Part shown: positions 1-64,000 of the stretch, piece after piece | Layout of the letters: every line of letters starts with the position of its first letter | How positions within the stretch are numbered: the stretch's first letter is position 1 | From: Zasmidium citrigriseum | Lineage: Eukaryota; Ascomycota; Dothideomycetes; Mycosphaerellales; Mycosphaerellaceae | Direction of reading: 5' to 3' | DNA length: 64,000 bases | Assembly (NCBI GenBank): GCA_002786025.1 | Contig: NHNW01000064.1 | Coordinates: 124,001-188,000, forward strand | Position numbers and translations under genes: made by a program | The notes under the pieces: generated by a model | The model's input: only the letters and a program-made list of their open reading frames with translations | Database searches by the model: none | Told to the model about the DNA's origin: nothing

Positions 1-727
1 GTCCACCGAACCTCCTCGCCCTTGTCCCTAAACCCCCTCACAGTAGCAACCTGACTCTCCCACGGCACAGCATGATCCTCACTACAAAGCAAATACCCCA
101 CCGGCACGCCCTTCATCGCAGCAACTTGATCCGGAATCGGAGATGTCTGGACGGCGTACCACTGCGGCCGGAGCTTATGCACGGCTTGCAGGGCTTCGTT
201 GATGGGGAGGTCGTTGTAGAGGATTTCGATGGCGCCGGGGCCGGCGAAGGGGAGGGTCGTCTGTTTGTCGGAGGAGAGGAGGAATTGCGGGGCGAGGGTG
301 CCGCCCATTATGTCGAGCATGCTGATGTGTGGTGGGCAGAGGAAGCCGGCGATTATTACCAGGGCGATGACGGAGGTTTTGCCGTTGCGGGCGGAGGTGC
401 TCAGGTCGGTGAGGGCGGCGCTGCCTGGGATGGAACTATAGGAGTGGGTGACGAGGAGGACGTTGTTTGTTTCGAGGACGGTGAGGAGGGTGGAGCGGAT
501 TGCGGCGACGTCGTCCTGGAGGGTTGGGGGTTTGTTGTTGATGAGCGAGGGGCTGTTGCCGGGGAGGTCGACGCCGAGGACGGTGTAGCCGGCGGACTCG
601 AGTTCATGGCGCATCGAGTCAAAGTGCGCGGGGACGTGCTGTGATGAAGTCAGCGAGATGGCGATGGAACTCATGTTGCTGTGCTGACCCAAACGCCTGG
701 CACGCAGACGATTGTTGGTTTCGCCAT
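1..727 (-). CDS. Alpha/beta hydrolase (esterase-like), C-terminus cut off by window edge
   Basis: Two exons are visible. Exon 1 (727–689) encodes MAKPTIVCVPGVW. A 50-nt intron (688–639, GT..AG) follows, and exon 2 (638–1) runs off the left edge. Splicing gives the usual N-terminal strand and oxyanion region (TIVCVPGVWHVPAHFDSM) of small fungal alpha/beta hydrolases. The next strand is YTVLGVDLPGN. The nucleophile elbow is VTHSYSS, where most relatives have G-H-S-x-G, so Ser is kept but both flanking Gly are replaced. The acid-loop strand GYLLCSEDHAVPW is present. The catalytic His would lie beyond the window. No signal peptide is seen, so it is probably intracellular. The substrate cannot be inferred. 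Family call is firm; exact start is likely. Confidence 0.82.
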
Positions 728-1782
728 TCTGCACTTCACTTTCTCGAAGAAGTCCCAATTACCAGGTCGGAGGCAGCAAGACGATTCTTCAACTCCAACG
801 GCAGCACGGAGACTGTATGTTTCCGGGCATCGCTGCTCATATTAAATTCAGGCTTCATCATCAGAAGGCAAGAATGGTTAATGATCCTTCGTTCGGCAAG
901 CTGAAGTCGAAATGTCCTCAATCAGGAATCTGCTAAGCTCGGCGCCACATGGCGTGAATCCTTCTGAGCTCCAATCTGACAGGACCCTTATTCGTGATCT
1001 CGACTGAGTTGTAGACGAGAGACTTCCAGCCGGCGTTACCTATCCCAGAAACCTCCAATGAAGCCACATGTGGTTCGAAGATTCGGTTCTCCTCTGCCGG
1101 CGAAGGACGAGTGATTCGTGGCTTGTCTTTCTTAGAGACTGTCATTTGGGGTTTCGGAAGTGGTGGAGTTGGTGGAAGAGAAGGAAAGAAAGTGCCGCAA
1201 GGACGCTGATGTTCTTTCGACAGCGCAAGCCCGACTTCATCTGGTCTCTTCCCACCCTCGAGTTACGGTCCACAGAACACCGACATCTCTTCACCATACA
1301 CTAGCCATCCACAGAGAAGCCAGGACAGACTTTGGACAGTCGATCGACGAAGAACATTTATTCCAGATTTCTTGGCCGAGATCATAATGGAGTTGACTGA
1401 GATCAATAAGTCCTGGGGCAGTCTCAATGCAATTCAAACTTCGAGTTGGCGAACGATGCCAATCAAGATGCAAAAGTTCGGGAGTGGACTGGCAATACGT
1501 TCTGAGGTCTCGATGTCAAATTCGTCGACGAGATCGAGACAAAGAACAACCCGAAGTCGAACGAGCCTGATACTGCTGGAGACGAAAGACTTTTGATCTC
1601 TCTGTTGAGGGCGTCGAAGTTGAGAGCCCCTTGCCACAAGCCAGCCAGTCCTTGCAGCCGTTCCTGGATCATGCTCGAACGATGAAATGACTCCTCGCAT
1701 CCCGGCCGAATCAAAGCACAACGATATAGACCTCTACTTCGACGTACTTCGTCGCTCACCACAGCACATTACTATCACACCA
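728..1782. other. Intergenic, one weak small ORF
   Basis: No convincing multi-exon gene. On the minus strand, 1762–1291 shows protein-like but frame-disrupted stretches (for example CLDLVDEFDIETSERI, then PGLIDLSQLHYDLGQEI in another frame). These could be a decayed gene, but I cannot name a family. Confidence 0.4.
933..1145 (-). CDS. Small hypothetical ORF (70 aa)
   Basis: ATG at 1145 follows a pyrimidine/CCA-rich leader resembling fungal 5' UTRs, and the frame stays open to a TAG at 933. The composition is polar and basic at the N-terminus (MTVSKKDKPRITRPSPAEE). A possible donor (GTAACG) lies inside, so the true C-terminus may differ. No domain recognised. Could be the last exon of a decayed gene. 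Confidence 0.28.
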   Translation of the reverse strand: MTVSKKDKPRITRPSPAEENRIFEPHVASLEVSGIGNAGWKSLVYNSVEITNKGPVRLELRRIHAMWRRA

Positions 1783-2295
1783 ATGTCTTTCATCACAGAC
1801 CTCGCCTGCACCACCCTTCCCACCACTCTCTGGCGGGTCCAACACAACGATTCACAGGCCTACTTCCGAGACGGCGATCTCGTCGCAGCAGCAGACTTCA
1901 TTCCGCAGACACAAACAGACTTCTCTCGATCGCTGGCCCAGCACTTGCAATGGGGCTACAGCACAGCGCAGAGTCCGTTCTTATCCGTCTTCGATGATAG
2001 ACAGGAGGCGGTGGAATGGGCGAAGTCGAGGTATCGATGGCTTGACACACAGACTGGCGTCAATGCGGACGTCAAGATATACGAGATCGATTCGGATGGA
2101 CTGGACAAGACACGAGTATTCAAATTACAAGACGTGCTGCAGAGATTGGAGATTAGAGTAAATCGTGACATCTGCGGGGAGCATGCTATCTTCCACCGGG
2201 TGCCAGCGGATGCAATTCGATGTATTTCATACATTGCCGATACTGTAGCTCAATGTGAGTATGAGGGAGATCTATATGAGGAGCATGGTGACTGA
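1783..2295 (+). CDS. DUF7587-type hypothetical protein (170 aa)
   Basis: Single exon. I chose the ATG at 1783 because the conserved block begins directly after it (TTLWRVQHNDSQAYF); an in-frame ATG at 1687 would add 32 unconserved residues. The body resembles the ascomycete DUF7587 domain: an N-terminal 'LWRVQH' strand, a middle block with FSRSLAQHLQWG and SPFLSVFDDRQEAVEWA, and a late acidic strand (VKIYEIDSDGLDKTRVFKL). No signal peptide or membrane segment. Members are common, often multi-copy, and of unknown function. It converges on the GMC oxidoreductase gene. Family assignment is from memory of its motif pattern. Confidence 0.65.
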   Translation: MSFITDLACTTLPTTLWRVQHNDSQAYFRDGDLVAAADFIPQTQTDFSRSLAQHLQWGYSTAQSPFLSVFDDRQEAVEWAKSRYRWLDTQTGVNADVKIYEIDSDGLDKTRVFKLQDVLQRLEIRVNRDICGEHAIFHRVPADAIRCISYIADTVAQCEYEGDLYEEHGD

Positions 2296-2911
2296 TTCGC
2301 GGGTTGTAGAAGAAGCAGCCCGATACGGAGCCTGAATGCACATTTGGAACGGCCGTGTCTCCAGTGCTTTACGCCATTAGGTCTTCAAGTTCTACGGCGA
2401 CTACTCTTCTAACGGGGAAGCTGAAGGACTAAATGGGAACGATGATTTGGGCAAGATGATAGAAGGGCGATCAAATGGGTGTCCCCGTTCTGAGACGAGA
2501 TTCGCTCTACATGAGAGCCGCAACGTCTCTCAAAATCTGATCAGATGCGATTGCCTAAATTCACGGCATTCGAAAGCCGCTTCATCATTCAGATGGCTTG
2601 CGAGCAGCGAGCTTGAAGGATCATTTCCATTCCCATATCCCCGAAAGTCAACAGTCGCCGCTTGTACTTTTTGTTGCTGTGGGCTTAATACAAGAGATGT
2701 CGACCTCGCCGAAATGCAGTATTTCGATCATGTTCATATTCGGGGGTATGATTTTCAAGTTCGTGAGTCCTTTTCAAGGTATCGATTAAGTGCAAGGAGT
2801 CTCATTCGTTCTTTAACGCAGCTTGTCCAAGGTCATCCAAATGCCTCAATAATTCAAACATCTTCAACTTCACCATGACCTCGTTTTTCATCCACCGGAC
2901 CCATCCAATCT
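2296..2911. other. Convergent intergenic region
   Basis: Lies between two convergent genes, so it should carry both 3' ends. No supported gene; the open frames here lack family features. Confidence 0.5.
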
Positions 2912-4698
2912 TTAGTTACCCATCTTCCAATCCTCCCTCGCCATCTCAGCAGCCTTCTCCCCAATCCCATAAGCCGGCATACAAGTATGCGCCCCCGGAA
3001 TCTTGGGCATGATACTACAATCGACAACCCTCAACCCCTGAACGCCCCGCACCCTTAATCTCTCATCAACAACACCCATCGGATCACCGTCGCGGCTCAT
3101 TTTGCACGTCCCAACAGGATGATGACAAGTCGTCGCATTCCGTCTCACGAAATCCGTCCATTGCTCCCTCGTCGTGAATGCGTGGTGTCCCGACTCAGCG
3201 GGATAAGAATCGAGGATGAGATTTTTCGTCCCTTTGCCGTTCATGACGATGTCGTTACCGAGTCGAACACCTTCGGACAGGACGAGGAGATCTAGACCGG
3301 AGGGATCGGAGAGGTATGCGTTGTCGATCACCGGATTCGCGAGAGGGTCTGAAGAGGAAAGTGTCACGGTCCCACGAGAGTGGGGCGAAAAGAGCTGCGT
3401 AACCATCGCAAAAGCGTGTTTTCCATGTGGTGGAGGGAGTTCCCTGGGACCGGCGCAGCATTCGGTGGTGAAGAATTCGATGTGTGGTTGCTTGTCTGTC
3501 AGGCCCATGGGATCTCGTCCGTCTTCCCCTCTCGCTTCTTGCCATTCCTGGATATCTTTGAGTCTGTCGTCCAGACGAGTAAATGCGAAGACGCCGAAGG
3601 GAAACGTAGAGAGCACGCCGGTCTTCTTCTCCATCCACTCTGTGTAGCTAGCTTGTAACGCGGATTCGGGGAAGATCTTATCGTCGGCAGTATATCCGGG
3701 GAGGACTTCATAGGGTGTGAAGACGATGAGGTGGTCTTGCAAGTTTGCGCCCACGCCTGGGAGGTCGATCTTGCAGGGGATGGAGTGTTTTGCTAGTTCT
3801 TCTTCGGGACCGATGCCGGAGCGGAGGAGGATTGCCGGTGTGCAATAGGTACCGGCGGAGAGGATGATTTCGCGGCGGGCCGTGTATGTTTTCTTGCCGG
3901 TGGGGTTGATGAGGTCGACGCTGGTCGCGCGGAGTCCGGTAGGTGCGGCAGTGAGGTTGACTTTATCGACGAGGGTGTTGAAGAGAATGGTGAAGTTGGA
4001 CTTCGATTCCCAGTCACGGGTATACTCAGCAGCAGTCTGGCGAAGGCCTTTGTACACTGTCCTGGGAGCGTGGCCGCAGCCGTGAGATCGCTCGCCGGTG
4101 CTGAACATGTCGAGGTCGAGCGGAAAGCCTTGGTCTTGAAGAGAATCCAGAATCCGTTCAGAGATTGGGGCCAGATCATGAGGCTCGATGTTGACAGGTC
4201 CATCGTAGCCATGTGCATCTTCCACAGCGTCAAACCACTCCTTCCCATGAAATCTCTCAGCCTTCTTCATCGCCGCAAACATCTCCTCGCCACTCCATCC
4301 AGGAACGTCCCAATCATCGTAATCCTGCTTCGTGCCCCGAACACAAAGAGTCCCGTTCATGCCACTACTCCCACCAAGAAACTTGCCTCGGGTGTGCGAG
4401 ATTTTGCGGTCGTTGACATTGGCTTGTGGTGTGCTGTAGAAGTTCCAGTCGTGTGGACTTCCGAGTAGTGGAAGCATACCGCCGCTCATCTGGCTCGCTT
4501 CGACATTGAGGCAGCTTGCTTCGCCGGCTTCCACCAAGAGGACGGACGTTTTGGGGTCTTCGGCCAGGCGAGAGGCTACGACGCAGCCAGATGTGCCGCC
4601 TGCATTCCGTCAGCTGATGGACCTCGTCTGAAACGGTGAACAGGCTTACCTCCACACACGATGTAGTCGAATTCCATCTTGTCAATCATTGTACTCAT
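2912..4698 (-). CDS. GMC-family FAD oxidoreductase (578 aa)
   Basis: Two exons: 4698–4650, then a 50-nt intron (GTAAGC..GCAG, 4649–4600), then 4599–2912. The intron splits the FAD-binding loop; splicing restores DYIVCGGGTSGCVVASRL with the GxGxxG dinucleotide fold at residues 16–21 and the ribose-binding Glu in LLVEAGE. GMC signature 1 (GKFLGGSSGMNGTLCVRG) and signature 2 (GTYCTPAILLRSGIGP) are intact. Near the C-terminus both catalytic positions are His: CHHPVGTCKMS (about His510) and GAHTCMPAYGIGEKAA (about His554). The length is normal for choline-dehydrogenase/aryl-alcohol-oxidase-like members. No signal peptide, so an intracellular alcohol or aldehyde oxidation is more likely than a secreted lignin-related role. 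Substrate unknown. Confidence 0.93.
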
Positions 4699-6225
4699 TT
4701 TGATACAGAAAGGGAGATGTCGCTGCAAAGAATGATAACCTCGTACTTACTCCTGAAGATGTTGGGAGATGAAGTCGGCCCTACAAGCAGGGGAAAGCAA
4801 ATGCATCGAATGATGAGTAAGATGCAAGGTCCAGCATCTCATCTTGGGTTGTGTCGCGAGGGCAATGATTGGACCTGGGTGAATGCTTCTCCTTGAAGAC
4901 ATCGCTACAAGCACCACACAGGGCGGTCGAAGGATTGTCAGTAATCATCACGGTCTTCAGCCTATTCGTAAATTCGTTCTTCATCAAGTCCCATCAGGTC
5001 CAGGATTGACCTCCTCCCGAAGCTTTCATGTTCAGCCGCACTATTCTTGAAATATCAGACTTCGCCAGGATGAAGCCAGGTAGGTGGGAGCGAGATTCGC
5101 GAGACGTGCGGGTCCGAAGTGTACGACTGTTCGCAGGTACTGTGCGGCATGCGGAAAGAGCCGCCATCCGGAAGCATTTAGCTGAGCGAGCATCGAGACT
5201 CTCTTTTGAAGTTGACGAATAAGTTCGAATGGAGGAGGTGATGTCCAAAACCTCGAACGACGGTCCAGGTGGCCCACCGGCTGCGGGCGGATGAGGAGGA
5301 AAAGGTACGTGGAGAAGTACATCCACCTTCTCCATCTCTTCCCCATCTTCTCCAGATATCACATCTTGTTCTATGTCCGAAAAACGCCCATCTCTTCGTA
5401 CGACAGCCGCCATTGGATAGAGTTCTGCGTGGTGTGTGGTGGCCAAAGTCTGCTCTTCTTGGCTGCCACTTCACTTCGCTGCCGACCCAACTCCCGACTC
5501 TTGTTCTTCATGCTGCTATTCTTCGGAAGTGGACGACGGATGTGCTGGAGGAGGTCGAGGTGTAGTGCTGACTGTGATGGTGTCGATGAGAAGAAGCATA
5601 GCCGAGGTCGACGAAGTGCCCTGCTTCGCATCCGAGCGGAAGGATGGAGATGCGCCCGAAGTCCCGATCAATTCCATCTTCCACACCATCAACACGATCA
5701 ATGCCATCGTATTCCTGCATCAGAGAATAGGGGCATCATTCTGTTGATATCTTCGCGAAATGAAAGCACCCGGCGATCTCGCTGCAGTGCGCGCTTCCAG
5801 ACCCAGGGTTTGGTGTAGGCGAGCATGGCACACACGCGGTGACCACGCCGAACAAGACGCATCCAAGCAGCGCGCATGACCAGAAAGAGAAGCCGGCTGC
5901 AGACGAGTCGAATGGGCGGCGAATCCTCCTCCTCTTGGCCCTGTACGCCAAGTGTCTAGCTCGTCCAAGCAACACTCTCCCCCGCCTGCACCACATCCGC
6001 TGAAGTGCGTCGGAATCTCGTCTCGGGTCGTCGAGTTACACACGCACCTTCTATCTTCGTCGTGGGCGATAGAGATAGGGAAGGCAGCAAACCACGAGCG
6101 AAGGACATAATACCATCAGATCACCCCATCCCTCACCCCACAATCTTCTTTTCTTCTCCCACCTCCGCTAGTCTGGCCGACTACTCCGCAAACGAGATCT
6201 TCACCCCAGGCGTTCACGACACGCC
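4699..6225. other. Divergent intergenic region between GMC and MFS genes
   Basis: This 1.5-kb stretch separates two divergent genes and presumably holds both promoters. Several open frames occur on both strands (e.g. minus 5446–4994, minus 5996–5736 with one hydrophobic stretch), but none joins into a recognisable protein and none has family motifs. Confidence 0.4.
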
Positions 6226-7912
6226 ATGTCGCCTTCCGACTCCATGGACCAGGAGAAGCCTCATGCTACCACCACTGCCGCCGAGCATGCCGTCGTTCAT
6301 GATGTCGCTGAGAGGGGCCACAATGCGACTGATATGTAAGTGATGATGGCGGTGATGATGGATGAGGAAAGTGCGATCACTGATGATGTGACAGCTACGG
6401 CCATGCGCTCGTGCAGTTCGATCCCAAGGCGGAGGCCAAGCTGAGGAGGAAGATTGATCTGATGATTGTGCCGACTGTGGCGTTGCTGTATTTGTTCTGC
6501 TTCATTGGTGAGTCCAAGAACATCTTCATCACAGACAACTCTGCTGACCCTTCACAGACAGAGCCAACATCGGTATGAAAGATCACCTCCATCACTCACC
6601 TTACTTCTAACATCTCCAAGGAAACGCTCGACTTGCCGGCTTGGAGAGAGAACTCAACCTCCAGGGCAAAGACTACAACGCCGTTCTCTCCGTCTTCTAC
6701 ATCTCCTACATCATCTTCGAGATCCCCGCCAACATCCTCTGCAAATGGATGGGTCCGGGCTGGTTCATTCCATCCACCTCCCTCGGCTTCGGCATCCTCT
6801 CCGTCGCATGCGGCTTCGTCAACAACATGGCTCAAGTTTGCGGTGTCCGCTTCTTGCTCGGCCTCTTCGAAGCCGGCATGCTTCCCGGCATCGCCTACTA
6901 CATGTCTCGCTGGTACCGCCGCAGCGAGCTCGCCTTCCGCCTCTCCCTTTACATCGTCATGGCACCTCTCGCCGGTGCATTCGGCGGCCTTCTCGCTTCC
7001 GGCATCCTCAAACTCCACTCCTTCGGCAGCCTCACCTCCTGGCGCATGATTTTCGGCATCGAAGGCGTCATCACCATCGGCATCTCCCTCATCGCCTACC
7101 TCACCCTCACCGACCGCCCCGAAACCGCCCGCTGGCTGACCCCCGACGAGAAAGAACTCGCCATCGCCCGCGTCAAGTCCGAACGAGTCGGCACCACCAT
7201 GGTCCTCGACAAAATCGACAAAAAGAAACTCCTCCACGGCATCTTCAACCCCGTCACCCTCGCCACCTCCTTCATCTTCCTTCTCGACAACATCACCGTC
7301 CAGGGCCTGGCCTTCTTCGCCCCGACCATCGTCAAGACAATCTACCCGCGCCAGACCGTCGTGCACCAACAACTCCGCACCGTCCCGCCCTACGTCGTCG
7401 GCGCTTTCGCCACAGTCCTCATCCCTTTCCTGTCGACCAAAACCGACAAACGCACCATCTACTTCATCGCCTCCGCACCCCTGATGATGATCGGCTACAT
7501 CATGTTCCTCGCCACCTCGGACGCCTCCACCCGCTACGGCGCGACTTTCATCATCGCCGTAGGCGCCTTCTCCTTCGGCGCCCTCTGCAACGCCCAAGTC
7601 TCCGCCAACGTCGTCTCCGACACCGCGCGGTCCTCCGCCATCGGCACGAACGTCATGCTGGGAAATATCGGCGGTCTGATATCTACTTGGTCTTTCCTGC
7701 CGGGCGATGGGCCGGATTTCCCTATTGGCAATGGACTTAATCTGGCGACGAGTAGTACGATTCTAATTTTGAGTGTTGTGTTGCTGTGGTGGATGGGCTG
7801 GGATAATCGGAAGAGGGAAGGGAAGGATGTTGATGCTGAGTTGGCGGGCTTGGAGCAGAAGGAGGTGGAGGATTTGGATTGGAAGCATCCCGGGTTCAGG
7901 TGGAGGCCTTGA
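6226..7912 (+). CDS. MFS permease, Dal5/anion:cation symporter type (509 aa)
   Basis: Four exons: 6226–6335, 6395–6507, 6558–6572 (a 15-nt micro-exon) and 6621–7912. Frames join cleanly (phases 2, 1, 1). The N-terminal cytosolic arm precedes the first helix (PTVALLYLFCFIDRANIGNA), which includes the D-R-x-N-I-G-N-A motif of the anion:cation symporter group (allantoate, nicotinate, pantothenate permeases). About 12 hydrophobic segments follow, and the signature FEAGMLPGIAYYMSRWY lies after helix 4. The C-terminal tail is acidic and ends GFRWRP. Plasma-membrane uptake of a small organic anion or vitamin-like compound is expected; the exact substrate is not readable. It is divergent from the GMC gene. 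The micro-exon is easily missed by gene finders. Confidence 0.93.
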
Positions 7913-9129
7913 ACGAGAAAGGCCGATGCTTTGCAATGCTGAAGAGTGTGTTTCTATGATTGTAGCTTTGATGGCTGACGACAGAAGTATAGCAAGCGAT
8001 CCAGTTTCAGAAACCCTCTTCCCTTCATGTCCACCCCAGAGTCTTCCATCGCAACAATCCTCCCCGAACGGGCTCCCTCTCTGTCAATCCAAGCCCTACC
8101 AGGCGGCTGTCCAGCTTTTCATATCTCTCACAGCTCATCCTTCTGCCGAAAACGATTCATGGAATTTCTGATCCCACTCTTGACCGCATTCGTCGTGGAA
8201 GCTGTGGTCTACTGGCCCGGCATCTTTGAGCTCTAATGGAGCGAGAAAAAGTCTTCTGGGCCTCACTTCAAACAGCAACCCTTTGAGAAAGACATCGCTT
8301 CAAAGCTTCCAGACTCCAGACCACAGCCATTGCAACATCTGTAAGCGGATGAAGAAGACAAGAGAAGTTTCACTGCGGTTGAAGATACACTAGAGCACAG
8401 AATAGAGCGAGAGGGGCGACTAGGGCTTGGGTATAGGAACAGGGCATAACACACTCAGCCATGCTTCTTCCCGTGTTCTCGAATTGAAGTATTCCAGCCG
8501 GCTTGCCGGACTATGTGCACTGCAAAGCGCTCAAGGACACTCTATTTCCCCTCAAAAAGACTCCGCTGCAAGTAGCATAAGTGGTAGAGCTCCAGAACGG
8601 CTCGAATACGTTCGACTGGGTGCTGCGCTGTGGAGAGTCGTCGTCGGGCTCTGGCCGAAGAACCCTTCAGCCTAGCCTTCAGACAGTCGATGGCTCAGCT
8701 ACTATAGTCTGCAGATTAAGGCAATCGAAATGGTCGAAGAGGTTAGCGTTTCATCGAAGTATCGATCGTACCCAGTCCCGCTTTAGACAGTGCGAGGAGC
8801 AGAAATGAACTGCAAGGACATTTTGAAAATCTGCAAATCGCACGTCGAACAAAAGGTGAAGTGTCCTTTCGTGATCGAAAAAGTCGTCTCAATCACTCGG
8901 TAGAATGCGCAAAAGGTAAACCTCACACAAAGCTTCGTACCTCCTTCCAGAACGTAGTATCCATCCTCGATGGACATTCCTGCTTTCCCTGGGCTAACTT
9001 TAGGTACACGCTAACCATACAAGTGAGGGTTTAGTTTCGTCTATCGAAGAACTTCATCGAATGTAAAAAATCTAAAACCACCAGATCAAAAAGAATCTCG
9101 CCAACCCCAAAATGCCCACCTGCAAAAGC
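7913..9129. other. Intergenic, no gene supported
   Basis: 3' flank of the permease gene and beyond. Short open frames only, with no family motifs or credible intron-joined structure. Confidence 0.45.
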
Positions 9130-9295
9130 AAAAAAGTAAACTCAACAGGAATCGAACCCGGAGACCGCTCGCCATTGCCATGCCGCACCGCAGAGAAAGT
9201 AAAGGAAAGTTTGAATAGTTACCTTGTAAACCACTCAGCCATATTGGCGGGAGTGAAGCGTAAGCGCGCTGGTTGATTTGATGGAAGTGAGGGGT
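9130..9295 (-). repeat. tRNA-derived element, copy 1 (tRNA-like relic)
   Basis: Read on the minus strand it has a perfect Pol III A box (TGGCTGAGTGG, 9241–9231), a perfect B box (GGTTCGATTCC, 9158–9148) and a T6 terminator (9135–9130). The A-to-B spacing would suit a tRNA with an intron and a long variable arm (Leu/Ser type). The acceptor arms do not pair and the T stem is imperfect, so a functional tRNA is unlikely. Blocks CATCAAATCA, AGGTAACT, GGCGAGCGG and GTTCGATTC recur in the same order in the element near 49205–49371. Confidence 0.5.
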
Positions 9296-11141
9296 TTGGA
9301 TGGGGGTATAATAGTCACTTGGGAAAGGTGGGGTTGAGGGGAGATGGAGGGGTGAGTGAAAGAGAAGGAGTGGGAGGGAGGGAAGCCGCTGCTGCTGTTT
9401 AAAGGGGGTTTGGAGATTGGGGCCTGAGGCAGGCTTGGTGGGAGTTGACACGCAAAGATGGACATGGATATTCTGTTAGGTGAAATTACGTTGATCTACG
9501 TCTCTTCAGTACTGTAGTTGAAGATAAATAGTTGAAGATATTTATCTTCATCTAGTCCTTTGGCTTCAAGTATTGCTTCGTGGGTTGCTCAGCTGCTGCT
9601 GAGGTTCAAGGCAGCTTCATCTCTGTCACAACCATTCGCACTCAGCATTGCAATCCACTGCCGCCAAATCAATACGACACTGATTCGCGGAGATCAACGC
9701 CAACTTTGACAACTCCATCAGCGACCGAGCATAACACTTAAGACTCCATGTGGCGTGTCAAACGGCGCAACTTCATCCAGCTGCACCGCGAAAGTTGGCC
9801 AGCACCAACGACACGTTGTGCTGTCAAACAACCTTCGCCCACGGGCCCCTTCGGCGTCCACTTCCGGCGCCTGTATCAGGAACAAATCGTCTACCTAGTA
9901 TTTGTACGCGCACCTCAAACAGTCAATTCCGAAAGTCTGAGATCCTTCGCGATATCGCCACTATTGCACCTTGCCGAGCATAGCTTGAGGATCGGCTACA
10001 GCAACTCGTCACGCATCTGTCGCCATCTTCTCAACAACTTCGCTCGGCGATTTCGACATGATTACAGGAGACAATAGGTGGAACGCTGTAGCAGCAAAGC
10101 AGCGGTACGTAAACTCAAGAGGCAAGTCGCGCCGACAAGAAGAGATGGGATACTACTGCGGGTTTGGACTTTGGAAGTAGAATGAGAGGGCGTCTGCATA
10201 CTTGGGGAAAGAGCAGGACCGAGAACTACAGGCAAGAAGGCGAGCACTTAATAACTGATAGATGGGGGCACGAACTTTGCGTACTGGCGCAGGCCATTGC
10301 AGATGGAGTTCTTTTCGCTCATTGAGAGCATGATGTTACGGACGATGGTGGCAAGCCACGATAAGCAACCTCTACAACGACACGGCAAGCGACCACCTCT
10401 GCTCGAGACCCAATTGTAGCGTCATACTTTACGAGTCACCTCTATACCATTGCAAAGAGAGCTTCACTGCACGCAGAACCTGAAACAGATCAACAAGCTC
10501 AAGTCAAGGCCAACGACGCGAAGACACAAAGGCCTACCATGTTAGTATCGTCGACAACCTCTGCCCTTCTTCTGGACGATCGTGATCCCGAGCGGCATAT
10601 CTTTCAAGAAGTCGCTTCCCGGCAAGAGAACTAACAACGTCACCGAGCTCGATATCTTCAAGGGTACGCTGCACTAGATACGGTGATGCCACGAAGTTGT
10701 GGAATGGAGTTGTGCGGCGTCTGGCTGGTGCGAGTGTCTTTGACACTGCTCACGCTTGGAGGAAACAGATCTCAAAGCTGCTCCCTCAGAGTTTGAGTTG
10801 AGGTGCCGCCTGGAATGGAGCGTTTCTTGGAACGTTTCATCGGTCGAGACGTCCGTCAACGAGGGTATTAGTCTGGTTCTGAAGACGCAAGGTGCCGGAG
10901 CTAATCATGGTGACGAGTCCTAGATCACTCGAAGCGGCTGCGTGCGAGTACTACGGCGAGATAGTAGGACGATAGCGGGGGTGACGTGCTTCGAGGTGTC
11001 TGGCTGGGACTTTCATGTGAATGCGGCCCGTGCGCCGGATTTCCCGACTACCGACTTCGCGCTGAATCTCGACCTCGCACTCTCCATCTCTACCCACCAG
11101 CTTCCGACCAGACTGGCATCCACGAAACTTCATACATCAAC
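9296..11141. other. Intergenic, no gene supported
   Basis: Several short open frames (plus 9748–10077, minus 10746–10534, minus 10859–10674) without recognisable domains. The 3' end is the promoter of the F-box gene at 11142. Confidence 0.4.
11055..11063 (+). promoter_or_regulatory. Candidate shared promoter motif CTTCGCGCT
   Basis: The 9-mer lies 79 nt upstream of the F-box ATG at 11142 and also occurs upstream of two members of the right-end F-box-like array. Function is unproven. Confidence 0.25.
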
Positions 11142-12164
11142 ATGGCGCGTGGAGGTGCTCGCCCCAGTCGCCTGAATCAAGGCGGCAAAACCAACAAATC
11201 AACTCCTGCCGCACGCCGTTCCACCACCAACACCGTTCAACCTCTCGAGGGAGTGCAGACGCGCAGTACGGCGAACGGCGCACTCATCTCCACCTCCGAT
11301 ACCTCCGCAACGCAGGCCTCTACCACCGCTCGATCCCCACCTCGGATGCCGGCGCACGGCATGAGGACGCGCAGTATGGCAAATAAGTCTCAACAACAGC
11401 AGACAGCCCTCACCGCCGAAGACGACACCCAAGAGATCCCAGCAGCCGACCGTGCTCTAGGCACTTACGAACTCCTGGAGCAGATCCTCCTCCACCTCCC
11501 GGTTACCCGACTCTACACCTTCCAGCGCGTACACCCGTACTGGGACTTCGTCATCAACGACTCGAAGAAGCTCTCACGCAAGATGTGGCGGTCCCGTGAA
11601 GGCGAACCAGTCGATCCGTCACCGATAACCAAACGCCTAGAATACCATCCAACGGAGCTGAGAATGTGCCCTTTGCTCCACATCAACTTCCGTTTCGGAA
11701 ATCGCATCGGCAGCAAAGCACAAGGCCTTTCGGCGATCAACGCGAGTATCGTGTCCACACACACGCAGGTCAAGGTCCCCGAAAACAGAGTCACCCTAGT
11801 GGCGGACGTCGAGCTGCACTTCACCACCAAGCCAAAGAACCGCGGAGCTTGGTGGTACGAGACGCCCTTCACCGAGCCGCCCATCACGGCTCTCGTTGTC
11901 GAAGCCGGTGATCGGTCCAAGGGCAACTTCGCTAGCCTGGAGGTCCAGGAAGATAAGGGATACACGCTGTCCGGCGTCTGGCGCGCGCAAGAGATGCTCA
12001 TAGAGGACGAAGAGAAGAATGGACGGACTATCACGTCTGCTGATGTCACGGGACGTTTTCACTTTGAACTGCCGATTCCGTCTGATGCGCCTTCTCCGTT
12101 TCTCTACCATACGAAGAACTTGATGGGCTGCTTCACGGAGGCGGTGATGGAGGCGAGAAACTGA
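11142..12164 (+). CDS. F-box-like protein, single exon (340 aa)
   Basis: The first ~110 residues are Ser/Thr/Ala-rich and probably disordered (two 'TRS' boxes: VQTRSTANG and MRTRSMANK). An F-box-like helical domain follows at about 120–165 (TYELLEQILLHLPVTRLY, FQRVHPYWDFVINDSKKL). The C-terminal ~170 residues hold a conserved beta-rich block with ETPFTEPPITALVV and a helix-turn before an acidic stretch. The same architecture recurs in four genes at 37950, 39252, 40713 and 42121, so it is a dispersed member of that family. F-box proteins act as substrate receptors of SCF ubiquitin ligases; whether this fungal group binds Skp1 is inferred. Start chosen at the ATG after a CA-rich leader. Confidence 0.8.
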   Translation: MARGGARPSRLNQGGKTNKSTPAARRSTTNTVQPLEGVQTRSTANGALISTSDTSATQASTTARSPPRMPAHGMRTRSMANKSQQQQTALTAEDDTQEIPAADRALGTYELLEQILLHLPVTRLYTFQRVHPYWDFVINDSKKLSRKMWRSREGEPVDPSPITKRLEYHPTELRMCPLLHINFRFGNRIGSKAQGLSAINASIVSTHTQVKVPENRVTLVADVELHFTTKPKNRGAWWYETPFTEPPITALVVEAGDRSKGNFASLEVQEDKGYTLSGVWRAQEMLIEDEEKNGRTITSADVTGRFHFELPIPSDAPSPFLYHTKNLMGCFTEAVMEARN

Positions 12165-13030
12165 GCGGGCAGGATGTTGAGAAACTGCATTAGCGGAAAC
12201 GAGTTTCGGCTGAGCGAACTGAACAAGACACACAGCATTTCTTTGTTGGATAATAGAAGAACGAGGGATTGATGAGCTGTTAAGTGCTTAAAGAGGCGAC
12301 ATCCCTTCGACGCTGTACTAAGAATACGCGAAAGAGTACAAGACCGGATATAGGAGGAACAAAGGAGTGCAAAAGCCTCGGCGGGGCAAAGGACGCGATA
12401 TTGGTCGTGTTCATTATTGTGTCTTCTAAGATGTTCCCTTTGTACTATGCAGGACCGTGCAGTACATTGTAGTGAGCTAGGGTATGATTAGACTACTCTT
12501 GATTTCTGCATCTCCTAGAACGCTTTCCTTGTAATATTCCGAAAGAACGCAAACTAATCGAAGGCAAACCTTGACTTCTCTGCTCTTCGTCTCTATAGTC
12601 TTGAAAGCAGGAAAGCGGAAGACGACACATTGACGCTAAGAGCGCATAGACGCATGTCCGCGAGCTCTGTAGATCGCGTCTCAATTAGCATGCAGCAAGC
12701 AAGACACGAGTATAGTACATGTAGTTTCTCTACTCTCGAATTTCAAATCCACATTCTCTATTCTATAGCCGGACTTTTGCAACGTAGTCTGCGAAATCTC
12801 TTATACACTCTGCAATTCAAATATATAACTAGCGTAGAGCGGCACGAGAGACTTACCCGACTCGTGAAGCAAAGCCGACATGCGTAGTCTCAACATTCAC
12901 TCATTCCTTGGCATCACATGCCACTCCAAAATTTGGCCGAACCTCCGCCGACGCACAAGACCCCACTACTCAAACTCCCCTCTCCTTCTCCATTAAACCA
13001 CATCCAACCAGGCCAACGACATCAACAACC
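12165..13030. other. Intergenic, no gene supported
   Basis: 3' flank of the F-box gene and leader of the next gene. Relatively AT-rich around 12700–12830. Nothing coding is supported. Confidence 0.45.
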
Positions 13031-13837
13031 ATGGCCGACCAAGACGCCCAGCACATCCGCGCCCTCTGCATCATCAGCCGCGGTATGCGCAACGGCACCT
13101 GGACCGGCACGCCCGCCCTCTGGCGCCCAACACGCGGCCGCGCCCTCATCTACTGGGAGGTTCTGGAGCATGAGTACGGCTTCACTCGCTATCGCGACGT
13201 GATCCTCAATGCGCCCGCTGCCCCGCCACCTCCAAGACAGAGAAGAAGAAACAGAAGAAGAATCTCGCGCGCGGAGAGGACGCAGCCGAGACCTGGGCCT
13301 GGGACATTGCCGGTCGTGGGTGCTGCGAATGCGCTTTTGCGGAACCCTTTGCCGCCGAGGCCGGATGTTGGGGTGCCTTGGCCGTATCCTCCACCACCAC
13401 CACCACCGCAAGCGCCTGTACAGAACGCGTTCCCTCCTGCTGGTCTTCACCCAGTTGCACCTCCTCCCGCCTTTGCGCAGCCTCCGGCAGCAGCTGGTCT
13501 CTTTCCACCAACACACGGCGCGCCTCCGGCACAGAACGCTTTCCCTCCTGCTGCTCGTCAACCGATGGCACCTCTTGCGCCGCCTCCAGCATACCAGCCT
13601 CCCCCATACGGTCCCCTGCACGCACCTCCAGCAACGCCACGAAGCCAAGTCGACTCCACATTGAGAATGAATCCCACCGGCAACCTCCACACGACCAACG
13701 CAGCACCTGCTCAAGGCCCACATGGCTTCACCCTACAGCAACTCCAAGGAGACAACGCGCGAGCGCGGGAGCCAAACGATGCGCGGATCGAGCGGTGGTT
13801 GGGCGCAGGTGGTACTCCAGATAACGAGGATGAGTGA
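13031..13837 (+). CDS. Proline-rich hypothetical protein (268 aa)
   Basis: Single exon. ATG at 13031 sits in a good context (ACCATGGCC); an upstream in-frame ATG at 12908 lies in leader-like sequence. Residues 1–55 form a compact, likely folded block (TGTPALWRPTRGRALIYWEV, then EYGFTRYRDVIL). A basic patch (PRQRRRNRRRISR) follows, then a long Pro/Ala-rich low-complexity region with two QNAFPPA units. The acidic tail ends GGTPDNEDE. No signal peptide. Not a family I recognise; the long frame and the ordered N-terminal block argue it is real. Confidence 0.6.
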   Translation: MADQDAQHIRALCIISRGMRNGTWTGTPALWRPTRGRALIYWEVLEHEYGFTRYRDVILNAPAAPPPPRQRRRNRRRISRAERTQPRPGPGTLPVVGAANALLRNPLPPRPDVGVPWPYPPPPPPPQAPVQNAFPPAGLHPVAPPPAFAQPPAAAGLFPPTHGAPPAQNAFPPAARQPMAPLAPPPAYQPPPYGPLHAPPATPRSQVDSTLRMNPTGNLHTTNAAPAQGPHGFTLQQLQGDNARAREPNDARIERWLGAGGTPDNEDE

Positions 13838-14320
13838 AAAGGGCAAGGTGCAACAGATGGTTGTGAAGGGAATGTGGAGGTGAAGATGCTGCAGAGGGGG
13901 CAAGGGAAAGGGAAGAGGGAGAGAGAGAGAAATCTGAAGCGAACAGTGGAAATGCGAAATTCAAAATTCGATTGGACTGAGTTGCTATTGAACCTCGAGC
14001 AACCTCAAAGCTCGTTCGGTTCAGACTACTTCTATGTGGTAGAGCAGCGTACTTCGGAGGGCCTCTCACTATGGATGCTAAGTTCTAGCATTGTCGTAAG
14101 ATCCGCGTAGCAGGGGATTGTAGTAAAGCAGGTCATACGGCTGCAGGTGTTACGAAGCATTGGTTTCGAGAAAGTCTCCAGCGATATCCAACGTTGCCGT
14201 TAGCACCATTGCCCTTCGTGCAGCACTGAATCTCCTCCATCGTCCTTCATACATTCTCTTCTAGTCATTCATTGTAGCATTGTCCTCGGCCGAAGACCTT
14301 TCCTCCTCCATCCAGCTCGT
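13838..14320. other. Convergent intergenic region
   Basis: 3' ends of the proline-rich gene and the sedolisin gene. A purine-rich tract (about 13890–13935) is the only notable composition. No gene supported. Confidence 0.5.
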
Positions 14321-16224
14321 CTAAACAAGCCCCATAAACTTCCCAAAGTTAATACTCCCCAATCCACTCGCCGCATCCCAACCACTCTTCGCCGGAAACC
14401 CATTCGAATTACACCCGCTATTACTCCCACTCGTCACATCCCTGAGCGCAGTGGTAACATTCCCCGAATACAGCAGCGGGTTAATAAAACCCAACGTTCC
14501 CCTCCCTTGAGAGTTTCTGTAGTCGTTGAGAAGAGAGACGAGAGCCGCCCAAGCGGGAGATGAGGCAGAGGTCCCGTCGACGCCTTCCGTTGCGCCGCCG
14601 TCGACGATTTGGTAGTTGACGCTGGCGAGGGTTATGTCCGGCTGTCAAGCGCATGATCAGTACGTGGGAGCATGGGAGTGGGGAGGAGGGGATTGGGACG
14701 TACATAGCCGCGACCGTTGGAGTTGTAGTATCCATTATACTGTCCATTCAGCGAAGAGATGTACTTCGAGACCTGGCTCGATTGATACGAAGGACGAGAG
14801 AATGCGTTCGAGAAACCACCGCCGGGGGTGAAGGTGCCGCCGGAGACGGGGGCGTTGGCGACGACTTCGTTGCCGGAGGTGAACTGTGTGCCTCCGACCT
14901 ATGCATACCGAATTGTGTCAGTCCCTAGGAGCGTTGGAAAGGGGAGAGTGGTGACGTACCGCAGTAGTATAAGGACAAACCGCCGGCCAAAGCGCATAAA
15001 ACCCATTATTACAGCTCGACTCTCCATTCCCACCAACCCCATGATCACCACTGGAAAAGAAGATCGAGATCCCCGCAGCGCCGGCTTTGGAGAACTCGTT
15101 ACAGACACGGGTCATGTACGAGGTATCGAAGCCCTGTTCCTCGCCGGCATACGATGTTGAGACAACGCTGGGAGGTGTGCTGGTGGAAGTGAGATAGGAT
15201 GCAAGATTTGCCAACTCGTCCGCGAAATCCTCGTCGCTGGTCCCACTGGGTCCGAGATCGAGGTATTGGTTTGCGACGAAAGACCGAGCGATGGCGCCCA
15301 TGTACTGCGTGTCGAGATTTCCCTCGAGCGTTCCCTCTTGAGCGTTGGTCCCGGGATTGCTGCCACCCGAAACAGAGACGTCGGTGAAGTCCTTGAGGGT
15401 GGAGAGGGCGAATTGCTTGCCGAAAGAGGCGTAGTCGGAGTGTACGGCACCGACCTCAATGAGCTCGGTCGTAGCGACTCTCTGGCTGCCTTTGCTGGTG
15501 TATGTGACGTTGTACAGGCTGTAGAGGCACGACGGGGTGATCGTTGTGCCGGAGCAAGATGCCCGCTTTTCGATGCGGGCGGCTTCGCGTTTGGCTTCTG
15601 CGGTGGCTTTTTGAGGAGATACATTGCGGTAGAATGCTGTGGTTGGGGTGATCATGTCGATCAACGGGTGCAGGAGGAGAGGGACGGAGTACTGAATATG
15701 CATTGTCAGCTATATTCATCACGGGCCCAATCCTTACTCACTTGTAGCGTGCGTGGAATAGGAACATTCCTCGAAGGATGCTCATAAAAATCATAAGTCG
15801 TCCCCAACATCGTCTCCATAGTCTCCACAGGAGCCGAAAAAGCAAGCCAGTCACTCGTCGGACTCGTCACATGCGTAATTCCATACAAAGCAAGCCAAGT
15901 CTTGACCAAATCAACATCGACTTTGCTCGGCGCAACATAAGAATCGATTTCTTCCTTAGAAAGCCAGTTTCCGTAGTCAGCGTTACCCGGTGTGGCGATT
16001 TCCATCAGTCTTGACTGGAGACCCTCGATGTTGGACTGCTTGAGGCCGATCTTGACGTCGAGGTTGGCGCCTTTGGTGGATTTGCCGGAGACCTTGGTCC
16101 ATTGAAAGGGCAAAGCGTCGAGCTTGCTGAAGAGGGTGAGTGGGCCAAGATCTGGTGGGAGGGTTGGTGCTGCCCAGGCTTGGAGGCCAAAGAGCAGCGG
16201 CACCGCGAGGGTGCTGAAGAACAT
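14321..16224 (-). CDS. Secreted sedolisin, tripeptidyl-peptidase-like (S53; 576 aa)
   Basis: Four exons: 16224–15742, 15691–14960, 14898–14704 and 14641–14321, all introns phase 0 (50, 61 and 62 nt). A signal peptide (MFFSTLAVPLLFGLQAWA) is followed by a Pro-kumamolisin activation domain (about 30–190; GNADYGNWLSKEEIDSYVAP is typical) and a Lys/Arg-rich maturation zone (EAARIEKRA). The S53 catalytic residues are all present: Glu284 and Asp288 (TLEGNLDTQY), oxyanion Asp377 (SSGDHGVGG) and nucleophile Ser495 (VDGTSASSPAWAAL). The protein should be an acid-active secreted endo- or tripeptidyl peptidase in nutrient acquisition. I chose the ATG at 16224 over 16281 because it gives a clean signal peptide. 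An earlier in-frame stop follows each unspliced intron, so splicing is needed. Confidence 0.94.
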
Positions 16225-18184
16225 CTTGATAAAATGGAAGCGAACTGGAAAGGTTGCTGAGTTGCGTTCTACCCAATCCAAAGGTATGGTTGTGGTATTG
16301 GAGCTATTGCTCGATCAAGGTGGCGAATGCCTCTCCAATTTATCTTCACAGCTTCGCAGGAGGTATCTCGTCCAGCTGCCACTTCTTGACCAAGTTTCTG
16401 TGTTGGTGCAGGCCATTCTGCTGCATTTCGAGACACCAAGTACCAGAGTAGAAGGTCGTTGTAGGCTGTAGCTGAACCAGGTTATCTTGCAGCATGGCAT
16501 CCGTACCTAGCCGTCGTTAGACGAGCTTGATACTTCAACGGCGTTGTTTGTCAATCATGTTGCAGACAGGCGAAAGGCTTCCAAAGCTGCCATGGCTGTC
16601 GGAGAGTCCAATAGGAGATTGTGCTGTCACACTGTTGCACAGCAATGTCGCACCCCACGCTGCATCTTTATCTAATAGATCTTGTCGAGTCGATGGTGAA
16701 CCGCATTCAGCCTCGGTTGCACTCGGCGACATCTGATCAGGAATGGAAACTGCAATGGAAGGTTCATCAGCTGGTCTTTCTGCGGAACGTGGAGCTGTAG
16801 AAGGCTCCAGGGATCTACTCCTCTGATGTATGAAGTAGGCAGGCAGATTCGCATTAAGCTTCAGCCTTCCACGTTCGACTGTGAAGGACCCGATGGAGGG
16901 GGTGGTAGCTCGAATAGCTCTCCCGCTGCTTGACACCCGCCAGGCCTGGGAGGATTCGAAGAGCTCGCAAACAAGCAGCTCAAGCATCGGTTGGCACCAA
17001 CTTGGCTCTCTCGGTCACTTTGCACATTGCTTGATCCGCGGAGGGTGACACAGATATCTGGTTATCTGCGTAGCTGTGGTCCAGATCCGGAAGGTATAGA
17101 TGCTTTGGCTTCAAGCTTCTTTCTTAGCTTGAAGCTTTGCTGTATAGAGAAGCTCCATGGAAGCTTTCGGCAGCACGCCATGCGGACAGAAGAACATGTT
17201 CGGGAGCTGAAGATGTCGATCTTGAACCGTGGTCGTTTCCAAGTTTCCCCGAGATAAGAGATGGCTCGTGAGGAGAAAGACAACCTCGTCCGCTGCAATT
17301 CTTTGACGCCGGGTTCGTCGAATAGATAAAAGAAGCATGGTACTCCACTTTCGGCGTACGATCTGAAGTCTGATCACTCGAGAGTAGAAGAGATTAATGT
17401 CGACAGATTGCGGGAGCTGTTGACCTCAGGGGCAGTGGATGGGCAACGAGCCTGGTAACACTGCGAGAGGTAGTCAAGCCCAGTCGTCGAGTTCTCGATG
17501 CCAGAATCCGTGCAAAGATGGCAGCAGCGAATCTCAAAAGGCATGAGGACCCGGCGGTTGAAGTGCCGCTTCTTCGCATCGCGTGATGTCGTGCTGCCAG
17601 CGAATTTCCAGCCAGATTGGCTAGGCCACTCGTCTAGGCGCACACAGCAAGGCCAGCAGCGAGCATTGTACCAACGGCGAGTCAGGGCATATTATCGACG
17701 CAGATGTGACATGTCTGTGCGGCGCCGGCTTGAGGCGATATCGGGAGCTCGAGCTGACCTCGAAAGAGGATGCCCGCGAAGAGGGATGTATGGCGACAGG
17801 CTCGCCGGGAAACCTGAAGGGTCTCTGCTGCTCGGTCGACGTCGAATAAGTAAGTCGAGTGTGCAGAGTGTCGACCAAAGGACCTGTGTCTGAGAGGAGG
17901 TGACGTTGAACTAGAGAAGCCAAGAGCGATATTCGCACCACAAGTGGACAACGCGGAAGGAAACAGCACGCAAAATCTTCCGTCATATCATAACAAATGA
18001 AGAAAGTATGTGGCAAGAAATTCCCAGTCATCATCGAGAAGGTCAAATCGAACATCCATTTTGAGAGGCCCATGGGGTATTCCTAAGACAAAATCAAAGC
18101 CATTAGATCGTTCTCGTACCGTTGACACCAACACCCCATCTCTACTCATCACACATCCACAATCTCTCGTTCTTCACTCTCTGC
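16225..18184. other. Intergenic, one weak ORF
   Basis: Promoter side of the sedolisin gene and downstream side of the GPI-protein gene. Apart from a 150-codon minus ORF (16987–16535), only unremarkable short frames. Confidence 0.4.
16535..16987 (-). CDS. Hypothetical ORF (150 aa)
   Basis: An uninterrupted ATG-initiated frame with mixed Ser/Ala/Arg-rich composition and no signal peptide or domain I recognise. It could be a chance frame. Listed because it is the only sizeable ORF in a 2-kb gap. Confidence 0.25.
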   Translation of the reverse strand: MLELLVCELFESSQAWRVSSSGRAIRATTPSIGSFTVERGRLKLNANLPAYFIHQRSRSLEPSTAPRSAERPADEPSIAVSIPDQMSPSATEAECGSPSTRQDLLDKDAAWGATLLCNSVTAQSPIGLSDSHGSFGSLSPVCNMIDKQRR

Positions 18185-19529
18185 TTACAGCAGAAGAGCG
18201 CCAGCGACGACACCGATCATACCGGCAGCCGATCCAGCAAAAGCCATATTCGTCGGCATGGCGCCGGAATCCGAGTTTGTCGTGCTGACAGTCGTGGCAG
18301 ACAGATCGTTCGTCTGCTCAGCGACCTGGACGCCGAAAGAGGTCGAGACGTCGGTGATGGTGTTGCCGCTGGAGACCGCCGTCGTGGTGAAGACTTGCGA
18401 GGCGGTGGTGGTGGCCACGCAGCCGGACCAGGTCGTCCAGGGGGCGTTCGTGGACCAGGGGCCGTCGGTCCAGCCTAGAATATTGTTAGCTTTGCGTATG
18501 CGAATGATGGAGGTGATGATTCTTACCACTCCAAGTGCTGGCCGGGCAGCCATCAGTACCCCACCAGCTAGTCCAAGGACCACTCGTCCAAGCACCGCTG
18601 CTAGCCCAAGGACCCGAACCCCAACCATTGCCGCCAGGGCCACCAGGACCGAAAGGACCCATTCCACCATTTCCAGGTCCATGCCAGCCCATAGGTCCGC
18701 CAGGTCCGCCGTTGGTGTTGCCGCCCCAGGCACTGACAGCCGAAGCCCAGGCAGAGTTGGTGGTCCATTGCGTCGGCCAGGCAGAGCCGCCTGGGAAGCC
18801 GTTAGCACTGGCCCAGTCGCCGAACGAAGACAGGCCGGAGGGGAGAGGGTATGCGGAGGTGAAGGACTGCCACTGAGAGGCTGCGGTGGGGAGGGAGGTG
18901 ATGGTGTTGGCGGAGGTCCAGGAGGAGAACTGGCTGGCGGCGCTGGACCACTCGCCGCCGGTTGCCCAGGGACCTGGAGGTCCTCCCCAGCCGCCGCGGT
19001 GTGCAGATGCCCAGGCGCCCCAGGAGCCAGTCTCTGTGGGGAGGCCGTTGGCGCTGGCCCATGACTGCCACTCTGAGGTAGCCGTCGGCCAGTTGGAGAC
19101 GCCATTGGCACTCGCCCACGAGCTCCACTGCTGGGGCACGTTGTCCGTGTATATCCACTTACCGCTCGTCACGCTGTAGCTGGCGAAAGGCGCGGCGGTG
19201 ATGGTGGCACCGGCGTTGGCGCACAGCTGAGCAACGGCTTGGCGGACGTCGTTCTTCTCTTGATCGCTGCATTGGGACTGATTCACACAGTTGTTGAGGT
19301 TGTTGACGGTGTCGGTGTTGCCGCAGAGCGAGTCGGCGTTGTTCCAGTCTTGGTTCTTGAACTGATCGCGGCAGGACGAGACGCAGGATGGGAAGGCAGC
19401 GAAAGGCCCGCCATTACCCCAGTTGCCGCCACTGTTGCCGTTATTGTTGTTGCCGTTCGGGTTGCCCCATTGCGGGCTGGCGGCGGCGAGCGAGGAGAGG
19501 AGGGCGGTGGCTGCGAAGACCTGCTTCAT
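18185..19529 (-). CDS. GPI-anchored wall protein with reduced CFEM-like domain and Trp repeats (430 aa)
   Basis: Exons 19529–18527 and 18474–18185 (intron GTAAGA..CTAG, 52 nt). A signal peptide (MKQVFAATALLSSLAAA) leads into a Gly/Asn-rich linker. Six Cys follow at 49, 53, 69, 81, 87 and 103 (spacing C-x3-C-x15-C-x11-C-x5-C-x15-C). This resembles a CFEM domain lacking the central Asp–CxC pair that binds haem in canonical members. Next come about seven W-x-x-W-[AT]-S-A units (e.g. WSSWASANG, WQSWASANG), a Gly/Pro/Trp-rich stretch and a Ser/Thr-rich stalk. The C-terminus is hydrophobic (MIGVVAGALLL) behind a Gly/Ser site, the pattern of a GPI signal. A structural or adhesive role is inferred; iron acquisition looks unlikely. 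Confidence 0.85.
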
Positions 19530-21974
19530 GGTGAAGAGCTGCTGCTGCGGTGAGTGGGTATGGGTATGGGAGGAGTAGGAAATGCTGGGAGAAGAGAGAT
19601 GCCAGGAATCGAAACGGAATCAGCGAGGCCAACGATTCATATAGGCCCCGTCTTGCGGCACGTTTCCTGCCATGCTGTTACAGAAGAGGCTGTGGGCGAC
19701 ATCCAGCATGACAGCGTCGGAGAATACGCGTCATGCCGGCTCGCAGGACCAGGAACTGCATCTGCGCGTATGCTGTGGAGGATCGTCCGGCGCACTGCAG
19801 GACCAGCGACAGAAGCATCCCAAAACAAGAGGCTGAATGATGTTGTGTGGAAGAGGACGAGGTTATTTTGGGTTGCGGTTCTCCAACGCTTCTCCGAAAC
19901 CTTCCCGACTCTCCGCGCTTGGCATCAATTCACACTAGCTGGATGCGGTAGCGTCGATGAGGTCGACGAAGCAAGAAGTCTCCACTTCTTCGTGTTGAAA
20001 CTTCACTTGATCCTCTCGCACTTCGTCACAGCTCGTACCACAAACACCACATCAACATTGATTGAATCTTATCGTATATTGCTACCGCCAAGCCTATTCT
20101 TTCAGCTCTCCGGCTCCTCCAGCCAACCTCCGGCTTCCTCCCATCCACATCCACCAAAACCATCATCTCGCATCTCGCCAGCCTCAGGCACCGTCATCAC
20201 AACCACATCTCGGACATCTGCGGGGAGCAGGAACTTGAAACAATGTCCATTGTACCTACTTCCTACCGCCTCTTCTATTACAGGGAGTCAGCTATGCGCA
20301 CTCATCTAATGCTATCCGCGCATACGCCTACAGGATCATGCTAGACGAGGCAGTGCCTCCACTCTCACAGTCGCTATCTCAGCTATTGCACGCCTGGCGC
20401 ATAAGGCTGGCCTGATCCATTGCAGAGCCTCTGTCGATCATTCGGAGCCAACATCTGGAGCTTTTTTTCGACTTGAGCATCGCCTACAGAGAGATGTCGT
20501 CTGTGCCTGACCTGACCTGATCAACCACCGCACGCATCGCCACAGCCATATCCTCGCCCGTCGGTCTTTCGGCTCGTGGAGAAATCTCCGATGGTCCTGG
20601 CCTGTTTCACCCTCCACATCTCCGCAGGAACGACTGCAACGTCGTGCTGGAAAGTGGAAAACTTGGTTCTTCTGATCTCATCTTACCAGCATCGTACGCA
20701 ACTTCCCCAGCCTTGGCCTCGATCACTCCACCTACGCTGCCTACTCGTCACTAGTCGCACAGCATGAAAGATGTACGCACGCAGCTGAGGATCCCACATG
20801 CAGGCCACGTTGTCTGTACCACCTTTCAGCTGTGGTGGAGCGTGAAGATTGCGTGGCCATAAGTAAGCTCGAAGCTCTCACTGCGCATCGAAGTTGAAAC
20901 ATGGAGTTGCTTGTTCCTTGATGATGTGTTGGCAGGACTTGATGGTGCCTCGACGCTGACCTGCCAAGGGATGCGACCTGGATGAGGTACCAGGAGAGCG
21001 AGCAGATGATCAAGGAGCGGTAAGGAAGGACAACATGAGATGTATTCCCACTGATTGTGTGGAGTGAGATCACGACAAGACTACCATACAGCGCCAAGTC
21101 GAGCTCGTTCTACGAAGAGAAATCTCAGCCTTCTAGCGTCCGGCACGAGCATCGCCTCCAACTTTATCAATGTCGCCGTCCATAGGGCTTTAGATGAATC
21201 CAGCCCTCGACACAAGCCCATGCTCAACAGGATTCCCGGTCCAGGTTGAGGCTCTGTGCCCATGCGAATACCTCATCAGCACACAAACGATTTACCATTC
21301 TCGACGGCGGGTAGTCATCACAGCTGTGCGATCTACTTCTCTCACTCCGATGTCCTCTGCGACTTGTCGCCATGGAGTAACATCCATATCGCACCTTCTC
21401 GGATTCGAGAAATCTCCAGGATGCATGTCACGGTCAAGAAATACGCTATCTGGTTAGTCTATTCCCATTCTCAGAATCTTCCGTCCTTTCTCTTATTCCC
21501 GGTCTCGATTCTGAAGACTGTCATTTCGTATCTCGATCTCTCTATCCTCTTCCTATGCATGTTGATGAGAAAGTCGACGAAACCGTCGCCTGTGAAGTCT
21601 TCGGAGTTTCTCCAGAAGCAGGTGCGCTTCGCAATCTCTCAAAGAGGTGGGTTTGGAAGATAGTGGGAGAGTTGCGGCGTGCATTGCCGAGGTTGGAAGT
21701 ACCCAAGTACCCACATATCGACATCACCTCTTGGACATCCAGGTGTTGCATTTCGAGACTGGTACTCCTCGGACTGCAAAGTACCTCTCAAGTCTCCCAA
21801 ACTGCTTCGCCAAATTGATCGAGGAAGACACATCGGACGCCATCAGCCATTCCCAACCGGAAGAGTCTCAACGCCGCAATCGAGCAGGAGTCAAAAAGCA
21901 ACTACCCGTTTCTGAACGCCAGGAGCTGAGCCGATCCGACGAGATCAAGTCTTCCGAAAACCTCATCAGCCAAC
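19530..21974. other. Intergenic, no gene supported
   Basis: A TATA-like CCTATATGAAT (minus strand, about 19645–19635) lies about 110 nt upstream of the GPI-protein start. A 250-codon plus-strand frame (19554–20309) covers this promoter and has no family features. The rest holds only short frames. Confidence 0.4.
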
Positions 21975-23168
21975 ATGTCATCCGTCGGCCGCCTCGCGAA
22001 CAAAGTCGCTCTCGTGACGGGTACACACTGCAACCTCCAACACAAGATCGAATCCCCTCTATTCAGCAGCTGATCAGATCTCTCACAGGAGCCGGCTCCG
22101 GCTTCGGCAGAGCCATCGCCACCCGCTTCGTCTCCGAAGGCTGCAAAGTCCTCGTTAGCGATGTGAACGAAGCTGGTGCCAAGGAGACGGCGGAGAAGAT
22201 CGGGAAGGCAGTATGTGTTGTCTCTCTGAACCTCTAGTCAAGCTCGTTCGAGAGACGTGACGTCCTTTTTGATGCTGATTCCAGAATCATGTAGGACCAC
22301 ACGCACGTCATGAAATTCGATGTCACGAGCGAGAGTGAATGGAAGAGTGCTGTTGAGGAGGTTGAGAAGAAGTATCACCACCTCCTACAATGCACTTCCT
22401 GATTCGAGGGCTGATTGATGATTCTCCAGATTCGGCCGCCTCGACATCCTCATCAATAATGCCGGCTGGGCGTACAAAAACAAACCCACGCTCGAAGTCA
22501 CTGGGTCCGTCCGACTCCCACCCACATTCCCCTTCCACTCACACTCACATGCTGATGATGTTGGAGTGATAGGACGGAATTCGACCGCGTCTTCGACATC
22601 AACGTCAAATCCATCTACCACTCCATCCCCGCCGTGATCCCCTCCCTGCGTCGCGCAGGCGGCGGCTCCATCATCAACATCTCCTCGATTGGATCCGAGC
22701 GTCCGAGACCTGGTAACCTCAACTCCCTTCCCTCCAACACCCCCACCCACCTCACCCCCAGTCCCCCAAAGCCCCACCGTTTCTAACTCGCTCCTTGCAG
22801 GACTAGTCTGGTACAACGCCTCCAAAGCCGCCGTGACAAACGCCTCCAAAGCGCTCGCCGCCGAATTCGGCCCGGACCAAATCCGTGTCAACGCCATTGC
22901 GCCTTTGCTTAGTGGGACGGGACTTTTTGAGCAGTTTGTCGGTGTGCCGCATACGGAGGAGAATGTGAAGGGGTTCGTGGAGGCGGTGCCGTTGGGGCGG
23001 TTGACGGATCCGGTGGTGAGTCTATTGCTATCCTTGATTTGAGTGGTGGGTCGGCAGGCTAATTTGTGAATGTAGGATGTGGCGAATATGGCGTTGTATT
23101 TGAGCAGTGATGAGGGGAGGTTTGTTACGGGACAGAATTTGGTTATTGATGGTGGGAAAGGCATCTAG
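21975..23168 (+). CDS. Short-chain dehydrogenase/reductase (255 aa)
   Basis: Seven exons: 21975–22020, 22089–22210, 22295–22371, 22430–22504, 22573–22712, 22801–23015 and 23076–23168. All joins keep frame and use GT–AG. Spliced protein: cofactor motif TGAGSGFG (15–22), the acidic residue after strand 2 (LVSDVNEAG) which suggests NAD rather than NADP, NNAG at 91–94, catalytic Ser in [10 protein letters not shown] and Tyr158/Lys162 in WYNASKAAV. The C-terminal [11 protein letters not shown] strand is typical of classical SDRs. The length is standard. Small-molecule oxidation or reduction; substrate unknown. Intron density is far above its neighbours. The first exon is only 46 nt, so naive start prediction would miss it. 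Confidence 0.93.
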
Positions 23169-23587
23169 TCAAGCAGCCAAAATCTGGGCATTGGCAGATG
23201 AAAATTGAGTGTAGTCTTCCTAGCCCAACTTCCCGCTCGATCAAATCTGCGTTCCGTTCCTTACTGCTTCCACGTCGGCGGAGATGAAGCTGGATTCATA
23301 CGTAAGTCTTGTGCTCCGCATGTCTACGATTGTACTAGAAGTAGCAGGTTTAGCAGCAGCTCTACTATGTAGATCATCGGAATGATTGTCTCCAGTAACA
23401 CTCCCGAATCTTGGTGTTTTCTGCCTCGACAACACCTCTCCCTGCCTGAGACAAGTCAGGTCGAAACGAGTCTAGCGTGCTCCTGCGACCTGAGCCCTGA
23501 GATCACATCGCATCCAACCCGACACCATTCCCTCGACGCTCCATCAACATCACGATCAGCGCCATCAGCGCCATTTCCACGCTCCGC
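23169..23587. other. Intergenic
   Basis: 3' flank of the SDR gene and promoter/5' leader of the kinase gene. No feature supported. Confidence 0.45.
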
Positions 23588-24969
23588 ATGCATTGCCCCA
23601 TCTCAAGAGCTCGTCTTTGCCTCGCTTGGCCTCGGAGGCGGGATTTTGGCCAATCGCACTTCTCTCGCCCAGTTGAAGAGCAACTGCTGCCGAAGTACTC
23701 GTCAAGAACTTACTATCCGATGCGCATTGGCGAAGTGCTGAACGATCGGTATCGAATCATCGCAAAGCTTGGCTTCGGGGCCTACTCTACCGTCTGGCTT
23801 GCTCGGGATCAGGAGTAAGGGATCGTGTTTACGTTGGCCTCCATCTTACAAAACTGACTGTTTTAGGAACCCCGGGCGATACGCTTCTGTGAAAGTGTTC
23901 GTCAAAGATGATTTCGCGGCTTCGCCGATTCTCAATGAAATCAAGACCCTTCGGCACCTGACCGCGTGCCCTCAAAAGCATCCTGGATCCAAGTATGCTC
24001 GGATGGCTGACGATATTTTCGAAGTTGACGGGCCCTGTGGACTTCACGGTTGCGTAGTCTTGCCACCGCAGGGCTGTAGTTTATCGACACTTCTGAGTAT
24101 GTTTCCGGAGGGCAGAGTACCCGTGCAAATCGTTAAGCATGTTGTGCAGCGCTTGCTGGGATGTATCAACTGGCTTTTCTGTGACTGCGATACCATACAT
24201 ACTGGTTAGTGCCACCTTCAAGGAAGTGAGTCTTTGTACTGATTCTAAATGCAGAGATTACCGCCCAGAACGTTCTGATGGAATTGAGCGACGACTCAGG
24301 CTTGCGAAGGATCGAAGAAGCAGAAGCGACCAGTCCAAGCATACCCGTCTATGATAAAGACTACCCAATATACCCGTCTCGCGGCGAGCCAGTCTCGATG
24401 CTTGAACTTAGCTGCGATCCCGTGCTGACTGACTTCGGCTCCGCACGATCATCGAATGTCACCAACGACGACTGGTGGATGCCGGACACACATCGAGCCC
24501 CAGAAGTATTGATGGGTCTTCCTTGGGACGCACAGGTCGATGTGTGGTCCATCGGTATCATGGTAAGACCCTACAGTGAGACCAGATGTTTTGGTATACC
24601 ACTGATGACTTGCAGGCTCTGGAGCTACTCGAAGGCAAGAACCTCTTCAGCCCAATCGACAAAGTACACAATCAGTACGTTCTGCCACTGGCTCTGGCAC
24701 AATATATGAGCTACATGGGACCTCCGCCTCTATGGATGATTCAGCAAAGCAGCAATCCAGTGATCAAGTCGTTCTTCGACGAAGCGGGCAATTGGATCGC
24801 AGACCCGCCTGTCATGCCGGCCACGTTGGAAGACTTCTTCACGTCTATACCTGGAGGAGATGAGAAGACGAAGTTTTTGAGATTCGTGCGAAAGATTCTT
24901 GTTTGGGATCCACCCGAGCGAGGACAGTCAGCTCATCTTTTCTCGGACGAGTGGCTGATGGGGTCGTGA
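23588..24969 (+). CDS. SRPK-like Ser/Thr kinase with altered catalytic loop (408 aa)
   Basis: Four exons: 23588–23814, 23867–24204, 24255–24562 and 24616–24969. The N-terminus EEQLLPKYSSRTYYPMRIGE followed by VLNDRYRIIAKLG is the hallmark of fungal SRPK-like kinases. Present: Gly-rich loop LGFGAYSTVW, ATP-binding Lys85 (YASVKV), DFG (LTDFGSAR, Asp248) and HRAPEVL. The catalytic loop, split by intron 2, reads IHTEITAQNVL where relatives have HTD-[IL]-[KS]-x-[DN]-N: the catalytic Asp is Glu189 and the usual Lys/Ser is Thr. An alternative donor is excluded because reading on gives a TAG. Activity may be weak or absent. The start at 23588 is the only upstream in-frame ATG; the first ~28 residues look unlike the family and might hide a further 5' exon. 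Confidence 0.88.
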
Positions 24970-25411
24970 GATCAAAACTTTCGAAGTCGACGCAGGCGTC
25001 CTCACTGGATTCTTCGCCGAGGCCAGGCAAACGAACACAGTACGCCCGCGCATGTTGCTGACTACGATTTTCGAAAAGGCAGCTGTAGCGCCAGAGAAAA
25101 CAGACTAGGGATTACACTTTTGGAGTGGAGCGGTAGGATTTTGGCGATCAGGGGATCTGTGCCACTACAACCAACCGGTGTAATGGTCATGCAGGTGTCG
25201 GATAAACGAGATGCATCACCTGCGAGCTTCCACATCCCGATGGGTGCTTGGCCGCTCTTGCATACTGCTTACCCCCATGCATTTGTGCAGAGTGAGCCTT
25301 CTGATCTGAAGAATATCTTGGCTGGGAACGCCGGTCGAAGTTCTGCCTACACACAGTGCTTCTTCACCCCGAGCAGCCCCTCAACAATATCGATCGAGCG
25401 CATCCCAAACC
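24970..25411. other. Intergenic
   Basis: Between the kinase gene and the GH47 locus. No feature supported. Confidence 0.45.
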
Positions 25412-27351
25412 ATGAGATCGTTGAAGAATGCATTGCTCCCCCTGGCCGCCTGTGTCAACGCCCTGACCACAACTGCGACCAAATCAAATCCGACCAATCG
25501 GGATGCTGCTCTTCAGATCCAGCATTCCGGCTTGCAAGGCAATGCCACTCGAGCAGAAGCTGTCAAGGTATGCCAGATCATCGCTTTCAAACCATCGTTA
25601 CCGGGATCTGATACATGGCATCTAGCAAGCACACGTCGACTCTTGGAACGCATACGCCCAACATGCCTTTGGCAACGACTCTTTCAATCCCTTGGCCATG
25701 ACTGGCGGAGGAGGCTCTGGCGGCTGGGGTCTGATAATCATTGATGGCATCGACACCGCCATCGTGATGGGCTTGAAAGAGATTGTGCAGACCCAGCTGC
25801 AGTGGATTGCGGCGCAGAACTTCAGCACTACGACAAGTCCTCAGATCACTGGCTTTGACACTACGATTCGTCTGATCGGGGGATTGTTGAGTGCGTATGA
25901 TTTGATCACTTCTGGGACTGTAAGTGTGCAAGAGGTCAAAGCTGACACCCACTTGCTAACGCTATGTCAGGTTCCATACGCCGACGAATACAACAAGACT
26001 CAAGTCAATGTATTACTCGCGGGCGCAAAGAGTCTTGCCGACTTCATCTCCCCAATCTTTAACACATCCACCGGCTTGCCGTATGTCTGGCTGAATACAA
26101 CATCTCGAACAGGTTTCGCCGGATATGACAACACTGCTACCTACGGTACAATCATTCTGTAATATCATCGACTCTCTGACCTAACGGGTGAGGGAGACAT
26201 GTCATTCAGGGTCATTAATTCAAGAGCTAATGCCGGCCACCTAACCACCTGCAGGAGATGAGAGCTACCGTCAATTGGCTGACAAGTCCGAATCATACCT
26301 GATCAATCCCCAACCAGCGCCGATTTATCCCGGACTGGTTGGTAGTCATGTTGACATGAATACTGGGATGTTCACAAATGAGCTTGCTGGTACGACTTTC
26401 CCACATCAAGACTCGTTGCACGCCGTCCAACTGACCGTCCGCCACTCTTTGTAGGTTGGCAAAGCGGCATCGACAGCTTCCTCGAATACCTCATCAAATC
26501 CGTCGTCTACGACCCAACACAACAATACGCCTCTCAATACCAATCCTTCTGGACATCCGCCGTCGAATCCACCTCCAAACACCTCGCAGTCCACCCCTAC
26601 GGCTTCCCCCAACTCACCTTCCTCCAAACGCTCAACTACACCGGTAACCCAACCTACGAAGCCGACGATAATACATGTTTCGCCGGCGGGAACATGCTCC
26701 TCGGCGGAGCCTACTTGAGCCGCAGCGACTTCCTTGAGCTCGGCCTCGCGGTCACAGATAGCTGTCACGCCTTCTACAACACTACTGAATCTGGCCTCAA
26801 TCCGCTGTACTACGGCTGGTACGGCCCCGACGACCTCGCGTACGAAGCCGAATATAACGGCAACGGGAGCACAGCCATAGCAGCTCGGGATTTTTACGAG
26901 AAGAACGGATATTTTATCCAAGAGGATGCTTGGGGAGGGTTATATACCTTGTACCCGGAACCTATTGAGAGCATGTTCTATGCGTGGAGAATTACGGGGG
27001 ATAAGAAGTGGCAGGGGTATAATTGGGAGGTGTTTCAAAACATTATTGCCGACGGAAACCGTCCACCTGTGGCTATGTCCAGTCTGTATGACGTTACGCA
27101 ACCCGATGGTGGGGGCCAGTTTCCGGATTTGCCTAGGTATGTTCGTTGTGTGTACGATTGCGTGGGTGCTGATGAGTGCAGCTATTACTTTGCCGAGACG
27201 CTGAAGTATCTGTATTTGACGTTCTCGGATCCGAGTCTGGTCAGTTTGGACGACTTTGTGTGAGTAGCTTGCTGTTATCTGGTTGACTTGTAGTGCTGAT
27301 GGACTGCGTAGATTCAACACTAAAGGACATCCATTTCGCAATCAACGATGA
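25412..27351 (+). pseudogene. GH47 class I alpha-mannosidase, interrupted by one in-frame stop
   Basis: Seven exons: 25412–25567, 25626–25919, 25971–26187, 26255–26389, 26455–27136, 27182–27259 and 27312–27351 (534 codons). A signal peptide-like start (MRSLKNALLPLAACVNA) precedes a full GH47 fold: HVDSWNAYAQHAFGND, GWGLIIIDGIDTAIVM, FDTTIRLIGGLLSAYDL, YPGLVGSHVDMNTGMF, CFAGGNMLLGGAYL, the catalytic-end PEPIESMFYAWRITGD and the terminal VFNTKGHPFR. Codon 214 (26160–26162) is TAA where the family motif T-[IL]-x-L-E-[WYF]-x-x-L-S-D-L-T-G has Glu. Everything after it remains open and well conserved, so the loss is recent or a sequencing error. I found no alternative splice that skips it and keeps frame. 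Intact homologues trim N-glycans in the secretory pathway or as secreted mannosidases. Confidence 0.88.
26160..26162 (+). other. Premature TAA codon in the GH47 gene
   Basis: Read in the frame of exon 3, TAA falls between the Ile-Ile-Leu and Tyr-His-Arg-Leu-Ser-Asp-Leu-Thr parts of the conserved motif. Glu there would be GAA, so one G-to-T change explains it, which is not the C-to-T pattern of RIP. Confidence 0.85.
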
Positions 27352-29547
27352 TGGCGGCTCCCTGGGGCAAATCATAGACCGCGACCGTCTATGAACAACC
27401 CGAACCAGGACTGTACTTGATGCTGCCCGAGGAATGTGTCTCTGACGTTGACAACTTTCTATTCCAGCATGTCCCTCTCGATTTTGAGCACATCGGCCTA
27501 CACAGAAGGCAACATTCTCTCACTCATGAATTTCAATGAGGTTGAACGTCCCGCAAGCATTTCGATTGTCTTGTGCCAGCCAATCACGAAAAATCCATTC
27601 TTTCAGGTCCACGAGACATCTTTTATCCGTGGTTGATGACCACAAGGTCGACGCCCCTGTCTGACTAGCAGAGAATGACGACGCCAGTTCACGCAATAGT
27701 CGTAGGACTCCAATAATGACTCCGAGGTCAATCGTCTCGCCTCATCTCGGACAAGTGGGGTGTGGATCGATGAGACCGGAAAGCCTCAGACGACTGCTTT
27801 AAAGCTAGGCAGAAAGACATAGCCGTCGAGGCGTAAGGCTTTCCTCTGGAGAACGAGTCAAAAGGATGCCGTTACGCCACTACCGACAGACATACAGCCT
27901 CGGCCTTCAGGATTCGTGAAAATATATTCATGGATCGCTGCATTCGTCACTCCCATGCATAGAAGCGACATCGACTCACTAGGTGGAACCACCTCATGCA
28001 CAGCAGCCTTTCCCGCCAGGGTCTCCCGATGTGCCGAATGGTTACTCAGCCTTGACGGTTCCTGGGCCACGCACGGCTGGCTTCAGGCGGAGACCAAGCC
28101 GCAGCGGGAGTACTGCATGAATCTCGGCCTAGGAGGGCTGCCAAAGTCTGGAAAGAGACTCGACGAAATGGAGAAGCTCGAATCAGGTCAATCGAGGCAA
28201 CACAGTACCAGGTACGGGCAATGGCTACATAGCTCAAATCAGAGCCCTACTCGGAGGAGCGAGGAGCCTTGCAGCTTTCTCTCCGACAATCTTCAACATT
28301 TCCTCGGCGTAACAGCATTGGACCAAGCGAACCACTGACGCCAGTGGGGTGCTGTTGGCTGCGGTGGTACAACAAATCAGGAAAGCAACTTCGCAACCAG
28401 CAAGAACGTCGAATCGGCCAACGATAACTCGCCAATCACGGGCAGAGATGAAGAGGGTTGCAGAAGCTGATCTGAACGGCTGTTGACGAATGGGTCTCGA
28501 AGTTTCTCATTCGGCTCTGAGATCTCGAGTCTGTTGAACTCGCTCAGCACATCAGCCTGCAAGCGTGGCGCGGCTTGCTGATCATCAAACTTCGATGGCA
28601 TTTGACGTCGACCGATGTCTGACATATCGACCACAGCGGGTACATCTCAAGCGCAAGAATCTTACAAAGCTCTCCCAGCAGCAAATGAGTCAACGCTGTC
28701 ATTCCAGCTCGGCAAGACAGCTCTGCCCACTATACTAGCCCGAAGGAGGCACCAGGCTGATCACTCGAAGTCCGCATGCTGAGCAGCACGTGGTGGCCGC
28801 CCCTCTCTCTTGGCCATGGAGGATGATTTGGGCTCAGTCACACCACCGTCGGAGTCAACGATGGGCGGCAGCCACATCGGCCTGCGCGCCGAGAGCTGGC
28901 TGTGATGACGATTGGTTTGGCGCACAGCTCCGGAGAATTTGTGGCGGCAGCTGCAGCTCTGACTTCACCTCCTCTTCATCGCTTGCGCACACATCTGTGC
29001 TGAAACATTTATGGCCAAGAGAAACTATCTCTTCTTCATTCTCTCGTGGCGTCTGGAGAAGGGTCTCGAGCTGAGGAACTCCGGTTGCGACCTCCCTTGC
29101 AGCTGTCCACGCAGCCTTGTGGCCGTCTGCGGCCTCGTGGAACTCTCAGCCATGGCTTTTCCTACAGAAAAATATGGTCATACATGCGATCTGGACACGA
29201 TAAGACCTCAATACGTTGGAAGATGGCTTATTCTGACTTCTTGTTAGTCCATCTTTGACGATGCCAGTGCGAAAACATCAGCGGCCTCCATGGCTTGTGG
29301 AGTCCACCTCGCCTGGGGCACGAACGCATTCTAACGACAAACGTAGTCGGAGCGTCCGCTCGTTTCGATTATTGATCCTTACGGGTCGCCAAGCTTGTCA
29401 GTGCTCTTCAGTGGAGAAAAACCCTAGGATGGTGGGACTTTCGAGCGGTGAGCGATTCATCAAGTTCATCTGGAGCTCAATCCCCCTCAAAACCAGCACA
29501 CTCTTCTTCACCCTTCTCTCGTCCCTTCAATACGTCGCAACTTCACC
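27352..29547. other. Intergenic, no gene supported
   Basis: 2.2 kb without a credible gene. The open frames at plus 27916–28338 and minus 28634–28377 lack motifs, signal peptides and joinable introns. Confidence 0.4.
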
Positions 29548-30809
29548 ATGCGGTCACCGACACTTCTCCTGTTTGCAATCAATGCCCTTGTTGCACTTGC
29601 CAATGCCAATGCCAATGCAAAGCCACTTGCCCTGGAAATGCTCGCAAGATCTCCAGACGCACTGCCACTATCGAACCCAGACTCACTTACTATCGACGCA
29701 CTCTCAGATCTCGAGGAGCGAGACGCCAGTCCTCCGGAGTCGCTTCCTGTGGAGGTTCTCTCTGATCTTGAAGAACGAGCCGCCAACAACACGAGCCAAT
29801 GCTCGACATGCCCGACCGTCTTGAAGAAAACCCTCGCTCCACTTGCAAGTCTTCCGATAGCAAAAGAGTTCTGCTCTCGCTTTGCGAACGGGACCGTCGC
29901 AGAGAACCCGTACGTAACGTTCAGATCGATCCAGGACTCAGCTGACATGGCCGACGCAGAGCCTGTCAAAAGTTCGCCGCCAAGTTTGTCACCAATGCAC
30001 AAGCCTTCTGTTGCTGTCTTTTCCCGTCAACGATGACACCTCCCCCGCTCACTCTTCCTCCAGCCGGTAACAATCAGACGAACTCCACGATGCCTCCTCC
30101 GATCACTTCTCCTGGGAATAACCAGACGAATACAACGATGCCTCCTCCGGTTACGAACCCCGGAAATAATCAAACGAATACCACGATGCCTCCTCCGATG
30201 CCGCCTCCGGTGACGAACAACAACCAGACCAATAACGGAAATACATCGGAGGGCGTAACACCTCCGCTAAGCGGCGGAGGCAACACAAACGTGACCTTAC
30301 CTGTCGTCGTTCCTCCCCCGGTCACCCAACCCAACGTTACCACACCTGAGGTAATCCCTCCGCTCCCGAACAACTCCACCGCCAACACGACCGCCAACGT
30401 TACTATACCTGTTGTAATACCGCCTCCGCCTGCAAATATAACAACAAATACCACATTAAACGTAACCGGCAACTCAACCGCCAACTATACTTTACCTTTC
30501 ACCGGCAATTCAACCAACAACGCCACGACCAACTCGACCAGTGGCCCGCGGAAGCGAGACCTAGATGACCTCAGCCTGCTCCGACGTCTGTTGCAGGCGT
30601 GGACTGAGGAGCCAGAACCTGCTCGCCCCATTCAGCTCCTCAACGGCGAGCCTGTGGATCTTGGTCTTCAAGACCCGCTACCGAGAAAAGGTTGGCAGAA
30701 TCGTGGGATCCGTGGTGGTTCGCAGATTCGGCGGAAGGGCATGAAGATTAATTTTGAGATTACTGAGGATGGGGCTTTGAAGTTGGAGATTCCTGATATT
30801 GCGCTTTGA
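29548..30809 (+). CDS. Secreted Cys-domain protein with Asn/Pro/Thr repeats (403 aa)
   Basis: Two exons, 29548–29909 and 29960–30809, joined by a 50-nt intron (GTACGT..CTGAC..GCAG) that reconciles two otherwise separate frames. A signal peptide (MRSPTLLLFAINALVALANA) is followed by two LSDLEER boxes. A Cys-rich domain (CSTC, KEFCSRFANG, NPACQKFAAKF, then AFCCCLFPS) spans the intron. A long Pro-Asn-Thr region (units like GNNQTNTTMPPP) is dense in N-x-T sequons, so heavy N-glycosylation is expected. After a dibasic GPRKR site comes a charged C-terminal block ending LKLEIPDIAL. Probably a secreted or wall-associated glycoprotein, perhaps Kex2-cleaved. I recognise no named family. Confidence 0.8.
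30088..30200 (+). repeat. 48-nt tandem coding repeat
   Basis: The sequence CGATGCCTCCTCCG recurs at exact 48-nt spacing (about 30088, 30136, 30184), i.e. a 16-residue Asn/Thr/Pro unit within the secreted glycoprotein gene. Confidence 0.8.
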
Positions 30810-31224
30810 GAGGACGATGAAGACAGGCGGTGGTTGACTGGTGAGCATTGCGTCTCATTTGTACATCTAGTATACCCGTTGCGATGACTCAGTACACATA
30901 AATATAACGCCTTTGAAAGGGGCATACCTGATACTCTGCTCCGTGCATTCAAGTGTAATTCCACACCCTGGGTCTTCATTGCTGAAGCCTCACTTCCGAC
31001 AGAGAAGAGCAACTTGGTGGTCTTTGAGAAGTTTAGCGCCTAGTAGTGCACGGCATGTCTTGCCTCAACGGCACCACGAAGAAGCCTGGAAGAGTAGACT
31101 CTTTCACACATGAGACGATTTCTCCGAGTTCTTGTCGAAGCATCGATGCAGTCAGAACACGTTCATGACACTCTAAGTTTCGAGGAGAGAGATTGTGTGT
31201 TTGACCAGTTGGAGATTGCATTCA
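30810..31224. other. Convergent intergenic region
   Basis: 3' ends of the glycoprotein gene (plus) and the membrane-anchored gene (minus). Nothing else supported. Confidence 0.5.
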
Positions 31225-31902
31225 TCACATAATCTTAAGCATCCTAACAAATTCCCACCCGCCATAAAGATCTCCCACATCGATCGAAGCATTCGATCTA
31301 CCATGGGGTCTCTCGAAAGCCGGTGAGAGATCGATGACTTCGTGTCCAAATTTCTGCCTCTTCTTCTTTACCTCTGAAAGCATCGGTCTCGATGACGCAG
31401 TGGCGATAGATGTTGCTGTGGTCGTCACGACGACTGTAGTCGTTGGTTCAGGCAACGCAAGGCAGCCGCAAGCTTTGCCCATCAATCCCGTCGTTGGACG
31501 CTCTTGATGCCTGATCCACTCAAAATCGGGGATTGTGACTGTTCTTCGTTTTCGTTTCGTCGAAGTCAATGTAAATTCGCTGTCGGTTACTGAAGGTGTT
31601 CTAGACTCTCGTCAGACCTCGAAACATTCTCCTATCTGAACGGAAGGCACATACGGCGATGACACAGTGACCGTCGCAGTATGCGTCTGCCGCGGCATTT
31701 GCAGATACGCATTGCAAAACGCCGTTGCGTGTAGGCCGGGGAGATATGCCGTCGCCATGAAATTCCCCGCTCCGCAGCCGACTTGTGCCGGAAGGGATTC
31801 TTTGACGGGGATCTTAGGCCGTAATCTTTGATCGAAGGCAATGCAAGCTAAAAGAAAGCCCACAAAAAGCGACGCAGTGATGTTGATGGATGTTTTGGAC
31901 AT
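31225..31902 (-). CDS. Hypothetical single-pass membrane or secreted protein (207 aa)
   Basis: Exons 31902–31655 and 31600–31225 with a 54-nt intron (GTATGT..CTGACG..CTAG). An N-terminal hydrophobic helix (ITASLFVGFLLACIAF) acts as signal anchor or signal peptide. Two Cys-containing blocks follow (VGCGAGNFMATAYLPG, ATAFCNAYLQMPRQT). Exon 2 gives a basic patch (TSTKRKRRTVTIPDFEW), a Thr/Val-rich stretch and a second basic patch (VKKKRQKFGHEVIDL), ending LYGGWEFVRMLKIM. No domain recognised. An upstream in-frame ATG (31947) is possible but leaves the hydrophobic segment further inside. Real gene supported by good intron signals and frame continuity. Confidence 0.68.
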
Positions 31903-33574
31903 GATGATAATCTGTGCTCGAATAGCATGGTGGGACAACATCGACAATAAGAGATCCCTTTTCCCATCACTCTGTGGCCTTCCGATGCTTGGTGGTTGTG
32001 ACTCTTGTGGTCATGCGAGCAGGGCTTTCGGGGCTGCCATAAGGCGCCGAGCTCGCTGGAGCTGGTATGCAGCCACAGAGAGTACGTACTTTGTATTTTG
32101 TATATTGGCACGTGGCGGTGGAGCTCACTCAGCCAGCCGCGAGATGTCCAAGATCTCAGCCCTGTGGTGGCGCATAGCTCGCAGCTGGCAGCTGTGGCAC
32201 TAGCGTGAAGCTTAATATGTGAATGTTTTGGGTCCTGGAGCCGACACATGCCAAGATGTGGTGTGATGCTGTATTTGCTCTCCGCCTGTCTGTCAATGAA
32301 TCGAACACTTGGTAGTATACTTTCTTGGAATGTGTCTCGCCCACCACCTCGACACCGATGCCTAGGGAGTTGCCAGAGAGTCTCAGACAATGCCGACAGG
32401 CATCTTTTGTCATACCGAGAACAAGACGTGGATGATTTTGAAGACTGTCGGGAGGCATAGCAGTCATCGACATGAGATCGAGAACGAGGGCGTGGCAGAC
32501 GTTCGTCTGTCGCTCTCTCTGGACTGTCTTAGCCTGCTTCAGTACCCAAAGAACCGACCCGCTCGCACAGTCTCTGCCACTATACCTGCTCGTCGTTTCG
32601 TATACATAAATATCTTTTGCGCCTTTCATTTCTTCCGGAACACATCATTCGTACTGCATGCTCCTAAAGACGACCTCCGAATCATATTGCACGCAAAGGC
32701 CATGCAAGATGACTAAGAAAAAATGATCAACGGTGCAATCTTTGGAGTCCCACCCTGCGCTGTATAGTACCGATCTGTGTGCACTAGAGACTCTCCGAGG
32801 ACTTTGGAGTTACTAGACTATGTATCGGAGAGGAGCAGCGTACGGCAAAGGATTCAGGCTCAATTGCCGACGAAGAATTTCCTAGCTTTGCACCTAGCAT
32901 CTTCCATTACTAGTCCGAACAGTCACGCTTTAGAGGCTCCTCAGAGTTCCACTCGTAGTGATCCAACTGACCTTGACGCTTTTGTAACGGCGAAGAAGAA
33001 GGCGAGTCGGAATGAGGCTGAATCAAAGGAATTGACGTGAATCATGATAAGGTCCGCTCTTGTTGAGCACGACGATTTAAACAAGAAGTACCTCATCCAA
33101 GCATGATCCAAATCAACAATCCGCGGATGATCTTACTAAGCCATTGTGGACGCAAAGCTTCTGAACGATCTGCGCCTGCAGAGGCTTGCATGAACATGTT
33201 GGTTGTTCCTAGCGGCAGGGATGTGGAGGAGCGCAACAACCTGCATATTGATGGACAACTGCGTCCGAAAGCAGCGTTTGACCAGTTTGGCATGTCGAAA
33301 TGGTTGGATGTGATGGACATATCCCAAATGGGAGCGACGCTAATGCGGGAAGGCTGCCGAGCGCTAAGCGCAAGTACATCCTCTTCCAGGTACTGCTCGG
33401 GCCGGTCGATCCTGTTCATGACGGAACTGCAGTTCTTATACGCTACTGTACTTGTTCATGAGCATGTGTGCTTGCCATGCAACTGCAGAATCTCAATAGT
33501 GCTGACTCAGTGGGGCGTTCCTGCAATTCAGTGGTCCACATGGCTCTCATCCGTGCAAATGATCTCCAGGAAGG

Positions 33575-33811
33575 ATGGGCTCTTCCGCTGTGCAGAGAAC
33601 TTGCAACATCACCTGCCTGTTGGGTTATATCGATGTGGACGGCCCTCGGTGCGTTGTGGAGCGTGGTCTGTGTGGAGGAGTCGGGTACAGTCTTCTTCCC
33701 GAGCAGTGTTCGAATGGATGTGCTTACTTGCGAATTTGGTCACACAAATGGTCAAACTTTCTGTCGGAACACTCTTACGAAAGGCATATTCTGGGCATGA
33801 ATCCTCTGTGA
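33575..33811 (+). CDS. Small cysteine-rich ORF (78 aa), doubtful
   Basis: Six Cys at residues 10, 14, 28, 35, 48 and 52 (C-x3-C-x13-C-x6-C-x12-C-x3-C) lie in a Gly-rich context. There is no signal peptide on this ORF. An upstream exon supplying one is conceivable, since donor- and branch-like sequences occur nearby, but I could not join one convincingly. Could be a chance frame or relic of a small secreted protein. Confidence 0.22.
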   Translation: MGSSAVQRTCNITCLLGYIDVDGPRCVVERGLCGGVGYSLLPEQCSNGCAYLRIWSHKWSNFLSEHSYERHILGMNPL

Positions 33812-33923
33812 CTGCATGGTGGCGAGTGTGCAATGGTTCGCTCAGTTGAGATGAGGACAAGATACCTCGGACGAGGAGCAAGCGCTGGATCCTTCTGCTG
33901 ACTGAAACAATGCGAGGTGACTC

Positions 33924-33930
33924 TATAAAG
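33924..33930 (+). promoter_or_regulatory. TATA box of the GH54 gene
   Basis: TATAAAG, 57 nt upstream of the GH54 start codon, a usual distance for a strong inducible fungal promoter. Confidence 0.45.
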
Positions 33931-33986
33931 ACGCACCAGTACTGCGAGCTGCAACCCCAACTCTCATCAACGGTGTGACTTCCATC

Positions 33987-35589
33987 ATGGCCTCTCGCTT
34001 GAACTTCGTCGCCCAGCTCGCGCTGTCAGTCCTCCCCAGCCTCGCCCTTGCCGGACCCTGCGACATCTACAAGGATGGCAACACCCCTTGTGTGGCTGCT
34101 CACAGCCCTGTCCGAGCCCTTTATGACTCCTTTGATGGATTCCTCTATGAAGTCAGGCGAGGCTCAGACAATCACACTATGCCAATCGCACCTTTGCACG
34201 CCGGCGGTGTTGCCAACTCAACCGCCCAGGACGACTTTTGCAGTGGAACGACCTGTGTGATTGTCACCATCTACGACCAGTCCGGCCACAACAATCATCT
34301 TAATCAAGCGCCGGGAGGTGGTGCTGCTCAAGGTGAGATGAGATCGAGAGAACTTGGGTGCTTTACCATGTACTGACCTCATTCCAGGACCAAACCCAGG
34401 CGGCTACGATGACCTTGTACTTGCAACTGGAGCTCCAGTGACTGTCAACGGCAGCCGAGCATATGGCGTATTCATTCAGCCTGACTCGGGATACAGAGTC
34501 GACAATACCAGTGGTGTCGCTACTGGAGATCAACCAGAAGGGATGTACGCTATTTTTGACGGCACACACTATAATTCCCAGTGTTGCTTCGATTATGGCA
34601 ATGCCGAAACCACCAACACCGATCCTGGATATCCAAATGGTAATGGTCACATGGAGGCGATCTACTTCGGCACCGGTGATGGCAGTGGACGGGGCACAGG
34701 ATCGGGCTCTGGTCCTTGGATCATGGCAGATCTGGAGAACGGTCTCTTCTCTGGTGAAGACCCTGTCAAAAACCCTGCTGATCCAACTGTCACATATCGC
34801 TTCTTGACGGCAGTGATTAAGGGTGAATCCAACCACTGGGCAATTCGTGGCGGAGACGCAACATCTGGACAGGTCACGACATACTACGACGGCCCACGTC
34901 CCAACGCAACACATTACAACCCAATGAGCAAAGAAGGTGCCATCCTCCTGGGAGTTGGCGGAGACAACAGTGACGGCGCACAAGGAACATTCTACGAAGG
35001 AGTCGTTACCTCCGGCTTCCCTTCCAACGAGACTGAAGAGCTCGTGGCCATGAACATCAAGCAGGCAAATTACCAGGTGACTTCCATCACAAGCGGCCCA
35101 CCCGTCAACGTCGGCTCCTCAATCTCTTTCCGTGTTACAACGCCCTACTTCAATACCCGCTACCTCACTCACAACGGCACTCTTGTCTACACCCAAATCG
35201 TCTCCAACTCCAGCGACTCCACCCTCAAGTCAGCCGCATCCTGGAATGTCAAAAGCGGCCTCGGCAACTCCGCCTGCGTCTCGTTCGAATCGAAAGACCA
35301 GCCCGGCAAATACCTCCGCCATGTCGAGGATCCGAACAACGAGTTTGGCATGTCCGTCGACTCGGACGATGGCACGAAGCTGATGCATGAGGATGCAACG
35401 TACTGTCCTCAAGTCGGATTGAACAGCCCGAGTAACAATTTGTTCCGCAGCTGGAATTTCCCAACCAGGGCCATTCGCCATTATTATAACTACTGCTACA
35501 TTGCGCAGAATGGTGGACCGAAGAGTTTTGATGATCCGGCTACGTACAATGATGATGCTTCTTGGTTTGTTGGGAGTAGCTTCGTCTGA
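33987..35589 (+). CDS. abfB: GH54 alpha-L-arabinofuranosidase with CBM42 (515 aa)
   Basis: Exons 33987–34332 and 34388–35589, phase-1 intron of 55 nt. A signal peptide (MASRLNFVAQLALSVLPSLALA) precedes GPCDIYKDGNTPCVAAHSP, the standard GH54 mature N-terminus. The Cys pattern (CSGTTC, SQCCFDYGN) matches AbfB. The nucleophile Glu is in GHMEAIYFGTGD and the general-acid Asp in GVGGDNSDGAQGTFYEG. The C-terminal ~160 residues form the arabinose-binding CBM42 beta-trefoil (SFRVTTPYFNTRYLTH; SFESKDQPGKYLRH; NSPSNNLFRSWNFPTR). The enzyme releases arabinose side chains from arabinan and arabinoxylan outside the cell. It neighbours other predicted secreted proteins. Length and motifs are complete. Confidence 0.97.
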
Positions 35590-36342
35590 TCCCGAGGAAG
35601 TCCTTCAAACGATGGGTCAATGGTTATAAACAGCTGCTGATACTTTGGAAACGACGAGGTCTTACTGGGGTTTATATGAATTATGATTCTGATGTTGTAT
35701 ATAGAAAGGTCATTCGGCATATGTATATCGTCTCCCAGCCCGATCTTGTCCTTTCGCGTGCGAGACCATTTGTATCTTTTCAAGTTATACTGAGTTCAAC
35801 TCGCTTCCTCTGGTCGTCGTTCGAAGACAAACCAACCGGCAGCGGACAGCGAAGAGGGTCCCTCATGTCTGACACCACTGCAGATCTCTTCATTCACCGT
35901 GGCTTGATTACTCGGCGGGTGCTTAGGGAGGCGATCTTCAGCTTCATCAGTCAATTGTTCAGCTTCAACTGATGGAATTCCACGGCGGTAAGGTGCGCAA
36001 GAAGGATCGCTTTACAAAGGCGGAACGGTGTTGGTAGTACGCAAAACTCAATGATTTCGTAGCTCATTCGCTGCGGCGATATGCAGCGATTGCCGTTTAC
36101 AGGAAGTTCGCAAAGGCTTCAAGCATGGTGCTGACCAAGGGATCCGCGCTAACGTCTTTAGCAGCGCAAGTATGGCCAAAGATGATGATCGTTCAGCTGA
36201 AGACGGAAGGCGAGTATGGAAAGGGTTGCAACTTGGATGTCAGACTTGCCACATTTGTGGGCTCGCAGGGCATCTGGTTGAATATGTACCCAGCACTGCG
36301 AGCATTCGCTTGATCTGCAATTCTTCAGCCATCCATTCCACC
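35590..36342. other. Intergenic
   Basis: 3' flank of the GH54 gene and promoter of the next gene. No gene supported. Confidence 0.5.
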
Positions 36343-37686
36343 ATGGCAATGCTTTTTCACGCGGCCGTTCTAGCTGCAACACTTCTTCAATCGATTCAAG
36401 CTGCGCCTCGGAATCTGCCTCCCGCTATCTCTGGGAATGTGCAAGTGTTCGGCCACACGACAGATCCAAACTTCTTCAAGGGAAATGCGTCAAATCCCAA
36501 CGATCCAGGATATGTAAGGCTTGCCAGAACATGGGAGATGATTCACGAGCTGACGGAATGGAAAGTACACGGACGGTGGTGCCGGCGGCTTCGTCAATGG
36601 CTACCACATGCTGACGTTGAGCGATGCTCGTGTCCTCAACGGCTTTGGAGAAGTCCATACTGCGTATGCTTTCACAGATCCTGTACGTCAGAGCCCATGC
36701 CCAAGTGCGAGGAGCAGTGCTGAATGATCCAGGATCACCCACTGAACATCACCATCATCGGGAACTACACCTCCAATCCGCATGGATTCTTCCAGGGGAA
36801 TGGAAATGGGCAAGGCACCGTTCGCTCCGACGACACCGATGCTTGCGACCAAAATTCTGGTCAGCGAAATTTCGCCCCCGCGCCAAACACCATGATGGTC
36901 TCTCTCGATAACGGTACGACCGGGATCAATGTTTGGAGCGTCTACTGTGGGGATGTTGTATACAATACATTGATTGAGTGGGAGGTCGAAGATCTCGAGG
37001 GATTGGTTGCCAGCAGCCAGAACATTCCGAATAAGAGGACGGTGGATAGGCTGTTCAACGTATGTACATTCATTATCAAGCATGGACAGGAGCTGACACA
37101 TACTCAGGCAACTCAACCATTGTACGGAACAGACGGCGTCGCAGTCGACAGCGAATTCATCTACTTCGTCGCCCTCAACAATAATGGCTTCAAACTTGCC
37201 CGAGTCACCAAGTCCCAAAGAACAGACATCACGCAGTACAACTACTGGTACTCAACCCCAGGCGTGTGGAACAACACCATCCCAAACATGAACGACACAT
37301 CCGCCAACTTCCTCAACGGCACAAATCCCGGCAACAACGTGCAGTTCGGCTCGGACCTCTTCTTCTCCCCGTACTTCAACACCTGGATGTTCTCATACTC
37401 CAGCTTCGGCGAAGCAGCGATCTACAATCTGGCATACTCAAGCAGTGGAAGTATCGAAGGTCCCTGGATGGATCTCGGGCCAGTGTATACCCCGCCCTTG
37501 GATGATGGGTGTGATCCGAACAACCCGTACTTTGTCCCTGCAGCTCAAGGGGCAATTGACTTTGGGGCGGATCTGGTTTATCTTACACATTCGCATCCGG
37601 GATATGATGAGTCGGGCAAGACCTTGACGATTGGATGGGTCAGCTGTGACACTTTTATCAACTTTGGGAAGATCACGTTCAAGTGA
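36343..37686 (+). CDS. Secreted propeller-like protein (DUF4185/GH43-like; 397 aa)
   Basis: Four phase-0 exons: 36343–36513, 36566–36682, 36733–37059 and 37108–37686. The introns (52, 50 and 48 nt) each have a clear branch-like CTGA. A signal peptide (MAMLFHAAVLAATLLQSIQA) is followed by strand-rich repeats typical of a five-bladed beta-propeller: DPNFFKGNASNPNDPGY, GGFVNGYHMLTLSDA, YTSNPHGFFQG, DSEFIYFVALNNNGFKLARV, TWMFSYSSFGEAAIYNLAYS and GSIEGPWMDLGPVY. The last resembles the 'aiYlrtA.spxGPWs' blade of DUF4185 and GH43-like proteins. At least six N-glycosylation sequons. Likely an extracellular glycan-binding or -hydrolysing protein; no catalytic triad could be fixed by eye. Without splicing, two separate false ORFs appear. 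Confidence 0.8.
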
Positions 37687-37949
37687 GAGAGTGAGAGCAC
37701 ATGAGGAGAAGGGTTACGGGCGCTGGTCCGTCGAACGAAAACATGCGTCTATAGATAAGATGAATGATCTTTGTGTACGTTACGCAAAGTTGAAAATAAA
37801 GTTCATTGGCGTCCTCCGTGTTTACATCTTGCCGGCATGTGAACGCGGGGCGGCTGAACTTCCGATCCGACGTACCACCACCAGCCTCTCCCACCTTCGC
37901 CTCCGCCATCACATTACTGCATCTCGCGACCGAGTATCTCTCAGCGACG

Positions 37950-38834
37950 ATGGAGTTTTGGCAACTCATAGCCATGCACGGCCCCGTGGCCAACTTCCCC
38001 TACGGCGAGATGGCAGACTCGTCGAGAGTGGAAGACATCGAGCAAGAGACGGAACATCCTGCAGCACTCGCCGTATTCGAAACATACGAACTTCTTGAGC
38101 AGATCTTCCTCGGATTGCCTGTCTCGCGCCTCTACATCCTACAGCGTGTGAACAAAGCCTGGCGCAGCGTCATCAACGATTCCAAAGACCTCCAGAAGAA
38201 GATGTACCGGATCGCAAAAGACTCCCCGATCGATCCCATGCCACTCAGCAGCAGCCAGATGACACAACAACCCGTGCCGAAATACAGAGTCGCCGCCCTG
38301 AAGATGCTCCCGATGCTGGTCGTCAATCCAAGACCACGTCATCGAGACCTTGATATCGCACCGGCGATAGCACGCCTCCAGGCCATCATTTGCTCAATCC
38401 AGTTCCGTGGCCACTTAAACCCTCCTTCTCCGCAGGTCTCTGCCACTACGACACTCCAGTTCACGCCCATCGACACGAATGATCACCAATCATGGATGGA
38501 CGCCCCCATCAGCAACCCGCCAATCACCGAAATCCGAATGTCCAACTCATCAGTACCGCGGCACGCGAAAGACATTTTCCGGAAGACGTATCGAAACGAG
38601 AAGGGTCTGAGCATGGGCGATGTCTATCAGATGCATCGAGAGTTCAAGAAAGAGCATTTGGAGACGACTGGAATCGCGGTCAAGACGCCACACGTTGTGG
38701 CCCATTTCACGGTCCATCTGGAGCTGGGGTCTGATAAGTCCCCGGAAGAGCTACGCCGCGAGTGGGACAAGCAACGGATGTTTGAGGTCTTCATTGAAGA
38801 GGGGGACGGAGCTCGGGATTGGCCGACTTGTTAA
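37950..38834 (+). CDS. F-box-like protein, array member 1 (294 aa)
   Basis: Single exon. The F-box-like block (about residues 45–85: TYELLEQIFLGLPVSRLY, LQRVNKAWRSVINDSKDL) is followed by a variable linker, a beta-rich middle (SWMDAPISNPPITEIRMS) and a conserved C-terminal motif (GLSMGDVYQMHREFKKEHL) ahead of a final strand (VVAHFTVHLEL). In-frame ATGs at 37950, 37974 and 38010 are all possible. First of four tandem paralogues on the same strand. Presumed SCF substrate receptor, target unknown. Confidence 0.82.
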   Translation: MEFWQLIAMHGPVANFPYGEMADSSRVEDIEQETEHPAALAVFETYELLEQIFLGLPVSRLYILQRVNKAWRSVINDSKDLQKKMYRIAKDSPIDPMPLSSSQMTQQPVPKYRVAALKMLPMLVVNPRPRHRDLDIAPAIARLQAIICSIQFRGHLNPPSPQVSATTTLQFTPIDTNDHQSWMDAPISNPPITEIRMSNSSVPRHAKDIFRKTYRNEKGLSMGDVYQMHREFKKEHLETTGIAVKTPHVVAHFTVHLELGSDKSPEELRREWDKQRMFEVFIEEGDGARDWPTC

Positions 38835-39251
38835 GGAGATCAAGAAGGGGCCGTTGAACCCAAGGACCTTGACCTTGAGCAAGACGACATGGAGAACGCA
38901 TATGGTGGAAACTTAGTGACGTATTAGTTTTTGGGATGGTAGGGCGGGTTTGGAGCGATCGAGCATCGAGCACCTTAGCCAGCGAGGTCCCCGCAGTGTT
39001 GAACTGAAGTATTCCATTCTACGCAGTCACGCTGATTCATGACATTCTCTTTATCGATTGGCGAAGCTACTTTGAAACAGCTCAGTGAGAATTCAGATGT
39101 GGATTTGGGTCAAAATTCGTTTTGTGGCTGCCAGCAGTCAGGCAGCCAATTAACGAGGGCGGTCGGCATGTGATTGTGGCTGGTGCGTCGTTCGAATCTT
39201 CACCACGGACTCCACACAGACTACAACTTCTCAGCACCGCAAATACCAACA
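38835..39251. other. Intergenic within F-box array
   Basis: Spacer between paralogues 1 and 2. No gene. Confidence 0.5.
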
Positions 39252-40136
39252 ATGTCGCGTGTCGTGAACTCGCCCAACCCACCTGATTCCGGCAAGCTTC
39301 CATCGCCCAGCATGGCCTCCCTTCTCAAGAGCGTTGGCCCACAGGCCGACTCGCCCGCCAGTCCCGCCGACCCATCAACTTCAGCATCAAACATCCCAGA
39401 CGATGCCGAGTCCGTTGCCGCTCAGAAAGTTCTCAGAACATACGAGCTTCTCGAACAAATTCTCCTCCGCCTACCGATCTCTCGAATCTACGTGCTGCAG
39501 CGCGTCAACAGCAGGTGGCGGGACGTCGTCAAAGACTCGAAGGCTCTGCAGAGCAAGACGTTTCTCATTCCCCGTGGTCCACCTGTGGAGCCAATGCAGC
39601 CTAGTGTCATCAACAACTCGCGCAAGACCTACGAGTTCCGCGGCATGAAGCTCTCGCCTATGCTCAGGATCGGCTATGGTCTCGGACAGTACCACATTCT
39701 CAAGGCCATTGGAGGCGACTGTGAGGCAATCACCGCCGAGATCGTTCTTCGCGCCTACATCGATGTCCCATCAGGCGAGAACACTCTTTCCGCAGACGTC
39801 GAACTCCACTTCTCAGCCCTCAATCACAGCAAGCACGAATCCTGGATGGCCGTACCCATCACCAACCCGCCGATCACTGAAGTCTACATGCAAAGCAAAG
39901 CTACACGCTTTGGGAAGATGTATCGTTGCGAGAAGGGCTTCACAATGGGCCACATCTATGAAACACACAAGCAGTTCATCGAGGAGGCTTTGCGCGAAAA
40001 AGGCATTTCCATCGGATGTCGGCAAGTCGTCGCTGGCTTCTCCATCATCGTGCCAACCAAACCTAAGGACTTGGCTATTGGATCTTACACGCCTCCGCTG
40101 ACCTTCATCAAGCGAGTGATGGAAGACGCGGAGTAA
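39252..40136 (+). CDS. F-box-like protein, array member 2 (294 aa)
   Basis: Single exon, the same length as member 1. A Ser/Pro/Ala-rich disordered head (about 1–58), then TYELLEQILLRLPISRIYVL and RVNSRWRDVVKDSKAL. The middle strand pair (LSADVELHFSALNHSK, SWMAVPITNPPITEVYM) and C-terminal motif (GFTMGHIYETHKQFIEEAL) align with member 1 and with the dispersed gene at 11142. The closest neighbour in the array by motif is member 1, suggesting local duplication. Confidence 0.84.
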   Translation: MSRVVNSPNPPDSGKLPSPSMASLLKSVGPQADSPASPADPSTSASNIPDDAESVAAQKVLRTYELLEQILLRLPISRIYVLQRVNSRWRDVVKDSKALQSKTFLIPRGPPVEPMQPSVINNSRKTYEFRGMKLSPMLRIGYGLGQYHILKAIGGDCEAITAEIVLRAYIDVPSGENTLSADVELHFSALNHSKHESWMAVPITNPPITEVYMQSKATRFGKMYRCEKGFTMGHIYETHKQFIEEALREKGISIGCRQVVAGFSIIVPTKPKDLAIGSYTPPLTFIKRVMEDAE

Positions 40137-40712
40137 GAGTGGAAAGCAAGAAGAGGTACAGGAAGATATGTAGGTTATCGAGGTGCTCGAGCGGTCTGAC
40201 TCTGGCTGGGATTCAAGATTCAAGGAGGGCAGATGCATTCAAGGGCAAGAATTGGAGAGCGGCGTCACAGCTAAATCAACGGCTCTCCGACAGGTGGCAT
40301 CTGATCAAGCCATCGTGATATCGCTCGGTGTTCTGTTTGTAGCCGGGGGCTGTGGGATACATCAAAAGGGGTCTCAAAAAATTCCTTGTGCATTAAATGT
40401 CCTTTCTCCTCCCTTGTGTACACATCGCTGTCGACACTGTTCAAAAATGTAATTACCCTGCCAGAATTGTACTTTAGTAGAGTTTAGAGGTCTCATGATG
40501 CTGTCTGCTGCAAATTCGATTGCTGACCTTTGGGCGCATGTGAATGTGGGACCGTGCTTGAATTCGCGCCAAGCGAGCCGACAGCTTTCTCCGGCTTCGA
40601 CTCTCAAACATCGGCCACCCACCATCTCGGCAGCTGGCATAGTCGCAAGTTCTCTCGTGGAGACATCAACCTTTTTCACATATCGTCGACTGCTCTGTCA
40701 AGACCGTCCGTC
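40137..40712. other. Intergenic within F-box array
   Basis: Spacer between paralogues 2 and 3, ending in the leader of member 3. No gene. Confidence 0.5.
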
Positions 40713-41621
40713 ATGGACCTCTCCACCGCCAGCCTCAGCAAGGCCGAGCAGCGCCGCCAGAGGAAGCGCGCCACATCCGCGACCGCCGACATCAAGACAT
40801 CCACCGACAAGAGAAAGAGCTATCGTCACAAGAACGATGACAAGGAGCGTTCCGCGGCGCAAGAGGTCGGTGGCATATTCGAGCTCATCGAGATGATCGC
40901 CCTCGAGCTTCCCGCGAAGCAGTTGTTTCCGCTTCAGCGCGTCAACAGTCAGTGGCGCGGGGTCATTCAGCAGTCGCTGGGGCTGAGGAAGAAGATGGGC
41001 ATGATGCCCGCCGCCAACAAGGCCCACGACGGATGCGACTGGGCGGCATGCAGCAGCAGGATCGGACCTCTGATTCCAGTGCATCAGCTTCCAGAGTCAT
41101 GCCCCAAGCAGAGTGCGGTCATCGACCTCGACGCCATCCAGATCTCCTTCACCCGCCTGCGTTACTCCCACCATCCCAACCGGCACAGCATGACTCGCCC
41201 GCCTCCTCCTAAACCGTACGTGATGGCTTCCTTCCAAATCGACTTCACACAAGCGAACACCCGCGACGGATCGTGGCGTTGCCCGCTTCCACTTACAGAC
41301 CCACCAACTTTTCGCGTCAGCCTCAGCATCGGCGAATCAACATGGAAGAATCGCGGAGACCACCACAAATACGTGGAGAGCAGCACAGGTCTGACTCTGG
41401 GAGACATCTACCAAGGACAGAGGGACTTCATCGAGGAGATTGGCCAGCAGCATGGCGTTTGCATCACGCCCGAGCAGGTAAAATGCAGTTTCCACATCAT
41501 GCGCCCTGCAATGGGCTGCTGCTTGACGCACTGCAAGCTCTACGACTCCTGCTCTCAGAGTGCCTGGCGGACTCACGACGAGGCCTGCAAGTGCTACGAC
41601 TGGTTGCCGAAGGAGGACTGA
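40713..41621 (+). CDS. F-box-like protein, array member 3, divergent and Cys-rich (302 aa)
   Basis: Single exon. A basic N-terminus (KAEQRRQRKRATS, DKRKSYRHKNDDKER) could serve as a nuclear signal. The F-box-like block is degenerate (IFELIEMIALELPAKQLFPL, RVNSQWRGVIQQS): the family's L-L-E-Q-I-L is L-I-E-M-I-A. The middle (SWRCPLPLTDPPTFRVSLS) and C-terminal motif (GLTLGDIYQGQRDFIEEI) are kept. The tail has a cluster of Cys (GCCLTHCKLYDSC..CKCYDW) unlike the other members, so it may bind metal or form a zinc knuckle. Confidence 0.78.
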   Translation: MDLSTASLSKAEQRRQRKRATSATADIKTSTDKRKSYRHKNDDKERSAAQEVGGIFELIEMIALELPAKQLFPLQRVNSQWRGVIQQSLGLRKKMGMMPAANKAHDGCDWAACSSRIGPLIPVHQLPESCPKQSAVIDLDAIQISFTRLRYSHHPNRHSMTRPPPPKPYVMASFQIDFTQANTRDGSWRCPLPLTDPPTFRVSLSIGESTWKNRGDHHKYVESSTGLTLGDIYQGQRDFIEEIGQQHGVCITPEQVKCSFHIMRPAMGCCLTHCKLYDSCSQSAWRTHDEACKCYDWLPKED

Positions 41622-42120
41622 GAAGTCGAGCAGTCACCGTCGAATTCAAGGGCAGAAAACAGGGCCAGTCACTTCCGGACTACCAGAAGAGATTAGGGCG
41701 CATCGCAGATTAGGGGTGAGATCGAGAGGGGATACAGGAGGGTTAGACACTCAAACAAAGAAGCACAATGAAGCTGAAGTGGACTCAGCGTACCGAGAGC
41801 CTTGTTTACGTACAAAGGGCGAGTAGGACACCGCGGCATTGAGGTCTTGTCTCGGCACGTTTAGCTAGCGTCGTTCCTTCGCAATATCATGCGCTTTAGA
41901 CTATAGCAGAGATCCCTTGAGAGATGTGACGCACGCTGTGAAGTTCCAATGGCTCCTTCTTCTCACCAAGCTGGCGTCCTCGATCGATAGGAATTAAGCT
42001 TCGCTAGCGCGCCTGTGAAAGCCGGTCCGCGCTTCGCTTTGCGCCGCGCATCCCAGCTTCCACCTTCGAGGTCTCGTCAGTCCTGCATTTCATTCAACTT
42101 GCCACCACAGCATCCCCAGC
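41622..42120. other. Intergenic within F-box array
   Basis: Spacer between paralogues 3 and 4. Contains GAATTAAGCTTCGC (41991–42004), an exact 14-nt match to the promoter region of the right-end array gene at 61680. Confidence 0.5.
41991..42004 (+). promoter_or_regulatory. 14-nt motif shared with promoter of gene at 61680
   Basis: GAATTAAGCTTCGC lies 117 nt upstream of the F-box ATG at 42121 and recurs exactly at 61503–61516. Possibly a common regulatory site or remnant of a shared duplicated promoter. Confidence 0.3.
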
Positions 42121-43092
42121 ATGAACACCTCTGTTGCCGCTGGGATGGCTGCACCAGACGCCATCGACATTCCATCCGCGAACGAGCAATTCTCGACCGC
42201 TGCCGACGAATCGCCCCACGCCGCTGAGATGGCCGCACCCGACGGAATTGACATCCCAGCCGCCGAGAACTCATCATCGACCGACACAGACGACTCACCT
42301 CGCGCCGCCGTCGGCAGCACTTACGAGCTCGTCGAGCAGATTCTTCTGCATCTGCACATGAAGGACATCTATGTCGCCCAACGCGTCAACCAGGATTGGA
42401 AGAGCGTCATCAAGCGCTCTCATCCACTGCAGAAGAAGTTGTGGCGCATGCCGCGGGCCCAGCCCGTGCATCCAAAGCCCGTCTTGATTTCGACCATGAA
42501 TAGAGCCGATACACTCCCTGAGTATAGTGACATCGAAATCAAAGTGTCGCCATTTCTCAAGCTCGACGAGTCTGCAAAGCCGCACTACATGCGCACTGCT
42601 GGATTCAAGACACTCGGCATCACCACATCCTTCTGGGGACGGCATCATAACTGCAAGGACGATACCCGGTCGAGGCTGTGTGGCCAGCTGCGTTTCCACT
42701 TCTCAACCAACATCAACCAAGAGGACTCTTGGCTTGACACCATGATTACCCAGCCGCCAACCTCCAAAGTCCAGTTTGCATGGGACGTCGGACTCCAACC
42801 CCAACCGTTCCATCACCTTCAAGGCTTCACATTTGGTCGGCTGCTCGAAGCTCACCAGGAGTATGTCAAGCGTCTGGAGGAGCAGTACATCGATTGGGAG
42901 TTTCCAGAGGACCGTTGGAAGCTGGAGGACGTGTACGCCGCGGTGCATATCGATGTTCCCGTAGCGAAGTGCAGTGCCGCACTCGCGGTTACATCGCATA
43001 CTATCTACAAGCGGCCAGACAGTGTTCGTGTCGGACGCCCGACACACTCTGACTGTGACTGGCTGTCAGGCCTGAAAGAAGAGGAGCAATAA
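42121..43092 (+). CDS. F-box-like protein, array member 4 with duplicated head (323 aa)
   Basis: Single exon. The N-terminal 65 residues hold an imperfect 28-residue tandem duplication starting at residues 9 (MAAPDAIDIPSANEQ) and 37 (MAAPDGIDIPAAENS). The F-box-like block follows (TYELVEQILLHLHMKDIYVA, RVNQDWKSVIKRS). The family's middle strand (SWLDTMITQPPTSKVQF) and C-terminal helix motif (GFTFGRLLEAHQEYVKRL) are present. It is the last member of the left array and lies upstream of the CAP gene on the opposite strand. Confidence 0.82.
   Translation: MNTSVAAGMAAPDAIDIPSANEQFSTAADESPHAAEMAAPDGIDIPAAENSSSTDTDDSPRAAVGSTYELVEQILLHLHMKDIYVAQRVNQDWKSVIKRSHPLQKKLWRMPRAQPVHPKPVLISTMNRADTLPEYSDIEIKVSPFLKLDESAKPHYMRTAGFKTLGITTSFWGRHHNCKDDTRSRLCGQLRFHFSTNINQEDSWLDTMITQPPTSKVQFAWDVGLQPQPFHHLQGFTFGRLLEAHQEYVKRLEEQYIDWEFPEDRWKLEDVYAAVHIDVPVAKCSAALAVTSHTIYKRPDSVRVGRPTHSDCDWLSGLKEEEQ
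42145..42312 (+). repeat. 84-nt imperfect tandem coding repeat
   Basis: Two units beginning at 42145 and 42229 encode the duplicated 28-residue acidic/Ala-rich head of F-box member 4. Confidence 0.75.
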
Positions 43093-43617
43093 GATCGATG
43101 AGATGGTATTGCTCGACGAAATTCGAATGGCAAAGTACAGGGACCCAGCCGTCAGTACTCAGTACCAGAGTTGGGGGACAGCAAGAAGCTATCTGAACTT
43201 CAGACGAGGTCAAGAGAGACAAAACAGGTATTTTGACATTGTCCTCAAGAGAGAAGGGTGTGTGCGTTCGAAATCTTTTGAAACGAAAGGCGAAGAAGAA
43301 GCCGCCTGGACAGATAATAGATTGCGGCACATCAAGGCTGGACTTGCGTGCGCAGGCGGAAGAAACACTGGAGCGCCTGAGAAACTACACATCCTTCAGT
43401 ACACCGTATCAGGTCATTGAACTCAAAGACTTCATCAACACCCAAACACGAAGTAGTAATGGCCTCTTCAAGAATATATTCTCTGCCTTATCTACCAGTT
43501 CTCTCAACATCGCTGACATAACCAAGCAGAACATCATCGCCCAGGTCATTTCAATATCAAGTCATATCCTTCGTCCCATCGTATTCCACTATTGCCTAGT
43601 CCAGGCCAATATCTCCA
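43093..43617. other. Convergent intergenic region
   Basis: 3' ends of F-box member 4 and of the CAP gene. No gene supported. Confidence 0.5.
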
Positions 43618-44313
43618 TCAGACCCCCTCACCGCCAACCACACTCCCCATTCCCAACGGCTCTCCAACATTCCCCGCATACTCCCCCGCATAATTCCCTG
43701 CATCACACACATCAGCACCCACCCTTCCCCTCCAAAACCAACTAAATCACCCACCAGGCCCCCCATAATTACACACCGTAATCCACGGCGTGCTCGGCCA
43801 GCCCACCACCCCACTCGGACAATTCACAGTCGCACAACCCACCCTCTCCGTCCCCTTCCACACGACCTGGGAAAAGTGGCCCCAGTGTTCGAAATCCGAC
43901 ATGTCGGGTTGCGCTTCGCCGTAGTAGGAGGAGTAGTAGGGGAGTTCGTTGTTGTACCATTGGTCGGAGATGGAGATGGAGATGCAGGTGTCGCTGTTGC
44001 CGAGGGCGATGTTTTGGCCGTAGCCACCTCCTCCTATGCTCCTACGAACAGTAGCGTTAGTATGGGTTGTGTGGGAGATTGGGGGATGGGAGGAGTACGT
44101 GTTATGAGCGAAGGTGCAGACGTTCGCCCATTCTGTTGCTGAAGCGGCGAGGTTGTCGTCCCAGGCGAGATCGGAGGCGGAGTGGTTTGCTCGATGGGCG
44201 TTGTGTGCTCGGAGGGCTGAGGCGATGTAGTCGAATTGGCGGAGCTGTAACGGCGCAGCGAGGGTTCGGGGCGTGAGCGTTAGGAGGAACGTTAGGAGGG
44301 CTGGGAGGAACAT
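43618..44313 (-). CDS. Secreted CAP/PR-1-like protein (212 aa)
   Basis: Two exons: 44313–43755 and 43697–43618. The 57-nt intron (GTGGGT..GATGCAG) interrupts the final CAP motif; splicing yields CNYGGPGNYAGEYAGNVG, the canonical CAP2-like end, instead of a truncated C-N-Y-G-G-P-G-G stop. A signal peptide (MFLPALLTFLLTLTPRTLA) leads into the CAP domain: LRAHNAHRANHSASDLAWD, ATEWANVCTFAHN, GYGQNIALGN, FEHWGHFSQVVWKGTERVGC (the CAP1 His and Glu) and ITVCNY. Fungal members bind sterols or lipids outside the cell. A TATA box at 44377–44371 favours this start over the in-frame ATG at 44352, which would lie too close to the TATA. Confidence 0.92.
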
Positions 44314-45120
44314 GGTGAGTTTGATGAGGGCGTTGGAATAGTGCGGTGTCATGCTGCTGGTGGTGAGACATCTTATACTGGCATCTTCGGATTAATGGAC
44401 GGTGATATTGTGTGGCAAGCCGACGTCGATGGTCGGGCGAAGTCGACGGAGTCCGTTGCAGGACGTTGTGAAAGAATTTGGGTCGGTCAACGGTTGAACC
44501 ACAAGGCTGACCTGTAGTCAACAGTTGCAATTCGCAGTAACTTCAGGATCGTCGGGTCTACGAAACACACAAGAGGCAGCAATTGATCGATCGTAGCCGA
44601 TAGTTGCGAAGAGACTGATCTGGGACGTGACATGTTATGCAGTCGCTGCTTTCTTGGTTGGAAGAAGAGTTGTGAGACGAGGCTGGAAAGCCGAACTGTT
44701 CCGAAGCCGATACCCATGGAATGCTGGTACCGACAACGGCTTTCCAAACATTGACGAAGTCCCGAGATCAGCGCTCGCACTATTCGTTTGACTTATGACT
44801 GGTTCCATGAGGAGGCTAGGAGTAATGCTGGAGAGGACCGATGCCAGCCTCGTACTGGATTTCCTGGAAACAATCACATGCGCGACCGCGACGTATGTCG
44901 TGAGAAGATGAGGTTACATTATTATCGACGACGAGGCTGGCAGGTAATGTGAAAATGAAAGGTAGCTTGGTCGAGTTGCAATTCCCAAAGTGCATCGTCG
45001 CTAATCTACGCCAGCACCAGTGCAACCCTGTGTAATGCTGCAAGCCAGCTGAAGTCTTGACTTTCCATGCCATGCCAAACGCCTGCACACATTTGAATCA
45101 TGAGAGTCCGCACTTTCGTC
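44314..45120. other. Intergenic, CAP promoter
   Basis: Contains the CAP gene promoter with a minus-strand TATA box (44377–44371). Nothing else supported. Confidence 0.5.
44371..44377 (-). promoter_or_regulatory. TATA box of the CAP gene
   Basis: TATAAGA on the minus strand, 58 nt upstream of the chosen CAP start. Confidence 0.45.
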
Positions 45121-45408
45121 CTACTTTACTTCCTCGGCTTCGCCATCACCGCGGCGATCGTCACCCTCTCTGTCGTCTTCTTCCTTGCCGTCTTGTTCTT
45201 CCTGCTCGACTTTTTCTGCAGCGTACTCTTTACCCCAGCGCTCACGCGCCTCGGCTGAGGATACTGGCTTGGGAGTCATGTCACGCTCTTCCTGCTCGTC
45301 GTCGGACTCGTCGTCGTCGCACTCGAAAGCCGCAGCGACTGCCTCAAAGAGGATGTCGCCGAGCTCCTCGATCTCCAGTGCGTCGTCGTTGTTGGACGAG
45401 GAAGACAT
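45121..45408 (-). CDS. Small acidic protein (95 aa)
   Basis: ATG at 45408, single coding exon. Ser/Asn head (MSSSSNNDDALEIEE), a short helix (LGDILFEAVAAAFEC), then strongly acidic, mixed-charge sequence (CDDDESDDEQEERD..RERWGKEYAAEKVEQEEQD). No domain recognised; the composition suits a disordered nuclear or chaperone-like protein. A well-formed intron (45487–45437) lies just upstream and would sit in its 5' UTR. A competing frame starting at 45745 reads through that intron into a different frame across this gene, so the coding frame is uncertain. Confidence 0.45.
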   Translation of the reverse strand: MSSSSNNDDALEIEELGDILFEAVAAAFECDDDESDDEQEERDMTPKPVSSAEARERWGKEYAAEKVEQEEQDGKEEDDREGDDRRGDGEAEEVK

Positions 45409-45436
45409 GATTGGTCCCGAATTTCGAGTTGCTGAT

Positions 45437-45487
45437 CTGCGAGCTGTTAGTCAGGCGGTGCGCCCTGGGCTTGAGCGGGAGACTTAC
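45437..45487 (-). other. Probable spliceosomal intron (51 nt)
   Basis: GTAAGT donor, CTGACTAAC branch site and CGCAG acceptor on the minus strand. The length is typical for this window. It is either a 5'-UTR intron of the acidic gene or part of an upstream-starting gene (ATG 45745). Confidence 0.6.
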
Positions 45488-48309
45488 TAGGTTCTGGATG
45501 TCTGTACGGTTTGGAGAGTACGGCAGCCAAGGTGTATGATGTAAGATTTGCAAAACTGCCCGTGTATAGTCCAGGTAGGACGGAATTCCAATCCTCATAG
45601 AAGAGGAGAATGCGAAGGCGTCGTGCATTGTAGGTCGTGTGAAGGGCTGGCTCGAATCACTTGCGTTGGTGAACTTAGCACGGAGAGCAGCTGGCGACGG
45701 TAAATGCTGGAGCAACGTTGCAGGACATAGGTATGTCTCGCTCATCTAGGTATGCCTGAATCGTTGCCGCAATCTTGAGAAGGAAGCATATATGGAGCGA
45801 ATATCGTTGTATACGTCGACTCGTGGGTTTCGTTGAACATGCCGAGGCGCTATCGAGACGAGAGACGAAGAAGAGGACCTGGATCAAATATGCTCGTGGA
45901 CGTTGTGCCCAAGCATGCATCATCAAAGGTCAAATGAGACATCATCGGTATGCAAGTCATGTCGCCTCCAGATCCACATGCGAGACATGCGTCTTGCCAA
46001 AACAATGGGCATTCAAACGACGGGGCGGCGTGTCGAGAGTGTTCATGCGATTTCTGAGGTGGAGGATGGCCGAAGACTATCCTCGCTGGATCTCTTCTGG
46101 AGTCCTCCCCACCAGCACTATAGACAGCGTAACCAGAAGCGCTCATGCCACACAGCCGTGTGATGCACGCAAGGAAGAGGTGTTCCAGGAACGTATCCAT
46201 CTAGACGAGCCTTCGAGCCATAGCACCTTTCAAAGCAAGGCGCGAACGGTGGCAGCGGTGGGGCTTGAGCTGCAATATCATGGAGACTCTGCATGCATTC
46301 ATCTCGGGCCATCGTCGAATCCGCAGGGTAGCGAGAGCCACCTTGGAACTGTACCTTACGCTCAGGCTCGGCTGGCTCTATGTGTAGCTCAGCTGCTGCA
46401 TGGTCGCCGCCAGGTGTGTCCTGAAGGTCTGATAGGCTCGCAGGTCAAGCGCTGAGCTGAGCTGAGCGCCGTAAATGGGTATGCTGACCGTACCTGGTCA
46501 CAATGAGGGATGACGGGACTTGGCGATCGAGGAGTCCAGACCAGAGCCGCTTTCTGCGTCCCGGTGGTCGTGATGTCGATACTTCCAGCAGGCGAGGTCG
46601 AACTCGGTGGCCCGGGATTCTCGTGTGCTGGCCCTGAAATGCTCTTCACCTTTCCGTTAATCAGATGTACCTCCTTCGCTGCTCTTCCCTGCTCTTCCTT
46701 GCGCTTCTCTGCGGTTCTCGCTGCGTGGAAATGATTCTTCGAAATCTGGAAGCTCGTCAAGTGTGGTGCCGGAGATGCTGGACGTGGCGGCAACGTGAGA
46801 GTTGGTGATGTCGGCGAGGAGGTAGACGGGATAGAGCGAGATCGTCAGAAAGACGTGAAAGGGTCGCGTGGGAACTTCACGATGGTCCTTGCGCGAGTGT
46901 TAGTATCTCAGCGTCGCGTCTGAAGTCCTGGCCGGTGATGGAGAAGTGTGGAGAGAAGATGACAATTTCGACGACGACCGCACAAAGAGAACATCTTCAT
47001 TCAATTGCAATGTATGTACAGCTATCCTCTGTCCTCTCTTCTCAAAACATGTAACCCTCAGCAAACTCGGCTCGCCCTCGTACGATTTGCAGCAACCTCG
47101 AGACAAGCGCAGGCGGGACTCTTGGGATCTCAAATGTTAGCTTAGGTGGGATCCACGGTCCAACATTCTTCTTAAACGAGTCAGACTTGCCCGCCGCTGT
47201 GGAGGTGGTGAAGCGGTGGGCGTGGGTGGTCGGCTCGTTTGGGGAGGGAACAGGAGGAAGTTGGGGTGAGGAGGGATTTTGATGTTGCTGTGGGCGACGC
47301 GGGAGGGGCCGTGGTCAGGGATTGAGTGGTGCGGAGGCGTTTAGATGGAAGGAGCGAACAGTATCAGGTATATACAGAATCTGCACGATCGTGATGGAGT
47401 ACGAGCGATTGATGCGAGGCTGAGTTGAACACTGTATTGTGTTTCTATGTAAGAAATGTAGCCTCACCTCCCCAGCCCCGTCCACTTCGTCGAACGGCGC
47501 AAAAGAAAGCATCAGGCAGCGGCAAAAGGTAAGTGGCTCCAAGTGCACAGGACCAAGTATTCATCTGGCGCCGCGACATCAATCTTCAACAAGCAAGCCT
47601 GCACATCGCCATAGAGGTGGTGAGACGACGCGCTTAACCCAACCGCAGTGCAGCTTTTGGTGGCTTGTTGTGTGCACTTGGACGATGTGGAAGGAAGACG
47701 GAGGAAGCTGGACGGTGAGGGCGGTTTTGATGCTGCCTGTCGGAGTGGGACGGGCCGGGATGGATGAGGAAGGTGCGGCGTGGCGATGGGTTTTGGCAGA
47801 TGATGGTCAGGATCTTGGGTCACGACGAGCACCAACGACGATCAGCATTCTCTGTCACCACCATCACGACTCTACCGACCATCAAGCCATGTATGTCCCA
47901 CAAATGCGAAGAAGGAGCGGGTTGGACTCCACCGGCTTCCACAAGACGATATTCTTTTGGAACGAGCAAACGATCCCAAATCGACGAAAGAAGATTCTTG
48001 TTTTTCAATATTCAATAGCAAGTCATGCAACACGACCGTTGCACGCGCCTCGAAGAGCACTTGCCACTGCTTACGGTTTTGCGGAAGATGAAGCCAAAGC
48101 CGGAGTTGAAGAGACTGAAAAAGAGATGGAGAACAGATTTGGGAAGAGACTGGAGAAGAGATTTTGAAAAAGTTGTTCTGGTGTCACATTTGGATTTAGA
48201 TTCGGTCTACGAAACACTCTCTGCTTCGAGGGACGACGATTCCTGATCGCCTTCCCGCCCAAATCGAGACCTAGCCGCCCGCACGAACGCCGACATATCT
48301 CAACGACAT
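45488..48309. other. Long intergenic stretch, no gene supported
   Basis: Several open frames on both strands (minus 45745 upstream frame, minus about 46850–46494 Ser/Pro-rich frame ending at a donor-like site, plus 47439–48167). None could be assembled into a recognisable gene. Short GCTGA repeats occur at 46451–46466. Confidence 0.35.
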
Positions 48310-48600
48310 CTACTGCTCATCATCACCATCCGACGATGTTGCGATCACATACGATACCCAGGACCGCTTTTCTCCCGCCGATGTCTTTCCTGGCTTCGAA
48401 TGTTTGGAGACTTGCAGATACCGCTTCGACACATGATGGAGCGTGCTCTTCTGGTAGATGGGCTGGGAGCTGTTGGTACGAGGCATCAGCGAAGCGGTGG
48501 AGGGGCTGGAGCAGTTGGTGGAACTGGAGGATTTGTTAAAGGGGGCGGCAGTGATCGTGGTGCCCGCAGCGAAGATCGTGAAGAGGGTGGTGAGATGCAT
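48310..48600 (-). CDS. Small secreted protein with dibasic sites and Tyr-Val-Ile tail (96 aa)
   Basis: Single exon, ATG at 48600. A signal peptide (MHLTTLFTIFAAGTTITAAP) is followed by a Ser/Thr-rich pro-region, then two Lys-Arg sites (HHVSKRYLQ and GEKRSWVSYV). The peptide released after the second Lys-Arg would be about 18 residues long, containing S-Y-V-I-A and ending in an acidic tail. The pattern of signal peptide, pro-region and KR-bounded short peptide fits a Kex2-processed secreted peptide. The Y-V-I core recalls phomopsin-type precursors and the gene lies 3.5 kb from a UstYa gene, but with one copy and no paralogue this is speculative. Confidence 0.45.
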   Translation of the reverse strand: MHLTTLFTIFAAGTTITAAPFNKSSSSTNCSSPSTASLMPRTNSSQPIYQKSTLHHVSKRYLQVSKHSKPGKTSAGEKRSWVSYVIATSSDGDDEQ

Positions 48601-49204
48601 GATGTTGGTTTGTTGCGTTGTGAGGTTTCACAGTTCAGGAAGCCGAACACAGTACCAGTCTGTGTTGAGATTCTTGCGACTGTGAAGGTTCAGGAGACTG
48701 CAATGGGTAAGTACGAGGAGCAGATTGAATCCAGAGCAGGATGTGTTGGATATATCTTGGCGGCCTGGCATGCCGGGCATGATGGTTGAGACAAAGAGCA
48801 TTGTGTCGTGAAAGGAGTGAGGTATGCTGGTGCATTGTTCGAATAAAGCGAAGGGGGCGGGCGAGAGGGGGACAAAGAAGGATCGTGAAGCTGAGAGGTA
48901 TAATTGAGCCTCCACCTTCGTCGTTCGATATCATCGCAGCATAACAGAAGGCGACAGCAAGAATGATGGAAAGGAGAACTAGGTTATTCTAGTATGGATC
49001 TTGTCCTTGAGAGGGAATGAAGACATATCAAACATCACCAACAGGCCTATTCTTAGGCCCATCAACTCTTTACTCCCCCCACAGCCCATATCCTATCTCC
49101 CATCCCAAGTCTCCCAACCGCATAAACTCCCGCCTCGTCGCTTTCACCGCTATCACCCTTTACCACTGCAGCCCAACTTCACTTACATACCCCCGTCGCT
49201 AACT
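48601..49204. other. Intergenic
   Basis: Upstream of the small secreted ORF. Short frames only; pyrimidine-rich around 49060–49200. Confidence 0.4.
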
Positions 49205-49371
49205 ATCTCCATCATCAAATCAGAACAGCGCTTCACTTCCACGTGAAACAAGCGCCTGTGGTCTATGCCACTCTCAGGTAACTGTCAACTCTCTTTCTTT
49301 CATTTTGGCGGCGGCGGTGGCACCGGCGAGCGGAGCAGCGAGTTCGATTCTCGCGCGAGGACTTCTTTTTT
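49205..49371 (+). repeat. tRNA-derived element, copy 2 (tRNA-like relic)
   Basis: Contains a perfect 5-bp T-stem hairpin (GCGAG–TTCGATT–CTCGC, 49338–49354) and a T6 terminator (49366–49371). Upstream, blocks CATCAAATCA, AGGTAACT, a CTTTCTTT tract and GGCGAGCGG occur in the same order as in the element at 9295–9130. No matching acceptor or A box is evident, so this copy is more decayed at its 5' side. Confidence 0.45.
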
Positions 49372-49769
49372 GGTCTTTCGTTTGATCTTTTGAAGATGGA
49401 GTGAGGTGAAGCGATTACTGGAGCTGGAGTTGCCTGGACGAGGAGACGATATCGTTTTGCAGTTCGGTGCAAATGCTTTGCGGCGGTTGGAACGTGGACG
49501 GCAACGTTCTGTCCTCTCGTTGAGTGAGAGCGCCACCAAGCTTACAGGCCTTTGCTTCGGTGCTGCGGGAATACATTCATACGTGAGATGGTCCGTTCTC
49601 AACGGACCAAGGTGCCATCCATCAGCGAGCGTCGGACGTCAAGGAGTTGTCAATGCGATTTATGTTACGATATGTATACCCAACTCCAGTGGAAACACGC
49701 TGTCTGATTTATCGCCATGCAACATACGAAAAAAACCATCCAATTCCTCCTTCTGCCTCCCACCCTCAA
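49372..49769. other. Intergenic
   Basis: Downstream of the tRNA-like element and of the RS-rich gene's 3' end. No gene supported. Confidence 0.45.
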
Positions 49770-50762
49770 TCAACCCGCAGTAGCAAACCTCCTCGCCCTC
49801 TCCTCCCTCCCCGTCTTCTCCACCTCCGGCCGATTCCACTCCTCCTGCTCCTTAACACTATTCTTCCCATGCTCCGTATGCCGCGCCACCCTCTTCAAAA
49901 AGTCAATCGCATAAAACCCCGTCATCGCCGCCTCCGCATACGGCATCTTCCCACTCGCCTGGTTCCGCCCATTCCTCAGAGCCCCAATCGCCACGCCCAC
50001 AGTCGCTGCCAATGCTACGCGCTTGCCCTTTTGGCCTGTCCACGGCCCAGGTTCCATGCGGCACCGCACGACTTCGACGCCGCCGGCCCAGGCGGCGGAT
50101 TTGAGCGCTTTGAGGGCGGTGTAGCCTTCGGAGGGGCGGTTGGGGTCGTCTTGGGGGCGGGTGTTGGGGTCGGGGCCGTTGTTTTTGCCGTTGCCGCCGC
50201 GGGTTGAGCGAGACCGCGACCGACTGTTGCTCTTGCTTCTACGGCGGTGGCGGCGGGAGTCTCTTGAGCGGGAGGAGCTGGCGCTGCGGCTTCTTCTATC
50301 GCTGCGACCTCGTCGATTGTCTTGTCGGGATCTGCGGTCGTCTTCTACACGGGACTTGCGGTCGTCGTAGCCGTTGGCTGGGGCAGGCGCTTCGTCGTCT
50401 TCGTAGCGTTGTTTGCCGTGGTATTCGGTGAGGGGCAGGCGGCTGGGCTCGTAGCGGTGGTCTTCCCAGTGGTCGTCAGTGCCGTTGCGACGGCGACGTC
50501 TCACTCGCTCGTAGACTTCAGAGTATCGTCTCTCTCGCGGGTCTCGATCTGATCCATCTCTTGAGTCGTATGAATTGGAGTTGTCGTTGTTGTAGTACAC
50601 AGCATCCTGATACGGGACGTAGTCGCTCTTCCTCGGCTTCCCATTCAACGCAGCGACATTCGAGCGAGGAGATGCATCATCCGGCGGCGGGCTTCGAAGT
50701 TGCGGCTGCTGCTGCTTGCCATAGTCGGGATAATTCCAATGATCATTCCCGCGGTGGTTCAT
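49770..50762 (-). CDS. RS-rich protein (DUF3824-like; 330 aa)
   Basis: Single exon. The N-terminal half is polar and disordered (NDHWNYPDYGKQQQPQL, then DAVYYNNDNSNSYDSRD). A dense Arg/Ser/Asp tract (about 120–200) follows, e.g. SDRRSRSASSSRSRDSRRHR. The C-terminal ~110 residues are ordered: GYTALKALKSAAWAGGVEV, RVALAATVGVAIGALRNGR, MPYAEAAMTGFYAIDFLKRV. This layout resembles fungal DUF3824/RS-rich proteins. The glycine-zipper-like helix may associate with membrane. Start at 50762 (MNHRGND) preferred; 50795 (MVDELFEIAYE) is in frame. Function unknown. Confidence 0.72.
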   Translation of the reverse strand: MNHRGNDHWNYPDYGKQQQPQLRSPPPDDASPRSNVAALNGKPRKSDYVPYQDAVYYNNDNSNSYDSRDGSDRDPRERRYSEVYERVRRRRRNGTDDHWEDHRYEPSRLPLTEYHGKQRYEDDEAPAPANGYDDRKSRVEDDRRSRQDNRRGRSDRRSRSASSSRSRDSRRHRRRSKSNSRSRSRSTRGGNGKNNGPDPNTRPQDDPNRPSEGYTALKALKSAAWAGGVEVVRCRMEPGPWTGQKGKRVALAATVGVAIGALRNGRNQASGKMPYAEAAMTGFYAIDFLKRVARHTEHGKNSVKEQEEWNRPEVEKTGREERARRFATAG

Positions 50763-52056
50763 CTCGTAGGCAATCTCGAAAAGCTCATCAACCATCAAGG
50801 TCGGCGCAGTCGTGCAGAAGAGGTGACGTTGAGAAAAGGAAAACTCTGCTGAGTCGAGCGTTGACTATAGCAGACGTCGTATAGCGCCTCATTTCCAAGT
50901 CCTTCATCGTGATCGGTCGGGATCAGGCTGGTCGTTCGTTTGAGCCGCGCATGGTTGTTTCCTTGGATGGGAACACGCCACGCCGGTGCGGTGAGCCTTC
51001 CCATCTCGTCACTTGGGCACGCGACTTATCGGCAGGTGGGCAGCCACTCGCTTCATCTGCCGGCGTGAAGAAGCAGCGGGCCGTGTGATGAGTCTGCGAG
51101 GCTGTGTTGCCCCGTGGGGAGAGCTGCCGGGGATTATGTTTGGAAGTGGGCTGTAAGGCTGGGATCATGTCTGCAGGAAGGAGCGATCGACAGGATCATG
51201 TTTGCAGGCTTGACACATCTCAAACCCGTCAAGCAGGTTTTGACACTCGGGTTCCTCGGCATCGACGGCCTGAGCGTTGGTATCGACTGGGATGGCTGGT
51301 CCGGCTTGGCGGGTTGGAGACGACATCACGCGGCTTTTGTGGCTTGACCACCAAGTGTGAAGAAGTTAGTTGAGGATGGCAGGTTTGGTCTTGAGGCTGC
51401 GGATCGAAGGTCAGCGAGAACTCGGACGATACGAGTGGGTGAGACGAGGTCGAAACTGGCCAAGATCGGTGACGTTGAGATTTGTGCCCAACGATGGCTG
51501 ATGCGACAGTGACAGATGATCAAACCGGAAACGATGTTTCATCCCCGATTCATGTTGGCGAGATCTGAATCCAGGAGCATGTCAAGATATATCCACCTGA
51601 CGAACAACGCATTCCGCCACTTTCTCTCCTGACTTTTAGTCAGACCGTCCGATGCTCCAGCAACGCAAGACATCAGGTGAAAGGTTCCAGTGGATGCAAG
51701 AAAGTTGCGACTGTGGGAGCCGGTATGCAGAGGATTGTCTCGATTGTCGAGGCTCTGCAAGCACCGCTGTCAGGCAGCGACGGCCAAGTGTCGCAGAAAC
51801 CCACCCGAGTTTCACAGCCTGTACAAGATCAAGTCGAATCGACTTCAGAGGATCATCCGATGACTTTCGACCGCTGTCAAACCCCAGGATTTGCATTCAT
51901 GGAAGCATCGCATCGTCTCGTGCTTTGAGTCTCGACGCTCGCTGGCATTGATCCTCGGCATACAGTCGCAGCTGCGTTGTGAAAGAGCGGAACGCAAGAG
52001 CGACGGGGAGCTCCAGGCAAGTCAGACCCTCTACCATTACCCAGACTCCGCCCACA
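50763..52056. other. Intergenic, no gene supported
   Basis: Promoter of the RS-rich gene and 3' flank of the UstYa gene. Short frames without motifs. Confidence 0.45.
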
Positions 52057-52932
52057 TCAGGTGTCTTTCTTATCTTCCTCTTCGATTTCTTTCATAACCC
52101 TCCAATACTCCTCTCCCCACTCCCTTCCCTTGATCCCCTCCGGCTTCGTCCAATTCAAATACATCTCCAAATCCACAGCCTCCCGATCCCTCCACTCAAC
52201 CAACTGCCTCCAATCTCGACACTCCCTCACAACCCCAAAGTCCGGAAACGGATGCTCATTATCCTCCACCCACTCATACGTGATCATCCCGCTATCCGCC
52301 GTGCAGAGGAGATGCTGCATCAGCATGTCGGTGCAGTGCTGCAGGTGGATTGTTTCGAGCGCGGGCCGCCCAGCGAGGCCAGAGTTGCCGGCAAAGGCGG
52401 CTTTACGAAGCATGTTGAGGCAGTGGACTTGGTGGAAGAAGTCGAGGGCGCCGACGTAGGCGTCTTCGCCCATGTGCCAGACGGCATCTTCGAATTTGGC
52501 CACGGTGGAGGGGTCTTTGCCCATCTTGCGAATCTGCGCTGCTGTGAGGGGAATGGTGCGGATGTGTTCGAAGGAGTCCCAGGCTGCTCCTGCAACTGGG
52601 TCGGAGGGGAGGCCGCGCCAGGGCGAGGGATCGGGGCCTGGGAGGAGGGTGCCGTTGAATTTTGTGGGTTGCAGGCGGATGGTTGTGTCTTCGAGGAAAG
52701 GGGAGTAGATCGAGGTGAGTCGGATTGCGTCTTGGATCGAGATTTTATGGGTGAAGGATATGGCGAGCATTGACAGGGAGACTAGGAAGAGGAAGATGTT
52801 CGCGATGATTGCGGCTGTCCATCCGCCCCAACGTCTTCTTGAGCGCTCGTCGATTGGTCTTGCTGGACCGCCGAGCAAGGCTTCTGTCGATTCGTTGTCA
52901 GCAGCGCATTGGTCGTTCTTCTCGTTGCCCAT
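52057..52932 (-). CDS. UstYa-family (DUF3328) oxidase (291 aa)
   Basis: Single exon, ATG at 52932. A short cytosolic head (MGNEKNDQCAADNESTE) precedes one transmembrane helix (about 38–60, WTAAIIANIFLFLVSLSMLA). The lumenal domain then has the two H-x-x-H-C motifs that define the family: HQVHC (167–171) and HLQHC (196–200), in the usual contexts FFHQVHCLNMLR and HLQHCTDMLMQHLLC. TADSGMITYEW and the DFGVVRECRDW block follow as in UstYa/UstYb. Characterised members catalyse oxidative macrocyclisation of RiPP core peptides (ustiloxin, phomopsin, asperipin). It is divergent from the repeat precursor gene and shares its 593-nt promoter region, which points to that peptide as substrate (inference). 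Confidence 0.94.
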   Translation of the reverse strand: MGNEKNDQCAADNESTEALLGGPARPIDERSRRRWGGWTAAIIANIFLFLVSLSMLAISFTHKISIQDAIRLTSIYSPFLEDTTIRLQPTKFNGTLLPGPDPSPWRGLPSDPVAGAAWDSFEHIRTIPLTAAQIRKMGKDPSTVAKFEDAVWHMGEDAYVGALDFFHQVHCLNMLRKAAFAGNSGLAGRPALETIHLQHCTDMLMQHLLCTADSGMITYEWVEDNEHPFPDFGVVRECRDWRQLVEWRDREAVDLEMYLNWTKPEGIKGREWGEEYWRVMKEIEEEDKKDT

Positions 52933-53525
52933 TGCGAAGACCTCGAGAGAGTCGTTTTCTGCAGCGATGGTGAAGACGGCAGCCAGAGCAGACGACGATG
53001 CCAAAGCTGAAAACCAGAGAGCCCCGCTACACGATTGGTCTTCTTGCCCTGCAGATACTACCTCTTGGCAATGAACGGCTACTGAAGGCTTTTGTTGATA
53101 TAAGGCCACCAGCAAGAGTTAATGTGACCACTAAGCTTTATCCTAACCACAAGCAGCAGATATTTAAAGCTTCCACTGGATAAGGCCTCCAACTACAGCG
53201 CACTCGAAGCTTAAGGACCATCCACAGCTAGCTGCTTGCGGCAGGTGAGAGACACGGCATGCTGGATTCATCACGCCCAACATCAACCACTGGCCAGAGC
53301 GAGTTTCCATCCTTTGGACTACTCATGTCATGTAACCCGGCTATCAACACGAAGCTCTCTAGAGTGTCGTGTGACAGCCGATACGATGCTGACCTTCCCA
53401 ATGCGGATCGCGAATGGCAAGGTCGTTGGCGATTCAAATGGAGACCGCAGCTGTCGTGCGTGACAATCTCAGCATTTGACTTCTCCAAACCGCAACCTCT
53501 CTCTAAGTCAGACTCGTCGCTGAAG
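52933..53525. promoter_or_regulatory. Shared bidirectional promoter of UstYa and precursor genes
   Basis: The 593-nt gap between divergent start codons. An AT-rich patch with TATTTAAAG lies at about 53161–53169. No third gene fits. The head-to-head arrangement suggests co-regulation. Confidence 0.5.
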
Positions 53526-54535
53526 ATGCAGCTCACTCAACTCACCGTTGCCGCCATTCTGGCCGCTGCTGCCAACGCAACTCCAGTCGCAAATCCAGGT
53601 ATGACGAAAGCCGGCCCCTCTTGTCAAGGCTTTGATTGACAAACATCACAGGATGGTCATCGCCAGACGCATACACCATTCCTAAAGCCCGCGATGCTGA
53701 GCCGAAGTGGAATTCGCCAGACGCATACACGATCCCCAAAGCCCGCGATGCTGAGCCAAATTGGAATTCTCCAGACGCATACACGATCCCCAAGCGAGCG
53801 CCTGGCTGGTCGTCGCCCGACGCATACACCATCCCCAAGCGTGAAGCGAAGTGGAACTCTCCAGATGCATACACCATCCCCAAGCGTGAGCCCGGCTGGT
53901 CGTCGCCTAACGCATATACCATTCCAAAGGCTCGCGATGCCAAGGCGGAGCCTCTTTGGTCATCCCCAGATGCCTATCAGATCAACAAGCGCGAGGCCAA
54001 GTGGAACTCGCCAGATGCATATACGATCCCTAAAGCTAGAGATGCTGAGGCTGAAGCCGAGCCCAAGTGGAACTCTCCAGACGCCTACACAATCCCGAAG
54101 ACCCGCGACGCCGACGCCCAGCCCCTTTGGTCTTCGCCTGATGCGTATCAGATCAACAAGCGCGAGGCCAAGTGGAATTCGCCAGATGCGTACACAATCC
54201 CGAAGACCCGCGACGCTGAAGCCGAACCTCTCTGGTCCTCTCCCGACGCATATCAAATCAACAAGCGCGAGGCCAAGTGGAACTCCCCAGATGCCTATAC
54301 CATTCCCAAAGCCCGCGATGCTGAAGCCGAGCCTCTGTGGTCCTCTCCGGACGCATATCAGATCAACAAGGACCGAGACGCTGAGGCCGAGCCAAAGTGG
54401 TCTTCGCCTGATGCGTACACCATTCCAAAGAGGGAGCCAGGCTGGTCTTCGCCGGATGCGTATACGATCCCAAAGGAGAAGCGGGAGCCGATGTTCTCTG
54501 GTGAGGGTGGGTTTGTTATTGAGGCGAAGGAGTAG
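53526..54535 (+). CDS. Repeat RiPP precursor, dikaritin/KEP type (318 aa)
   Basis: Exons 53526–53598 and 53652–54535; the 53-nt intron lies just before the first repeat. A signal peptide (MQLTQLTVAAILAAAANA) is followed by 16 tandem units with consensus W-[S/N]-S-P-[D/N]-A-Y-[T/Q]-I-[P/N]-K. Twelve carry Y-T-I-P and four Y-Q-I-N (units 7, 10, 12, 14). Each unit ends in Lys followed by R, AR, TR, DR or EKR, then one or more X-Ala/X-Pro dipeptides (EA, EP, DAEP, DAEAEP), then K/G/L/N before the next Trp. This is Kex2 plus dipeptidyl-aminopeptidase logic, as in alpha-factor. The core pattern Y-x-I-x equals that of ustiloxin (YAIG) and phomopsin (YVIP) precursors. The final unit is degenerate (FSGEGGFVIE, Phe for Tyr). 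The UstYa gene next door supports RiPP maturation. The alternative, an unmodified pheromone-like peptide, is less likely: the usual C-terminal GQ-containing pheromone motif is absent. Confidence 0.88.
53654..54480 (+). repeat. 16-copy coding tandem repeat (RiPP cores)
   Basis: Sixteen units of roughly 45–66 nt encode the WxSPDAYxIxK cores with variable spacers. A higher-order doublet (an L-W-S-S..Q-I-N-K-R-E-A unit followed by a K-W-N-S..T-I-P-K unit) occurs three times, at units 7–8, 10–11 and 12–13. Confidence 0.93.
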
Positions 54536-55191
54536 AGTCTGAATGATTGGGAGATGGTGGGATCGAGGCGCGAAGTTGAGTAGTAGGAAAGTGTTGATGG
54601 TTGTGAGCAGGCGTAAGGAGTATATCTGTCAAACGTATGGGAAATAGGTCAACAAAAGAAATCCACTCTTCAGCCTGTACACCAGTCCCTTGATCATGCC
54701 AGACCGAACACTGTTCAGAATCCACCCAGCTTCTTTGGAGCTTCTTGCGGTGTCCTTAAAAAAAATGAACGCCTGCACATATTAGCAGGTCGCACTTCTC
54801 ACGCCAATCGCCTGACTTACCAATGCTCTTCACACAGACTTCCCCTTGCTGCTGATGCAGCCTTCGATGCCAATGCGTATAGGCCAACATGACAATGGCC
54901 TGAACACTTTTGAACCTGATGTTAGCCACGAGTCTTTCAGACAGGTAGACGATAATGACCAAGCCCGCTCCTCAGAGCCAGGTCAAAACTATAGTACGCA
55001 ATGCACAAAACAACAAGAAGTCTTCGAATCTGTGATCTGTTAGCGCCGCACTCGTGAAGTCAACCGTACCCACTCACAAAACCACCACGCCCGCTAGCCT
55101 CATGGTCGGGCTGCCGTTTGGGTACGACCGTCTCGCCGTCTCTTCTCTTCGTTGGGGTACCCTTGGTTGCTGATCATTCTGCTGAGCACTG
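54536..55191. other. Convergent intergenic region
   Basis: 3' ends of the precursor gene and the gene at 56214. An A8 run occurs near 54760. No gene supported. Confidence 0.5.
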
Positions 55192-56214
55192 CTACCGGCC
55201 ACGACTGAACTCTGCCCACTTTAGCGTCTGCTGCATGTCCTTGCCACACGCCAGGGCGATGGGCTGCCATTCCTGCCAATGAAGCCGGTTGACACTCGTA
55301 TCCTCCATCAACTCTTCCAACTTCTCCGCCATGACTCGATGCAAAGGCGTATTCCACTCGGCATCAGACTCGCCGTAAGTCTTCCTCATGCGCACCAAGA
55401 AGCGGGGAATCTCTTGGCCTGGTGTGAAGACCCAGCGCCAGTCATTGACGGCATAGCCTGCGTTGATTTTCAACTGCTCCAGAATCTTGGCAGTACGGAG
55501 AATGTCCTCGGTCGCCGCATGGGTCGTGCACTCGCCCAGCGCTACATCAAAGGGGGTGACTTGTTCGATGTAGCTGCGCTCGTCAAAGCATCCGATACGC
55601 ACGGCGCGAGGAGCCAAGTGGTAGTGAGCAAGACGTGCTGGCGCCAAGTCGAGCGTCTTCACGTTGGCCGTATTGGGACCACGCAGAGCGGCCTCAGCAT
55701 CAGCCAGCCATTGCGAGACTTCGCCCAAGCCCTCGTCATCCGCCTTGTGGCCGTCGGTGATGCGCAGGACCACATGAAGCGCCTGCAGCTGAGGACAGAC
55801 GGTGAAGATCTTGCCGATGATATTTCGCGTGTTGCCGCGAAGGTGCCAGGAAATGTTGATGTTCAGCGTGCGAACGAAGTCGAAGGCGCGCGTGGTCTGG
55901 AGGTGCGCAGCGGGTGGGGAGAACGGATGTGAGTACCCAGCGCGGTGATGCTGGTACAGGGTGATGATGGCGGTCTTGTATGCGCGTGCGGTGAGGAAGG
56001 CGCTTCGGATGGTGTTGCCGTGGTCTGGAAATGCCTGCAGGAAGCGGTGTTTGAAGCGCAGGAAGTTGATTTGGTATCCGTCTGGCGTGGTGTCTTCGTC
56101 GAAGTCGGTCGCGTTGGCCTTGATTGCGGCGAATTCGAGTACGAGCTGGGCGACATTGACTGGTAGGATGGGCGGTGGAGATGTGTTGGAAGCGGCAGGG
56201 TTGGAGGAATCCAT
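55192..56214 (-). CDS. Hypothetical protein (340 aa)
   Basis: Single exon, ATG at 56214 (MDSSNPAASNTSPPP), chosen because upstream in-frame sequence looks like leader. A short disordered head is followed by a folded-looking body: LPVNVAQLVLEFAAIKANAT, NFLRFKHRFLQAFP, RAYKTAIITLYQHH, then alternating strands and helices (FDFVRTLNINISWHLRG, VCPQLQALHVVLRIT) and an all-alpha tail (NTPLHRVMAEKLEELMED). The LxxLxV strand pattern recalls the leucine-rich half of F-box proteins, but no clear F-box is visible. No signal peptide. It faces the tandem array that starts at 56599. Not a family I can name. Confidence 0.72.
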   Translation of the reverse strand: MDSSNPAASNTSPPPILPVNVAQLVLEFAAIKANATDFDEDTTPDGYQINFLRFKHRFLQAFPDHGNTIRSAFLTARAYKTAIITLYQHHRAGYSHPFSPPAAHLQTTRAFDFVRTLNINISWHLRGNTRNIIGKIFTVCPQLQALHVVLRITDGHKADDEGLGEVSQWLADAEAALRGPNTANVKTLDLAPARLAHYHLAPRAVRIGCFDERSYIEQVTPFDVALGECTTHAATEDILRTAKILEQLKINAGYAVNDWRWVFTPGQEIPRFLVRMRKTYGESDAEWNTPLHRVMAEKLEELMEDTSVNRLHWQEWQPIALACGKDMQQTLKWAEFSRGR

Positions 56215-56598
56215 CTTGATCGTGCGGTGTTCGAACGGGAGAGGGTGTGTGCGGTCGATGTTATCGACGCTGGCGCTGCACGAGGAGGCACGACGCTTCG
56301 TGGGGTTATGATGGTTGTGCAGAAGGAGAGGAATGCGAGAATTTGGGACGAGTGCGACGAGCGACGCCGCCAGCATGTGAAAGCTCGCTAAGCGGTCCGC
56401 TAGCACGTTTCGGGTCACGCCAGCAGCTATCCTCGACTTCTTTTCAAGCTTCGCCCTTCAAGCGCGTCCTCCATCAACTCATTCTGCTCCAACCAAGCAC
56501 CGCACACTCGATCACCGCCCGCACGCATACGTCTCTGCTCGTCACACCACGTCCAACACGGCTCGCATCAAATGCTTTCCGCTGTCAACCGCAACATC
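56215..56598. other. Divergent intergenic region
   Basis: Promoter zone between the 340-aa hypothetical gene and the first gene of the right-end array. Confidence 0.5.
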
Positions 56599-57610
56599 AT
56601 GGCCGACATCGCTCTTGTGTCAGCTTCAGGCGCTGTGGAGGTGCAAGATGCTCCGGGGGTGTATGGCACTGATCCGAGTATGTCTTTGTCGCAACAAAGC
56701 ACGAGTGTAGCATGTCGCTAACGAGTATGCAGACACCGCCTTTGTCTTCTATGACGAGTCAAAGAAGCGCCTCGACTGTCTTCGAGCTCTCAAGAAGCTG
56801 AAGCGTCAGCGCCGTCGCAATCTTGCTCGTCTGGCAGGCATGGGTGGCGGCGAGAACATCCCAGACGAGCTGGTGGTGTCCATCCTTGAGTATGTTGCTC
56901 AAAGCGTCGGAGACATAGAGTGGCAGTTCCCGGCCGGCGATGGAGTCTTGCAAGCGTGCTCCGCCACGCTCGGTTCAAGCAAAGCGGCCGGACTTCTTGA
57001 AGGCCGCATGGAGCAAGTTTTGGTCAAGAACAAATTCCTGACCACAGACTGCATCGGTCTCACCATTCAAGTCTTGAACCCAACGGCTTGCAGCTTCCGT
57101 CAACACCTGTGCGAGATCCAGCACTTGCAGCTGGTCATTGACCTCCGCCGAAACTCCCTCCAGAGTTCCTCACCGTGGACGATGATCGAAGGCGGCGGTG
57201 ACATTGAGCGAAGCCTCGCTGCCATTCGTAGCATCCCCAAAGCAGAGTTCGGTCACTTCGCAGAGCTCAAGGCCTTCAACCTCAAGCTTCGCTTCTCTTC
57301 AACACCTCATCAGCAATGGTGGAATGGCACGCTCCGCTACTGGTCCCGCAAGGGGAACGCTATGACTGGCCAATTTAGCACCATGTTTCCAGATCTCCTC
57401 GCGGCCTTGAAGAAGATGCAGGCCAAGGTACTGGAGAAGAAGGGCGTCAAGCTGCAGGTTACCGTACAGCAGAGTGCTCGCTGGATCAATCGCGGCGAAT
57501 ACGAGGCTAGCATTATCGATGGCGACATGGTCGACATTGAGGGCAAGGGTGCGGAGCAGGTCTTGCAGGAGAGCTGGACTGACTGCCTCCTTCCATCCAC
57601 GAGCACTTGA
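56599..57610 (+). CDS. F-box-like family 2, member A (318 aa)
   Basis: Exons 56599–56677 and 56733–57610, phase-1 intron. The spliced start reads through NTAFVFYDESKKRLDCLRAL. The RLDCLR motif plus a basic helix (KKLKRQRRRNLARLAG) and ENIPDELVVSILEYVAQ make an F-box-like helical head. The rest has family blocks: a LGSSKAAGLLEGRMEQV helix, a HLQLVI strand, ELKAFNLKLRF, VKLQVTVQQ and DGDMVDIEGKGAEQVLQE near the end. An upstream in-frame ATG (56572) is possible. First of five tandem paralogues. No signal peptide; function unknown, SCF adaptor role inferred only from the head. Confidence 0.82.
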
Positions 57611-58356
57611 ATAGAATGACAAGAAAGGGAAGGAGCCAGCAATTACCACTGCATGAGCGATACATCGGACGCGCTTAGGGGCCGCAAAAGGTCATGGAGC
57701 ACTTTGCGGATAACACGGCGTATACGGGGCTTGGACTTTTGATATAGAATGGGCCAAGAAGGGGACTGACGTGATGAGCTTTAAAAGCAAAACCAGCTCC
57801 GGCAGCAACACAGCAGGATCTTTGTGATGAGTCTACTTTCGGGACGTCTTTGTATGCGAAACCTTTTTGTTGTGCAAACATCCCAGCTTTAACGAATATT
57901 GAATTCCTGCTGTTCCTAGTGCCATCTTCATGAGTACCATTGAAGAGGCCAGTAGTCTCTCTGGAACTCCAGTATCAATACTCTACACCCTCTCGAAATG
58001 CCGTTCGGTATGCAAGCCCCGTGATATCCACGACAGCAATTTCACGGATCATGTGTTCTCGCGATTAAAGTTCGCGCTAACGACCCGCGCAGGACGTGGA
58101 GGTCTGCCCTTCACTTCTGCTTGTGACTTGCGCCGCCCATACTTGCAACTAACTTTCAAGCACATACTTTCTCGACGCTGAGCAGCTACATCTTCAACTA
58201 CACCTGCGATCCATCACTACCCGCTCTTCAAAACCTTGTTCCACACCACCTCAGACCGTACCTGGACCCCCTATCGCTCGGGGCAACGGGAGGCCAGCTT
58301 CATCCGCTATCCATCATCGACAGCACAGGTGGAATCCGCTCTCCCTTCTCGCCATC
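57611..58356. other. Intergenic within right-end array
   Basis: Spacer between members A and B. GTTCGCGCT at 58070–58078 resembles the motif upstream of members D and E. No gene. Confidence 0.45.
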
Positions 58357-59396
58357 ATGAATACCGACCACCCTAGAGAGCTTATCTCTCGAGTTGCAGA
58401 GGCGGAGGAGCTCTTCGGCATTGACCTGGGTAAGTCTTCGTTAAATCACACAAAGCTCGAGTATAGCGCTCGCGGACAGAAGGGATAGCCATCGCTCTGG
58501 TCGTCCAAGGAAAGACAAAGAGGCGTCTTGACTGCCTCCGCGCTCTTAATATATCCGCGCAGCACCTTCTTCAGCGGCCGTATGTGCTCGATCGGCTTGC
58601 CGGTACCGCGGGCAGGGACCACATTCCCAATGAGCTCATCGACCGCATTTTCGAATACCTTTCGCAGCACATGAGACCGATTGTGCTGCGCTCAGGCCAG
58701 AACGACAGCGTCGCCGACGCCTGCACTGCAATGCTTGGGTCGTCTGCCGCCGCAGAGATCCTCCAGTCGCACCTCGAAAACGCCGTCGTCGAGAACGTCT
58801 TCCTCTCTGTTACGCCCCGGCTTCTTCTCTCCATTCCCGCACGCCATGACGGACTGTGTCAAGTACGTCATCTTCAGCTTACTGTCACCGTCAACACCAA
58901 GTACCAGTACGGCCTTAGAGGCTTTTGCTACATTCCAGACAGCCAAGAGCAGACCGACTGGGCGGTCAAAGCTTTGCGCTCGATTGGAAAGGCAGCCGAC
59001 GGCTGCTTCGCGCACCTCCAAGAGATCAACCTGCAACTCGTCTTCGTGACCAAGCCCGATCAGACGAGATGGCGCGACTGGGTGGTGAGGTGCGCCATCG
59101 GCAACGACATCAATCAAGGACGGTTCGAGAAGATGTTCGACGAGATCTTGGCCGGCCTGCATAAGTTGCAAGCACAATTTTTGAAGAAGAGAGGCGTGAA
59201 GCTCCAGGTATTCATTCAGCAGAAGCTACACCTAACCAACTGGAAGGCAGTCGGGATTTACAATTACGGTACTGGCGTACTGTTGGATGTGCTAGAGGGA
59301 GCTATGGTTGACATCGACGGGAAGGAGAAGGAGCAGATTCTTCGAGAGGGTCTCAAGAAGGAGTCCGTTCAGTTTACGCTGGAGGATGAGGAGTAA
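58357..59396 (+). CDS. F-box-like family 2, member B (329 aa)
   Basis: Exons 58357–58429 and 58480–59396 (50-nt phase-1 intron). RRLDCLRALNISAQHLL, then VLDRLAGTAGRDHIPNELID and RIFEYLSQHMRP form the head. Family blocks follow: LGSSAAAEILQSHLENAVVE, VRHLQLTVTV, LQEINLQLVFV, GVKLQVFIQQ and EGAMVDIDGKEKEQILREG. The tail is acidic (TLEDEE). The ordered blocks match member A along the whole length, so duplication is clear. Confidence 0.83.
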
Positions 59397-60082
59397 GGCA
59401 TCGGAGGCGAAGGGTGTTGAAATGCAGCATGTAGGGGAGGCTTTCTCAATAGCTGAGAAAGCCGTCGGGTTACATCGTGTCATCGCCAACGATAGAGCAT
59501 GCGGCGTGTACGGCCCTAAGGCCTCGGGTTACAAAATAGGGTGGGGGTAGTGCGAGCGCGATGAAGGCTAAGTATAATAGCCAGCAGCAGTCTTACATAG
59601 CTTCCAACAAGTAAAACGTATTGTTCTACTACTTACATGGCTGGGAATCGCGAACACTAGGTCTCGAAAGAAATCTAACCCTGCTTTGTGACTAAACGGT
59701 GCCTTGTCACTTTTAAAAGAAAGACCGGCGAACGTGAGTAGGGAGGCCTGGTATGAATTTACCTTTGCAGGAAAACCGCTGTACAGACATTTACTATCGA
59801 TGGGAGGGGTCAGAGCGCGAGCATGTGATTTTGGGACAAGCTTTCGGCTGTTGCCGCTACGCACCCTTCCCGCCCTTCACCTCCGTTGCTTAATTCGCTC
59901 TCTATCTTTTCTGGAACATAGCCTTTCCCCGGCTTCGCACCTACAGATCCTCCACACACGGCCACCGTATTGAGTCTCTCCTCGATTTCATCCGCGACAG
60001 CAGCACCATCCGTACGTTGACATTACCAGCTTCGCCACAATCCTCGAGTTCCCGATCTCTTCTCCACGACAACTCCAACACC
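59397..60082. other. Intergenic within right-end array
   Basis: Spacer between members B and C. AGCGCGA (reverse complement of TCGCGCT) occurs at 59814–59820. No gene. Confidence 0.45.
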
Positions 60083-61079
60083 ATGCCTGCTTACAACGAC
60101 GCTACCGACTTTGTTTTCTACAGTAAGTATCGCGCTCCAGCCTCCCCCAGCGGTCAACCTTGAAGATGTGTTCTAATCAGTGACAGGCGAGGCAGACGTC
60201 CGCCTCGACTGCCTTCGTGCGCTCAAAGCGCAAGAGGAGGAGCAGAAAATCCTCGACCGGCTTGCCAGCTCCGGTGATGATAAGCTCCCCGGCGAGATGG
60301 TCACCGCCGTCCTCGAGTACGTCGCGCAAAAGACAGGCCTCATCCAGTGGGACATGGTCGATGGCAGCAGGTCTTGCACCCGAGCCGTTAGCGATGCGCT
60401 TGGTCAATCTCCATGCGCGCAGAGCCTCTACGCTAGCCTTGAGGATGTGATCCTCAAGAACAGCGCGCACGCCATACCTGCGGTCCAGCTCAACTCGCTT
60501 CTGCAGTTTCCCAGAGGAAACGCCTTGGACCAGCTTAGCCGAGTCCGTCATCTTCAGCTCCAGGAGTATGTGCAGCCCAAAGGTCATGCTGCGCAATTTT
60601 CCACCCGTAACGACAAGATGGCGAATCTTCTGTACCTTCTTGGGGAGATCAGCAAGGGCAAGGAAGGCTGCTGTCCCAACCTCAAGTCTGTCGGCGTCCA
60701 AATCAACTTCCTCGAGCAACCGGAGCATCCATCACTGGCGACAATATGCATCTACGCCACATCCAACGGCATCGGTACGCTGGAAGACCATGGTCCCATG
60801 ATCGAGACGACTTTGGCTGGCTTGCAAAAGACGAAGGATCTCGTGCGGCAGAGTAGGAAGGTTGAGTTGGGCATTACCTTCCAGCTGAAGCTTCTGGAGT
60901 GTTGGCCACGATCCCTGGTTGGGAAGAAGCTTGAGGACGACGAGAAACCTCTCTTCGAGACCAAGACTGTCGACGCTACTGGCAAGAGCAAGGACGAGGT
61001 TCTGTCCGAGGCTGGCATCTTGAAGAGAGAGGACGGTCGCGCTATCGCTGCAATGGTCCGCCAAAGGGCTCGTCATTGA
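60083..61079 (+). CDS. F-box-like family 2, member C (310 aa)
   Basis: Exons 60083–60122 (only 40 nt) and 60187–61079, phase-1 intron; the nearer AG would give an immediate stop. Spliced start MPAYNDATDFVFYSEADV, then RLDCLRALKAQEEEQKILD and LPGEMVTAVLEYVAQ. Later blocks: LGQSPCAQSLYASLEDVILK, VRHLQLQEYVQP, LKSVGVQINFLEQP, VELGITFQLKLLE and ETKTVDATGKSKDEVLSEA. The last has lost the Met-Val-Asp-Ile consensus of A and B. The tail is basic (VRQRARH). Confidence 0.82.
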
Positions 61080-61679
61080 TCTGATGTGGCTGGGCTCACG
61101 AGTCACTAACGAAGGCATGATCTACCCACGAGGATGTCCGCCCTCATGACGCATGCATTCACGAGCTCCGGGGCCTCATGCGAACGAGCGCTTCCAATCA
61201 ATCGAGCAGCGTTCTCGAAGAGTAAAAGAAGGATCATGGCATTGAGGTTACCAAGACGCACCTCAAGATTAATGGCGGGCGGTTGAGATTATGACTGAAA
61301 GGAGGGCAGCTGATATTAACGCGATGAACGACGAAGAAGCCGATTGTTTTCATGGAGATCGGTGCATAGCGTCTCTGAATCGCGTTTGCGCGGACTTCAA
61401 TACTTTATATACATGTTCTACCAACACCGATCGTCTACCTCGAGACTAAGATCGTGATGTAGAAGCCTCATGTTCCCGAGTCTTGTGGAAGTGTTTAAGC
61501 CCGAATTAAGCTTCGCGCTAGTGTACTGCGACGCTGCTGTGCTATTCAAATCATCTCTCCACCCTTCCAAGCTCACTAAACTTCTTTGTCCTCCAACTAC
61601 AAGCCCACTCACTTGCTAGAAACTCCTGACGCCGGCTCCTCTACTTTCTACTCCTCGATATCCGCGCCGCTATCGCCTC
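61080..61679. other. Intergenic within right-end array
   Basis: Spacer between members C and D, with the promoter motif listed below. No gene. Confidence 0.45.
61503..61522 (+). promoter_or_regulatory. Candidate promoter motif upstream of member D
   Basis: GAATTAAGCTTCGCGCTAGT. Its first 14 nt recur exactly upstream of the F-box gene at 42121, and CTTCGCGCTAGT recurs at 63112–63123 upstream of member E. About 160 nt before the ATG. Confidence 0.35.
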
Positions 61680-62636
61680 ATGGCAGAAATCCGCCTGCTA
61701 GGGGCAACTGCAGGCGACTGGAATGTTGAAGAATGTGCGTCGCACTACCATGACTACACATGATCCTTACTAATGCCGTTACTAGCAATGGCGAAGAATC
61801 GACTCGACTGTCTCCGCAGTCTGAAGAAGCAAGAAATCGAGCAGCGCATCCTCGACCGTCTTGCCGGACTAACTGCCAGCGAGAACATCCCCGACGAGAT
61901 TATACGCCTCATCTTCGAAGACCTTGCCGAACGCGTGCATACTGTCGAATGGGCGACGGGAGACTCTGACGAGACCGGCCTCACCAAGGCCTGCCTCGAT
62001 GTACTCGGACACTCGCCAGTAGCTCGTATGCTCTGCCGCCGCCTAGAAGAGCTCGTTCTCGAGACGGCCGCCCTTCACTTCGTACCCAGCCACACGATCA
62101 GTGCTGGCATGTCGCCATACTTTCGAGAGGACCTCACTAAGATTCGGCACCTGCAGCTCCAAGTCTTCCTACATCCGACCGAGTCTGGCAACATCCCGGA
62201 CTGGCAAGCCCAGGTAGATCATGTCTCAATGATCTTGAATCAGGCACAGAATCAGCAATATGGAATCTTCTTGGGCCCGATCAAAACCCTCGGAATTCAA
62301 CTTGTGGTCTTGATGCCTCACACCTCGACTGGGACCATGGACGGCCTCATGGCAAGCGTACCCCAGATTGCAGGCCATCCAGATCTGAGCGGCATCTCAG
62401 GCGAGCTGATCTCTCTGCTGAGGGCATTTAGGTACAGCACTAAGAAGCAGAATGGTGTCGACCTGAGCCCGACATTCCAGCTGCGCTTCGACTTGAGCAA
62501 GAACAGAGGCGTGATTGTGAAGGCAATGAAAGACCCGACGAAATACTGCGACAAGTCGCACGTGTTCCAGGGATCGATGGTTGATGTCGAGGATAAGAGC
62601 ACGGGTGAGATTCTGAGGGAGGCTTGCCCGCAGTAA
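61680..62636 (+). CDS. F-box-like family 2, member D (301 aa)
   Basis: Exons 61680–61734 and 61786–62636 (51-nt phase-1 intron, branch TACTAAT). Spliced MAEIRLLGATAGDWNVEES continues into MAKNRLDCLRSLKKQEIEQR, ILDRLAGLTASENIPDEIIR and LIFEDLAERV. Later: LGHSPVARMLCRRLEELVLE, IRHLQLQVFLHP, IKTLGIQLVVLM, VDLSPTFQLRFDL and QGSMVDVEDKSTGEILREA. All family blocks are in order. Confidence 0.83.
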
Positions 62637-63265
62637 GCAGGGAAGATGGTCGAGCAAGCTCAAGCTCAGATTGCTCCCGTGGCTGGAATCGTTACTTAAT
62701 CAAATCAACAGACTACGCGCGGGCGAATCATGCTACATGGTCCATCGCTGCCCTTTGGCATCATTGGTTCTCAGCCGCACCCTCAGACTCTTCGACGTCC
62801 AAAGGAGGGGTTCGGGAGGACAAGTCTGCATCGGAAGTAGATCAACCCATAGACGAGCTCTCGATATTCGCAGTGAAGATCTTACATTGATGCTAAGTGG
62901 AGGCTTCAGTCGGTACGAGAGCGCTTAGATGCAGGATGGTTTCCAGGCAGTGTATGTAGAGCAAAGAGTCATAGCTACCGATTAGCTGACGTTCGATGGG
63001 CAACACCTCTCAAGTAGATACAAGTCTTCCCATACTGAGCTCATGGCATATACTCTGCACTCGTCATCGGTATTACAGTCAAACATGCGGTATGTGAATG
63101 CTGAGAATAGACTTCGCGCTAGTACATGATCCGGTGCGGGTAACTTGGCATGCGCCCTCGACTTCACGCCAGCATCCCTACGATCCATACATCCTACGCG
63201 AACCTCATCGAAACTTCCTCTTTTCGATCAACAAGCCCACACTCGCTCGTCAACCACAGTTCATC
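62637..63265. other. Intergenic within right-end array
   Basis: Spacer between members D and E, with the promoter motif listed below. No gene. Confidence 0.45.
63112..63123 (+). promoter_or_regulatory. Candidate promoter motif upstream of member E
   Basis: CTTCGCGCTAGT, identical over 12 nt to 61511–61522 and 143 nt before the ATG of member E. Confidence 0.35.
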
Positions 63266-64000
63266 ATGCCGAGACTCGCAGGCGCTGCAGTCGCTGTCCC
63301 GCGGCCACCACTGCCTCATGGTACCCCGACCTCGCCATTGTTCTATTAAAGCGTCGCTAATACAGCCAATAGCTACTCAAGCGGAGCGGCTCGACTGTCT
63401 TCGCCTCATTACAAAGCAGCGTATCCAGAAGCAGAACATCCTCGACCGACTTGCAGGCCTCTCTGGCGGCGCGCATATCCCAGACGAGCTGATCGCTCAT
63501 ATTTTTGGCTTCCTCGCCCGCCAAGTGGGAGCCGTTCCGGCTCAAATCGCGTCTGTCAGCTCTACGAAGATCAAGAGTCCCGGCGAACAAGTCCTGGGCA
63601 CCTCTCCCGCCGCCCAGCTCCTAAATGGCCGACTCGAGGAGCAGCTACTCCAACACGGACTCATCTCCATCGGCTCCGAAGAACTCTTCTATCAATACAA
63701 GTCCCCCGATCCAGTCCCAGAAACTCGACTACGCCAAGTCCGCCATCTCCAGCTACAGTTCGGTCTTCCCGTAATCTCGTCGACCTACAAGATCCGCGAC
63801 ACCGAAGAGATCAGATCCGAGATCTTCAACAGCTTTTGGGTCGTCTATGGAGAGCGCGATCGCTTCTTCCCTGAGCTTCAATCCATCGACATACAGCCTG
63901 TCCTTTACGAGTCCGAAGGAGACGGAAGCTTTAGCGCGGGAATTCTTGAAAAAGCAGGTCGAGGACGGGGTCACTTCTTTGTGCTCCTCCAGCAGATGTT
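63266..64000 (+). CDS. F-box-like family 2, member E, 3' end outside window
   Basis: Exon 1 63266–63320 and exon 2 from 63373 (52-nt phase-1 intron with GCTAATA branch), running past the right edge. Spliced: a Pro-rich 18-residue start, then ATQAERLDCLRLITKQRIQ, ILDRLAGLSGGAHIPDELIA and HIFGFLARQVGA. Next blocks: LGTSPAAQLLNGRLEEQLLQ, VRHLQLQFGLP and LQSIDIQPVLYESEGDGSF. The order matches members A–D. The C-terminal third is not visible, so completeness cannot be judged. Confidence 0.8.

Follow-up and report, generated by a model that had tools for sequence, protein, structure and literature searches.

Two divergent genes at the locus

The window analyzed here is a stretch of 64,000 nt (C110:124001-188000) in a genome of 44.4 Mb and 148 contigs. 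It carries a gene for a UstYa-family oxidase and, head to head with it, a gene for a repeat-containing precursor with a presumed signal peptide. The features of the two genes and of the region between them are as follows.

52057..52932, minus strand: UstYa-family (DUF3328, PF11807) oxidase gene, a single exon encoding 291 aa, assigned from Pfam and relatives
52333..52347, minus strand: second HxxHC motif, HLQHC, residues 196-200, from the sequence
52420..52434, minus strand: first HxxHC motif, HQVHC, residues 167-171, from the sequence
52759..52815, minus strand: predicted membrane helix, the most hydrophobic 19 residues (40-58), Kyte-Doolittle mean 2.47
52933..53525, no strand: divergent intergenic region common to both genes, 593 bp between the two start codons, presumed to act as a bidirectional promoter
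53526..53598, plus strand: precursor exon 1, presumed signal peptide and first residues (MQLTQLTVAAILAAAANATPVANP...), from the gene model, with the ATG at 53526
53599..53651, plus strand: precursor intron, 53 bp, GTATGA...ATCACAG, from splice signals and retention of the first core
53652..54535, plus strand: precursor exon 2 including the stop codon, from the gene model
53654..54475, plus strand: array of 16 cores with K(x)R sites and X-Ala/X-Pro spacers, from the sequence
54476..54532, plus strand: precursor C-terminal tail EKREPMFSGEGGFVIEAKE, which resembles the tail of a paralogous precursor

The oxidase matches PF11807 over residues 30-249 (E=4.2e-50). Its start codon is supported because the N-terminus aligns with those of its closest relatives. 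Hydropathy indicates one hydrophobic stretch, and an AlphaFold2 model of middling confidence (mean pLDDT 69.5) places a helix at residues 31-61. The 21 relatives found are 31-72% identical, and the His and Cys residues of both HxxHC motifs are invariant in an alignment of 22 sequences (A1). The six best relatives are two proteins of Zasmidium cellare (61 and 58%), one of Pseudocercospora fuligena (52%), and three further proteins (72, 61, and 61%), followed by those of Biscogniauxia, Hypoxylon, and others down to the most distant at 31%. Both Zasmidium and Pseudocercospora belong to the Mycosphaerellaceae, so the DNA is fungal and its source is probably a member of that family. Relatives with solved structures were not found by sequence, and a Foldseek search with the model returned nothing from the PDB at E<=0.001, so we make no claim about the fold. 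A first-pass annotation of this DNA had described a DUF3328 protein that carries a pair of HxxHC motifs and a single membrane helix and is separated by 593 nt from a divergent neighbor, and each of these statements was borne out.

Splicing of the precursor transcript has 11 frame-keeping solutions. The model used here was picked by eye for its splice signals and for keeping all 16 cores. It comprises two exons that encode 318 aa, and the protein has no Pfam match at E<=0.1. Its N-terminus (MQLTQLTVAAILAAAANA) is hydrophobic by hydropathy. The promoter word ATAAGGCC was considered as a general mark of UstYa loci and rejected, since elsewhere it occurs once each in only four of the loci examined (L013, L019, L023, and L031).

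A Pfam scan of the window at E<=0.001 covered 49 nonoverlapping open segments of at least 150 codons besides those of the UstYa and precursor genes (51 in total), with short exons and overlapping frames falling outside the scan. None of the 49 matched a tyrosinase, methyltransferase, or P450. The matches obtained were to F-box, CAP, arabinofuranosidase, GMC oxidoreductase, MFS, GH47, pro-kumamolisin, short-chain dehydrogenase, alpha/beta hydrolase, and DUF7587 families, and matches to F-box-like, CFEM, and protein kinase families fell below the curated cut-off. Contig C110 has no tyrosinase (PF00264) match, and the 22 such matches in the genome lie on 13 other contigs. The next PF11807 match on C110 is ~136 kb from the locus. 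Thus, as far as tested, the earlier statement that no tyrosinase, methyltransferase, or second UstYa lies within ~10 kb holds.

Conserved cores and dipeptide spacers

Each of the 16 cores conforms to W[SN]SP[DN]AY[TQ]I[PN]K. Positions W1, S3, P4, A6, Y7, I9, and K11 are identical in all copies, so that every core contains Y7-[TQ]-I9, a Y-x-I core. Positions 2, 8, and 10 vary, and in all four cases Q8 is paired with N10. The first-pass annotation had given the repeat as W-[S/N]-S-P-D-A-Y-[T/Q]-I-[P/N]-K with Lys/Arg sites between copies. Asp at position 5 is found in 15 of 16 cores (one reads SPNAY), and the sites following the cores are of two kinds. Eight are classical dibasic sites (seven KR and one KEKR), and the other eight are K-x-R (five KAR, two KTR, and one KDR). 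Repeated cores separated by Kex2 sites, as in dikaritin or ust-RiPS precursors, are therefore present, with half of the sites classical.

Divergence among the 16 copies is far greater at silent sites (pS 0.793) than at replacement sites (pN 0.116), and this holds as well for the 12 cores with Thr at position 8 (pS 0.799 vs. pN 0.051). Wide silent differences combined with few amino acid differences argue for selection on the core peptide. The copies would then be old and the peptide probably under purifying selection.

All 15 spacers between cores have the same layout. After the core Lys comes (x)R, then a run of X-Ala or X-Pro dipeptides, and then one residue. When residues were shuffled within spacers 20,000 times, on average 3.0 and at most nine of the 15 spacers fit this pattern, which had been chosen after seeing the sequence. 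The pattern is not due to chance. The same spacer layout is described, in a survey of KEPs, for peptides matured by Kex2, Kex1, and Ste13, such as the alpha-pheromones (PMC7329392). These Ste13-type dipeptides were absent from the first-pass annotation.

Because the dipeptides are of the Ste13 type, an 11-residue product carrying one extra N-terminal residue is predicted. From the sequence, the expected 11-mers are KWNSPDAYTIP (six copies), LWSSPDAYQIN (four), GWSSPDAYTIP (three), and three singletons. The calculated [M+H]+ values of the linear forms are 1291.6317 for KWNSPDAYTIP, 1293.6110 for LWSSPDAYQIN, and 1193.5473 for GWSSPDAYTIP, and a crosslink would lower each by 2.0157. LWSSPDAYQIN minus 2H (1291.5953) would thus differ by only 28 ppm from linear KWNSPDAYTIP. 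The first core copy follows the signal-peptide region and is not preceded by a K(x)R site, which leaves the N-terminus of its product uncertain.

A paralogous precursor on another contig

Elsewhere in the genome, similarity to the precursor was found at a single place (C95:91882-92013, E=1.8e-4). A weak match on contig C71 (33% identity, E=0.54) was dropped as noise. The gene at the former place is:

C95:91879-92280 (L011 1498-1899), minus strand: paralogous precursor gene, from similarity to the window precursor

Three frame-keeping splicing solutions exist for the paralog, and the model with a 51-bp intron was used. In the two chosen models, the introns of both genes have the same phase. The paralogous protein is 116 aa long and has a hydrophobic start similar to that of the window precursor. 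Its cores are unlike those of the window precursor, reading AGGGGRGGNW with R on one side and RR on the other, and it ends in LWNSPDAFTIPKEKRE...GVVIEAKE, thereby retaining the last core and the tail of the window precursor. This arrangement suggests that cores have been replaced inside a conserved precursor frame.

In the retained core, the paralog has Phe where all 16 window cores have Tyr, and contig C95 has no PF11807 match. This single case would fit a Tyr that is kept where a UstYa protein is present.

UstYa genes and repeats elsewhere in the genome

The genome contains 43 PF11807 matches, which were grouped by hand into 24 loci. Given these 24 loci in 44.4 Mb, hand arithmetic puts the chance that a gene placed at random starts no more than 600 bp from one of them at ~7 in 10,000. 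Nineteen of the loci (the window locus and L015-L032, as 9.9-kb stretches) were searched for KEP-like repeats, defined as copies of a four-residue word that are separated by a dibasic or K-x-R site. At least four copies were found at six of the 19 loci, the window included. With the cut-off lowered afterwards to at least three copies, L027 and L028 were added to give eight of 19, namely the window locus, L015, L016, L018, L022, L027, L028, and L031. Of the seven other repeat loci, just two (L016 and L028) showed starts resembling signal peptides on visual inspection, and the UstYa-linked KEP-like frame at L028 also has X-Ala/X-Pro spacers.

As a control, the detector was applied to ~127 kb of other sequence from this genome, chosen nonrandomly (the window, L014 with L012 inside it, and L033-L048). 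Besides frames of the window precursor, it returned one doubtful match (window 30037-30210). L013 was excluded from this control because it had been fetched for the paralog, and it does give a match. Pairing of KEP-like repeats with UstYa genes is common among the examined loci of this genome, in agreement with what the 2020 survey found across fungi (PMC7329392).

The UstYa proteins of these loci are distant paralogs only, judging by sequence. The window UstYa shares stretches of 21-32% identity with those of L015, L016, L018, L022, and L028 by tblastn, and no tblastn match at E<=1e-5 was obtained with L027 or L031. At one further UstYa locus, on contig C129, UstYa matches flank a tyrosinase match on both sides. 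No repeat precursor was seen in its 9.9 kb, only an Arg-rich frame that does not resemble one.

Homologs and novelty of the core

A homolog search with the whole 318-aa precursor, in which proteins of ~175-556 aa were eligible, drew 3344 word-sharing candidates from ~5.8 billion proteins, none of which reached E<=0.001. Using an alignment of the C-terminal 145 residues with the paralog, 954 candidates were drawn and none reached E<=10. These results do not prove that homologs are absent, since the scores of short repeats are poor in a search of 5.8 billion sequences. Text searches for the core gave no relevant match among the papers listed, and the core may stand in the supplementary tables of KEP surveys. 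The core peptide sequence appears to be new.

A new core is nonetheless an expected result. By 2020, 7878 KEPs had been catalogued as 838 types and 2560 stand-alone members, and DUF3328 genes were found to adjoin 22% of KEP genes in this survey (PMC7329392). With so many types, this share of DUF3328 neighbors, and repeats at seven of the 18 other UstYa loci examined here, the first-pass proposal of a “new cyclic peptide family” was overstated. The pairing of a KEP with a UstYa gene is of a known kind, and the points of interest are the spacer pattern and the paralog. Such gene pairs are common, though few UstYa-type peptides are known; the dikaritins numbered five by 2022 (PMC10512285). With its single oxidase and its highly repeated, strongly conserved core, this compact pair is well suited to finding out what one UstYa protein can do without a clustered tyrosinase.

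A proposed pathway and its alternatives

The locus, with its one UstYa oxidase, probably makes a RiPP of the dikaritin-like (ust-RiPS) type. This reading, already put forward in the first-pass annotation, is the best available because of the gene pairing, the precursor architecture, and the selection on the cores. In its support are the head-to-head pair 593 bp apart, the intact UstYa gene, the invariant Y7 and I9 on either side of a variable residue, the KEP-like repeats near other UstYa genes, the published association of DUF3328 genes with KEP genes but, three exceptions apart, not with pheromone genes (PMC7329392), and the paralog on a UstYa-less contig with Phe in place of Tyr, the last point resting on one paralog. 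Counted against it are the failure to find precursor homologs even though UstYa relatives were found in named fungi, the contig without a tyrosinase match, the half of the sites that are K-x-R, and the Ste13-like spacers typical of linear pheromones.

We infer from these features how the two genes might act together. The precursor would enter the secretory pathway and be cleaved after its KR or K-x-R sites. C-terminal basic residues would be trimmed by a Kex1-type activity and N-terminal X-Ala/X-Pro dipeptides by a Ste13-type activity, to yield an 11-mer in as many as 16 copies, most of which would have one of the three repeated sequences. The membrane-anchored UstYa protein would oxidize the core before or during this trimming, most likely through the invariant Tyr. 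The likeliest partner of this Tyr would be the Ile at the second position after it, and the Trp would be an alternative. The likeliest product would be an oxidized 11-mer, xW[SN]SP[DN]AY[TQ]I[PN].

The first-pass annotation had gone further, proposing a ring that links Tyr and Ile. Y7 and I9 never vary and position 8 between them is T or Q, which matches the residues that are joined in ustiloxin and phomopsin (PMC7329392). The ring itself goes too far, since the contig carries no tyrosinase match and UstYa proteins also perform other chemistry. By analogy, a Tyr-Ile link is a tentative possibility, with the balance tilted somewhat against it. It is also quite possible, if short of an even chance, that the locus makes a RiPP on which UstYa forms a Trp-Tyr or other crosslink, a desaturation, or some other oxidation. 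The invariant Trp and the lack of a tyrosinase match on the contig are consistent with such chemistry, as are published precedents: asperipin-2a has two linkages from tyrosines rather than a Tyr-Ile link (PMC9233826), and three UstYa homologs of the phomopsin pathway are needed also for desaturation (PMC10512285). The Y-x-I core, with both ends invariant and the middle variable, argues the other way by fitting known Tyr-Ile substrates. The pathway might also be larger than the two genes, with a tyrosinase or further enzymes from other parts of the genome acting on the same peptide, as the tyrosinase-family matches on other contigs and the tyrosinase flanked by UstYa matches on C129 would allow. 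However, the latter tyrosinase has UstYa neighbors of its own, and the enzymes of known fungal RiPP pathways are usually clustered, which makes the involvement of distant enzymes unlikely. These readings, and the one considered next, overlap, and their probabilities do not sum to one.

Ste13-type spacers also make an unmodified, pheromone-like peptide a real rival. The precursor would then yield a secreted pheromone- or hormone-like KEP product, with UstYa acting elsewhere or being a chance neighbor. In addition to the alpha-pheromone pattern of all 15 spacers, the Trp-containing 11-mer, which we take to be pheromone-like in size, is counted in its favor. Alpha-pheromones have a core motif, WCxxxGQxC, with a Cys pair. 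No separate alpha-pheromone gene was identified with this motif, to which the genome gave eight single matches compared with four in a reversed control; none of the eight lies in a repeat context, and other pheromone types fall outside the motif. The failure to find precursor homologs likewise keeps the idea alive. Nevertheless, the core has neither WxW nor a Cys pair, the divergent arrangement includes an intact UstYa gene, and the UstYa-linked frame at L028 indicates that X-Ala/X-Pro spacers are not specific to pheromones. According to the KEP survey, pheromone KEPs lack DUF3328 neighbors with three exceptions (PMC7329392). An unmodified linear product is therefore quite improbable.

The dikaritin-like reading can be extended to a bolder form: a two-gene RiPP pathway in which one UstYa protein, without a tyrosinase, would place a Tyr-centered crosslink in a Ste13-trimmed, pheromone-like 11-mer. 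Its precursor family would swap whole blocks of cores between a signal peptide, intron, and tail that stay the same, and the copy whose contig has no UstYa match would carry Phe for the reactive Tyr. Taken whole, this combination is decidedly unlikely. If true, it would make the locus a present-day example of the step from linear peptide signals to cyclic RiPPs. Cyclic fungal peptides have been hypothesized to have arisen from linear, pheromone-like ones, and both the Ste13-type spacers and the Phe-bearing paralog bear on this published hypothesis (PMC7329392).

Comparison with known systems

In ustiloxin (YAIG or YVIG) and phomopsin (YVIP), Tyr and Ile are linked, and the cyclization needs a tyrosinase (PMC7329392). 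The locus resembles these systems in its presumably secreted precursor, repeated cores, Kex-type sites, UstYa neighbor, and Y-x-I core, and the ustiloxin precursor is also reported to have 16 repeats (PMC10512285). In contrast to them, the Tyr here lies inside a longer W-x-SPDA-Y core, the spacers carry X-Ala/X-Pro dipeptides, and the contig has no tyrosinase match. The EDYxI motif given for the ustiloxin and phomopsin subgroup (PMC6339444) differs from the cores here, which read [DN]AYxI. One UstYa gene is present, compared with two for ustiloxin and five for phomopsin (PMC7329392).

The asperipin-2a pathway shares with this locus a dikaritin-class repeat precursor and UstYa-type cyclization. 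It reportedly has a single DUF3328 oxidase and no tyrosinase. The core and the expected ring are different, and four genes were expressed to make asperipin-2a, compared with the two seen here. Within the same genome, L015, L016, L018, L022, L027, L028, and L031 likewise have a repeat frame near a UstYa gene, but their cores are other ones. Alpha-pheromone precursors have in common with the window precursor short Trp-containing repeats, Lys/Arg sites, and X-Ala/X-Pro dipeptides, whereas the window precursor has a core of neither the WxW nor the Cys-pair type and a UstYa gene as its neighbor 593 bp away.

Repeat precursors and their processing sites

The array of the window precursor (53654-54475) carries K-x-R at 8 of its 16 processing sites, in the forms KAR, KTR and KDR, and these are paired with longer spacers that start with DA. 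The KR sites are each paired with one dipeptide, which is AP, EA or EP. A paralogous precursor gene is located on another contig, C95, of the same genome:

C95:91879-92280 (1498-1899 of the fetched stretch L011), minus strand, paralogous precursor gene, 116 aa

The paralogue begins with a signal-peptide-like segment similar to that of the window precursor and resembles it in its tail; under the gene model selected for the paralogue, the introns of the two genes also agree in phase. Its cores are Gly-rich (AGGGGRGGNW), apart from a single LWNSPDAFTIPK core at the end, in which Phe replaces Tyr. No match to PF11807, the Pfam UstYa family, was found on C95.

Possible promoter elements

Two kinds of repeated element occur in the presumed promoter shared by the UstYa and precursor genes:

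53100-53118 and 53180-53198, both copies of an imperfect 19-nt direct repeat, 80 bp apart, consensus ATAAGGCC[A/T]CCA...
53133, 53167 and 53207, AAGCTT, three sites within 80 bp

Both are possible regulator sites. The word ATAAGGCC is not general to UstYa loci, and ATAAGGCCNCCA does not occur elsewhere in the window, where AAGCTT is found 26 times versus about 15 expected.

Other UstYa loci

Seven more frames resembling Kex2-processed repeat precursors (at least three copies; 19 UstYa loci examined) lie near UstYa genes, in L015, L016, L018, L022, L027, L028 and L031. Their repeats include YRPLVNVALPPSDE, DDVYHAKDGGII, TDLLNTSSLPV, DGSTEFDPDAFL, HDETYYYL, CxGAQCxKxW and DDTNIFCSK. A further locus is rich in UstYa matches:

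C129:43000-52900 (L026), tyrosinase match flanked by UstYa matches

No repeat precursor was seen within this interval. The placement of a tyrosinase match between UstYa matches is the layout expected for a cluster of the ustiloxin/phomopsin type.
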